Assembly: GCA_015295805.1 (NCBI GenBank)
Contig: DVEF01000018.1
Coordinates: 1 to 47,462 of the forward strand
Direction: 5' to 3'
Length of the DNA: 47,462 bases
Source: Geminocystis sp. M7585_C2015_104
GTDB lineage: Bacteria; Cyanobacteriota; Cyanobacteriia; Cyanobacteriales; Cyanobacteriaceae
Shown here piece after piece: positions 1 through 47,462 of this stretch (within the stretch, counting starts at the first letter, position 1; each line of letters opens with the position of its first letter). The notes under the pieces are model-generated. The model saw nothing but the letters and a program-made list of their open reading frames with translations. It made no database searches and was not told the origin of the DNA. A program made the translations under genes and the position numbers.

Positions 1-252
1 CAAACAGAGGGTATAACCAAAGGGATCAGTCCTAACCCCCGCCAAACCCTCCGCATAGGCTGCCCCTGCTGTGCCCACACAACTTTCTGCCCCAAACCAG
101 GTGGCGAAAATGGAAAATATCGCTAGGGGATAACCTAGTGACCTTCCCCCCAACAGATAATCGTTCTCATTTTTAATGCCTTTGGATACTACAAAACCTA
201 TTACCAGTTGTAAGGCAACATAAACCAGAATTCCCAGAAACAACCCGTTCAT
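1..252 (-). CDS. Sodium:solute symporter family protein, N-terminal part (cut by window edge)
   Basis: Reading the minus strand from an ATG at 250-252 gives 84 open codons that run off the left edge. The first ~20 residues form a membrane helix. They are followed by NDYLLGGRSLGYPLA and then ATWFGAESCVGTAGAAYAEG. This 'LGGRS.G...A.......S..T..G....AY..G' layout is typical of the N-terminus of the SSS (PutP/PanF) sodium-coupled transporters. A strong ribosome binding site (GGAGGAGAGG) lies directly before the ATG, which fixes the start. The substrate cannot be inferred from this fragment. It is divergent from hemL across a 192-bp gap. Confidence 0.8.
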   Translation of the reverse strand, partial: MNGLFLGILVYVALQLVIGFVVSKGIKNENDYLLGGRSLGYPLAIFSIFATWFGAESCVGTAGAAYAEGLAGVRTDPFGYTLCL

Positions 253-444
253 TCCTCTCCTCCAGAAGGGGCAACCTTATCAAAACTCTACAATAAACAC
301 ACCAAAATTAACAGTAGCAATTTTTTTTAATGATATGCATGTACTTAATACCAGTTACAAGAAGAAAAGAAGATTGTGCCCAAAAGCCATACAAGAGTAA
401 AATAGGAGGATCATGAAAAATGTGGAGAAAAAGAGGAGATAGAT

Positions 445-1746
445 TTGATTACGACAAGCACATTTAAAACTACAAAATCAGAAGAAATCTTCGCCGCCGC
501 CCAAAAACTAATGCCCGGCGGTGTTAACTCCCCCGTAAGGGCATTCAAGTCCGTGGGTGGCCAACCTATAGTATTCGATAGGGTAAAAGGAGCATATATC
601 TGGGATGTGGATGGTAACCAGTATATCGACTACGTAGGCTCCTGGGGGCCAGCTATTTGCGGACATGCTCATCCCGAGGTAATTCAAGCCCTCAAAGAGG
701 CCCTAGAAAAAGGCACTAGTTTCGGTGCCCCCTGTATCCAAGAAAACATCCTGGCACAAATGGTAATAGAAGCGGTGCCCAGTATTGAAATGGTGCGTTT
801 TGTTAACTCTGGCACCGAAGCCTGTATCTCCGTGTTAAGACTGGTGCGTGCCTATACCGGCAAAAACAAGATCATCAAATTCGAAGGGTGTTATCATGGA
901 CACGGGGACATGTTTCTAGTCAAAGCTGGTTCGGGGGTTGCCACTCTCGGATTGCCCGACTCCCCTGGCGTGCCCAAGTCTGTCACCGCCGATACCCTCA
1001 CTGCCCCCTACAATGACCTAGAGGCGGTAAAAAAACTGTTCATGGAGCACAAAAATGAGATCGCCGGAGTAATATTAGAACCTGTAGTGGGCAATGCCGG
1101 TTTTATCCCCCCCGATGCCGGTTTCCTGGAAGGCTTGAGGATACTTACCCAGGAGAATAATGCCCTGTTGGTATTCGACGAGGTGATGACTGGCTTCCGT
1201 GTAGCCTATGGGGGTGCCCAAGCCAAATTCGGCGTCATACCCGATCTAACCACCCTAGGTAAAATTATCGGTGGTGGTTTACCTGTCGGCGCCTATGGTG
1301 GCAAAAAAGAAATCATGTCCATGGTAGCACCCGCAGGCCCCATGTATCAAGCTGGCACCCTTTCTGGTAACCCCCTCGCCATGACTGCCGGCATTAAAAC
1401 CCTAGAATTGCTCCAAAAACCCGGCACCTATGAATATCTGGAAAAAATCACTAATAAACTCATCACCGGCCTGTTAGAAATCGCCCGCAAAGCTGGACAC
1501 CAAGTCAGCGGCGGCAATATAAGCGGTATGTTTGGCCTATTCTTCACTGAAGGGCCAGTGCGCAACTATAATGACGCCAAGAAGTCCGACACCGCCAAAT
1601 TTGCCCGTTTCCACCGCGCCATGCTGGAGAGGGGTATTTATTTGGCCCCATCCCAATTTGAAGCCGGCTTTACCTCCCTTGCCCATACCGAAGAAGACAT
1701 AGACAAAACCCTAGCCGTAGCTGAGGAAGTTTTCAAACTAATATAG
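445..1746 (+). CDS. hemL: Glutamate-1-semialdehyde 2,1-aminomutase
   Basis: This PLP enzyme converts glutamate-1-semialdehyde to 5-aminolevulinate, the last step of the C5 route to heme, chlorophyll and bilins. The protein is 433 residues, normal for the family. Visible signatures are [13 protein letters not shown] near residues 22-35, NSGTEA at 121-126, the cofactor-contacting FDEVMTGFR at 244-252 and the Schiff-base lysine K273 in [18 protein letters not shown]. The start is TTG at 445, preceded by AAGAGGAGAT; family members begin at this point (M-x-TTS...KSEEIF) and I see no better start. It is a single gene followed by a clear terminator hairpin. Confidence 0.97.
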
Positions 1747-1770
1747 TGAGTCGTTTGTTCCACCATATTT

Positions 1771-1796
1771 TGCCCCCTTGTGGGGGACATTTTTTC
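1771..1796 (+). terminator. Rho-independent terminator of hemL
   Basis: A CCCCC-TTGT-GGGGG stem-loop at 1772-1785 is followed within four bases by six T residues (1790-1795). It lies 25 bases after the hemL stop, in the right orientation for hemL. Confidence 0.75.
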
Positions 1797-1831
1797 TCAG
1801 AAAATACCTGCTACCCTCCTTATTTTTTCCA

Positions 1832-2161
1832 CTAAGCTACCAGGGAAACATCATCTACCACCTTTTCATAATTGTCCTCTTTTATCCCTAAAACTTGATC
1901 CAAACGACTAATCTCAAAAATCATCCTAACGGAAGGGCATACATTCGTCAGATAGAGACTCTTCCCCCGTTTTTTCGCTTCCTGATACGCTTTCACCAAC
2001 GCGATTAAACCACTGGAGTTCACCAACTCCACCTCGCTAAAATCCACAATAATTTCCTTTTCTCTACTGTTTTCAATTAAGCTGAGCAGTTTCTCCTCAA
2101 ACTGACCCTGGTTTGTGTGGTCTATTATACCCGTTGGCTTGAATATTTCCCTCTTGTTCAT
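1832..2161 (-). CDS. STAS-domain protein, anti-sigma factor antagonist type
   Basis: This 109-residue protein is a single STAS domain. The diagnostic segment is IIVDFSEVELVNSSGLIAL (about residues 37-54). In SpoIIAA/RsbV-type antagonists the serine in this position (S49 or S50 here) is phosphorylated by a partner-switch kinase, which then releases an anti-sigma factor or another target. No cognate kinase or phosphatase is in the window. The gene is divergent from an FHA-PAS-PAS-GGDEF protein across 442 bp, so the two may share regulation, but that is inference. Confidence 0.85.
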   Translation of the reverse strand: MNKREIFKPTGIIDHTNQGQFEEKLLSLIENSREKEIIVDFSEVELVNSSGLIALVKAYQEAKKRGKSLYLTNVCPSVRMIFEISRLDQVLGIKEDNYEKVVDDVSLVA

Positions 2162-2603
2162 ATTCCTTCACTCCTCATCCAATAAGATTCTTTTTTATTT
2201 CCGTCGATTTATATTCGCCAGTTCAAAAAATCTCCCGTTTTGGGAATAATAATAATACTTTTTTCCACCTTTTGCCCACTTTTGTTTAATCTTTCCCCTT
2301 CCGCCAGCTAACAGGCTACCACACCAAACACCATCCCTATATATTGTATCACAGAATACAATATAGCCCTTTGGGGGAGAATATAACTATGGAAGAATGC
2401 ACATTTTCTCCACACCTATGTGAAATAATTCTAAATATGACTCCGTTTATCGACTCTTGGTATTAACATGGTCCCAGGGGCACAAGTCAGTCCGATGACT
2501 TATTAACCCTCCTACCTATGGGTTTACAAAACTCAAAACTGTTTTTTCTAAAAAAACTTTGTATATTACCTTATAATATAACTGTATTCTGTATTAAGCA
2601 ATA
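2162..2603. other. Intergenic region between divergent signalling genes
   Basis: No gene is seen in these 442 bases. They contain a strong inverted repeat at 2340-2365 and an isolated TATAAT at 2572-2577, which could be the -10 element of the downstream GGDEF gene. I find no convincing -35 element 17 bases upstream of it. The tract just before the GGDEF gene is AT-rich with repeated TGTATT. Confidence 0.5.
2340..2365. promoter_or_regulatory. 10-bp perfect inverted repeat, candidate operator
   Basis: TATATTGTAT and ATACAATATA flank a six-base spacer (CACAGA). The repeat sits centrally between the divergent STAS and GGDEF genes and has no T-tract, so an operator or RNA hairpin is more likely than a terminator. 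The binding protein is unknown. Confidence 0.4.
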
Positions 2604-4439
2604 GTGAGAGAGCCAGCCAAGCTTTTAAGAAAAAAAATGTTACATTTAGTGGCCAAAAATAGGGCCGAAGAATATTGGGAGAATAATAGCGGGGGAATAG
2701 ACATAAGTAAGCATCAATATTCTGTTTTGCCTATGGAAATGGGGGCCGAAAGTGACAAATATAAACATGTTCTTATAATTCGGGAGGGGGATAACTATAA
2801 TTTTTTCCACCTCCATAAGCCTGTCTATGAAATAGGGCGCCGGAAAGATGCAGATATACTCGTTGAAGACGCAGCTGTTTCCCGCTACCAGGCTACCCTT
2901 ATCAAGGAATACGATGGGGAAAATAATACCTACTTCTATAAAATAATTGATGGGACTTTGTCGGGAAAAAGATGTAAAAACGGCTTAATAGTCAACAGAA
3001 AAAAGTACATCTTCAAGATTCTAGAACACGGAGACATAATCTATTTTAGCCCCAAAACATTGGCTCGTTACTTTGTAATAGAAAATAACCTGGAAGAAAA
3101 ACAGAAACTCCTGACAGAAAGTTTTGGCAAAATCGTCTCTGAAAAAGCCATTGTAGATTTCTCTAAAAACACTCTTACTCTGGATGAAAACGATACAAAA
3201 GAAGCACTTGAGGAGGAAAAGAGAAAGTCAGACTCGGCAAGCAAAGTAGACTCCTTCGCCGAATTGAGCCCCTATCCCATCATAGAATTAAACCTTCAAG
3301 GAGAAATCACTTATTATAATCCGGCAGCTATTATCCTATTCCCCGACTTAAGATTGCAAGGAAAAAATCATCCGCTCTTCGATGGTATTTTTCTGGCTTC
3401 ACAGTATACTGTCCACGGCAACCTTCTTGTCAGAGAAGTGCGTCACGGTGACAGAATCTTTGAACAATACACCCATTATCTACCAGATTTAAAGGTGATT
3501 AGAACTTACATTTTTGACTTTACGGAAAGAAAACGGGCAGAGGCTCAGCTGAAGGATAGTGAAGCTAAATACCGCGCCGTAGTGGAACAAATTAAAGAGG
3601 GAATACTCGTCTTCACATCCGACGAATATCAAATTATAGAAGCCAATGCCTACGCCAGCAAAATTCTGGGCCGCAGCGTGGAGGAATTAACTGACTTAAG
3701 ATTCCTGGAATTGGTAGAAAATGTTGCTGTGGATTTGAAGTACAAACTTAGGGTATTAAGGGAAACTGGTGGCTGTTTTCGGGAGGAATTAAAACTAAAA
3801 GCCAAAAACAATACCGCTGTAGATGTGGAGTTAAGTGTCAGTTTAATAAGCTACCACAATAAGTTGGTTTACTGTTCCGTTTTTAGGGACATTAGTGAGA
3901 GGAAAAAATTGGAAAAAGAACTAAAATACATGGCGTATCATGACAGTTTAACTGGGGTGTGCAAGCGGAATTATTTCCGGGAAAACGCCTCAAAAATGCT
4001 GAGGAATGCCAAACAGACAAATAGTAAAATGGCCTTGATGTTTCTAGATGTGGACTATTTTAAAGAGATTAACGACAATTATGGCCATGATATAGGAGAT
4101 TTACTATTGAAAAGTTTTGCCGAAAGACTGAAAGGGTGTTTGAAGAAAAAAGATTGTATTGCCAGGTGGGGAGGAGATGAGTTTGTAGTACTCGCTTGTG
4201 ACATCCCCTCCTTAGAAAACCTAGTAATGATTGTAGAGAGAATTATAAACAACGTCCGCCGTCCATTTGTTTTCGACAAGATAACCGTTAAAACCTCTAC
4301 CAGTATTGGCATCTCCCTTTTCCCAAAACATGGAGAGGATTTGGAATCCCTTTTGAAAAGGGCGGATGAGGCACTGTATGTTACCAAGAGGAATGGGCGT
4401 AACGGCTATACCATAGCGGAATATGAAGGGGATTGGTAA
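2604..4439 (+). CDS. FHA-PAS-PAS-GGDEF protein, probable diguanylate cyclase
   Basis: A 611-residue multidomain signalling protein with no obvious membrane segment. Residues ~55-160 form an FHA phosphothreonine-binding domain (EIGRRKDADILVEDAAVSR, with G78, R79, S93 and R94, then NG at 126-127). A first PAS-like region covers ~215-315 and a second ~320-440. A GGDEF domain covers ~440-605, with DSLTGVCKRNYF at its start and RWGGDEF at 521-527, so the cyclic-di-GMP synthase active site looks intact. The usual RxxD inhibitory site reads KKKD, so product inhibition may be lost. The start is uncertain: GTG 2604 and ATG 2637 are both possible and neither has a good ribosome binding site. It converges with the AbrB-like gene, leaving two bases between them. 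Confidence 0.85.
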   Translation: MREPAKLLRKKMLHLVAKNRAEEYWENNSGGIDISKHQYSVLPMEMGAESDKYKHVLIIREGDNYNFFHLHKPVYEIGRRKDADILVEDAAVSRYQATLIKEYDGENNTYFYKIIDGTLSGKRCKNGLIVNRKKYIFKILEHGDIIYFSPKTLARYFVIENNLEEKQKLLTESFGKIVSEKAIVDFSKNTLTLDENDTKEALEEEKRKSDSASKVDSFAELSPYPIIELNLQGEITYYNPAAIILFPDLRLQGKNHPLFDGIFLASQYTVHGNLLVREVRHGDRIFEQYTHYLPDLKVIRTYIFDFTERKRAEAQLKDSEAKYRAVVEQIKEGILVFTSDEYQIIEANAYASKILGRSVEELTDLRFLELVENVAVDLKYKLRVLRETGGCFREELKLKAKNNTAVDVELSVSLISYHNKLVYCSVFRDISERKKLEKELKYMAYHDSLTGVCKRNYFRENASKMLRNAKQTNSKMALMFLDVDYFKEINDNYGHDIGDLLLKSFAERLKGCLKKKDCIARWGGDEFVVLACDIPSLENLVMIVERIINNVRRPFVFDKITVKTSTSIGISLFPKHGEDLESLLKRADEALYVTKRNGRNGYTIAEYEGDW

Positions 4440-4441
4440 GG

Positions 4442-5536
4442 CTAGGAGAATCTCCCCTTCAACAGGTAGGAAGCCAGAAAAGGACTGAGAATCAATATCA
4501 GAAGCATCCTTGTCATCTGCATGGTTAAAACCAGGGCACAATCCCCTCCCAATTCCACCACCGTTGCCATCATAGCAGTTATACCACCAGGAGTCGAACC
4601 CAATAGGGCAGTCAAGGGGTCAATATGGGTGATAAGATGAAACAGATGCCCCGTTAAGAAGCAAGCAAAGATCAGTAGTAGCACTAACACTACTTCTAGT
4701 AGTACTGCATTTAGCAATTTTTGTGCTGTTTCGGTTTCAAATTTCAAACCTATGCTTAAACCCAGGAAGAATAAGGCTCCTCTGAAAATAGGAGTAGGAA
4801 TTTGAATTTGATAAGGAAACAGAATAAATACCAACAAACCAAAGAAAAAGGGGACTAAAAACAGATTAGAGGGAATTGAAATTCTCTTCGCTAACCACAC
4901 ACTTGCAGTCAACAAAATGGCCACTAGACAAATATTCAACAGTGGCGGCAGAGAGGGCCGATTGTTTATTACGGTTGTAATACCAAATTGTTTACCAGAG
5001 GGGGCCATTCCCGAGAGGAAAAAGGTAGCAATAAGGGGGATAATTATAGACACCATGAGGATTCGCAGGTATTGTAACACAGCCACGGCAATGGCATCTG
5101 CTCCCATCTGTTCACTCATAGCCACCAAACTCGGGCCAGCCCCAGGTATACAGCCTAAAAAACTGGTAGCTGCGTCGATTTTGGCCAATTTATGGATTAT
5201 ATAGCCATTAAGCAGGCTCAGACTCCCGGTTACCACAATACACAACAGTAGGGGGAGAAAATAATCTTTGGCTTGTAAAAGGGTATCCGGGGAAAAACGA
5301 CTAGCGGTGACCAGGGCAATTATAGCTTGGGCCACGACATTGATGGATTTTGGTAGTGGCAGTGATTTCTTTTGAAATACTACAAATAGTACTGCACACA
5401 ATAGGGGCATCAGTAGCCAAGTGATGGGCAAATGGTATTTATCCCCCAACCAGGCGGTGACAAAGGCAAAAACCATCAACAAAGATAAGGAAACTGATAC
5501 CCTACTACCCTCCGATTTAGCTAAGGCTAATGACAT
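4442..5536 (-). CDS. AbrB-family integral membrane protein (putative transporter/regulator)
   Basis: This 364-residue, very hydrophobic protein has about ten predicted helices. It has the two-fold duplication that defines the membrane 'AbrB' (AbrB_dup) family: GCIPGAGPSLVAMSEQMGAD at ~128-147 and GSTPGGITAMMATVVELGGD at ~313-332. Each is followed by a similar helix (QYLRILMVSIIIPLIA and QMTRMLLILILSPFLA). Despite the name it is unrelated to the AbrB DNA-binding fold. Members are often annotated as 'ammonia monooxygenase' or transporter, but the substrate is not established. It stands alone and is transcribed toward the GGDEF gene. Confidence 0.85.
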   Translation of the reverse strand: MSLALAKSEGSRVSVSLSLLMVFAFVTAWLGDKYHLPITWLLMPLLCAVLFVVFQKKSLPLPKSINVVAQAIIALVTASRFSPDTLLQAKDYFLPLLLCIVVTGSLSLLNGYIIHKLAKIDAATSFLGCIPGAGPSLVAMSEQMGADAIAVAVLQYLRILMVSIIIPLIATFFLSGMAPSGKQFGITTVINNRPSLPPLLNICLVAILLTASVWLAKRISIPSNLFLVPFFFGLLVFILFPYQIQIPTPIFRGALFFLGLSIGLKFETETAQKLLNAVLLEVVLVLLLIFACFLTGHLFHLITHIDPLTALLGSTPGGITAMMATVVELGGDCALVLTMQMTRMLLILILSPFLASYLLKGRFS

Positions 5537-5636
5537 TTTATTCTTCTGCGGTGAGTGATGATATTTTCCCCTATGTTATAGCATTTTTTTTCTTCCACCG
5601 TGGAATCATTCAGTTAAATTTGATACAAAACCCTCT

Positions 5637-6428
5637 CTATTTCTTCCTCAATTCGATGTTGTAAAAATAAAGTGCTACAGGCCTATTTAATGCCAAAAAA
5701 TAATCTGGATCTTCCCAGGATAAATATATGGCAGTCCATTGTTTTGCTCTAATTAAATTGGGCTCAACAAGGTTATAATCAGTCAAGGTCTCTACCAGGT
5801 TTACATACAATATAGGTTCATTTTTATACACCCCTTCTGGGCTGCTAAAAAACTGTCTAGTGATTTCGCAGGTGATAAATCTGGTGGGGGAAACTGTTTC
5901 TTGTTGTCTGCCAATTACTGTTGATATTAGTTTGTTGTTCTCTGTAAGTATAGTAGTTTGTTCATTTGGATTTTTGGGGTTTACCGTTACAGATTGCACA
6001 TTCTCTTCTCCCAAATAGGCTTTAGCAATGGCCAGGCCATTAAAAGCCCTATCTGCAACGATCACCTCCTTACTGGAAAATGTATCCGGGAAAAACAGAG
6101 AGAATTTTGGGGCAATTTTATCCCGAATGTATCTTACCTCAAAGTTAACTTCTTTGTTCAAATATCTCTTATTGTTTTCAAATCCGGGAGTAACTAATTT
6201 TGGGGCCATAGGGGCAATTTGTTCCTCCAAAACACTAGTGACCTCCCATTCTCCCTCAAACCATTCGGGGAAGTATAAATCTTGCTGATTGTTCAGCAAC
6301 AATATCTGACTCTCCCAGTGAGGGTATTGGTTAATTCTATCTTGTAGTATTCCGGCAAATGCGGGGGAGAATGTGAGGAGCAGAAAGAGGGGATTTATTA
6401 TTAGGAAAAGAGCCAATTTTTTCGACAT
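5637..6428 (-). CDS. Secreted/lumenal protein of unknown function, DUF6816-like
   Basis: About 263 residues from ATG 6428. A TTG four codons upstream also opens the frame, but the ATG leads straight into a classical signal peptide (MSKKLALFLIINPLFLLL, cleavage after AFA). The mature part has FPEWFEGEWEVTSVLEEQIAPM and the later GRQQETVSPTRFITCEITRQ. This resembles the cyanobacterial and chloroplast family I know as DUF6816, but I could not verify the name. A periplasmic or thylakoid-lumen location is inferred from the signal peptide. No role can be assigned. It lies downstream of groEL on the same strand with a 66-bp gap. Confidence 0.65.
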   Translation of the reverse strand: MSKKLALFLIINPLFLLLTFSPAFAGILQDRINQYPHWESQILLLNNQQDLYFPEWFEGEWEVTSVLEEQIAPMAPKLVTPGFENNKRYLNKEVNFEVRYIRDKIAPKFSLFFPDTFSSKEVIVADRAFNGLAIAKAYLGEENVQSVTVNPKNPNEQTTILTENNKLISTVIGRQQETVSPTRFITCEITRQFFSSPEGVYKNEPILYVNLVETLTDYNLVEPNLIRAKQWTAIYLSWEDPDYFLALNRPVALYFYNIELRKK

Positions 6429-6494
6429 TTCGACACACAATTGGAAAGGGTGGCCCCCCTGGAGGGGGTAGTGGGGGGAAGGGGGGTGGGATGA

Positions 6495-8129
<1,635 letters not shown>

Positions 8130-8161
8130 TTATCCTAGTGGTATTTATTCCTCATATCACT

Positions 8162-8188
8162 TTAGCACTCTTGGGGAAAGGGGGGGAG
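8162..8188 (-). promoter_or_regulatory. Degenerate CIRCE element upstream of groEL
   Basis: HrcA binds TTAGCACTC-N9-GAGTGCTAA. On the minus strand, GAGTGCTAA is perfect (8170-8162), but the partner arm nine bases away is C-rich and matches only about four of nine positions. It lies roughly 40 bases before the groEL ATG. HrcA control may be weak or lost, or another regulator may use the half-site. Confidence 0.45.
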
Positions 8189-8243
8189 CTTTTTGTGATA
8201 TTCTCTACAAACAAGTCTTTAGTCTCCCGTTTACTTGTGAACT

Positions 8244-9275
8244 ATGGCAGAAACACAACCTTCCCAAACAGAGATAGTTGAGGCCTTATCTGTAACTGCG
8301 GAACTACAATTTGAATTACCAGATCCCCATGACGAGGAGATAGAGGAAGAGGAGTTTTTCCGAAGAGTGGATGATGTGTGGCGGGTATGCGATCGGTTTG
8401 ACCTACAGACAGATATATGGAGAGGTAGAATTCTAAGGGCAGTAAGGGATAGGGAAAAAATAGGCGGCGAGGGGAGGGGAAGTGGTTTTCTCAACTGGTT
8501 AAAACAAAAAGACATTACCAAAAGCCAAGCCTATGCCCTAATCCAGTTGGCTAACAGTGCGGATGCCTTGTTAGCAGAGGGAAATTTATCTTTTGAAGCC
8601 ATTAACAACTTCAGTAAAAGGGCATTTCTGGAAACCGCTAAGGCGCAACCGGAGATTCAAAAACTGGTAGGGGAGGAGGCAAAAAAAGGCAAACGCATCA
8701 CCCGCAGGGAGGTGAAACAACTCACAGAAGAATACACCGCCATTAATTCGGAATTGTTGCCCGACACTGTCAAAGAAAAAGCAGTAGATGGAAGTCTACC
8801 ACCACGTCATTTAGCACCACTAGTAAAGGAGTTGGAAAAGCTGCCACCGCCGCAAGTGGAGGAGATTCAAAGGGAAATCGAATCCAATCCCTATTTGGAC
8901 ACCGTTAAACAAATGACATCTACCGCTAAGAGCTTAAGTAGGTATTTTGACGCAGTAGCCCGGGTAGAAACCCTTAAAAATTCTCCTGTAGACATATCTG
9001 CCGCCCTAGAGGAGGCTATGAGACTAGACTGTTTAAGTCTTACCGCTGATTTGGTAAAACAGGCCACTCAACTAGAACAAGTTGTGGTCAAATTATACAC
9101 CCTGTGGAAGAAACTGGGGGGTTTGGCAGATCGTCTCTATGTGGAAACGGGGAGTAGTACTCCCAATTTACGCTCCCTTTTGAGCTGTCTAGAAAAACTA
9201 ACTGGGGAGGTAATAGAAGTGCCCCTTGACCAACAGGGCTGCAAAAGTATACGCTTACGTATTGTAGGGGATTAA
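8244..9275 (+). CDS. Conserved-looking protein of unknown function, soluble, HTH-like segment
   Basis: 343 residues with no signal peptide or membrane helix. The N-terminus is acidic (DPHDEEIEEEEFF). Residues ~55-115 contain ITKSQAYALIQLANSADALL and NLSFEAINNFSKRAFLETA, which look like the helical DNA-binding core of ParB/KorB-like proteins, but no defining motif is present. The rest is helical and charged. I do not recognise the family. It is divergent from groEL with a 123-bp spacer and converges with the ferredoxin gene. The ATG has no strong ribosome binding site. A DNA-binding role is only a suggestion. Confidence 0.75.
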   Translation: MAETQPSQTEIVEALSVTAELQFELPDPHDEEIEEEEFFRRVDDVWRVCDRFDLQTDIWRGRILRAVRDREKIGGEGRGSGFLNWLKQKDITKSQAYALIQLANSADALLAEGNLSFEAINNFSKRAFLETAKAQPEIQKLVGEEAKKGKRITRREVKQLTEEYTAINSELLPDTVKEKAVDGSLPPRHLAPLVKELEKLPPPQVEEIQREIESNPYLDTVKQMTSTAKSLSRYFDAVARVETLKNSPVDISAALEEAMRLDCLSLTADLVKQATQLEQVVVKLYTLWKKLGGLADRLYVETGSSTPNLRSLLSCLEKLTGEVIEVPLDQQGCKSIRLRIVGD

Positions 9276-9278
9276 TGG

Positions 9279-9578
9279 CTATTGAGGTTTAGTTTTGACC
9301 ACCACGGGCCCTTTTACCAGGGTTTGACACGCTAGACGGTAATTTTCTGGTTTTCTTTTTAATTTTCTTAGCTCAAAATCGGTTTTTGGCGAGAGATTCT
9401 CCATTCCTTCCACAATCTCTACAATACAAGTGCCACATTGTCCATAGCCGCCACAATTCATCAGTTTTCCCCGCCACCTGTAAATGTCAACCCCATTTTC
9501 TATGGCCTTTCTCCGCAAATTTGCCCCTTCTGCCACCACCACTTCCTTGTTTTCATTTACAAACTTGATGGTAGTCAT
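9279..9578 (-). CDS. 2Fe-2S ferredoxin-like protein
   Basis: A 99-residue beta-grasp ferredoxin. The cluster ligands are C42, C48, C51 and C84 ([10 protein letters not shown] ... LACQ). The first three are spaced C-x5-C-x2-C, as in adrenodoxin-type and some accessory cyanobacterial ferredoxins, rather than C-x4-C-x2-C of photosynthetic PetF. The protein is also basic, unlike acidic PetF. It is therefore probably a specialised electron carrier, partner unknown. A ribosome binding site (GGAGGG) precedes the ATG. Tandem repeats and a palindrome lie just upstream. Confidence 0.88.
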
Positions 9579-9613
9579 TTTTCCCTCCTTTGCTTTGTTT
9601 TTACCCTTACCTC

Positions 9614-9635
9614 AATTGTAAAGTAATTGTAAAGT
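9614..9635 (-). promoter_or_regulatory. Tandem 11-bp repeat, HLR1-like, upstream of ferredoxin gene
   Basis: AATTGTAAAGT occurs twice back to back. On the ferredoxin strand this reads TTTACAAT-TAC-TTTACAAT. The RpaB high-light element is two (G/T)TTACA(T/A)(T/A) units with a 2-bp gap. Here the units match but the gap is three, so RpaB binding is only a hypothesis. Confidence 0.4.
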
Positions 9636-9641
9636 TTTATA

Positions 9642-9655
9642 TCTTAATATTAAGA
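9642..9655. promoter_or_regulatory. Perfect 14-bp palindrome
   Basis: TCTTAATATTAAGA reads the same on both strands. It lies six bases beyond the tandem repeats, in the divergent gap between the ferredoxin and DUF4335 genes. It is a candidate operator; the binding protein is unknown. Confidence 0.35.
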
Positions 9656-9766
9656 CATTCTAAACAAAAATAGCTGGGGCAAAAGAACTGTGGCTGTTTT
9701 AACATAGAAACATGACCTAAGTTTGCCTGGTGTGCCCGCCCCACTGGCCAAATCGGACTGTCAACT

Positions 9767-11311
9767 ATGACTTGCAATTATTCCCATTTCTTCCGACACT
9801 ACACTCCCCCCACCTGTACCCTACAAATCTACAATCCTCAGTCATTCTGGGGCAGGTGGCCCTATCAGTCTTTCCCGGAATACTTTAGCTTTCAACTGCA
9901 ATTCGAAGACCCACGTAAGGGGGAACAGGGGAAAATAATAGGCGATCGCACCTTGTTGGAAAAATTGAGGAAGGAGGTAAACGACTATATCCAAAAGTAT
10001 TTAGCAAAACCCGACTTGCTGCCAGAGGGGGAAAAATGTGACTTGCCGCCACAGCAGGCTCAGGGGGAGTATATTTGTATTAGCAGGGAGTCGGAATACA
10101 GTCATCGTTTCTATTATAGGTCCTGGGAATCAGAGCAGGAGACCTTGAACATAGTCCTAAGTAATACACAGTTGTTAGACCTGTTAAATGCCCTGGAAGC
10201 CTACTACCAGGATGCTTGCGAGAGTCGGGAAAGGAAAGAAAGCATTTCCAGCCACCTAGGTTTGAGTATACTGATTACCAGTTTAGTGTTCACCGGTGTG
10301 GGGAGCTGGTGGTGGTACTATGAAAGGGAGTCAATGAATAACCCTCCAATTAGTGAGAGTAAGACGGAGACGGGAACCAACACTACCTCTCCCACTGACA
10401 ACAACGAATTACACAAGGTGTTACCCCCCACTCCCCTAGATGAGAAAAATTTACCCCAGGTGATAACACCAACACTGCCTAAAAATCTGCAAAACCTACC
10501 CCCTCTGCCACCACCACCGCCAGTGAGAAAACCCCCAATAGTCTCCCAATCCCCTGTAGGCTCCATGGAGCATAAGCCTCTACAACCTACTTTCCAACCC
10601 CCATCCTCCATTTCCAATTCTGCCCCCGCCGTCACTGTTCCGTCCAAAAAACCCACTTTTTCCACCATTCCGTCATCTCCCCCCACCAAGAGGGTGTCCT
10701 CCAATACCCCTATCACCCAATCCCCTATAAGGGCTATGGATTATAAGCCCCTACCCCCTGCCCCTCAACCGCCAAGCCCTGAATCCCCGCCTATGGAAAA
10801 GCCTAAATTGCCCATAAGATTGTCCAAGTTGCCAGTATTATCCCCTCAAAAAGATGCCCCATCTCCACAAAGTGGGGTTGACGGCAATGTTGATGGTGGT
10901 GTTGAGGGTGTCTCTCCCCCTCTTTTCGCCAATGACACCCTTTCCAAGACAATCTCTAATTTGGAATCTCTTTCTCCCTACCCAGTGGTGGAGGGCAGAA
11001 AAGACAATAGCCTATTAATTGGCCAGATAAAAGAGTATTTCTCCTCCCGTTGGCTACCCCCCGAAAGTCTCAGACAGAGTATTCAGTATCGCCTAGAAAT
11101 CAATCCCGAGGGTGCAGTTGCCAAGATTACACCAATAGGACAAGTTGCGGTGGTATATTTGGACAAGACGGGCATGCCCCTGCTAGGAGAAAAAATAGTC
11201 TCCCCCCCCGGCGATGAGGATTCCCCCCTGACTATCCGATTAATTTTAAGCCCTGATGGCACGGTTCAAGCCTTTGAGGAGTTGCAAGAGTTGCAGTGGC
11301 CAGGGGGTTAA
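9767..11311 (+). CDS. DUF4335-type membrane-anchored, proline-rich protein
   Basis: 514 residues. The N-terminal region, with HYTPPTCTLQIYN, FSFQLQFEDPR and IIGDRTLLEKL (residues 11-68), matches the cyanobacterial DUF4335 family as I know it. One membrane helix follows at ~163-184 (LGLSILITSLVFTGVGS). A long Pro/Ser/Thr-rich stretch at ~195-400 then contains an internal repeat (SQSPVGSMEHKPLQP and TQSPIRAMDYKPLPP). A folded C-terminal domain of ~100 residues ends the protein. The layout suggests an anchored protein with an extended spacer; its function is unknown. The stop overlaps the convergent DnaJ-like gene by four bases. Confidence 0.8.
   Translation: MTCNYSHFFRHYTPPTCTLQIYNPQSFWGRWPYQSFPEYFSFQLQFEDPRKGEQGKIIGDRTLLEKLRKEVNDYIQKYLAKPDLLPEGEKCDLPPQQAQGEYICISRESEYSHRFYYRSWESEQETLNIVLSNTQLLDLLNALEAYYQDACESRERKESISSHLGLSILITSLVFTGVGSWWWYYERESMNNPPISESKTETGTNTTSPTDNNELHKVLPPTPLDEKNLPQVITPTLPKNLQNLPPLPPPPPVRKPPIVSQSPVGSMEHKPLQPTFQPPSSISNSAPAVTVPSKKPTFSTIPSSPPTKRVSSNTPITQSPIRAMDYKPLPPAPQPPSPESPPMEKPKLPIRLSKLPVLSPQKDAPSPQSGVDGNVDGGVEGVSPPLFANDTLSKTISNLESLSPYPVVEGRKDNSLLIGQIKEYFSSRWLPPESLRQSIQYRLEINPEGAVAKITPIGQVAVVYLDKTGMPLLGEKIVSPPGDEDSPLTIRLILSPDGTVQAFEELQELQWPGG
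9952..9959. repeat. HIP1 octamer
   Basis: GCGATCGC, the highly iterated palindrome of many cyanobacteria. It is the only full copy I found by eye, inside the DUF4335 gene. Confidence 0.6.
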
Positions 11312-12273
11312 ATGTCTAGAAGGTTTTTACGTGGATTGAATGTCTCTATTTCTTTGATTTTTTGGTACAATTGTCTTTCCTCCTCACTGACTTGAGTGGG
11401 GGTGACAATGTTGATCACTACAAGTTGATCTCCTCTTTCCCCACGAATGTTGGGATAACCCTTGTTGGCCAATTTTAACACCTGTCCTGATTGCACCCCA
11501 GCGGGGAGATTCATTTTAACCAAACCGTCAATGGTGGGCACTTCAATGGCACCCCCCAACACTGCTTCTGCCGGGGTAATGGGTATCTCACATCGGATGT
11601 CTGAGCCCTCTAGAATAAAGAAGGGATGGGGCTCAATAAGAATTTTAAGATACAAGTCGCCCCCATTAATGCCCTGTCCCCTCAGACGAAGTTTTTGGCC
11701 ATGATACATACAAGGGGGCATATCCACCTCTAAAGAGCGTCCGTCTTCTAGTCTAATCCTTTCCCTTCCTCCCTTATAGGCTTTTAGGAGGGGGAGACTC
11801 AATTGGGCTTCAATGTCTTTTGGTTGACGGAGGGGAGGCACTGGTTTGACGGTTTTCGTATTGCCTGGACGAAAATCGCTGAAATTATTAGCAGGGGTGC
11901 GAGAAACAGGAGTTTTCCCGTGGGGGTTTCCATTGCCGTCGCTAGGGCGCTCATCATTTTGCCAGAAATTAGTAATATTACCAGCAACAAAAGGAAATCC
12001 GCCCCCCTTTTTCCCAGAAGTTGTTAGCCGCCGTCTGGCTACACCAAAGAGAGAATTGTCATACTGTTGTCGTTTTATGGGATCGGAGAGAATGTCATAA
12101 GCCTCGTTGATTTGTTTGAACATCTCTTCTGCATTCCTGTCTCCCGGATTGACATCGGGATGATAGCGTCTTGCCAGACTACGAAATGCCCTTTTTATCT
12201 CCTCTGCAGAGGCTGATGGCGATACTCCTAGTATCTGATAATAATTGGTCACTTCTGTCCGTGGACTTGGCAT
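11308..12273 (-). CDS. DnaJ/CbpA-like co-chaperone without zinc finger
   Basis: 321 residues. A J-domain covers ~10-75 with the HPD triad at 38-40 (RRYHPDVNPGDRNAEEMF). A Gly/Pro/Asn-rich linker follows, then two DnaJ C-terminal substrate-binding subdomains (~150-310) with PPCMYHGQKLRLRGQG and LPAGVQSGQVLKLANKGYP. The four-repeat zinc finger of DnaJ is absent, so this is a type II, CbpA-like protein that would stimulate DnaK ATPase. It is not next to dnaK or grpE. The ATG at 12271-12273 begins just before the J-domain, as usual. Confidence 0.92.
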   Translation of the reverse strand: MPSPRTEVTNYYQILGVSPSASAEEIKRAFRSLARRYHPDVNPGDRNAEEMFKQINEAYDILSDPIKRQQYDNSLFGVARRRLTTSGKKGGGFPFVAGNITNFWQNDERPSDGNGNPHGKTPVSRTPANNFSDFRPGNTKTVKPVPPLRQPKDIEAQLSLPLLKAYKGGRERIRLEDGRSLEVDMPPCMYHGQKLRLRGQGINGGDLYLKILIEPHPFFILEGSDIRCEIPITPAEAVLGGAIEVPTIDGLVKMNLPAGVQSGQVLKLANKGYPNIRGERGDQLVVINIVTPTQVSEEERQLYQKIKEIETFNPRKNLLDI

Positions 12274-12476
12274 TTTCGACTACCTGGGATATTCCATCAA
12301 ACTGACACCAGTGGCTAAAACTGGGTTGGAGTTGCCAGCTAAATGCCCGTTTATCTTTATCATGATAGGCTACTCCTTCCCAACTCTACTACAGGTTTCC
12401 CTGCCTATGGCTACTCTGACTGATCATATCAGAATTATTTTAGTACTTCTTTAGGTTGTTAGCTAAGAGAATTATT

Positions 12477-13592
12477 CTAACTGGTCTGCAGCCTAGACTG
12501 GAGAAAGTTTATAATGCCCTGTTTTTCCACTAAGCCTAACACATACCCGTCTTCCCGGACTACGGTGACTTCTGATTCTTTATTTTGCTCTAATAGTCTG
12601 ACTACTTCTAGGAGGGAAACGGTTTCTACCACGGTTTTTATGTCATCTTTGGGATTCATTGCCTCTGCTACTCGAATTTCATTCCACTGGGATGTGGGGA
12701 TGGTGCGTAATTTTTCTACTGGGATAACTCCTATGAGGATGCCATTTTCATCGGTTACCAGGAATCTCTGCCAGGCTTTTTTCCCTATGATATACTCGTT
12801 GACAAATTCCCTGATAGTTAAATCTCCTCGTACAATTGGACTGTTGGGTGTTACTGCTTCCCTGGCTAGGTAGTGTTTGAGTCTGTCTTCAATTTCGGCA
12901 GATTGGGCGGCAATGCCGGCATTTTGTAATAAAAACCAACCTACTAGGGCCGTCCAGATGCTACCAAAAGGGATAATACCCAGTGTGCCTAATAATCCTA
13001 CCATGACTGCTGTCCAACCGAAAAATTCTCCCACATGGCCCGCAAAAATTATCCCTTTTTGGGGATTGCCTGTTATCTTCCATACGATAGCCTTTAAAAC
13101 ATTGCCACCATCTAGGGGTAATCCGGGAATCATGTTGAATAATGCCAGGATAAGATTAATTGTCGCCAATAGGGATACTATAGAGCGTAAAAATAATGGC
13201 ATTGCCACATGAGTTTCTATGAACAACAAGATGCTGAATATAATCAAACTTACTACAGGCCCTGCAATAGCCACCAAAAAAGCCTCAAGGGGGGTGTTGG
13301 ATTCCTTTTCCAGGGTTGCCAAGCCGCCAAATATGAATAGGGTGATTGACTTTACCTTTATCCCTTGACTTTGGGCCACAAAACTGTGACCTAATTCATG
13401 GGCTAGTACGGATGCAAACAATAGTAGTGAGGCCAAAAGTCCAAGCAACCAGGGGAGAATACCTGGCAGACTGGTTTGATAGGCTAAATCCACTCCTAAC
13501 GTCAAAGTCATCAAACTCAACACCAGAAACCAAGAGGGATGGATATAAAAGGGAATGCCAAACAAATTCCCAACCTTTATGCTTCCTTTCAT
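12477..13592 (-). CDS. Site-2 protease family (M50) zinc metalloprotease with CBS pair
   Basis: 371 residues. The N-terminal half is a multi-pass membrane protease. The zinc motif HELGH is at 65-69 and the second metal site NMIPGLPLDGG is near 153-163 with D161. The C-terminal ~130 residues form two CBS repeats (for example LIGVIPVEKLRTIP and YVLGLVEKQGIINFL), which commonly bind adenosine nucleotides. This matches the SpoIVFB-like S2P-CBS proteins of cyanobacteria, intramembrane proteases that release membrane-tethered regulators. The substrate is unknown. It is divergent from lnt. Confidence 0.92.
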   Translation of the reverse strand: MKGSIKVGNLFGIPFYIHPSWFLVLSLMTLTLGVDLAYQTSLPGILPWLLGLLASLLLFASVLAHELGHSFVAQSQGIKVKSITLFIFGGLATLEKESNTPLEAFLVAIAGPVVSLIIFSILLFIETHVAMPLFLRSIVSLLATINLILALFNMIPGLPLDGGNVLKAIVWKITGNPQKGIIFAGHVGEFFGWTAVMVGLLGTLGIIPFGSIWTALVGWFLLQNAGIAAQSAEIEDRLKHYLAREAVTPNSPIVRGDLTIREFVNEYIIGKKAWQRFLVTDENGILIGVIPVEKLRTIPTSQWNEIRVAEAMNPKDDIKTVVETVSLLEVVRLLEQNKESEVTVVREDGYVLGLVEKQGIINFLQSRLQTS

Positions 13593-13897
13593 AATCTAAA
13601 AATCTCCTTTTCTTTTATTCCTTTTGGCTGAGATATCATTCCGGCAATTCAGATGTTTAAATGCTCCCTGTTGTCAAGTATTTGGCCGAATTTTATCTCC
13701 CTTCACCTCTTCTATTGTAAATCATACCTGTAGGGCTCTGCTCACAAAAATATGGTGTTAACCGTCTAGAGGTGTTCCGGTTATCCCATTTATTTTTTTC
13801 TATAAACCCATTATTTGTAGCCAGTCATGGGATAATCAAATCCCAGACAATGGGCCTTTACTGTTTGCCAGTATTTGGATAGTAAAACTATATCGTG
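13593..13897. other. Intergenic region with an imperfect inverted repeat
   Basis: There is no gene between the divergent protease and lnt genes. GGTTATCCCAT (13779-13789) and ATGGGATAATC (13827-13837) form a 10-of-11 inverted repeat with a 37-base spacer. It could be a paired operator or a long hairpin. I see no convincing promoter for either gene. Confidence 0.35.
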
Positions 13898-15529
13898 ATG
13901 AACAATTATAGAATGATAAAACTTCATTTATTTGCCGATAAAAATTCGCTCATTTTACCCATTATAGGGGGAATTGCCATGGGTTTAAATGGGGCACCAT
14001 TTAGTCTTTTCCCCCTTGCTTTTGTGGCCATTGTACCTCTTATTTCTGTGGCGGTGGATAAAAACTTTTTCCAAGCTATTTTAGCAGGCTTTTTATGGGG
14101 GGTTGGTTTCCACGGGTTAATGTTGTTTTGGATTACTGGCATTCATCCCATGACTTGGATGGGAGTTCCATGGTTTTATAGTCTTTTGATTGCCACTTTC
14201 TGTTGGGTTTTTATTACTGTATGGGGGGCACTTTTAGTCACAATTTGGGCAGGGGGAATCAACCTTGTTTCTCGCTATATTTCGCGGGGATTTTGTCTTT
14301 TTGCTCCTTCTGTAACTATCTCAATGGCCGGCGTTACTTTGTGGTGTATTTTGGAGACAATTTGGAGTAATACTCCCCTGTGGTGGTCATCCCTAGCATT
14401 AACCCAAAGTCCACACAATCTCTACCTCCTTCAACTATTAAAAATCTCAGGCTCAACCACTGTGACTGGTATTATAGTCTTGGTTAATTTTCTATTTTAC
14501 CAGGCCATAGCGGGAGTGGGAGTTGTAAAAAATACTGGCCAAAAATTAGTTAATATCTGTCTAGGGGTTGTGATACTGTTTTCAACTCACTATGGAGGCT
14601 ATGCTATCTACAAAAAACCCTTGGCGGATAAGCCGGAATATGGGGTGAAAGTGGGGATTATTCAGGGAAATATACCCAATGAGATTAAACTAGAAGACCC
14701 GGGATTTCGAAGGGCTATTGTTAACTATACCAGGGGATACATAAAACTGGCAAGAGAGGGAGTAGATTTGGTGTTAACCCCGGAGACAGCTTTGCCTTTT
14801 TTCTATGATGATATTCGAGAAAAAATAAAATTTAATCAAATCATAAAACAGGAGAAAATCCCAATATTACTAGGGGCATTTTACTCTTTTAATGGGGAAG
14901 ATTATGCCAACAGTTTATTGAGCATCGACGGGGAAGGAATGGTGATTTCTAGATATGACAAAATCAAACTAGTGCCCTTGGGGGAATATATACCACTGGA
15001 GGGGATTTTTGGGGGTATCATAAGAAGACTATCGCCGTTGGATACCCACCTGGTAGCCGGTAGCATGCAACAGGTATTTTATACTCCTTTTGGCAAAGCC
15101 ATTGCTGCCATCTGCTACGACTCTGCCTTTAGTGAGGTATTCCGACAACAAGCCTTAAAAGGGGGAGAGTTTATTGTCAGTGCAGCCAACAATGCCCATT
15201 ATAGTAGGAGTATGCCCTTACAACACCACGCCTTGGATGTGATGCGGGGGATTGAAATGGATAGATGGGTGGCAAGGGCAACTAATACTGGTTATTCTGC
15301 TATTATAGACCCCCATGGTAATACTCTTTGGCTGTCTCGATTAGATGAATACCAAACCCACAGTCATCTAATCTATCGTCGTCAAACTACTACCCCTTAT
15401 CTTTTATGGGGAGATTGGCTGTTAAAAATCCTTCTAGCTTTTTTAGTTGTTAACCTGTCTCCCCTCGCCACCAAAATCCCTGGTGGTTTCAAAGATTTTG
15501 ACTGGAAAACCGGCAAAAAAATAAGATAA
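13898..15529 (+). CDS. lnt: Apolipoprotein N-acyltransferase
   Basis: 543 residues from ATG 13898; a GTG one codon earlier is also in frame. N-acylation of the N-terminal cysteine is the last step of lipoprotein maturation in the cytoplasmic membrane. About six membrane helices precede a nitrilase-like domain (~245-500) and a final C-terminal helix. Numbered from the GTG, the Glu-Lys-Cys triad is E297 (TPETALP), K356 (YDKIKLVPLGE) and C407 (AICYDSAF). The residue two after the cysteine is Asp, where the E. coli enzyme has the essential Glu389. The gene stands alone. Confidence 0.93.
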   Translation: MNNYRMIKLHLFADKNSLILPIIGGIAMGLNGAPFSLFPLAFVAIVPLISVAVDKNFFQAILAGFLWGVGFHGLMLFWITGIHPMTWMGVPWFYSLLIATFCWVFITVWGALLVTIWAGGINLVSRYISRGFCLFAPSVTISMAGVTLWCILETIWSNTPLWWSSLALTQSPHNLYLLQLLKISGSTTVTGIIVLVNFLFYQAIAGVGVVKNTGQKLVNICLGVVILFSTHYGGYAIYKKPLADKPEYGVKVGIIQGNIPNEIKLEDPGFRRAIVNYTRGYIKLAREGVDLVLTPETALPFFYDDIREKIKFNQIIKQEKIPILLGAFYSFNGEDYANSLLSIDGEGMVISRYDKIKLVPLGEYIPLEGIFGGIIRRLSPLDTHLVAGSMQQVFYTPFGKAIAAICYDSAFSEVFRQQALKGGEFIVSAANNAHYSRSMPLQHHALDVMRGIEMDRWVARATNTGYSAIIDPHGNTLWLSRLDEYQTHSHLIYRRQTTTPYLLWGDWLLKILLAFLVVNLSPLATKIPGGFKDFDWKTGKKIR

Positions 15530-15617
15530 CAGGGGGAGAAAAAAATACCTAAATAGGCCAACTGAGACAAATTAATTCCTCCTTTTCACGGGGATACAAT
15601 GCTTTTTTTGATGAGTC

Positions 15618-15646
15618 TTGATAGAATTAAACTAGTGCTCTATAGT
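15618..15646 (+). promoter_or_regulatory. Promoter of the ArsR-family gene
   Basis: TTGATA (15618-15623), a 17-base spacer and TATAGT (15641-15646) make a good sigma-70-type promoter. The predicted start of transcription is about 20 bases before the ATG of the downstream regulator. Confidence 0.6.
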
Positions 15647-15670
15647 GTTCGTGACTAGCTAAAACCCTAT

Positions 15671-16096
15671 ATGTACACTAGTAACATAGAGTTGACACCC
15701 GATGGGAACCAAAACCGACAATACGATTGTGTGATGGCGGAAATGTCGCCGGCTGCCCTGAGTATGGTAGCAGATTTTTTCAAGGTGTTGTCAGAGACTA
15801 GCCGTCTAAGCATAGTCTGCTGTCTGCGAAATGGCCCAAAAAATGTTACCGAAATCATTGAAAAAACAAAATTGGGGCAGGCCAACGTCTCCAAACACCT
15901 TAAGATTCTAGCCCAAGCCGGCATAGTTTCTAGAACTCAAAAGGGAATCCACGTGTATTATCAAATTGCCAACCCCTTTGTCTTCGAGTTGTGCGACTTG
16001 GTATGCAACTCCCTTTCCATTCAGATTCAACAACAACATCAACAACTGGCACAAATTAGAATGATGAAACAAAACCTGGAGTCTGGGAATGGTTGA
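15671..16096 (+). CDS. ArsR/SmtB-family winged-helix regulator
   Basis: 141 residues. The core is MVADFFKVLSETSRLSIVCCL, then VTEIIEKTKLGQANVSKHLKIL (recognition helix) and the wing GIVSRTQKGIHVYYQI. This family usually represses stress or metal genes and lets go on metal or redox input. The classical ELCVCDL metal box is absent, but there is a CC pair in the dimer region and two further cysteines near the C-terminus (FELCDLVCN), which might sense metal or redox. A later in-frame ATG at 15734 is possible, but the promoter spacing favours 15671. No obvious target gene is adjacent. Confidence 0.88.
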   Translation: MYTSNIELTPDGNQNRQYDCVMAEMSPAALSMVADFFKVLSETSRLSIVCCLRNGPKNVTEIIEKTKLGQANVSKHLKILAQAGIVSRTQKGIHVYYQIANPFVFELCDLVCNSLSIQIQQQHQQLAQIRMMKQNLESGNG

Positions 16097-16403
16097 AAAA
16101 TCCCTGTAAGAAGATTGTCCTTTCCCCAGAGAAATTCCTAAAATTTACTTCCTTTTTAAAATACCTCTTTTTCCTAGGCCAGAAGATTAAGTGTTATTAC
16201 GTAAGCAGCACTGTTATTGAGAAAAAAAAATAGAAAAAACAGAAACCCCCCGATAGATTCAACGGAATGGGGGAGAACAATGGGGGGGGATTTGGCGTCT
16301 TTTTTCTGTTAAAATTTGCTCAAAGGGGCTCATTTTTTCTAATATAAATGTTAGAATCAATGGGCAAAAGAATACAGGCAAAGGCAATAATAATTAAGGG
16401 ATT
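16097..16403. other. Intergenic region, no gene seen
   Basis: 307 bases between the ArsR gene and a small HTH-like gene. CCCCCC (16246-16251) and GGGGG (16269-16273) could pair across a 17-base loop, but no T-tract follows directly. TGTTATT occurs twice near 16192 and 16212. TATAAA at 16343-16348 is a possible -10 element with no good -35. Confidence 0.35.
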
Positions 16404-16694
16404 ATGAGTGAACTGTCCAACGGCAATAACATGGGAGAACACCTGAGTCGCGACGAGAGGGTTAGACAATTGGAAAACATGATTAAAACTCTACAAATTG
16501 CAGACCAAATCTCCCAGAATGGCTACCTGATTACCAGTTCGGAGTTAGCCGACTTGATGGACATCAACGCCAGTGCCGTCACTAGTAGGGGAGACGAGTG
16601 GCCATGGCGTAACTGGCTGGTTTCCAGAGTTAGAAGAGAGGGGAATCAGATTCTTTGGCAACTGGAAAGAATCGAACCCCGCCCTGAAAAGTAA
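16404..16694 (+). CDS. Small HTH-like cyanobacterial protein
   Basis: 96 residues, soluble. After a charged N-terminal helix, the segment LITSSELADLMDINASAVTSRGDEW reads like a helix-turn-helix, followed by WPWRNWLVSRVRREGNQILWQLERI. I have seen similar small proteins in cyanobacteria but know no function. AAGGG precedes the ATG at a reasonable distance; a second in-frame ATG is nine codons in. It converges with the aldolase gene, with two hairpins between. Confidence 0.75.
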   Translation: MSELSNGNNMGEHLSRDERVRQLENMIKTLQIADQISQNGYLITSSELADLMDINASAVTSRGDEWPWRNWLVSRVRREGNQILWQLERIEPRPEK

Positions 16695-16703
16695 GATAGA
16701 ATA

Positions 16704-16749
16704 GAAGACCCCCCTAAAGGGGGCTTCCCTGGTGGTCTCAACCACTAGG
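16704..16749. terminator. Two adjacent hairpins between convergent genes
   Basis: GAAGACCCCCC-TAAA-GGGGG-CTTC (16704-16725) is a strong stem-loop. GGTGGT-CTCA-ACCACT follows (about 16730-16745). They lie between the converging small HTH gene and the aldolase gene. Neither has a proper T-tract, so termination could act in either direction or be inefficient. Confidence 0.5.
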
Positions 16750-16772
16750 GGGTAATACTGCCGTGTAAATAA

Positions 16773-17846
16773 CTATACCACGATGGTGGTCTTGGCCTTC
16801 AGTTCGCCTCTGGCATACTTGGCGGCGTAGTCGTCGAGGCTCATTTGTTTGATCTTGCTGGCATTACCGGCAGTCCAGAACTGCTGATAGCGCTCCATAC
16901 ATACTTGTTTCATGTACTTGATGGAGGGCTTGAGGAAGTGACGGGGGTCGAAGTTGGAGGGATCTTTAGCGGCAGCCTCACGAATGGCTGCGGTGATGGC
17001 CAGACGGTTGTCGGTGTCAATATTTACTTTGCGTACACCGCTCTTGATACCTTTTTGGATTTCCTCGATGGGAACTCCGTAGGTTTCACGGATGTTACCA
17101 CCGTATTGATTAATCATGTCAATCCATTCTTTGGGGACAGAAGAAGACCCATGCATTACTAGGTGGGTGTTGGGCAGCTTGGCATGGATTTCCTCAATGC
17201 GGCTGATGGCGAGGATTTCACCGGTGGGTTTGCGGCTGAACTTGTAGGCGCCGTGGCTGGTGCCAATGGCCACTGCCAAAGCGTCTACTTGGGTTCTTTC
17301 GACGAATTCTACCGCTTGATCTGGGTCTGTTAGCAACTGAGAGCGATCCAATTTGCCTTCAAACCCGTGGCCGTCTTCGGCATCTCCCATGCCGGTTTCT
17401 AGGGATCCCAGGCAACCCAATTCCCCTTCAACGCTCACCCCTACAGCGTGGGCTACTTTTACTACTTCAGCTGTAACACGCACGTTGTACTCGAAGTCAG
17501 AGGGGGTTTTAGCGTCTTCTAGGAGAGAGCCATCCATCATTACGCTGGTAAAACCATTACGGATGGCGCTGTAGCAGGTGGCTGGGCTATTGCCATGATC
17601 CTGGTGCAGGGCGATGGGTATGTGGGGATAGGTTTCAGCCGCCGCCAAAACCAGGTGACGTAGGAAGTTTTCCCCGGCATAGGAACGAGCCCCACGAGAG
17701 GCCTGCAAAATCACAGGGCTATCGGTTTCGTGGGCGGCTTCCATGATGGCCTTTACCTGCTCCAGGTTGTTCACGTTGAAGGCAGGAATTCCATAGTCGT
17801 GTTCAGCGGCATGGTCTAACAACAACCGCATTGGCACTAAACCCAT
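16773..17846 (-). CDS. fba: Fructose-bisphosphate aldolase, class II
   Basis: 357 residues. This zinc enzyme interconverts fructose-1,6-bisphosphate with DHAP and glyceraldehyde-3-phosphate, and sedoheptulose-bisphosphate in the Calvin cycle. [27 protein letters not shown] is cut here at the start; the motifs to note are HQDHGN (81-86, with catalytic D83 and zinc ligand H84), [23 protein letters not shown] and VMHGSSSVP. Length and motifs fit the plastid/cyanobacterial Calvin-type subclass. AAGGAGG stands just before the ATG. The upstream region contains a palindrome and repeated TTAACC. Confidence 0.97.
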
Positions 17847-17892
17847 AACATTCCCTCCTTAACCTTTTCTTAACCTAAGTGCTTTTATATTT

Positions 17893-17907
17893 GTTAAGAA
17901 TCTTAAC
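17893..17907. promoter_or_regulatory. Perfect palindrome upstream of the aldolase gene
   Basis: GTTAAGAATCTTAAC is a perfect dyad about 50 bases before the aldolase ATG. TTAACC occurs three times between 17858 and 17908. This arrangement suggests a regulator site, but I cannot name the protein. Confidence 0.35.
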
Positions 17908-17999
17908 CTATTATGGGTCTATCTTAAGACATTTTTTGTTTTTTTGGCACTACCCTGCGGGAGATTATTATGCAGTCATGACCCCAACAAGCCTAGGTA

Positions 18000-18023
18000 T
18001 AAAATCTTCCCCCTCGGCGGGGC
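18000..18023 (-). terminator. Terminator of the ECF sigma operon
   Basis: On the minus strand CCCC-GCCGA-GGGGG is followed by GAAGATTTTAT. It lies 16 bases after the stop of the LTxxQ gene, in the right orientation to end the sigma/anti-sigma/LTxxQ transcript. Confidence 0.6.
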
Positions 18024-18038
18024 TAGCAGGCCAATCTC

Positions 18039-18494
18039 TTAACGAGGTCTACTGGGACGGGAGGCCCGTCTTTCCTTCATCCAGGAGGCCCATTGTTGCC
18101 TTTGTTCGGGGGTGAGAATGCTTCGCATTTCTAACATACTCTCAAATGAGAGGGTTTTTATTTTCTGTTCTAGGGCAATAATCTTCTGGTGTTGGTTACG
18201 CAGAGTAGTTTCTGATTCGTTTCTGGCCATCATTTCCTGGAGGGTGTCCCTTTCGGCACGCAATTGTTCTTTCAGACTACTGATTTGGGGTCGATATTTT
18301 TCCCTTACAGCGGCCATTTTTTGTCTCTGTTCGGGGGTAAGGTTGAGTCTGCCCATCATTTTGTCTTCTTTCATCCACCCCCTGTTTTCGTTTCCCATTC
18401 CGGGAGATGGCATTCCTTGGGCCAATACGGCAGTATTCACACCACTGCTGGCAAGAAGAGTAACAAAGGCTAAACCAGTAATCAGTTTGTTCAT
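18039..18494 (-). CDS. Periplasmic LTxxQ (Spy/CpxP-like) protein
   Basis: 151 residues from the ATG at 18492-18494. I prefer it to a start eight codons upstream because AAGGAGG lies before it and it leads directly into a signal peptide (MNKLITGLAFVTLLASSG...VLA). The mature protein is helical and rich in Met, Glu and Arg, with two copies of LTPEQRQ (about 52-58 and 127-133), the repeat that marks Spy, CpxP, ZraP and CnrX. Such proteins are periplasmic chaperones or metal/stress sensors. It is the third gene of an operon with an ECF sigma factor and a one-pass membrane protein, so it may sense or respond to envelope stress. Confidence 0.85.
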   Translation of the reverse strand: MNKLITGLAFVTLLASSGVNTAVLAQGMPSPGMGNENRGWMKEDKMMGRLNLTPEQRQKMAAVREKYRPQISSLKEQLRAERDTLQEMMARNESETTLRNQHQKIIALEQKIKTLSFESMLEMRSILTPEQRQQWASWMKERRASRPSRPR

Positions 18495-18507
18495 TTCTGT
18501 AACCTCC

Positions 18508-18840
18508 TTATTGGGCATAACTAAAAGACTGAGGGTCAGTACTTGTAGTAGACAAATTCCAGATTTCCACCATAAAGGCTTCGATTTCTTCTTCTTTGCC
18601 GGAGGCCATCTGAGGAGATTTGCTGCCCATCACCAGAAACCAACAATAGCCTCCCAAGAGTACGGCTGTGGGCAGGGATAACCACCACCATGGCCTTCTC
18701 TTCCTGGCTTGTGGGGTTTCTGAGGTGCTGATGGCCGTCATGAGGGATTCCTCGAGATGAGGTGAGGAAGGAGGCGCCATGGGGGAATAGGTTTTTAAAA
18801 AATTTATCAGTTGTTGGTCTTCCCAATCATTGCCTCTCAT
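18508..18840 (-). CDS. Probable anti-sigma factor, single-pass membrane protein
   Basis: 110 residues. A cytoplasmic N-terminal ~48 residues (QQLINFLKTYSPMAPPSS, SLMTAI) is followed by one membrane helix (~50-70, WWWLSLPTAVLLGGYCWFLV) and a ~40-residue outer tail. No HxxxCxxC zinc anti-sigma motif is present. The identification rests on context: its ATG overlaps the stop of the ECF sigma gene (ATGA), which indicates translational coupling, and a periplasmic Spy-like protein follows. This is the gene order of CnrH-CnrY-CnrX-type systems in another order of genes. Sequence similarity to known anti-sigma factors could not be tested. Confidence 0.65.
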   Translation of the reverse strand: MRGNDWEDQQLINFLKTYSPMAPPSSPHLEESLMTAISTSETPQARKRRPWWWLSLPTAVLLGGYCWFLVMGSKSPQMASGKEEEIEAFMVEIWNLSTTSTDPQSFSYAQ

Positions 18841-19394
18841 AGGGTTATTCCCTCTTTTTCCAAGAATTCACGTAGTTTTTTCCTAGCTTTAAAAAGTCGA
18901 GATTTGACAGTGCCCACGGGTATGGACAGAATTTGTGCTATTTCCTTTTGGGGCAAGTCCTCCAGGTCATGTAGTACAATGACGGCACGATGTTCTAAAC
19001 TGAGTTGTTGTAACCCCCTTGCCACTAACCCCTCATAGTGCAATTGGAGGAGGAAAGGGTTATCCAATTCCACTTCTTTTCTGTTTTCCACCTGATGACA
19101 TTGTTTTTTTTGTAGGCGGGCATTTTGATCACAAGCCACATTCCAACAAATTCGATACAACCAGGTGGAGAAGTACTGGGGATTGCGCAGTTGGTGTATG
19201 AACCTCCACACCCTTAGGAAAACCTCTTGCTGTAAGTCATCTAGGTGTTCACTACCACATAGCCTGTACAAAGTATTCCTCACTCGCTGGTGATAACGTT
19301 CATATAAAAGACGGAAAGACTGTTTATCACCCTGTTGGCATTTTCTTACCAACTGGACACAAGTCTCAAAAACCGCATCCGTCAAAACAGTCAT
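18837..19394 (-). CDS. ECF-type RNA polymerase sigma factor
   Basis: 185 residues, the two-domain ECF layout. Region 2 includes LYERYHQRVRNTLYRLCG, DDLQQEVFLRVWRFI and TWLYRICWNVACD. Region 4 includes LEHRAVIVLHDLEDLPQKEI and IPVGTVKSRLFKARKKLREFL. No region 1 or 3 is present. It heads an operon with the anti-sigma candidate (ATGA overlap) and the LTxxQ protein. An ECF-like promoter lies 29-57 bases upstream, so it probably controls its own transcription. It is divergent from zwf. The nearest studied cyanobacterial relatives are SigG/SigH/SigI; I cannot tell which. Confidence 0.93.
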   Translation of the reverse strand: MTVLTDAVFETCVQLVRKCQQGDKQSFRLLYERYHQRVRNTLYRLCGSEHLDDLQQEVFLRVWRFIHQLRNPQYFSTWLYRICWNVACDQNARLQKKQCHQVENRKEVELDNPFLLQLHYEGLVARGLQQLSLEHRAVIVLHDLEDLPQKEIAQILSIPVGTVKSRLFKARKKLREFLEKEGITL

Positions 19395-19422
19395 TATCTC
19401 TTGGGCTTGTGATTTCTGTGTT

Positions 19423-19451
19423 TTTAGACTTTCCCGTTTGCCGAAAGGTTC
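19423..19451 (-). promoter_or_regulatory. Candidate autoregulated ECF promoter
   Basis: On the minus strand GAACC (19451-19447) is followed after 17 bases by GTCTAAA (19429-19423). This is the form of ECF promoters: an AAC-containing -35 and a GTC/TCTAA-type -10. The start of transcription would fall about 20 bases before the sigma ATG. Confidence 0.55.
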
Positions 19452-19504
19452 AACAAAAGCCTTTACAAAACTTAACAGACCGCTTTAGGGGAGGAGTAAC
19501 TAGA

Positions 19505-19522
19505 ATGAAAGTGGATACTTAA
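19505..19522 (+). CDS. Possible five-codon leader ORF before zwf
   Basis: ATG-AAA-GTG-GAT-ACT-TAA encodes MKVDT. It is preceded by the best ribosome binding site in the region (GGGGAGGAG, about 19489-19497), while the zwf ATG 13 bases after its stop has only a weak AGAGA. Ribosomes may load here and re-initiate at zwf. It might equally be a chance ATG after a ribosome binding site that serves zwf at long distance. Confidence 0.35.
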   Translation: MKVDT

Positions 19523-19534
19523 GAGATAGCCAAG

Positions 19535-21064
19535 ATGCTGACAATACCAGAGAATCCCCTAAGGGTGGGACTTAACCAGGCAAAAATCCCTGAACCACTG
19601 ATATTGGTGATTTTTGGTGCAACTGGCGATCTCACCCAGCGGAAACTGGTGCCCGCCTTATATCAACTGAAAAAAGAAAGGAAATTGCCCCCCCAAATGA
19701 CCATTGTAGGGGTGGCAAGACGCCCCTGGGCTCATGAGACATTCCGGGAAAAAATGCGTCAGGGGGTAGAAGAATTTGGCGACGGCATAGAAAAAGAGGA
19801 GTTGTGGCAGTCTTTCGCTGATGGACTATATTATTGTCAGGGGAATCTGGACGAAGCGGAAAGCTATGACAGATTAAAAACCTTCTTGGCAGAATTGGAT
19901 GAGAAGAGGGGCACCCGCGGCAATCGTGTTTTCTACCTAGCCGTCTCCCCTGAGTTTTTTCCCTCTGCTATTAAACAGCTGGGCGCAGCACAAATGCTGT
20001 CTAACCCCCTCAAACACCGTCTGGTAATCGAAAAACCTTTTGGTAAAGACCTGAGTAGTGCCCAAGCCCTCAACAAAATAGTCCAGAGTGTCTGCAAGGA
20101 GGAACAGGTATATCGCATTGACCACTATTTGGGCAAGGAAACAGTGCAAAATCTCCTGGTTTTCCGTTTTGCCAATGTCATCTTTGAACCCCTATGGAAT
20201 CGCAACTATATTGACAATGTGCAAATCACCGTGGCGGAGACGGTGGGGGTGGAAGAGAGAGCGGGATACTACGAGACTGCGGGCGCCCTCCGAGACATGG
20301 TACAAAATCACCTCCTCCAACTGCTCACCCTAACCGCCATGGAGCCCCCTGTGGGCATGAATGCGGACAGTATTCGCAACGAGAAGGTAAAGGTCCTTCA
20401 GGCCACCCACCTGGCCGACCTGAAAAATCTGGAGTATGCAGCAGTACGAGGACAGTACAAAGCGGGCTGGATTAAGGGGAAACCAGTGCCGGGGTATCGA
20501 GAGGAAAAAGGAGTAAATCCCCTGTCCACCACCCCTACCTTTGTGGCTTTAAAGCTGATGATAGACAACTGGCGTTGGCGGGGTGTGCCCTTCTACCTGC
20601 GCACTGGCAAAAGACTGCCCAAGAAGGTTACGGAAATCGCCATCCAGTTCAAAGACGTCCCCCTTTCTATCTTTCCCTCGGCGGCACAACAAACTAACCC
20701 CAATGTGCTGGTGTTAAGAATCCAACCCAACGAAGGCATCTCCCTCCGTTTCGAGGCTAAAATGTTGGGCAGCGAATTGCGCACCCGCACTGTGGAAATG
20801 GACTTCAGTTACGGGGCCTCCTTTGGCATGGCCACTCAGGATGCCTATCATCGTCTCCTGTTAGACTGCATGTTGGGAGATCAAACCCTCTTTACCCGTG
20901 CTGACGAGGTGGAAGAAGCCTGGCGGGTGGTACAACCGGTTTTAGTGGCCTGGGATGCCCCTACCCCTCCTGACTCCATTCCCCTGTACGAGGCAGGCAC
21001 TTGGCAACCTCTGGAGGCTGAACTGTTAATTGAACGAGACGGACGACGTTGGCGACGACTGTAA
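19535..21064 (+). CDS. zwf: Glucose-6-phosphate 1-dehydrogenase
   Basis: 509 residues, a usual length. It oxidises glucose-6-phosphate to 6-phosphogluconolactone with NADP+, the entry to the oxidative pentose phosphate pathway used in the dark. The NADP loop is [13 protein letters not shown] (27-39). EKPFGKD is at 166-172, and the substrate-site signature RIDHYLGKE is at 194-202. [10 protein letters not shown] and [10 protein letters not shown] are also present. opcA follows 52 bases downstream on the same strand, as in most cyanobacteria. The gene is divergent from the ECF operon; a mini-ORF lies just upstream. Confidence 0.97.
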
Positions 21065-21116
21065 TTTTCCCTTTTCAGTATTACCCTTTCGGACAAAGTA
21101 CAAAGAGGTGACAATT

Positions 21117-22472
21117 ATGGCGATAGTAAATAATACCGATGTAAACACAACCCCCATGGTGGCCTTACAACCCCCAAAGGATGTGGATTTGGAGGCCATC
21201 GAGAACGAGCTACGACAAATATGGTTAGCCCACAGCGACACCAAAGATGGCCTGGCGGCAGCGAGGGCCTCTAGCTTCACCCTCTTGATTTATGAGCCCG
21301 AGCCCATCCAGCCCCTCTTGGCGGCCTTAGGCTTTTACAAAGGCCCCATTGACGGCATCAAAGGCCCAAGGACTATTTCCGCCATCAAAGCCGCACAAAA
21401 GGCCTACGGCTTGCCGGTTACCGGGGCTGCTACCCCGGAGTTACTAGAAAAGCTACAAAAAGAATACAGAGCTTCTGTAAAGGCGGGCAAAATTAATGAA
21501 ACCTACTCCCCCGATTCCAGTGGGGCGGGGATTGCCGATGCCATTGCTGCCACTAACCCCTGTCGTATTATAACCCTTTGTCCCTCTCTGGGCGAGGATG
21601 AGGGGGTGAAAGCCCAAGTATCTGCCTATTGTCCCGTCACCAAAAGAGCTTCTGGTAGTTTGATTTGTTGTGAATATATTACGCTCATCGGCACCTCTAA
21701 AGCTCTGGAAAGGATAGGGGGTGTTATCACTGAGTTGATGATTCCAGAATTGCCCAAATATATCTGGTGGAAAGCCAGTCTTCATCAAGATTACCCCCTA
21801 TTTCAAAGACTGATGGGGGTCTGCGATCGTCTCATTGTGGATTCTAGTATCTTCCCCCAACCGGAAAAAGAACTATTGGCAGTGGCAGAACTCATACAAG
21901 ATAATATTCCCGTAGCTGACCTGAACTGGCATCGTTTAGCCCCATGGTTGGAACTAACCGCCGAAGCTTTTGATCCCCCAGAAAGACGACAAGCCATATG
22001 GGAGGTGGACACCGTCACCATTGACTATGAAAAGGGCAACCCCTCTCAGGCATTCCTGTTTCTGGGATGGCTAGCTAGTCGTCTTCACTGGCAACCCTTT
22101 AGTTGTGAGAAGGAAGAGGGAGACTACTACCTTCACAAAATTGCCCTTAAAACCCCTGAAGGCAAAACTATCTCTGCAGAATTGGCCGGCACCCCTGTAG
22201 GCAACCCTGGGAAAATTCTAGGGGATTTAATCGGGCTAAAACTCTCCTCCACCAACCAAGAGGCCGACTGTTGTACTGTTTTGTGTTCAGAAACCACCGG
22301 CTGTATGCGTATGGAGGCCAGCGGCGGCGCCCAGTCCTGTCGAGTACAACAGGTTACATCCTTGGCAGATCAAGAGCCTGAAATTCTCTTAAGTCAAGAA
22401 TTACAGCGTTGGGGATTAGATAGTCTTTATCTAGAAACCATGACTGTCACCAAGCAATTGTTACAACTGTAG
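21117..22472 (+). CDS. opcA: OpcA, glucose-6-phosphate dehydrogenase assembly/effector protein
   Basis: 451 residues from ATG 21117, preceded by AAAGAGGTG; the open frame extends upstream into zwf but that part is not family-like. OpcA is needed for G6PDH activity and oligomerisation and is a target of thioredoxin control in cyanobacteria. Residues ~62-117 (PLLAALGFYKGPIDGIKGPRT ... AAQKAYGLPVTGAATPELL, shown in two parts) look like a peptidoglycan-binding-1 domain. The remaining ~330 residues hold the OpcA core with CPVTKRASGSLICCEYITL and PELPKYIWWKAS. Cysteines are frequent, fitting redox control. Position after zwf supports the call. Confidence 0.93.
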   Translation: MAIVNNTDVNTTPMVALQPPKDVDLEAIENELRQIWLAHSDTKDGLAAARASSFTLLIYEPEPIQPLLAALGFYKGPIDGIKGPRTISAIKAAQKAYGLPVTGAATPELLEKLQKEYRASVKAGKINETYSPDSSGAGIADAIAATNPCRIITLCPSLGEDEGVKAQVSAYCPVTKRASGSLICCEYITLIGTSKALERIGGVITELMIPELPKYIWWKASLHQDYPLFQRLMGVCDRLIVDSSIFPQPEKELLAVAELIQDNIPVADLNWHRLAPWLELTAEAFDPPERRQAIWEVDTVTIDYEKGNPSQAFLFLGWLASRLHWQPFSCEKEEGDYYLHKIALKTPEGKTISAELAGTPVGNPGKILGDLIGLKLSSTNQEADCCTVLCSETTGCMRMEASGGAQSCRVQQVTSLADQEPEILLSQELQRWGLDSLYLETMTVTKQLLQL

Positions 22473-22500
22473 TTCTTGTACTTTTGTAATGCTAAACCCC

Positions 22501-22529
22501 TTGCAAAATAAACAGAGAGGGGTTATAAT
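22501..22529 (+). promoter_or_regulatory. Promoter of tRNA-Met
   Basis: TTGCAA (22501-22506), a 17-base spacer and TATAAT (22524-22529). The start of transcription would lie about 10 bases before the tRNA. AACCCC (22495-22500) and GGGGTT (22519-22524) flank and overlap these boxes and could form a hairpin that ends the opcA transcript. Confidence 0.7.
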
Positions 22530-22545
22530 ATGGGAATGTGACTAA

Positions 22546-22617
22546 GGCTTGGTAGCTCAGCGGTAGAGCAAGGGACTCATAAGCCCAAGGTCGACAGTTC
22601 GAATCTGTCCCAAGCCA
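22546..22617 (+). tRNA. trnM: tRNA-Met (CAU anticodon)
   Basis: A 72-base cloverleaf. The acceptor arms GGCTTGG and CCAAGCC pair perfectly. The D-arm is GCTC-AGCGGTA-GAGC, the anticodon loop is CTCATAA, and the T-arm is GACAG-TTCGAAT-CTGTC. The 3' CCA is not encoded. The anticodon stem has three G-C pairs but apparent A-A (27-43) and A-G (31-39) mismatches at its ends. CAU could also belong to a lysidine-modified tRNA-Ile; elongator Met is my preference. Confidence 0.88.
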
Positions 22618-22643
22618 TCTAGTTAAAAGTCCGTATTGCCCTT

Positions 22644-23795
22644 TTATTGTTGGGCCAGAAAAGCGGCACTGCGGCAACCTACGGCCTCCGAGAGGTGTTT
22701 GAAACCGTTTTCTTGCACCTTCTGACTTAAACCGCGTAAAATGGTGGGCACAACCCACGGCCCCTGGTAAATCCAGCCCGTGTAAAATTGTAGCAAGGTC
22801 GCCCCGGCAGTGATTTTCTCCCAGGCGGATTCGGCATCAAATATACCCCCTACACCCACAATGGGCATTTCTCCCCCAGTCTGGTGGTAGATATAGGCTA
22901 TTATTTCCGTTGAACGTTTTTGCAATGGTAAACCACTAATGCCTCCCGCCTCCTCTGTAATGGGTTTGCCAGTGGCGTCTAAAATCCTGGTTTTTAAACC
23001 CTCCCTGCTGGTGGTGGTATTGGTAGCAACTATTCCTGCCAATTGGTATTTCCTGGCAACCTTTACAATCTCCCCTATGGCCTGTTTGTCCAAATCTGGT
23101 GCTATTTTTAGCAAAATGGGCTTTTCTCCTTTATTTTCCTCCTGTAGTGCCCCTAGAATAGACTCCAACTCCTCCCCCCCCTGTAATTCTCGTAGTCCGG
23201 GGGTATTGGGAGAGCTTACATTCACCACAAAATAATCCGCCCATCCCTTTAGTAGGCGAAAACTGGCCAGATAATCCCCCTTGGCTTCTCTGTTGGGGGT
23301 GATTTTGGACTTGCACAGGTTTATGCCAATGGGGATTCGTGTTTCTGTTTTCTCCCAGGTTTCTTGTAGTCTTGAGGCAATAGCCGCCGCACCATCGTTG
23401 TTGGCACCCATCCGATTCAACAAAGCCTTATCCTTGGGCAGCCTAAACATCCGTGGGGGAGGATTACCCGGCTGGCTGTGAAAGGTAACTGCCCCCAATT
23501 CCGCAAACCCAAAACCAAAACTCTTCCATATCCCCGCCGCCTGGGCATTTTTGTCAAAACCCGGTGCTAACCCCAAAGGATTGGGGAAGTCTAACCCCCA
23601 CAGCCTTTGACGCAACAGGGGATAATCTCCACAAAAATTCCTTTCTAATTCCTTTATCAGCCACTTCGCCCAATATTTGTGCCTTTGCTTCCAAATCCCC
23701 TCCAATATCTTGATTACACTATTGTGTGCTCCCTCAGGATTCCTCTTTAGGGAAGCAAAAAAAATCGGATAAAATGGCCTAAGAATCTCTAACAT
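22644..23795 (-). CDS. pyrD: Dihydroorotate dehydrogenase, quinone-dependent (class 2)
   Basis: 383 residues. This FMN enzyme oxidises dihydroorotate to orotate in pyrimidine synthesis and passes electrons to quinone. The N-terminal ~45 residues form the membrane-associating helix pair of class 2. [33 protein letters not shown] and [13 protein letters not shown] (191-202, with serine base S195) are all present. [20 protein letters not shown] and QFYTG mark the FMN phosphate end. It converges with tRNA-Met. Confidence 0.96.
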
Positions 23796-24014
23796 GTTTC
23801 CTGTTTTTTCCCAGTTAAAAAACTTAAATAAACTTCAAGAAAAAGCAGCCTATTATTTAGTTTTGTTAAGGAAAAGTTAAAAAAATCTAAAAAAGAAAAA
23901 AGGGAAAAAAGATTAGAAATAACGAAATTACTTGTTTTTGGCGGAAAAATCCTTGATCCCCGGTGGGTAATAATAGAGAAAGAAGAAAAAGTTGAGGGGG
24001 TTTTCTCTGTAAAA

Positions 24015-24293
24015 ATGATTGCCAGTAACGGTTGTCGGCTGCTTTGTCGTCATTGTCGCTTCTACTCGCCACAGGGAAGAAGGGGGGGAATGTGTTCTCA
24101 ACTGGGGGTAATGGTGAAAGCAGACTGGAACTCCTGTTATTTTGCCTCTCCAGCCTTTGAACAAAAGGAGACCAAAATTCCCCATCTAGTTTTATTAGAA
24201 AAATCTTTCTCCTTGAGCTGTGTCACTCCAGCAGTACAATGGTCCCTGGAAACACACAAAACAGTCTCTAGTGAAAGACAAAATACCGGATAG
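24015..24293 (+). CDS. Small Cys-rich protein of a cyanobacterial family, function unknown
   Basis: 92 residues. The first half has CRHCRFYSPQGRRGGMCSQ, then LGVMVKADWNSCYFASPAF. The spacing of these cysteines and the YxPQGRRGG block recall short proteins I have seen encoded in many cyanobacteria. The cysteines (C7, C11, C14, C27 and C41) could bind a metal or be redox active. The C-terminal third is less distinctive and may be lineage-specific. It lies alone between pyrD and menB. There is no strong ribosome binding site. Confidence 0.7.
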   Translation: MIASNGCRLLCRHCRFYSPQGRRGGMCSQLGVMVKADWNSCYFASPAFEQKETKIPHLVLLEKSFSLSCVTPAVQWSLETHKTVSSERQNTG

Positions 24294-24383
24294 TATTTGC
24301 CAAACATACACACCTAATTCATTGTGGTAAGATTAAAAAACAGTTTAAAAAAAAAAACAATAGGGGCTGGGAAAGAAATGAGG

Positions 24384-25217
24384 TTAGGGCAACCAGGGAT
24401 AATTGCGGAAATTGGGGGGACGTTTTTCCAAAAAAGCCTGTTTCCCTTCATTCCCCTCTTCCGTCATATAGTAAAGAAGGGTCGCATTTCCCGCTAATTC
24501 CTGTAGGCCCACCTGTCCGTCACAATCAGCATTAAAGGCTGCCTTGAGACAGCGAATGGCAATGGGGCTTTTTTCCAGAATCTCCTTGGCCCATTTGATC
24601 CCCTCCTCCTCTAACTGTTCCACCGGCACCACCGCATTCACCAGCCCCATTTCTAGTGCCTGTTGGGCGTTGTATTGACGACACAAATACCATATCTCTC
24701 TAGCCTTTTTCTGTCCCACAATACGGGCTAGATAGCTAGCACCAAAACCCCCGTCAAAACTCCCCACCTTTGGCCCCGTTTGCCCAAAAATGGCATTGTC
24801 TGCCGCGATAGTTAGATCACAAATCACGTGTAGCACATGACCGCCGCCAATGGCATATCCTGCCACTAGGGCTATTACTACCTTGGGGATGCTCCGTATT
24901 AATCTTTGTAAATCCAAGACATTCAAACGGGGCACCCCCTCCTCGTCTAAATAACCACCCTTGCCACGGACGGATTGATCCCCCCCAGCACAAAAGGCAT
25001 ATTTCCCATCCGTGTGGGGGCCAGCACCAGTAAACAAAATTACCCCTATTTTCTGGTCTTCTCTGGCGTCACAAAAGGCATCATACAGTTCAACTATAGT
25101 CTTGGGTCGGAACGCATTACGCTTGTGAGGTCTGTTTATTACTATCTTGGCAATTCCTTCCCACTTGTAATACAAGATGTCTTCGTATTCCTTAACCTTC
25201 TGCCAGTCTACTGTCAT
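24384..25217 (-). CDS. menB: 1,4-dihydroxy-2-naphthoyl-CoA synthase
   Basis: 277 residues, a crotonase-fold enzyme that closes the second ring of the naphthoquinone, here for phylloquinone of photosystem I. Family signatures are [39 protein letters not shown] and [16 protein letters not shown], and the C-terminus [16 protein letters not shown] is diagnostic of MenB. AGGAG stands five bases before the ATG. The DHNA-CoA thioesterase of the next step is at 33350-33757, not adjacent. Confidence 0.97.
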
Positions 25218-25368
25218 GCAACTCCTACTTCTTAATTCTTTTTACTACCCATTGCCTAATTATAGTCTTTGGGGTTATGATTATCTTTCCCCGTGGCTGG
25301 AGTATTAAATTTTACAAACCGTTCTTGACAAAACGGGGAAAATAGTATAGAGAGCAAGGACAAAGACC

Positions 25369-26139
25369 ATGAACAGTGGGCAATTGGTGGGGAAAGTATA
25401 TCTAGTAGGGGCAGGACCAGGAGATCCAGGCCTTTTGACCGTCAAAGGAAAAACCCTCTTGGAAATGGCAGATGTGGTCATATATGATGCCTTGGTGAGT
25501 GCCGAGATATTAGCTCTGATTAATCCTAAGGCAGAGAAAATCAATGTGGGCAAAAGAAGAGGAAGACACTCTCTGTTACAAGAAGATATCACCCGACTGT
25601 TGGTGGAGAAGGCCCATCAACATGCTATTGTGGTACGGTTGAAAGGGGGAGATCCCTTCGTTTTTGGCCGGGGAGGCGAGGAAATGGCCGACTTGGTGGC
25701 CGCTGGGATCCCCGTAGAAGTAGTACCAGGTGTAACCTCGGGTATTGCTGCTCCGGCTTATGTAGGTATTCCAGTAACTCACCGTAACTATAGTTCTTCA
25801 GTGACCTTGATCACCGGCCACGAGGCGGCTGGAAAATACCGTCCACAGGTGAATTGGCAGGCTTTGGCTCAAGGGTCAGAAACATTGGTAGTTTATATGG
25901 GGCTACATAACTTGCCCCAGATTATAGCCCGGCTGAAAGAGGGAGGGTTAAAGGGAGATACGGAAATTGCCCTCATTCGTTGGGGCACCACCCCCCAACA
26001 GGAAGAGTTATACGGCTGTCTGGATGATATTGTCCAAAAGGTGCAAGATACGGGTTTTTCCGCACCAGCTATTGCCATAATTGGCCCAGTGGTTTCCCTT
26101 AGACACCAGTTAGCCCCTACCCGCCCAATGGTATATTAG
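25369..26139 (+). CDS. cobA: Uroporphyrinogen-III C-methyltransferase
   Basis: 256 residues. It methylates uroporphyrinogen III at C2 and C7 with SAM to give precorrin-2, the branch to siroheme and cobalamin. Signatures are YLVGAGPGDPGLLTVKG (SAM loop), VVIYDALVS, GKRRGRHSLLQEDI, VVRLKGGDPFVFGRGGEE and VPGVTSGIAAPAYVGIPVTHR. This is the free-standing enzyme with no CysG-type dehydrogenase fusion. A redoxin gene follows after 35 bases and may be co-transcribed. Confidence 0.95.
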   Translation: MNSGQLVGKVYLVGAGPGDPGLLTVKGKTLLEMADVVIYDALVSAEILALINPKAEKINVGKRRGRHSLLQEDITRLLVEKAHQHAIVVRLKGGDPFVFGRGGEEMADLVAAGIPVEVVPGVTSGIAAPAYVGIPVTHRNYSSSVTLITGHEAAGKYRPQVNWQALAQGSETLVVYMGLHNLPQIIARLKEGGLKGDTEIALIRWGTTPQQEELYGCLDDIVQKVQDTGFSAPAIAIIGPVVSLRHQLAPTRPMVY

Positions 26140-26140
26140 T

Positions 26141-26161
26141 CTTCAAGTCTGTTGACTGAAG
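26141..26161 (+). promoter_or_regulatory. Hairpin overlapping the redoxin ribosome binding site
   Basis: CTTC-A-AGTC-TGTT-GACT-GAAG can fold with a one-base bulge. Its 3' arm (GAAG) overlaps the AAGGAGG site at 26159-26165 of the next gene, so folding would hide part of the ribosome binding site. Confidence 0.35.
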
Positions 26162-26174
26162 GAGGCAAAAACCA

Positions 26175-26735
26175 ATGGCTGTAACCCCCTCTAATATGCC
26201 ACCACTGGGCATGAAAGCGCCGGATTTCTCCCTCCCGGATGTCGTCTCTGGCAAAATGGTGTCCCTGTCCGACTTTTGCGGCTGTAAGGGTTTATTGGTA
26301 ATGTTTATCTGCAAACATTGTCCTTTTGTTAGGCATGTGCAGGAGGAATTGGCTAGAATAGGGCGAGACTATGCTAACAGGAATCTGGGCATTGTGGCCA
26401 TCAGCAGCAACGATGTGACTCAGTATCCTGAAGACTCCCCGGAAAACTTAAAACAGATGGCGGAAAGTCTTGGTTTTAACTTCCCCTTGTGTTATGACGA
26501 AACCCAAGAAGTGGCAAGGGCCTTCCAAGCCGCCTGCACCCCCGATTTCTTCCTGTTTGACGAGAATTTTCTTCTAGTCTACCGAGGACAATTAGACGAC
26601 AGCCGCCCCAGTCTCGACATCCCTGTCACCGGCAAAGACTTACGAGAGGCTATTGATGCCCTTCTGGCTGGCAAACCCATTAATCCTGAACAAAAACCCA
26701 GTATCGGCTGTAATATCAAGTGGAAACAAACATAG
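26175..26735 (+). CDS. Thioredoxin-fold redoxin (AhpC/TSA-like) protein
   Basis: 186 residues. The N-terminal MKAPDFSLPDVVSGKMVSL and LLVMFICKHCPFVRHVQEEL are typical of the redoxin family. The active site is C-K-H-C, one step from thioredoxin's CGPC. GIVAISSNDVTQYPEDSPENL and CTPDFFLFD (with the cis-Pro region) follow. There is no signal peptide, so it is probably cytoplasmic. Substrates are unknown; related proteins are annotated as thioredoxin-family or peroxiredoxin-like. AAGGAGG precedes the ATG. It lies 35 bases after cobA. Confidence 0.85.
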   Translation: MAVTPSNMPPLGMKAPDFSLPDVVSGKMVSLSDFCGCKGLLVMFICKHCPFVRHVQEELARIGRDYANRNLGIVAISSNDVTQYPEDSPENLKQMAESLGFNFPLCYDETQEVARAFQAACTPDFFLFDENFLLVYRGQLDDSRPSLDIPVTGKDLREAIDALLAGKPINPEQKPSIGCNIKWKQT

Positions 26736-26846
26736 CGTGAGAGGGAAAACAGTTTAAGAATTATGTCTTGCCGTAACTTTGGCTCAGCTTGGGATGATTA
26801 AATGGAATACCGAAGATGATACAAGGAAATCTCCGGTTGTCTATCC

Positions 26847-28130
26847 ATGTCCTCATTGCTGGCAGATGCCCATAGGCGTTTACAAGAGGCGCTAAAATAC
26901 GTCGCCGTTTCCGAGGACGCCATTGAACGTCTAAAATACCCTAAAATTAGTCTGACCGTGTCTATCCCCGTAAGGATGGACGATGGCAGCCTCAAAGTCT
27001 TCCAGGGATACCGTGTGCGCTACGACGACACCAGAGGACCTGGTAAGGGAGGAATACGCTTTCATCCAAACGTAACCCTAGATGAAATACAATCTCTGGC
27101 CTTCTGGATGACTTTTAAGTGTGCCCTGTTGAATCTCCCGTTTGGTGGGGCAAAAGGGGGTATTACTGTCAACCCTAAGGAATTGTCTAAGGCGGAATTG
27201 GAACGTCTCAGCCGGGGATACATAGAGGCTATTGCTGATTTTATCGGACCAGACAAGGATATACCTGCACCAGATGTCTACACCAACGAAATAATAATGG
27301 GGTGGATGATGGACCAGTATAACATCATCCGTCGTTGTATCTGTCCCGCAGTGATTACCGGCAAGCCCCTTAGCATGGGTGGTAGCAAGGGCAGAGACAC
27401 CGCCACTGCTATGGGGGCCTTTTATGTCATTAGCAATATCCTTCCCCGCTTCGGCAAAACCCCCCCGCAAACCACCGTGGCTGTACAAGGCTTCGGCAAC
27501 GCTGGCAGTGAAATAGCTGAACTCCTAGGCAGGGCCGGTTACAAGGTGGTGGCAGTAAGCGACTCCCGTGGCGGTATCTATTCCCCCCATGGACTAGATA
27601 TCCCCAGTATCCGAGAGTACAAGCGTAAACACATGTCCCTCAAGGGAGTATATTGCCAAGAAAGTGTCTGTAGCATTGTAGAACACCAGGTGATCAGCAA
27701 TGAGGAGTTGCTAACCCTGGACGTAGACGTCTTGATACCGGCAGCTTTAGAAAAACAGATTACAGAAAAAAATGCCCCCCAGGTGAGGGCCCGTTTTATC
27801 TTTGAGGTGGCTAACGGGCCTATTACGGCAGATGCTGACACCATCCTAGAAGGAAAGGGCGTTATTGTCTTCCCAGATATTCTTGTCAATGCCGGGGGGG
27901 TTACCGTTAGCTACTTGGAATGGGTACAAAACCGCTTGGGCTACTATTGGAGTCTAAGTGAAGTACAGAGTCGGCTCAGGGAAAAAATCCTAGAGGAAAC
28001 TAATATGGTTTGGCAAATTCACCAGGAATTGGGTGTTTCCTTTCGCACCTCCGCCTACATCCATGCCCTCAACCGCCTAAATGAAGCCATGTCGGCCCGG
28101 GGGACCAGGGATTATTATATCTCTCAGTAG
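26847..28130 (+). CDS. gdhA: Glutamate dehydrogenase (Glu/Leu/Phe/Val dehydrogenase family)
   Basis: 427 residues. It interconverts glutamate with 2-oxoglutarate and ammonium. The substrate domain has GYRVRYDDTRGPGKGGIRFH and PFGGAKGG (98-105), with K103 the probable catalytic lysine. IPAPDVYTNEIIMGWMMDQY follows, then a Rossmann domain with VAVQGFGNAGSEIAELL and FEVANGPITADAD. The length fits the hexameric 410-450-residue class. Coenzyme preference is not clear from sequence. It is a single gene; a Leu dehydrogenase is less likely given the motifs. Confidence 0.93.
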   Translation: MSSLLADAHRRLQEALKYVAVSEDAIERLKYPKISLTVSIPVRMDDGSLKVFQGYRVRYDDTRGPGKGGIRFHPNVTLDEIQSLAFWMTFKCALLNLPFGGAKGGITVNPKELSKAELERLSRGYIEAIADFIGPDKDIPAPDVYTNEIIMGWMMDQYNIIRRCICPAVITGKPLSMGGSKGRDTATAMGAFYVISNILPRFGKTPPQTTVAVQGFGNAGSEIAELLGRAGYKVVAVSDSRGGIYSPHGLDIPSIREYKRKHMSLKGVYCQESVCSIVEHQVISNEELLTLDVDVLIPAALEKQITEKNAPQVRARFIFEVANGPITADADTILEGKGVIVFPDILVNAGGVTVSYLEWVQNRLGYYWSLSEVQSRLREKILEETNMVWQIHQELGVSFRTSAYIHALNRLNEAMSARGTRDYYISQ

Positions 28131-28140
28131 CATCCCCCTT

Positions 28141-28626
28141 TCATCCATATTGGGACTTTAATTTATCATCGTATTCATCGGCAAGGGAAGCAACTAAGGT
28201 AATAGCCCGAGAAATCTCCGACGGCGACAGCCCGTCTACTATTCTCTGGGTCAACAACACCACCTGGTCGTTGATTATGGCAAATTTGGTCTCAAAAGTG
28301 CCACTCCCATTCATCTCCAACAGCTGACGCATCAACTCGTTTTCCTTCTGCTTGGGGAAGGGCATTATAGCTGACCAGACTGTTAACAAATCTTCATCTT
28401 TCTCTCCGGTTAATTGTACAAACACTTCTACGCTGCCATACTGGAATCGCCACAGGTGACCATTCTCGTTTTTTTGAAACATGGCGCTGTCATTCTCCGC
28501 CAAGGTGGCAATTACTGCCTCTATTTGTTCCTTGTAACCTAAAGAGGCACCCGTTAATTCCTCGGTTTCCGTCGCCATTGCCTCACTGGTTTCTTGATTC
28601 ACTTCTAATTCAGGATTGGTTGTCAT
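28141..28626 (-). CDS. YbjN-domain protein
   Basis: 161 residues, acidic and soluble. After a disordered N-terminus rich in Glu and Thr, the region WRFQYGSVEVFVQLTGEKDEDLLTVWS is cut here; it is followed by MPFPKQKENELMRQLLEMN and TKFAIINDQVVLLTQRIVDGLSPSEISRAI (in two parts). This pattern resembles the YbjN/type III secretion chaperone-like fold widespread in cyanobacteria. The role is unknown, although YbjN proteins are suspected to help other proteins fold or be delivered. AGGAGG precedes the ATG. It is downstream of htpG's promoter side but on its own, converging with gdhA. Confidence 0.75.
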   Translation of the reverse strand: MTTNPELEVNQETSEAMATETEELTGASLGYKEQIEAVIATLAENDSAMFQKNENGHLWRFQYGSVEVFVQLTGEKDEDLLTVWSAIMPFPKQKENELMRQLLEMNGSGTFETKFAIINDQVVLLTQRIVDGLSPSEISRAITLVASLADEYDDKLKSQYG

Positions 28627-28725
28627 AGTCTACCTCCTGGTATTTTGACTCGTCTTGGGATAATACCCCCATGATAGGACATTTAATTGCCACCACACCA
28701 CAGGGGGTTTCCCCCCTTGGCAGCA

Positions 28726-30666
28726 TTACCTTTGTGTTAGTTTGGTCAATACTCTGTTGGATCTTTCTACAAACTCTTTCATCCCCTCGGCATCAAACGC
28801 CCTTTGTGCCATCAGGGCCAAGTCGTAAACATATCTACACAGCAGATTTACCATCTCCTGACGAGATGACTCCCCTCCCGGTTGAATAATTGCCCCTTTA
28901 TGCATTTGATATATATTTTCAATTAACGGATGGGCAGTATTGATAAGCAACACGTGTTCTTCCGGGAATTTCATCTCCTTTTGTTGCAAGAGAGCCGTCA
29001 TCTCTTGGAAACGACGCATGGCCTCTGGCAGCAACACCATTGCCGGTGGGGTTTCCTCTTGATTGTCACTTTTAATGGCCTGGGTTTTTACATTAACCTT
29101 GGGCTTGTTGATAGCTTTTTCAAATAATTCCTTGATTTCTTGGGCACGGGTTTTGTTGGTTTTAGGGTCTACAATAGTAGAGGCCTTATCCTCTTCTATC
29201 AGACTGGCATCCAACTCCGCATCAACCCGTAGGAATTTTACATCCTTGTATTCTCTTTCTAAGAAGGGGATGAAGTAGTTGTTGTCAATAAACGAATCCA
29301 TGTACAATACCTCAATCCCCTGTTTTTTGTATAAATCCAGATAAGTGGCTTGGGTTTCAGGGTTGGTGCAGTAGAATACCTTGTTTTTGTGTTTGTCTTT
29401 GTTTCTCTCTAGATACTCTTTGAGGGTAGTGTAGGGGTAATAAGTGTTGTCTTGCCATACATCTTCTTCCTTGTTATCCCCTGCTGGTGTTTCCTTTGGT
29501 GGTTCATAGGTGGTACGGAATATTATCAAATCCTCCACCTGTTTCTTGAATTTTTCGTCTTTTAGACTGCCATACTTGACAAAAGTGCCCACATCCTCCC
29601 AACAACGAATATATTCTCCCCTATTTTCGTTGTACAATGAACGGAGTTGATCTGCTATTTTTTTGCTAATAAAATCAGCTATTCTTCTCACAGTGCGGTG
29701 GTTAGTAAGGGCGCTACGAGAGACGTTCAGGGGAATATCTGGACTGTCAATTACCCCCCTCAAAGGCATCAAAAATTCAGGGATAATTTCCTCACAATTA
29801 TCGCTAACAAACACCTGATTACAGAAGAGTTTTATTTGTCCTCTGGTAACATCTACATCAGGTCGGAGTTTGGGGAAATACAAAATCCCATTAAGTAAGA
29901 AGGGATAGTCTGTGCTTAAATGTACCCACAATAGGGGGTCTTCCTGGTAGGGGTAAAGATAACGATAGAATTCCAGATAGTCTTCCTTAGTGAGGTTTTG
30001 AGGAGACTCTTTCCATAATGCCCTTTGACGATTGAGCACCTGTCCATTCATTTTAATGGGCACCGGCACAAAGTCGGAGTATTTTTTCACTAGGTTTTTG
30101 ATTCTAGCCTCTTCTAGATACTCTGTCTCCTCATCCATTAGGGTGAGAGTTACAGTAGTGCCTGGTGTAGTGCGCTCCGACTCACTTAACTCGAATTCTG
30201 GCGAACCATCACAACTCCAGTGTACCGCAGTGGCTCCCTCTTTGTAAGATAGGGTATCAATTTCCACCCTCTTTGCCACCATGAAGGCAGAATAAAATCC
30301 TAAGCCAAAATGCCCTATTAAATCATTTGGATTTTTCCCGTATTTAGCAATGAATTCTTCTGCACTGGAGAAGGCCACCTGGTTGATATATTTTTTCACT
30401 TCTTCTGCCGTCATGCCTATACCATTATCGCTGACGGCCAGAGTTTTATTCTGTTTGTCAATGGTGATTGTAATCTCTGGTTCGGGCAAATCTTTGGTTA
30501 TATCTCCCGCTAGAGAGGCCATTTTCGCCTTGGTGATGGCATCCACAGCATTAGAAATTAATTCTCTCAAGAAGATTTCATGGTCGGTATAAAGGGATTT
30601 TTTGATAATAGGAAATATGTTCTCAGTGTGGATAGTGATATTCCCTTTCTCTAGGAGCTTATTCAT
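28726..30666 (-). CDS. htpG: Chaperone HtpG (bacterial Hsp90)
   Basis: 646 residues. The N-terminal GHKL ATPase domain shows ENIFPIIKKSLYTDHEIFLR, ELISNAVDAI, LAVSDNGIGMTAEEV and DLIGHFGLGFYSAFMVA. The middle domain has RALWKESPQNLTKEDYLEFY and LNVSRSALTNHRTVRRI. The C-terminal dimer domain ends LTKLTQR, with no MEEVD, as expected for bacteria. It is stress-induced in cyanobacteria and helps assemble phycobilisome and other clients. There is no ribosome binding site before the ATG. It is divergent from nrdB. Confidence 0.97.
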   Translation of the reverse strand: MNKLLEKGNITIHTENIFPIIKKSLYTDHEIFLRELISNAVDAITKAKMASLAGDITKDLPEPEITITIDKQNKTLAVSDNGIGMTAEEVKKYINQVAFSSAEEFIAKYGKNPNDLIGHFGLGFYSAFMVAKRVEIDTLSYKEGATAVHWSCDGSPEFELSESERTTPGTTVTLTLMDEETEYLEEARIKNLVKKYSDFVPVPIKMNGQVLNRQRALWKESPQNLTKEDYLEFYRYLYPYQEDPLLWVHLSTDYPFLLNGILYFPKLRPDVDVTRGQIKLFCNQVFVSDNCEEIIPEFLMPLRGVIDSPDIPLNVSRSALTNHRTVRRIADFISKKIADQLRSLYNENRGEYIRCWEDVGTFVKYGSLKDEKFKKQVEDLIIFRTTYEPPKETPAGDNKEEDVWQDNTYYPYTTLKEYLERNKDKHKNKVFYCTNPETQATYLDLYKKQGIEVLYMDSFIDNNYFIPFLEREYKDVKFLRVDAELDASLIEEDKASTIVDPKTNKTRAQEIKELFEKAINKPKVNVKTQAIKSDNQEETPPAMVLLPEAMRRFQEMTALLQQKEMKFPEEHVLLINTAHPLIENIYQMHKGAIIQPGGESSRQEMVNLLCRYVYDLALMAQRAFDAEGMKEFVERSNRVLTKLTQR

Positions 30667-30790
30667 AGGCTCAATCCAAGTTTACAGGTATAATTGACGG
30701 CATTTAGAGTTAGTTTTTACCCCTATTGTTCATCTTGTCACAAATAATTTTCCCAGATCAAGATGTGGTTTCCCGAATAGGAGAGGAAGT

Positions 30791-30798
30791 GATATAAT
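30791..30798 (+). promoter_or_regulatory. Extended -10 element upstream of nrdB
   Basis: TGATATAAT at 30790-30798 is a perfect extended -10 (TGnTATAAT). The -35 region is poor (TTCCCG at 30770-30775). The leader would be about 50 bases long and includes the direct repeat AGTTCTAT-AGTTCTAG shortly before the ATG. Confidence 0.5.
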
Positions 30799-30855
30799 GT
30801 GGGTCTGCACTGCAATTATCTATTGTATATAGTTCTATAGTTCTAGTTATCAAAC

Positions 30856-31920
30856 ATGGCAACACTAGAAAGAATGCCGGGGAAAATGCCTCTTACCCCC
30901 ATTTTTAATCCCAATGGCGACGATCGCATCGAAAATAGGAGAATTTGGTTCGGCAATACTACCAATTTAATGCAACTGAATGACGTACGCTATAGTTGGG
31001 CAATAGGATTGTATCAACAGATGCGGGAGAATTTTTGGATTCCCCAGAAATTGGATATTACTCAAGATGTGACAGATTACTGGAATTTGACAAAAGACGA
31101 AAGACGCGCCTATGAAGGCATTTTGTCTTATTTAACCTTTTTGGACTCAATACAAACTTGCAATATTCCTCACCTGAAAAGTTCAATAACAGCCCCGGAA
31201 GTTAGCCTGTGTATGGCTGAACAAATATCTCAAGAAGGGATGCACAATCATGCATATCAGTACATAATTGAGACAGTTATTCCTAGTGAAAAAAGAGACA
31301 AAGTTTATGACTTTTGGCGGACGGATAAAGTGCTGGCTCAAAGATGTGAATTTATTGCGGGAATGTATCAAAAATACCTGGATGATCCCACCCCAGAAAA
31401 TTATTTCATCGCCTTGGTGGCTGATTATTTATTGGAGGGATTGTACTTCTACAATGGCTTTATTTTCTTCTACAATCTGGCGGCTAGAATGTTAATGCCA
31501 GGTAGCGCCGACATTTTTAGAATGATAAATAGAGACGAATTGTCTCATGTGCGATTGTATCAGCGACTAATCCCAGAAGCCATGCAGGTTTTCCCCCATT
31601 CTAAGGAACAAATATACGAAATGTTCGACCAGGCTGTAAAACATGAATGTCGCTGGACAAACCATATAATTGGCAATAACATTTTGGGGATAACGGACAA
31701 CAGTACCGAACGTTATACCAAATATCTTGCTAATATTAGGTTAAAGTCTATTGGACTAGAACCAATTTATAAAGGGGAAGAATACCAAAAAAGTCCCTAT
31801 ACTCATCTGGAAAAATTCTCCGATACCAAAAAAGAGGGTAACACCAAAGCCAATTTCTTCGAGGCTAGTGTTACCAGCTATGTCATGTCTTCAGGGATTA
31901 CCGGTTGGGAGGAAATTTAA
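30856..31920 (+). CDS. nrdB: Ribonucleotide reductase small (R2) subunit, class Ia type
   Basis: 354 residues. The R2 protein holds the di-iron/tyrosyl radical for deoxyribonucleotide synthesis. Metal ligands by pattern are D97, E127, H130, E194, E228 and H231 (SQEGMHNHAYQYI, LEGLYFYNGF, INRDELSHVRL). The radical tyrosine is Y134, seven residues after E127 as in E. coli, so this is not a Tyr-less class Ic enzyme. The large subunit gene is not in the window. The next gene follows after 22 bases on the same strand and is probably co-transcribed. Confidence 0.95.
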   Translation: MATLERMPGKMPLTPIFNPNGDDRIENRRIWFGNTTNLMQLNDVRYSWAIGLYQQMRENFWIPQKLDITQDVTDYWNLTKDERRAYEGILSYLTFLDSIQTCNIPHLKSSITAPEVSLCMAEQISQEGMHNHAYQYIIETVIPSEKRDKVYDFWRTDKVLAQRCEFIAGMYQKYLDDPTPENYFIALVADYLLEGLYFYNGFIFFYNLAARMLMPGSADIFRMINRDELSHVRLYQRLIPEAMQVFPHSKEQIYEMFDQAVKHECRWTNHIIGNNILGITDNSTERYTKYLANIRLKSIGLEPIYKGEEYQKSPYTHLEKFSDTKKEGNTKANFFEASVTSYVMSSGITGWEEI

Positions 31921-31942
31921 CAAGCTAGTATAAGTAATTGTT

Positions 31943-33157
31943 ATGGCGGAGAGAAAGAGAACGATCCCCGAAATCAATGACAAGATTCTCCAGGGCAAGG
32001 TAAGGGTTTGGACCGTGGAAGAATTGAAGAATAACGTCAAGAAATTGGGTATAAGGGAAACTTATGAACAAGTGGATGTAATCTGTACTGGCACCTTTGA
32101 GCCCATGGAGTCGTCGGGGGCGTTTCTCAACCTGGGACATACAGATCCTCCCATAAAAATCCGCCAATGCTGGTTGGATGGAGTTCCCGCCTATGCTGGC
32201 CTGGGGGCGGTGGATTTGTATCTGGGGGCTACCGCTGTGTCAGAAGTGGGAGAGGGGGAAAACAGTGGCCCTTTGTCTTTTTCCCCAAAACCCCCCCCAA
32301 ACCCTGTGGAAAGAGGTGGTGGCCATGTCATTGAAAGTCTGGTAGCGGGGGAGTCAGTCACCGTCAAGGCCATTGGTCATGTTACCGATTGTTACCCCCG
32401 TGCTACCTTTGAGGGGGTTATCACCAAGGACACAATAAATCAGTTTTACTTATACAATCCTAGGAATTTATATCAAAATTTTATTGTGGGCGTGAATGGA
32501 GGCGACAGGACTCTCTACACCTATTTAGGCCCTCTATTGCCTCGTTTGGGCAATGCCGTCTATTCCTGCACTGGGGCTTTATCCCCCTTGTTAAATGATC
32601 CCTATCTGGAAGTGGTGGGTGTCGGCAGCAAGGTTTTCTTGGGGGGTGCAGAAGGGATGATTGTCTGGGAGGGCACACAACATTTTCCTTCCCAGAAGAG
32701 GAGTCCTAATGGCACTCCCATTGGCCCAGGAGCCACCGTGGCTTTAATAGGGGATGCCAAAAAGATGAGTAGACAGTGGGTGAGGGGGTGTTACTTCAAA
32801 AATTATGGTCCATCTTTGATGCTGGGGGTTGGTATTCCCTTGCCGGTGTTAAACGAAAAGGTTATTGAATACTGTGCCGTGGAGGATAAGGATATCCTTG
32901 CTCCCGTGGTGGACTTCTCCATCCCTCGTCGGGTGCGCCCTAGTTTTGGTTTGGTTAGCTATGCCCAGCTAAAACAGGGGAAAATCAAAATCGAGGGGCA
33001 AATCGTTCGCGTTGCGCCCCTTGCCAGCCTCTATCTTTCCCGTCAGGTGGCAGAGACTCTTAAACAGTTAATTATGGAGGGCAAATTCATTCTTACCGAG
33101 CCTGTTGCACCCCTTCCTAAAGAAAGGACCTTTATCTCCCAAGACGGCGTTATTTAG
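31943..33157 (+). CDS. DUF39 / homocysteine-biosynthesis family protein
   Basis: 404 residues, soluble. MAERKRTIPEINDKILQGK and VWTVEELKNNVKKLG at the start, then DVICTGTFEPMESSGAFLNL, YLGATAVSE, GGGHVIESLVAG and FLGGAEGMIVWEGTQH match the DUF39/HcyBio family as I know it. In some archaea and anaerobes these proteins are needed to make homocysteine from aspartate semialdehyde with a reduced sulfur donor. Several cysteines are present, including C48, C76, C149 and C209-region residues, any of which could carry sulfur. Unlike many relatives it has no CBS or ferredoxin extension. It lies 22 bases after nrdB. The activity in cyanobacteria is unproven. Confidence 0.8.
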   Translation: MAERKRTIPEINDKILQGKVRVWTVEELKNNVKKLGIRETYEQVDVICTGTFEPMESSGAFLNLGHTDPPIKIRQCWLDGVPAYAGLGAVDLYLGATAVSEVGEGENSGPLSFSPKPPPNPVERGGGHVIESLVAGESVTVKAIGHVTDCYPRATFEGVITKDTINQFYLYNPRNLYQNFIVGVNGGDRTLYTYLGPLLPRLGNAVYSCTGALSPLLNDPYLEVVGVGSKVFLGGAEGMIVWEGTQHFPSQKRSPNGTPIGPGATVALIGDAKKMSRQWVRGCYFKNYGPSLMLGVGIPLPVLNEKVIEYCAVEDKDILAPVVDFSIPRRVRPSFGLVSYAQLKQGKIKIEGQIVRVAPLASLYLSRQVAETLKQLIMEGKFILTEPVAPLPKERTFISQDGVI

Positions 33158-33171
33158 GAGGAGCTTAATAA

Positions 33172-33234
33172 ATGTTACAAACTGTGTTTTGTTGCCAATA
33201 TGAATGTTGTCATTGGACAAGATGCTCCCCTTGA
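33172..33234 (+). CDS. Possible 20-residue Cys-rich micro-protein
   Basis: ATG 33172 opens 20 codons reading MLQTVFCCQYECCHWTRCSP before TGA. The ribosome binding site AGGAGG (33157-33162 region, overlapping the end of the DUF39 gene) sits at ideal distance, so the ORF is placed to be co-translated. Five of 20 residues are Cys, plus one His, as in small metal-binding peptides. No family is recognised, and chance is possible at this length. It is followed by the thioesterase gene 115 bases on. Confidence 0.35.
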   Translation: MLQTVFCCQYECCHWTRCSP

Positions 33235-33349
33235 TGTAGGGTGTAGGGGATAGGATTTGGGGGTATATAGCAATATGCCCTTGCTGGGGGAGAAAAAGAG
33301 GGCAACATTGTGTTATTCTCTTCAATGGGTACACATAGCAGGATAAGTA

Positions 33350-33757
33350 GTGTTTGTTTATCGGAGAATTATTCGATTTGCAGACACAGATGCGGCAGGG
33401 GTTGTCTACTTCGCTAGTCTACTAGCTATTTGCCATGAAGCCTATGAGGAAATGCTGCGACAGGCTGGGATAAAACTGGATTATTTCTTCGGCAATGAGA
33501 ATCTGGCTATTCCAATAATCCACGCGGAAATAGACTTCTTTAAACCCCTGTTTGTAGGAGATTTAATTACCATCAAAACCCGGTTTAATCGGGTGAGTGA
33601 AAAGGTGTTTGAAATTAAATACTTTGTGGAGAAAGAAACAGAAGAAGTTGCCGTTGCCTTAACCCGTCATATAGGCATTCAACCCCAGACTCGTGAAACT
33701 GTAAAAATACCCGATTTCATCCTGGAAATTGGCAATAAAATAAACGGCAACTGTTAG
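33350..33757 (+). CDS. 1,4-dihydroxy-2-naphthoyl-CoA hydrolase (hot-dog thioesterase)
   Basis: 135 residues, 4HBT hot-dog fold. IIRFADTDAAGVVYFASLLAICHEAYEE is split here by its parts: IRFADTDAAGVVYF carries the active-site Asp (D16 within DTDAAG), followed by CHEAYEEMLRQAGI. The cyanobacterial member of this family hydrolyses DHNA-CoA in phylloquinone synthesis. The start is GTG 33350 with AGGAT upstream. The preceding menaquinone-type gene in this window is menB at 24.4 kb, so the pathway is scattered. Confidence 0.88.
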   Translation: MFVYRRIIRFADTDAAGVVYFASLLAICHEAYEEMLRQAGIKLDYFFGNENLAIPIIHAEIDFFKPLFVGDLITIKTRFNRVSEKVFEIKYFVEKETEEVAVALTRHIGIQPQTRETVKIPDFILEIGNKINGNC

Positions 33758-33811
33758 TTTTACCTCCACGGGGAAGACAAAACAAAAAATCCCAAGACTA
33801 TTGAGCCAATT

Positions 33812-35095
33812 TTAGGCCAATTTAGTAGCAAAACCCTTGGCTTTTTTCTTGTTTACTGATGGGGTTTTGGGCAATTCCCCAGTCTCCAGCCAATGAAGAT
33901 GTTGCGGCAATAGTTCCTTGAGATTATAATTCCTTACAATAGTCTCTCTCGCCCTTTCCTTGATTTTAACCATCAAGTCAGGATTATCTAAGGCATACTC
34001 CACTTTATCGGCAATCTTGTTGGGCTCAAAAAATGGCACTAACAGGCCATTGTAATTGTCAACGATAACCTCCCTCACCGGCGGAGTGTCCGAGCCTATT
34101 ATCACGCAACCCGTCGCCATGGCCTCCATCATAGACCAGGATAACACAAAGGGACGAGTCAAGTATATGTGGGCAGAAGAATTCTGTATTACTTTCAAGT
34201 ATTCGTCATAGGACAAACGACCAGTAAAATGTACTCGGCTAAGATCTAAAGGAACCTTCTTTAACATTATATCCAGATAGGTCTGACCTTCAGGTGGTTG
34301 TTTGCCATAAGCCACCCTATTTTCCCCCACAACCACAAAATGAGTATGAGGACGTCTTTTCTGTAAAATACCAATGGTTTCTATTAGTTGCGGAAACCCC
34401 CGGTAGGGCTCCATCCCTCGAGCTACGTATGTAACTATCTCTGATACGTGGCTGAGATCTAGATTTATCCTAGGGAGAATTAGTTTATTTTCTGGATTAG
34501 GTTTGAAGTAGTCTGTATCTATGCCGTCATGGAGGACAGTAATTTTAGAATGATATTCTGGGGGGAATTGTTGTTTCTGCCAGTGGGTGGGAGACAAACC
34601 AGCCTCACAGGTGTATAAGTCGATGAGGATGCTACTGTTTTTCACCCTTATTCTAGCTTCATCATCGGCTGTAAGGGGCTCATTTGGGTCAAAATCGGCA
34701 TCCGACCCATGTGCTCTATAAAACCATTCAAAGTAACATACAAATCGCGCCTTGGGAAACAAGTCTTTCATAAACAGTGTTGCCCCCCATCCAGAATGAC
34801 CGTATATAATGTCGGGGTAAAACCCCTTCTGTTTCAAAGCCTGTAATGCCCTGTATACTGCCTGTCCTTCTAAAACCTGACCTTCTAGTGGTTTGACGTA
34901 GTGATGGGTGGAAGGGTGGGGTTGTCTCGCCGGCTGGTATAGAATTTTCCTAACCCCCTCTATTTCCCCTTCCTTTCGTTTGGTGGCAAAAAAGACATTG
35001 TAATTAGTGTCTTTCCCTAAATGTACTGCCAAATGACGAAATTGTGCCGGAAAATTGGGATGAATAAACAAAATCGTCTTTTTCTTTGATGACAT
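33812..35095 (-). CDS. Glycosyltransferase, GT-B fold (family 4-like)
   Basis: 427 residues from the ATG at 35093-35095. An upstream in-frame ATG at 35113 overlaps the AAGGAGG ribosome binding site, so the second ATG is the real start. The N-terminus ILFIHPNFPAQFRHLA and PDIIYGHSGWGATLF match the GT4 N-domain. The C-domain has YVARGMEPYRGFPQLIE, VHFTGRLSYDEYLKVIQ and MEAMATGCVIIGSDTPPVRE, with the acidic E-x7-E-like donor motif region. Such enzymes build surface polysaccharide or glycolipid; acceptor and donor are unknown. It is alone, divergent from a small membrane protein gene. Confidence 0.88.
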   Translation of the reverse strand: MSSKKKTILFIHPNFPAQFRHLAVHLGKDTNYNVFFATKRKEGEIEGVRKILYQPARQPHPSTHHYVKPLEGQVLEGQAVYRALQALKQKGFYPDIIYGHSGWGATLFMKDLFPKARFVCYFEWFYRAHGSDADFDPNEPLTADDEARIRVKNSSILIDLYTCEAGLSPTHWQKQQFPPEYHSKITVLHDGIDTDYFKPNPENKLILPRINLDLSHVSEIVTYVARGMEPYRGFPQLIETIGILQKRRPHTHFVVVGENRVAYGKQPPEGQTYLDIMLKKVPLDLSRVHFTGRLSYDEYLKVIQNSSAHIYLTRPFVLSWSMMEAMATGCVIIGSDTPPVREVIVDNYNGLLVPFFEPNKIADKVEYALDNPDLMVKIKERARETIVRNYNLKELLPQHLHWLETGELPKTPSVNKKKAKGFATKLA

Positions 35096-35265
35096 CCCTT
35101 CCCTCCTTTTCATTACAGTCCTCCATTATAAAAGACCCAATAATTTTAGGCTTTGTCTTAAACAAAGATAATAGGGAATGCTATAGAGGAAAATGCATTT
35201 TTCGGATAAGATGGAGTTATAACAGGAATATTGGGAGAATTTGCATGTAGGCGGGGCTAACAAAT

Positions 35266-35634
35266 ATGGAACTAATTATTTGTTTAACCGTGGTGTTGTC
35301 GGTATTTCTGGTATTGGTGGTGGGAATAATAGGCTTGATAAATGCACCAACCCCCGTATTGTTGGTAATTCTGGCTGCTGGATTGCTTCTTACCCAAAAA
35401 TCCATTGATAGTGTAACTGCCGGCGAGGATATCCTAATCAAAGAGGAGGATAAGAATAGGATAGAACAAGTACAGACACAGTCAGGCAATTTGGGAGGCA
35501 AGTCTACACTGATTTACCGTGGCATCAATTATAATAATGGTGTAAGGGGGAATAGAAGAGTGGCACAGTTTAAAGGGTTGCAGTATAGGGGAGTAAAAAT
35601 AAAGACTAACACCCCCCGGGATGAAGTGGTGTGA
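35266..35634 (+). CDS. Small membrane protein with DUF4278-like tail
   Basis: 122 residues. Two N-terminal helices (LIICLTVVLSVFLVLVVGII and VLLVILAAGLLLT) are followed by a charged soluble tail. The tail has STLIYRGINYNN and GLQYRGVKI, which recalls the YRG-x-x-Y repeats of the cyanobacterial DUF4278 family. There is no functional clue. It converges with the ParA-like gene with no gap (stop at 35634, next stop at 35635). Confidence 0.6.
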   Translation: MELIICLTVVLSVFLVLVVGIIGLINAPTPVLLVILAAGLLLTQKSIDSVTAGEDILIKEEDKNRIEQVQTQSGNLGGKSTLIYRGINYNNGVRGNRRVAQFKGLQYRGVKIKTNTPRDEVV

Positions 35635-36558
35635 CTAGCCGGATTGTTTTTGGGTGGCTTGTTGGGTCAGTTTTTGTAAGAATTCCTCCGTGAGACGGTA
35701 AAATGCCTTTGAGGCGTTACAGTCAGGGGTGATAATAGTAACCGGAATAGAAGCATCTACCGCTTTGGCTACATTTACATCCATAGGGATTTCCGTGAGA
35801 AAGATTTTCTCTGGGGGGAAGTCTTGTTTTATTCTTCTTTTTACCTGTTCGTAATACTTAGCGTATCGCCCGAATAATCCACTCTGAGAAAGGATGAAGA
35901 CAATACCTAACAGTTGGAGTTTGAGGGAATGGTTATCCTGATGGCTTTCTCTCAGTTTTCTCACCCTTCTTTCTAACAACTGGATACCCACTAGGGAGAG
36001 AAATTCTGGCCTTGCTGGTAGAATATAAAAATCACTGGCAGCTAGGGCACTACGGGTTAGAATATTATAGCCAGGTGCACAGTCTAGAATGATAAAATCA
36101 TAATTGGCTACTACAGGTTTAAGAATATCCTGCAGCAATAGACTCTCAAAATTATTCCAAACCCCCTCAAAGTCACTTGCTTTATTCTCCTGAATGGCTT
36201 GTTGGTGTAATTTTTCGGAGATAAGATACTCGTCATACAATTCAATATCCCCTGGCAAAAGGTGTAGTTGACTCAAATTGGAAAGAGGGGATATGATAAG
36301 GTCTGTGGTGGGGAGTTTACTATGGAGGTTAGATGTGACTGCTAAATCAAGCAGGTAGCTGAGGGTTTTTCTGTTTTTGCGTAGTTTGCCAAACTCATGA
36401 GGTGGTAGAAGACTTAAAGTGGCACTAATCTGGCTGTCTAAATCCAATACCAGAACCTTTTTATTATACGCTTTAGCTAGACAAGCGGCTAAATTGACGG
36501 TGAGGGTAGTTTTTCCCACCCCTCCTTTCATGTTTACTGTACTAATAATATATCCCAT
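35635..36558 (-). CDS. ParA/Soj-like ATPase
   Basis: 307 residues from the ATG at 36556-36558; a TTG five codons earlier is open but lacks a ribosome binding site. Deviant Walker A is MKGGVGKTTLTVNLA with the signature lysine. VLVLDLDSQISAT is the A' region and FIILDCAPGYN is Walker B. The length and the PARPEFLSLVG switch region fit chromosomal or plasmid-type ParA. There is no parB or centromere-like repeat beside it, so it may position another cargo (carboxysomes or a regulator). It lies 18 bases after cutA and is probably co-transcribed. Confidence 0.88.
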   Translation of the reverse strand: MGYIISTVNMKGGVGKTTLTVNLAACLAKAYNKKVLVLDLDSQISATLSLLPPHEFGKLRKNRKTLSYLLDLAVTSNLHSKLPTTDLIISPLSNLSQLHLLPGDIELYDEYLISEKLHQQAIQENKASDFEGVWNNFESLLLQDILKPVVANYDFIILDCAPGYNILTRSALAASDFYILPARPEFLSLVGIQLLERRVRKLRESHQDNHSLKLQLLGIVFILSQSGLFGRYAKYYEQVKRRIKQDFPPEKIFLTEIPMDVNVAKAVDASIPVTIITPDCNASKAFYRLTEEFLQKLTQQATQKQSG

Positions 36559-36576
36559 ATACGTACTAATCAATGT

Positions 36577-36903
36577 CTACAGGTGAATAACAGAGTCTTG
36601 TAACCATTCAATATAGGATTGGCTGCCATCTACTAGTGGCAAAGCGATGATTTCTGGGGTTTGATAGGAATGTAGGCTTTTGATTTTTTCTGCTAGCTGG
36701 GGGAATAGTTTTAAATTGGTTTTGATTACCAACTGCCATTCCCTATCTTCACACACTTCCCCTTGCCAACGGTAGATGGAGTGAATAGGGAAAATATTAA
36801 CACAGGCTGCCAATTTTTCCGACACCAAAATCCTGGCAATGTTTTTAGCCTCTTCTTCACTATTGGTTGTAACCAAAATCACACCACAATCCTTGACAGT
36901 CAT
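36577..36903 (-). CDS. cutA: CutA1 divalent-cation tolerance protein
   Basis: 108 residues from the ATG at 36901-36903 (AAGAGG before it); the frame is open 26 codons further upstream, but that part is unlike the family. GVILVTTNSEEEAKNIARIL, LAACVNIFPIHSIYRWQGEV, WQLVIKTN and YQTPEIIALPLVDGSQSYIEWL cover the whole small trimeric CutA1 fold. CutA1 is linked to copper tolerance in E. coli, but its biochemical role is unsettled. It is the first gene of a pair with the ParA-like ATPase. Confidence 0.94.
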   Translation of the reverse strand: MTVKDCGVILVTTNSEEEAKNIARILVSEKLAACVNIFPIHSIYRWQGEVCEDREWQLVIKTNLKLFPQLAEKIKSLHSYQTPEIIALPLVDGSQSYIEWLQDSVIHL

Positions 36904-37024
36904 AAACCTCTTGGCTTTTATTACACTCGCGGGGTTTATAAGTTTATCCAGAGAATCCTTGTAATATGGATTTCCCTTCAAATCAAAATCCCCACAAGGA
37001 CACCATTATACCCGTTTAATCCCT

Positions 37025-37230
37025 CAATATGTCTTTTTATAGGCAAATGGATGTTTTTTGCCTTGTTTACCTGACTCTTTACCCTTTCACCACAAAGTCC
37101 ATACCCCGTGTGTCTTTTTTTTCTGTTGCTTTTATCTTTATACCCACAGCTACTATATCTCTGTGACGTGTATGCCGGGTTTATCTCTACTATCTTTATC
37201 CCCTAGATTTTTTCCTTCGTTTTGTATTAT
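37025..37230 (-). pseudogene. TnpB (IS200/IS605-type) C-terminal fragment, decayed
   Basis: From about 37196 downward the minus strand reads KIVEINPAYTSQRYSSCGYK, then DKSNRKKRHTGYGLCGERV and finally KAKNIH. TnpB proteins end with (K/V)(V/I)xx(N/D)PxYTSQxCSxCG ... ENR ... FxCxxCG ... NAxxNI. So this is the C-terminal zinc finger, with one Cys of the first pair changed to Tyr and the second pair damaged. A basic stretch just upstream (NTKRRKKSRG, other frame) may belong to it. The rest of the gene is missing or was split off by the IS1-type insertion next to it. No start or function remains. Confidence 0.65.
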
Positions 37231-37324
37231 TCCCTATCATCTATCTTCTAATGGTTTCTGTAGGTTTTTATTGGCCCGTCTATGTATCCCTTATTCCCCG
37301 GTATTTTACTGCAATAGTTGATTA

Positions 37325-38055
37325 TCACCATACATGCTTATTATCTCCAAATTTAAGACTTATAGCCATAGAATACCTCAACATATCTGTACTCCTACTA
37401 TATCCCTTTGTCCTCCTCTTAACCTACTGTTTTTATCTATTAACATAGAGGGTATAGCTTCGTTGTTATTTATTTCCCCATAGGTCCCAACCACATGTCT
37501 ATACCCCTCTATCCATTCTTTATAAACTTTATAGTAGATGTTTTAATACATAAATACTAGGGAAAATTTTTCATAAGGCTCTAAAAAAGTCTTCCCATTT
37601 CTATCCCCCACCTCAAAAACTGTTTTTTCTCTTCCATCTTTAAACTTTACTGCATTCCAGATGTGTACAGATTTTCTTTTCTCCCCTTTCCTTGCTTTAA
37701 CGTAAGTCCACACCTCGTCAAAAGACATGTATTCCACCTTTTCTTACCCTAACCCATTAGTCATTTTTTTAAACTATTTTCTTCTTTTTGAATTAACCTT
37801 TTAACTTCCCTGTATATCCAACAGGAGATAGGGCCTTTTGGTATGGGAGTTATTCCATTTATGGCGGATATAGTTATAAACCTTCAGCCACTTTTAGGAA
37901 TTGAATTTTTTTTGATTTTGAGTGAGATGTCCTTGAGGATTCTAATGTAAAAGTTTTTCCCCATTGCCAAAGTAATTTTCGTTTACCGGAGGGTTGAACA
38001 CTATTTTAACCCATTCAACACAACGGTTAGAACCACAAATGGCGTATTATGTCAT
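37325..38055 (-). pseudogene. IS1-family transposase pseudogene
   Basis: Joined across three frames, the minus strand gives almost a complete IS1-type transposase of ~240 codons. ATG 38055 leads, past a stop, into CGSNRC, and a new frame reads QPSGKRKLLWQWGKTFT (ruined zinc ribbon). A weak HTH part follows. Then comes MSFDEVWTYVKARKGEKRKS and VFEVGDRNGKTFLEPYEKF (37737-37543, the DDE domain start). After a stop the same frame continues VYKEWIEGYRHVVG and NNNEAIPSMLIDKNSRLR (37527-37417). A last frameshift gives RRTKGYSRSTDMLRYSMAI. At least three frameshifts and three stops make it dead. I could not find terminal inverted repeats. Confidence 0.78.
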
Positions 38056-38985
38056 GTCTGTATTTTCTTGGTATGCCTTGTTTTTTTCTCCATGGGCCTA
38101 CTAAACGACCGATTTTGTGTTCCTACTTTCGCCTTTTAACTGCATTTTTAAATTTAAAACTGAACTTTTTTGCTGTTTTTTGTATCTCTTGAAAACCCAT
38201 TTATCCCCGGCATTTTTTTCTAATATTCCGCAACGATGCTCCCATATTTACTATTGTTTTCTTTCCCCAAAGCCTTGTCACTTTTTTGGGGATTACCATT
38301 CATTTTTGTCTCCGGATAAGGCAATGGTCTACCATTTATTCTCCTATTTCAACCTTGAGACAAATTTGTTTAAATATCTTCTAGATGTAGGAGACAAAAC
38401 TATCCAAACCCCGCCGGCACTGACAGAGGTGTTTGATTTTAGGAATTTTAGTTTTAGAAGTTTGTTGAAATTTCCGTGTATACTGTGGCTATATTTATGT
38501 CCTCTCTAGGAAGAGGTTTAACCTGTGGTACTCTTATAATGTCACTCTTATACTGTCTGGGAGGAATAGATGTAGGCCTATATTATATCTCCCATCTGTT
38601 ATTACCCGAAGGAAGAGTTTTTATACCTTTCTTTTGGCGTTAAACCGTGGAATTTTGTAGAGAAAATAGAAAATATAAAAAAACGCCACGCGGGTATTTA
38701 TAATCATAAACCATTGTAAAAGTCCTGTGTCAAGTCCTCATGTTTTTGATTGTTTATAGTTTTCTCCCAAAACAATTCCAGTCTCTAATAAAAGTTGCGT
38801 CAGATTGGGCATCTTTTCTTTCCCTTCTTGAATTGCCATACCCCCCTATAAATAGGCCCTACCTTTTGGCTATTGGGACAGTCCTGCCCGACAATTGTAC
38901 TATAGACATCCATAAAAATCAATAATTCCTCCATAGCACCAAATACTAGTCGCCAATACCATTGACTAGAGACAAGGAAAGCATC
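38056..38985. other. AT-rich, pyrimidine-biased stretch without a convincing gene
   Basis: The plus strand is T/C-rich like the pseudogene region to its left, so the minus strand has the purine-rich bias of old coding DNA. The plus-strand open frames (for example 38117-38509) encode Phe/Leu/Cys-rich strings without family features, and I regard them as shadows. The minus strand may contain further eroded transposon sequence, such as EDINIATVY near 38500, but I could not place it. The ketoacyl synthase promoter should lie at the right end. Confidence 0.5.
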
Positions 38986-40116
38986 ATGGGGAATGTAAAG
39001 AAAAAAGTAGTCGTAGTAACGGGGATTAGTATCATCTCCTGTCTAGGCAACACAAAACAGACATGGGAAGGTATTATTCAGGGTAAGTCGGGGATTAGAA
39101 TGCATCAACCCTTTTCTTGTTTCCCGCCTCTGCCTCTGGGGATGATTAACCCTAAACCCACCCCCATTGAAGACTTAACAGTAAGTCTGATTGAACAACT
39201 GTGCCAAGATGCCCTCCTCAGTATACCCCAAAAAGAGATAGCAGTGGTAATTGGGTCTAGTAGAGGCTGTCAGAGTAATTGGGAATTATTCCTCCGGCAG
39301 TCTATTCACCCCTCCAACTGGTTAAATACCCTCCCCTGTCAGCCAGCCATAATCACTGCTAAGTATCTCCAGAGTGAAGGAGTAGTATTATCTCCCGCCA
39401 ATGCTTGTGCTACAGGCCTAGTTGCTATTGCCCAGGGATACGAATTAATTCAACAAAATATATGTGATAAAGTTGTAGTAGGAGGGCTGGATAGTGCGAT
39501 TACGCCGTTAACCATTGCAGGGTTTATCCAGATGAAGGCGATGTCCGGGAGGGGGTGTTATCCCTTTGCCAAAAAACGGGATGGGTTTGTATTGGCAGAG
39601 GGAGGTGCCATGTTACTATTGGAATCATTGGAGGAAGCGGAAAAACGTGGTGCAAAGATTTATGGGCGTATTTACAGTTGGGGCATTTCCTGTGACGCAC
39701 AGCAATTGACTGCGCCTGCGGCTGACGGTATTACTGCCACCAGAATGATAGAAGACTGTTTACGACGCAGTGGCATTTCCCCTTCTGATATTGATTATAT
39801 CCACGCCCACGGCACTGGTACTGTCCTCAACGATGAGAGGGAAGCTAAGATCATTCAATCTCTTTTCCCCCACAGTTTTGTAAGTTCTACTAAGTGCTAC
39901 ACAGGGCATACACTAGGAGGGGCAGGCGCCATTACTACAGCCTTGAATTTTTTGGCGTTACAAAAACAGTTATTACTACCCCAAACAGCAGAGATGGAGT
40001 TGGAGTTTCCCCTCAACTTTGTAACCCAGCCACGCCTACTCCCCCTGAGAATAATGTTAAGCCTAGCCTTTGGTTTTGGTGGTCAAAATGCAGTAGTAGT
40101 AATGGGGCGTCTTTAG
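38986..40116 (+). CDS. Beta-ketoacyl-ACP synthase family protein (FabF-like)
   Basis: 376 residues from ATG 38986, with AAGGAAA upstream; a TTG eight codons earlier is less likely. The condensing-enzyme triad is complete: C141 (ANACATGLVAI), H275 (HAHGTGT) and H308 (KCYTGHTLGGAGA, with K303). GFVLAEGGAMLLLE is typical of KAS I/II. It is shorter than housekeeping FabF (~415 residues) and diverged in the N-terminal half, so it is probably a second, specialised ketosynthase. No acyl carrier protein or other fatty acid gene is adjacent. egtD follows 39 bases downstream. Confidence 0.88.
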   Translation: MGNVKKKVVVVTGISIISCLGNTKQTWEGIIQGKSGIRMHQPFSCFPPLPLGMINPKPTPIEDLTVSLIEQLCQDALLSIPQKEIAVVIGSSRGCQSNWELFLRQSIHPSNWLNTLPCQPAIITAKYLQSEGVVLSPANACATGLVAIAQGYELIQQNICDKVVVGGLDSAITPLTIAGFIQMKAMSGRGCYPFAKKRDGFVLAEGGAMLLLESLEEAEKRGAKIYGRIYSWGISCDAQQLTAPAADGITATRMIEDCLRRSGISPSDIDYIHAHGTGTVLNDEREAKIIQSLFPHSFVSSTKCYTGHTLGGAGAITTALNFLALQKQLLLPQTAEMELEFPLNFVTQPRLLPLRIMLSLAFGFGGQNAVVVMGRL

Positions 40117-40155
40117 TGCTAATCTTAGGGGAAAAGTTAATCCATTTTTACAGTT

Positions 40156-41172
40156 ATGATTATCACTAATCCCGGATTATTGTCTGATGCCCGTTTTGAA
40201 GTCAAATACCTAGACAACTACCAGGCAGATGCCAGGGAGGGGGAAGATGTTATTAGGGGTTTAACCTCCTCCCCCAAGACTTTACCCCCCAAGTATTTCT
40301 ATGATAGTAGGGGTTCGGAATTATTTGAACGGATTTGTGAATTGCCAGAGTATTATTTAACACGCACAGAGACTGCTATTCTAGTCTCTGTTTGTGAGGA
40401 GATTGCTTCTATTACCGGGTTATGTGAGTTAGTGGAATTAGGTAGTGGCAATTCCCAAAAAACCCGTTTACTACTATCAGCTTATGAGAATTTGGGCAAA
40501 CCCTGGCGTTATATCCCTATTGACGTTAGCAGGGACACTCTTTACAATAGTGCCCTTAAATTGTTTCACGATTATCCCCTTTTGTCCATTCTAGGCTTAG
40601 TGGGTACTTATGAACAAGCCCTATTACAGTTGCCTTCTCCCTGGCATAGGAGAATGCTAATTTTTTTGGGGAGTACATTAGGCAATTTTACCCCAGAAGA
40701 GACTGAAGAGTTTTTTGGCTTAGTGAGGCAAGTTTTAAATCCTGGTGATTATTTCCTTTTGGGTATTGACTTACAAAAACCCATAGACATCGTAGAAAAA
40801 GCCTACAATGACAGTCAGGGTATTACTGCTGCCTTCAATTTGAATATTCTTTCCCATCTCAACTGGCGTTTTGAAGGCAATTTTAATTTAGCTCTGTTTG
40901 AACATCAGGCAATCTATAACCCTGAAAAACACCAAATAGAAATGTATTTACAAGCGGTAAAAGCTCACACGGTGGTCCTAAATAAACTAGATTTAGAAAT
41001 AGCATTTAAAGGGGGAGATAGAATACTGACGGAAATTTCCCGCAAATTTGACCTTCAAAATATAATGGCTACTCTGGGGAAATATGACTTGAAGACAGTA
41101 AAATACTGGACAGACAAAAACCAATGGTTTGCCTTGATTCTGACTCAAATAAATACCACCAATTTATGTTAG
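40156..41172 (+). CDS. egtD: L-histidine N-alpha-methyltransferase
   Basis: 338 residues. EgtD trimethylates histidine to hercynine, the first step to ergothioneine. SSPKTLPPKYFYDSRGSELFERI is given in parts: LPPKYFYDSRGSELF, LPEYYLTRTETAIL and LVELGSGNSQKTRLLL (SAM site). RMLIFLGSTLGNFTPEE and the GDYFLLGIDLQKP segment also match the family, and the C-terminus has NQWFALILT. The usual partner egtB (sulfoxide synthase) is not in the window. It may be co-transcribed with the ketosynthase gene. Confidence 0.92.
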   Translation: MIITNPGLLSDARFEVKYLDNYQADAREGEDVIRGLTSSPKTLPPKYFYDSRGSELFERICELPEYYLTRTETAILVSVCEEIASITGLCELVELGSGNSQKTRLLLSAYENLGKPWRYIPIDVSRDTLYNSALKLFHDYPLLSILGLVGTYEQALLQLPSPWHRRMLIFLGSTLGNFTPEETEEFFGLVRQVLNPGDYFLLGIDLQKPIDIVEKAYNDSQGITAAFNLNILSHLNWRFEGNFNLALFEHQAIYNPEKHQIEMYLQAVKAHTVVLNKLDLEIAFKGGDRILTEISRKFDLQNIMATLGKYDLKTVKYWTDKNQWFALILTQINTTNLC

Positions 41173-41220
41173 AATTTCCCTCGATGTAAGGCTGTAATAA
41201 ACATCTATTTTCTCCTCATT

Positions 41221-41547
41221 ATGAACAACCCCCAGGAAAACAACAAATCCAACCCCTCACCAGCCGAGACAAAAATAACCCCCCTACGCTGTTTTATAGG
41301 GGGTAGCATTGCCGGCGGTATAGGTTTTGCCTCCTTCCATTTGACTAAGGCAGTGGTTTTTACCTATGCCAACACCCCTATCACCTTCTCCAATCCCCTC
41401 GCTGTCAATATTGCCGCCACCGTTAGGACTTTAGTTATTGGTATTACCATGCTTGCTACCTTTGTATTCTCCCTGGTGGCTGTAGGCTTAACTCTCTTGG
41501 GATTCAAACTAATCCTGGATTCCCTCAAGGGCAATCCCTCCCCTTAG
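41221..41547 (+). CDS. DUF3082-type small membrane protein
   Basis: 108 residues. After a Pro/Asn-rich start, TPLRCFIGGSIAGGIGFASF is the first membrane segment. NPLAVNIAATVRTLVIGITM leads into a second, and LVAVGLTLLGFKLILDSL into a third. This matches DUF3082, shared by cyanobacteria and chloroplasts, in my reading. The function is unknown. There is no strong ribosome binding site. It follows egtD by 48 bases. Confidence 0.8.
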   Translation: MNNPQENNKSNPSPAETKITPLRCFIGGSIAGGIGFASFHLTKAVVFTYANTPITFSNPLAVNIAATVRTLVIGITMLATFVFSLVAVGLTLLGFKLILDSLKGNPSP

Positions 41548-41931
41548 TCAATACTTAGTTGTTTTTCCTTAAGTGTTGAGGAACTATATGCTGTAATGGG
41601 CAAGAGTGGGACATTCTGTTTGAACTTATTTTTGCCTCTTACAAACCCCATACCTCTTGACTACTTAGTTACATGCTCTTAAGGATTAGCCAGGGATTTG
41701 TGGGGTGCCATGGGCAAAATATGTATTTTATTTAAAGTTATTATTTGCTCTTTACAAAATCTTTAAATTGTCACTTAATAAAATCTTGATACTAGGATTG
41801 GTGACACTTTTGAGGTTTCTGTTTTAAAATTTAGGATAGAGGAAATAAATATTATTTAGTTTTTTGTCACAATATATTCTTCTTTTTCTGAACAAAAAAA
41901 ATAAATCCCCGTGGCCCTAAGGTCTAGATCC
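41548..41931. other. AT-rich intergenic region with a hairpin
   Basis: TCAATACTTA (41548-41557) can pair with TAAGTGTTGA (41570-41579) through a 12-base loop with one G-T pair; no T-tract follows. AAAATCTT occurs twice near 41757 and 41780. No gene and no firm promoter for the sugar transferase was seen. Confidence 0.4.
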
Positions 41932-42627
41932 ATGTTTGCAGTCTTCGTGAATGATACTCATAACACCGACAAGTGGTCGAATCCTAACCTCGCTCCCCTT
42001 GTGGGATATAATGAGACAGTACACCCCTCCGTCTACTCTTTCTGGAAGAGGGTAATAGATATTGTAGGTGCTTTGATTGGCCTGTCGATTACGGCTATTA
42101 TTTTCCTGCCTGTGGCAATAGCCATTAAATTGGATAGTGAAGGCCCAATTTTTTATAGTCAGATTCGCTGTGGCTTGAATGGGAAACCCTTTCGCATCTG
42201 GAAATTCCGTAGCATGTATAAGGATGCCGACAAGAAAAAACACCTAGTGGAAAATAGGGTGAGGGGACATATATTCAAAAATGAAAATGATCCCAGAATT
42301 ACAAGAGTCGGTAGATTCCTACGGAAAACCAGTATAGACGAATTTCCACAATTTTGGAATGTCTTGATAGGGGATATGAGTTTGGTTGGGACTCGTCCTC
42401 CCATTCCTGATGAGGTAGCATATTATAATGCAAGACACTGGTCGCGTCTACGGGTTAAACCTGGTATCACTGGTGAGTGGCAGGCAAAAGGACGTTCATC
42501 TATCACCGATTTTGAGAAAATTGTAGACATGGACTTAGAATATCAAAGAAAATGGTCAGTCTGGTACGATTTATACCTGATTCTCCTCACGATTAAAGCA
42601 GTATTCCAAGGCAAGGGTGCTTGTTAA
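41932..42627 (+). CDS. Polyprenyl-phosphate sugar phosphotransferase (bacterial sugar transferase)
   Basis: 231 residues from ATG 41932 (AAGG nine bases earlier); GTG 41911 is also in frame. One reentrant membrane helix (WKRVIDIVGALIGLSITAII) is followed by the catalytic domain with GPIFYSQIRCGLNGKPFRIWKF, split as GPIFYSQIRCG and FRIWKFRSM. Then RFLRKTSIDEFPQFWNVL, MSLVGTRPP and VKPGITGEWQAKGRSS. This small PglC/WcaJ-type enzyme starts repeat-unit synthesis of exopolysaccharide; heterocyst HepC belongs here. The sugar is unknown. No other polysaccharide gene is adjacent. Confidence 0.92.
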   Translation: MFAVFVNDTHNTDKWSNPNLAPLVGYNETVHPSVYSFWKRVIDIVGALIGLSITAIIFLPVAIAIKLDSEGPIFYSQIRCGLNGKPFRIWKFRSMYKDADKKKHLVENRVRGHIFKNENDPRITRVGRFLRKTSIDEFPQFWNVLIGDMSLVGTRPPIPDEVAYYNARHWSRLRVKPGITGEWQAKGRSSITDFEKIVDMDLEYQRKWSVWYDLYLILLTIKAVFQGKGAC

Positions 42628-42774
42628 AAAATAACTCTTAAAACTGGCATAAAAATTACCAAAACACACCCCCCTGAGGTCAAAATAAAGGAGAGAAAAT
42701 GGCCTCTATTTTTTTGCCCTTTTATTCTATAACCTTAAAACAACACAACACAGTTTTATTTTAGGCTAATATTA

Positions 42775-42981
42775 TTATTGAGTGTATCCATTTTTCACCT
42801 GATCTTCTATTAGTTGCCACAGGTGATTTATTCTCTCTATAGCCTCTGCGGTAGAGATTTTACCATTACTATGTAATCCGGCTATATACTCCACTTTTAG
42901 AGAAAAAAGTCGCAAATTTTCTCCTAGGCTATTTTTTTGGCTTATTTTTTTTGACTGGCAGTCTTCTGAATGTCTTTTCAT
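42775..42981 (-). CDS. Small protein, DUF7219-like
   Basis: 68 residues. A polar N-terminus is followed by LRLFSLKVEYIAGLHSNGKI and STAEAIERINHLWQLIED. This resembles a short cyanobacterial family (DUF7219, as I recall) with 'V.YI..L...GKIS..EA...I..LW..L'. It is soluble and helical; the function is unknown. The name is tentative. Confidence 0.6.
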   Translation of the reverse strand: MKRHSEDCQSKKISQKNSLGENLRLFSLKVEYIAGLHSNGKISTAEAIERINHLWQLIEDQVKNGYTQ

Positions 42982-43108
42982 GGGATGAAACTTCCCTTTT
43001 CCTCAACAAAATATGGACAATGCCCTATACTAATCTATATTAACCCTATCTTAACCTTAATTTAAGGTGCTGTTAAAGAAAGGATAACAAAAAGGTGGAA
43101 GGGAGGAA

Positions 43109-43300
43109 ATGCTACGAGTGGGGATGGCGGTGAGAGTGAAAAACCCAGAATATGCTAGGGGATTGGTAGGTTATCTAGTCATGCAGGAATCTCCCTCCCG
43201 TTGGCTAGTAAGAGTGGTTATTCCCTCTAGTATCCCAGAAGAGATAATTTTATCTTTGGAAGAGTCGGACTTTGAGGTAATACAGGAAAATAGTCTTTAG
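43109..43300 (+). CDS. Small SH3/KOW-like protein of unknown function
   Basis: 63 residues. MLRVGMAVRVKNPEYARGLVG and YLVMQESPSRWLVRVVIP look like a small beta-barrel (KOW/SH3-like), ending LSLEESDFEVIQENSL. GGGAGGA lies immediately before the ATG, which supports real translation. It precedes gyrB by 111 bases on the same strand. No function is known to me. Confidence 0.65.
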   Translation: MLRVGMAVRVKNPEYARGLVGYLVMQESPSRWLVRVVIPSSIPEEIILSLEESDFEVIQENSL

Positions 43301-43357
43301 CTGCACCCCCTTCTAAAAATTCATCCAAAAGCAAATAAAATCATGTTAGACTGTTAA

Positions 43358-46951
<3,594 letters not shown>

Positions 46952-46957
46952 TCAATA

Positions 46958-46977
46958 GGGTGGGCTCAGACCCACCC
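46958..46977 (+). terminator. Hairpin after gyrB
   Basis: GGGTGGG-CTCAGA-CCCACCC is a perfect seven-pair stem six bases after the gyrB stop. An A-tract rather than a T-tract follows, so termination may be inefficient or factor-dependent. Confidence 0.55.
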
Positions 46978-47015
46978 AAAAATCCCTCTAGACTTATTAT
47001 TGGCCTTTTATCTGT

Positions 47016-47462
47016 AACTATATTACTGCTATTGGTGCCAGTGACAGTGTTGTCTGGGGTGGTGGAAATATAAATATTCTTCGCCAACACAACAGTAGGG
47101 AAAATACCAAACGGGAATATGACAATACTGATTGTTTTCCTCTTAGCAGTTTTACTCTCCAAGATTTGATGACTATAGAGGAAGAGGTGAAAATTGTCTC
47201 CTTTGCATCCCCGAAAGAGGAATTTGACCGTTTTCTTCCCATCACCTGGGAGTTAGTATGGTTTTTGGGATGGTGTCTTGGGGGTGTTGTTACTGACAAG
47301 ACTAATGGCAGGGTTGACTTGTTTATAGAAAGGGGAAAAGAGAATTTCCTTGAAAAATTAATTGCGTCGATGGTGAGGGTTTTTGGTAATACTCCCACTA
47401 CCACCACCACTGCCACGGGGAAGAGGTTGTGGTTTAAAAGTCTCTTGGCATCTTCCCTGTTA
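47016..47462 (+). repeat. Partial second copy of the gyrB intein (endonuclease region)
   Basis: These 447 bases match 45581-46027 of the intein base for base in length. I count 15 substitutions and no indels, about 96.6% identity. The copy starts abruptly at AACTATATTACT (NYI, just after the HTH-like part) and reaches the window edge at a point inside the intein, so it probably continues. The reading frame has no stop across 149 codons, but no start is visible and a TAG lies upstream in frame. Nine amino acid changes against five silent base changes suggest little selection. It is a duplicated fragment or the start of a second element. Confidence 0.93.

Follow-up and report, generated by a model that had tools for sequence, protein, structure and literature searches.

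A probable pseudogene fragment of a GyrB intein in the spacer beside its host gene in Geminocystis sp. M7585_C2015_104

Introduction

What is a second copy of an intein's endonuclease region doing just behind the gene that hosts the intein? The question is raised by the right-hand end of the stretch of DNA analysed here (the window), which comprises all 47,462 nucleotides of contig DVEF01000018.1 (C18; forward strand) from the 2.82-Mb, 108-contig assembly GCA_015295805.1 of Geminocystis sp. M7585_C2015_104. Here, gyrB carries an in-frame intein, and the middle of that intein begins anew shortly after the gyrB stop codon (Table 1). A preliminary description of the locus had considered three possible origins: a partial tandem duplication, a non-homologous copy-paste event by the endonuclease, or a separate homing gene.

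Results

A 508-bp internal fragment of the intein continues on a second contig

Positions 45581-46027 and 47016-47462 are direct repeats at an offset of 1,435 bp, with 15 mismatches over 447 bases and no indels. A DNA search within the same genome returned the downstream copy at 97% identity to the intein over 447 bp (E 4.4e-214), and chance is excluded as the source of the repeat. The preliminary description had titled the feature a second, diverged copy of the intein endonuclease region, and rightly so: re-deriving the coordinates and the offset gave the same 447 bases, the same mismatch count and the same start, 64 bases past the gyrB stop at 46951, internal to the intein and without preceding extein sequence, and our own codon table likewise yielded nine replaced and five silent codons.

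Table 1. Features of the gyrB locus (positions within the window)
Feature	Coordinates	Strand	Remarks
gyrB (DNA gyrase B) with in-frame intein	43412..46951	+	One open frame; Pfam DNA_gyraseB, DNA_gyraseB_C, HATPase_c, Toprim, Intein_splicing
GyrB intein, 533 aa, between IVIM and TDADVDG	44927..46525	+	HTH-like segment and degenerate LAGLIDADG region inside
Donor segment, 510 bp	45581..46090	+	In endonuclease region; stops before second LAGLIDADG motif
Left part of gyrB/coiled-coil spacer (left flank of insertion)	46952..47015	+	No significant match to congener spacer
GGGTGGG/CCCACCC hairpin behind gyrB	46958..46977	+	Terminator-like position
Copied intein fragment, first 447 of 508 bp	47016..47462	+	Remaining 61 bp on contig C46 (L004:89-149)

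The hairpin behind gyrB lies in a region (46945-47010) that folds at -14.7 kcal/mol, no better than its shuffles, 42 of 200 of which are equally or more stable (z -0.79).

Since the window is a whole contig and 47462 is its end, the repeat only appears to run off. The search within the genome returned one further piece, the first 88 bases of the 4,229-bp contig C46, which equal 47375-47462 exactly and include, at alignment position 362, a copy-specific G in place of the intein's A. The copy runs 61 bases further on C46 until homology to the intein ends at C46:149, corresponding to 46090 in the intein, and spacer sequence follows. A donor of 510 bp (45581-46090) is thereby represented by a copy of 508 bp, two bases being missing from the last 61—either as two single-base deletions or as one 2-bp deletion plus one mismatch—and this loss throws the frame out, so that it meets a TAA within a few codons; the open stretch on C46 amounts to 43 codons. 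Contig-end overlaps are found elsewhere in this assembly, as 101 bases at the end of C46 recur at the start of C72; for the start of C18, no overlap partner of that kind was found in the assembly.

Under a tandem duplication, the preliminary description had expected the sequence to run through what remains of the intein, then the 3′ end of gyrB and another GGGTGGG hairpin. Extension past 47462 gave a different picture: beyond the 61 additional bases of the copy comes spacer, and C46 holds no second gyrB 3′ match, including directly beside the copy, where a WHO-type element might be flanked by a host-gene fragment. The end of homology at 46090, together with a spacer devoid of a second gyrB end, makes the copy a 508-bp internal fragment rather than the beginning of a tandem repeat with a 1,435-bp unit. 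A simple tandem duplication of that unit was rejected on these grounds, as its second unit does not continue.

The insertion lies in a spacer that lacks the copy in a congener

Searches returned a single other genome of the genus, a Cyanobacteriota MAG (locus L032 in JAUQQP010000051.1). Its gyrB carries the same intein, at 79% amino-acid identity to that of the window (the next nearest relative reaches 50%), and is followed by convergent genes for long coiled-coil proteins matching those on C46. C18 and C46 taken together are collinear with L032 over ~11 kb, which supports their join. In this one congener, the spacer between gyrB and the coiled-coil genes is without the copy, whose only substantial match at the locus is the intein itself. 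Comparison with a related genome, which the preliminary description had proposed, thus sets the same GyrB intein beside a spacer without the copy. The run of long coiled-coil genes convergent to gyrB is itself conserved (L004:274-4229 and L032:8393-13581); the three such proteins of C46 that we scanned gave family matches only below curated cut-offs.

Where precisely did the fragment land? On the right of the copy, the spacer aligns to that of L032 better than any of 1000 shuffles, whereas the 64-base left flank alone gives no significant alignment to it (606 of 1000 shuffles as good), and joining the two flanks brings no significant gain (341/2000 and 517/2000 shuffles; 378/2790 real 34-mers). 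With the right flank matching and the left not, the insertion can be placed in the spacer, and neither a clean empty site nor a precise target is claimed, the left side being without significant support in the flank alignments to L032. Target bases at the insertion point may have been lost. Inspection of the flanks of the copy revealed no exact microhomology at either junction, and no tandem repeats were found in the congener's spacer. In length, the spacer comes to 696 bp in the joined contigs (64 + 508 + 124), or 188 bp once the copy is subtracted, and to 385 bp in the congener.

The parent intein retains its splicing residues and has a degenerate endonuclease

The parent sequence has S1, TSSH in the TxxH block and a terminal HN followed by T, which we take to be its splicing residues, and matches Pfam Intein_splicing at 55.9 bits (cut-off 35.8). 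On this evidence it is an intein with the expected splicing residues, for which splicing is predicted. Between its splicing and LAGLIDADG parts, positions 45461-45568 resemble HTH_3 (20.1 bits, below the cut-off of 23, which two of three relatives scanned passed).

Motif 1 of LAGLIDADG reads LGWYVAEG in 29 of the 31 loci with this intein, a set that includes the window's; the two exceptions are the window (LGWCLG-GVV, unchanged in its copy) and L032 (LGWYLARG). Motif 2 was found by pattern in 27 of the 31 loci, 25 of them with GDG, the window with ADG and L032 with ANG; in the remaining four, the pattern matched motif 1 instead. The acidic residue of motif 1 is presumably catalytic, and the shared loss suggests that the parent endonuclease had apparently been deprived of a catalytic acid before the duplication. 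Across the genus (window 44927-46525; L032:6001-7581), then, the motif 1 acid is lost and the splicing ends are still conserved.

The copy has little to recommend it as a gene

Both ends of the copy are internal to the intein; it lacks the splicing ends and the second LAGLIDADG motif, and its first motif is degenerate. Its frame is open over the first 149 codons, as expected of a young copy of coding DNA, and forms part of an open frame that reaches the contig end after 157 codons. Translation in frame could begin no earlier than the TTG at 47166 or the ATG at 47169, 150 bases inside the copy, and a Pfam and NCBIfam scan of the copy gave no family match at E 0.001. What would be looked for in a free-standing homing gene or a WHO-like element, namely a complete frame and both LAGLIDADG motifs, is missing. 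What would be looked for in a pseudogene is present: an intact parent in the same genome, a truncated and disabled sequence, and absence from the spacer of the congener (one genome). Carriage by phage was considered as well, and one scan of viral contigs, with the intein as query, yielded no relative (0 confirmed of 7 candidate stretches).

The duplication appears young, with changes on both copies

With L032 as outgroup, the 15 differences resolve into eight changes in the copy, five in the intein and two without assignment. Copy and intein differ by a dS of 0.053 and a dN of 0.029 (ratio 0.55), far below the dS of 0.425-0.687, depending on region, between the intein and that of L032. If silent rates are even, the duplication would thus date back roughly one tenth of the time since the split from L032, an estimate that builds on five silent differences. 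Against L032, the copied region has a dN/dS of 0.30; the ratio is lower, at 0.06 to 0.08, for the splicing ends, and the exteins give 0.014 and 0.

One tract of 107 bp (45943-46049) is identical in intein and copy, and the remainder differs at about 4%; under an even rate, a tract like this has a P of about 0.026 (calculated with a 108-base tract and 17 differences over 509 bases). It may reflect later gene conversion, and it may also have caused the contig to break at this place.

A second partial copy is confined to the window's genome among the matches listed

Among 291 genomes from the order, 52 contain sequence that matches this intein with an E of at most 1e-12. A cut at 43% identity or more assigns 46 of them to the intein family, four of which (G164, G217, G223 and G253) hold incomplete pieces only; the remaining six of the 52 match only at 27-32%. 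Among the matches listed for the 46 family genomes, a second partial copy beside a complete intein was seen only in the window's genome, in a survey at E 1e-12 that scored the best 5 first-look candidates in some genomes and could therefore miss short extra copies. A candidate second case in G164, two intein pieces overlapping at query positions 351-464, was rejected, as the pieces are two overlapping contig ends: L061:1-399 and L062:2082-2480 hold the same GyrB intein stretch at 97.2% over 399 bp and are probably two strain alleles in a draft genome. G253 has two abutting intein pieces with an overlap of 5 residues.

Discussion

How did the fragment come about? Its most likely explanation, in our assessment, is that a 510-bp piece of the intein was copied once by a single illegitimate templated insertion, is non-functional and now persists as a pseudogene fragment. 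Sequence comparison provides the repeat, both ends of the copy, its location in the spacer, its truncation and frameshift, and the divergence on both copies; the single-event illegitimate route, as opposed to transposition or homing, is what we infer. Direct orientation, a nearby donor, internal ends and the lack of visible microhomology together fit a one-step insertion of this type. We envisage that, after the split from the one known congener, repair of a break or fork within ~1 kb would have taken the form of a homology-poor templated insertion, for instance by template switching or end joining. The piece of the GyrB intein would thereby have entered the spacer that separates gyrB from the convergent coiled-coil genes, a single time and in the same orientation as the donor, and would have drifted ever since.

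Two other routes would leave nearly the same product. They share the outcome, a pseudogene fragment, and differ from the one-step insertion only in how it was reached. First, positions 45581-47015 (1,435 bp) may have been duplicated in tandem and the rest of the second unit—the intein end, the gyrB 3′ end and the hairpin—deleted later. The junction at 47015/47016 is as such a duplication would leave it, and the spare part of tandem duplicates is commonly lost. Set against this general tendency are the need for two events, the want of any remnant of a second gyrB end after the copy on C46, and the requirement that the deletion end in the spacer to the right of the copy; we consider this course rather unlikely.

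Second, gyrB-intein DNA of a related strain may have come in by homology-facilitated illegitimate recombination, with a homologous join on one side and an illegitimate one on the other, so that part of one allele stayed behind downstream. Differences on both copies (eight in the copy, five in the intein) are what two alleles would give, and the idea resembles a model proposed for Vibrio effector-immunity modules in PMC5361080. Drift after a duplication in place gives an equal pattern, however, the fragment ends are non-homologous on both sides with no gyrB 3′ end, and no donor allele was found among the relatives, the nearest being the congener at 79% amino-acid identity and the next at 50%. 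This makes a related-strain donor distinctly unlikely.

Might the repeat be an artefact, that is, a chimera of the intein alleles of two strains? That C18 ends inside the copy could be read in this way, as could the inexact contig-end overlaps that occur in draft genomes of the order, exemplified by G164. Yet two junctions on two contigs would both have to be false, and at the very spacer where the congener has the corresponding sequences adjoining, and the break is explicable by the 107-bp identical tract. Judged by the synteny with L032, a misassembly is unlikely, and we give it little credence.

The endonuclease-driven copy-paste event of the preliminary description fares worse. Here, the intein's endonuclease would have cut a degenerate homing site behind gyrB, with repair from the intein. 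The joined flanks (around 47015 and L004:150) do resemble the gyrB homing site across the junction, at 22 of 29 aligned bases with a 4-nt gap, and 37 of 1000 shuffled sites score as high (reverse strand, 177 of 1000). Equal likeness was found in 1.0% of 11,804 control windows on the same strand and 1.8% on either strand, in 1.1% of 5,852 windows of like A+T, and in 3.3% and 19.7% under two other scorings. The likeness is post hoc and dependent on scoring, and represents a weak lead. Homing typically copies whole inteins from their borders, whereas the copy has neither border. Insertion driven by the resident enzyme is made very improbable by its apparent loss of the catalytic acid before the duplication, the acidic residue of motif 1 being missing in donor, copy and congener alike. 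A variant, in which the fragment is the trace of ectopic, abortive homing—perhaps with the endonuclease supplied in trans by a strain with an intact enzyme, and the break patched with an internal piece—strikes us as similarly far-fetched. If true, ectopic homing of this kind would show a bacterial intein on the way to a WHO-like element next to its host gene.

Finally, a separate free-standing homing gene, which the 157-codon open frame to the contig end and the in-frame TTG and ATG might bring to mind, is almost certainly not what we see, given starts that lie well inside the copy, a frameshift to TAA on C46, no second LAGLIDADG motif or splicing ends, and no family match.

Under the preferred reading, a one-step illegitimate insertion, the feature appears ordinary in kind, a duplicated and disabled gene fragment and as such an evolutionary scar, not a working element. 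What the analysis offers is the most likely sequence past the contig end and the removal of a candidate new homing gene, along with a caution that assemblies can break at a repeat of this kind. It also adds one bacterial example in which an intein would have left an inert fragment beside its host gene while its endonuclease was decaying in the genus, and the fragment could be used as an internal clock to time this decay.

How does this compare with known systems? In the titles and opening parts of abstracts that our literature search covered, no description turned up of a bacterial intein fragment lying behind its host gene; related situations are on record. The donor is a full-length member of a cyanobacterial GyrB intein family inserted at this same site; in this genus, its endonuclease motifs are degenerate. 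Where pieces of a locus are left beside or downstream of it, two precedents resemble the window's copy. For Vibrio effector-immunity modules, older 3′ genes are proposed, in PMC5361080, to stay downstream of a new insert; lacZ duplications of 109 to 950 bp are explained, in PMC3240628, by one crossover with a circular molecule that had been trimmed. Unlike the latter, which as presented there do not involve illegitimate joining, the copy has two ends that are both non-homologous to the target.

Among inteins, the Arth_1007 intein Arsp-FB24 is characterised in PMC3196547 as a non-splicing intein pseudogene with short exteins, 66 aa in total. Like the window's copy, it is decayed intein sequence outside a normal extein; the copy differs in being an internal fragment devoid of splicing ends and in lying beside its parent. 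A parallel in position comes from yeasts, where WHO elements, in the account given in PMC7282813, comprise intein-like endonuclease genes and pseudogenes directly downstream of FBA1. Their proteins are intein-zinc finger fusions encoded by genes of their own, often clustered and some with duplicated 3′ FBA1 fragments. Going by that account, WHO elements and the window's copy share a site just downstream of a host gene, and they part ways in what occupies it: here a single, end-less fragment of the resident intein, unaccompanied by a 3′ fragment of gyrB.
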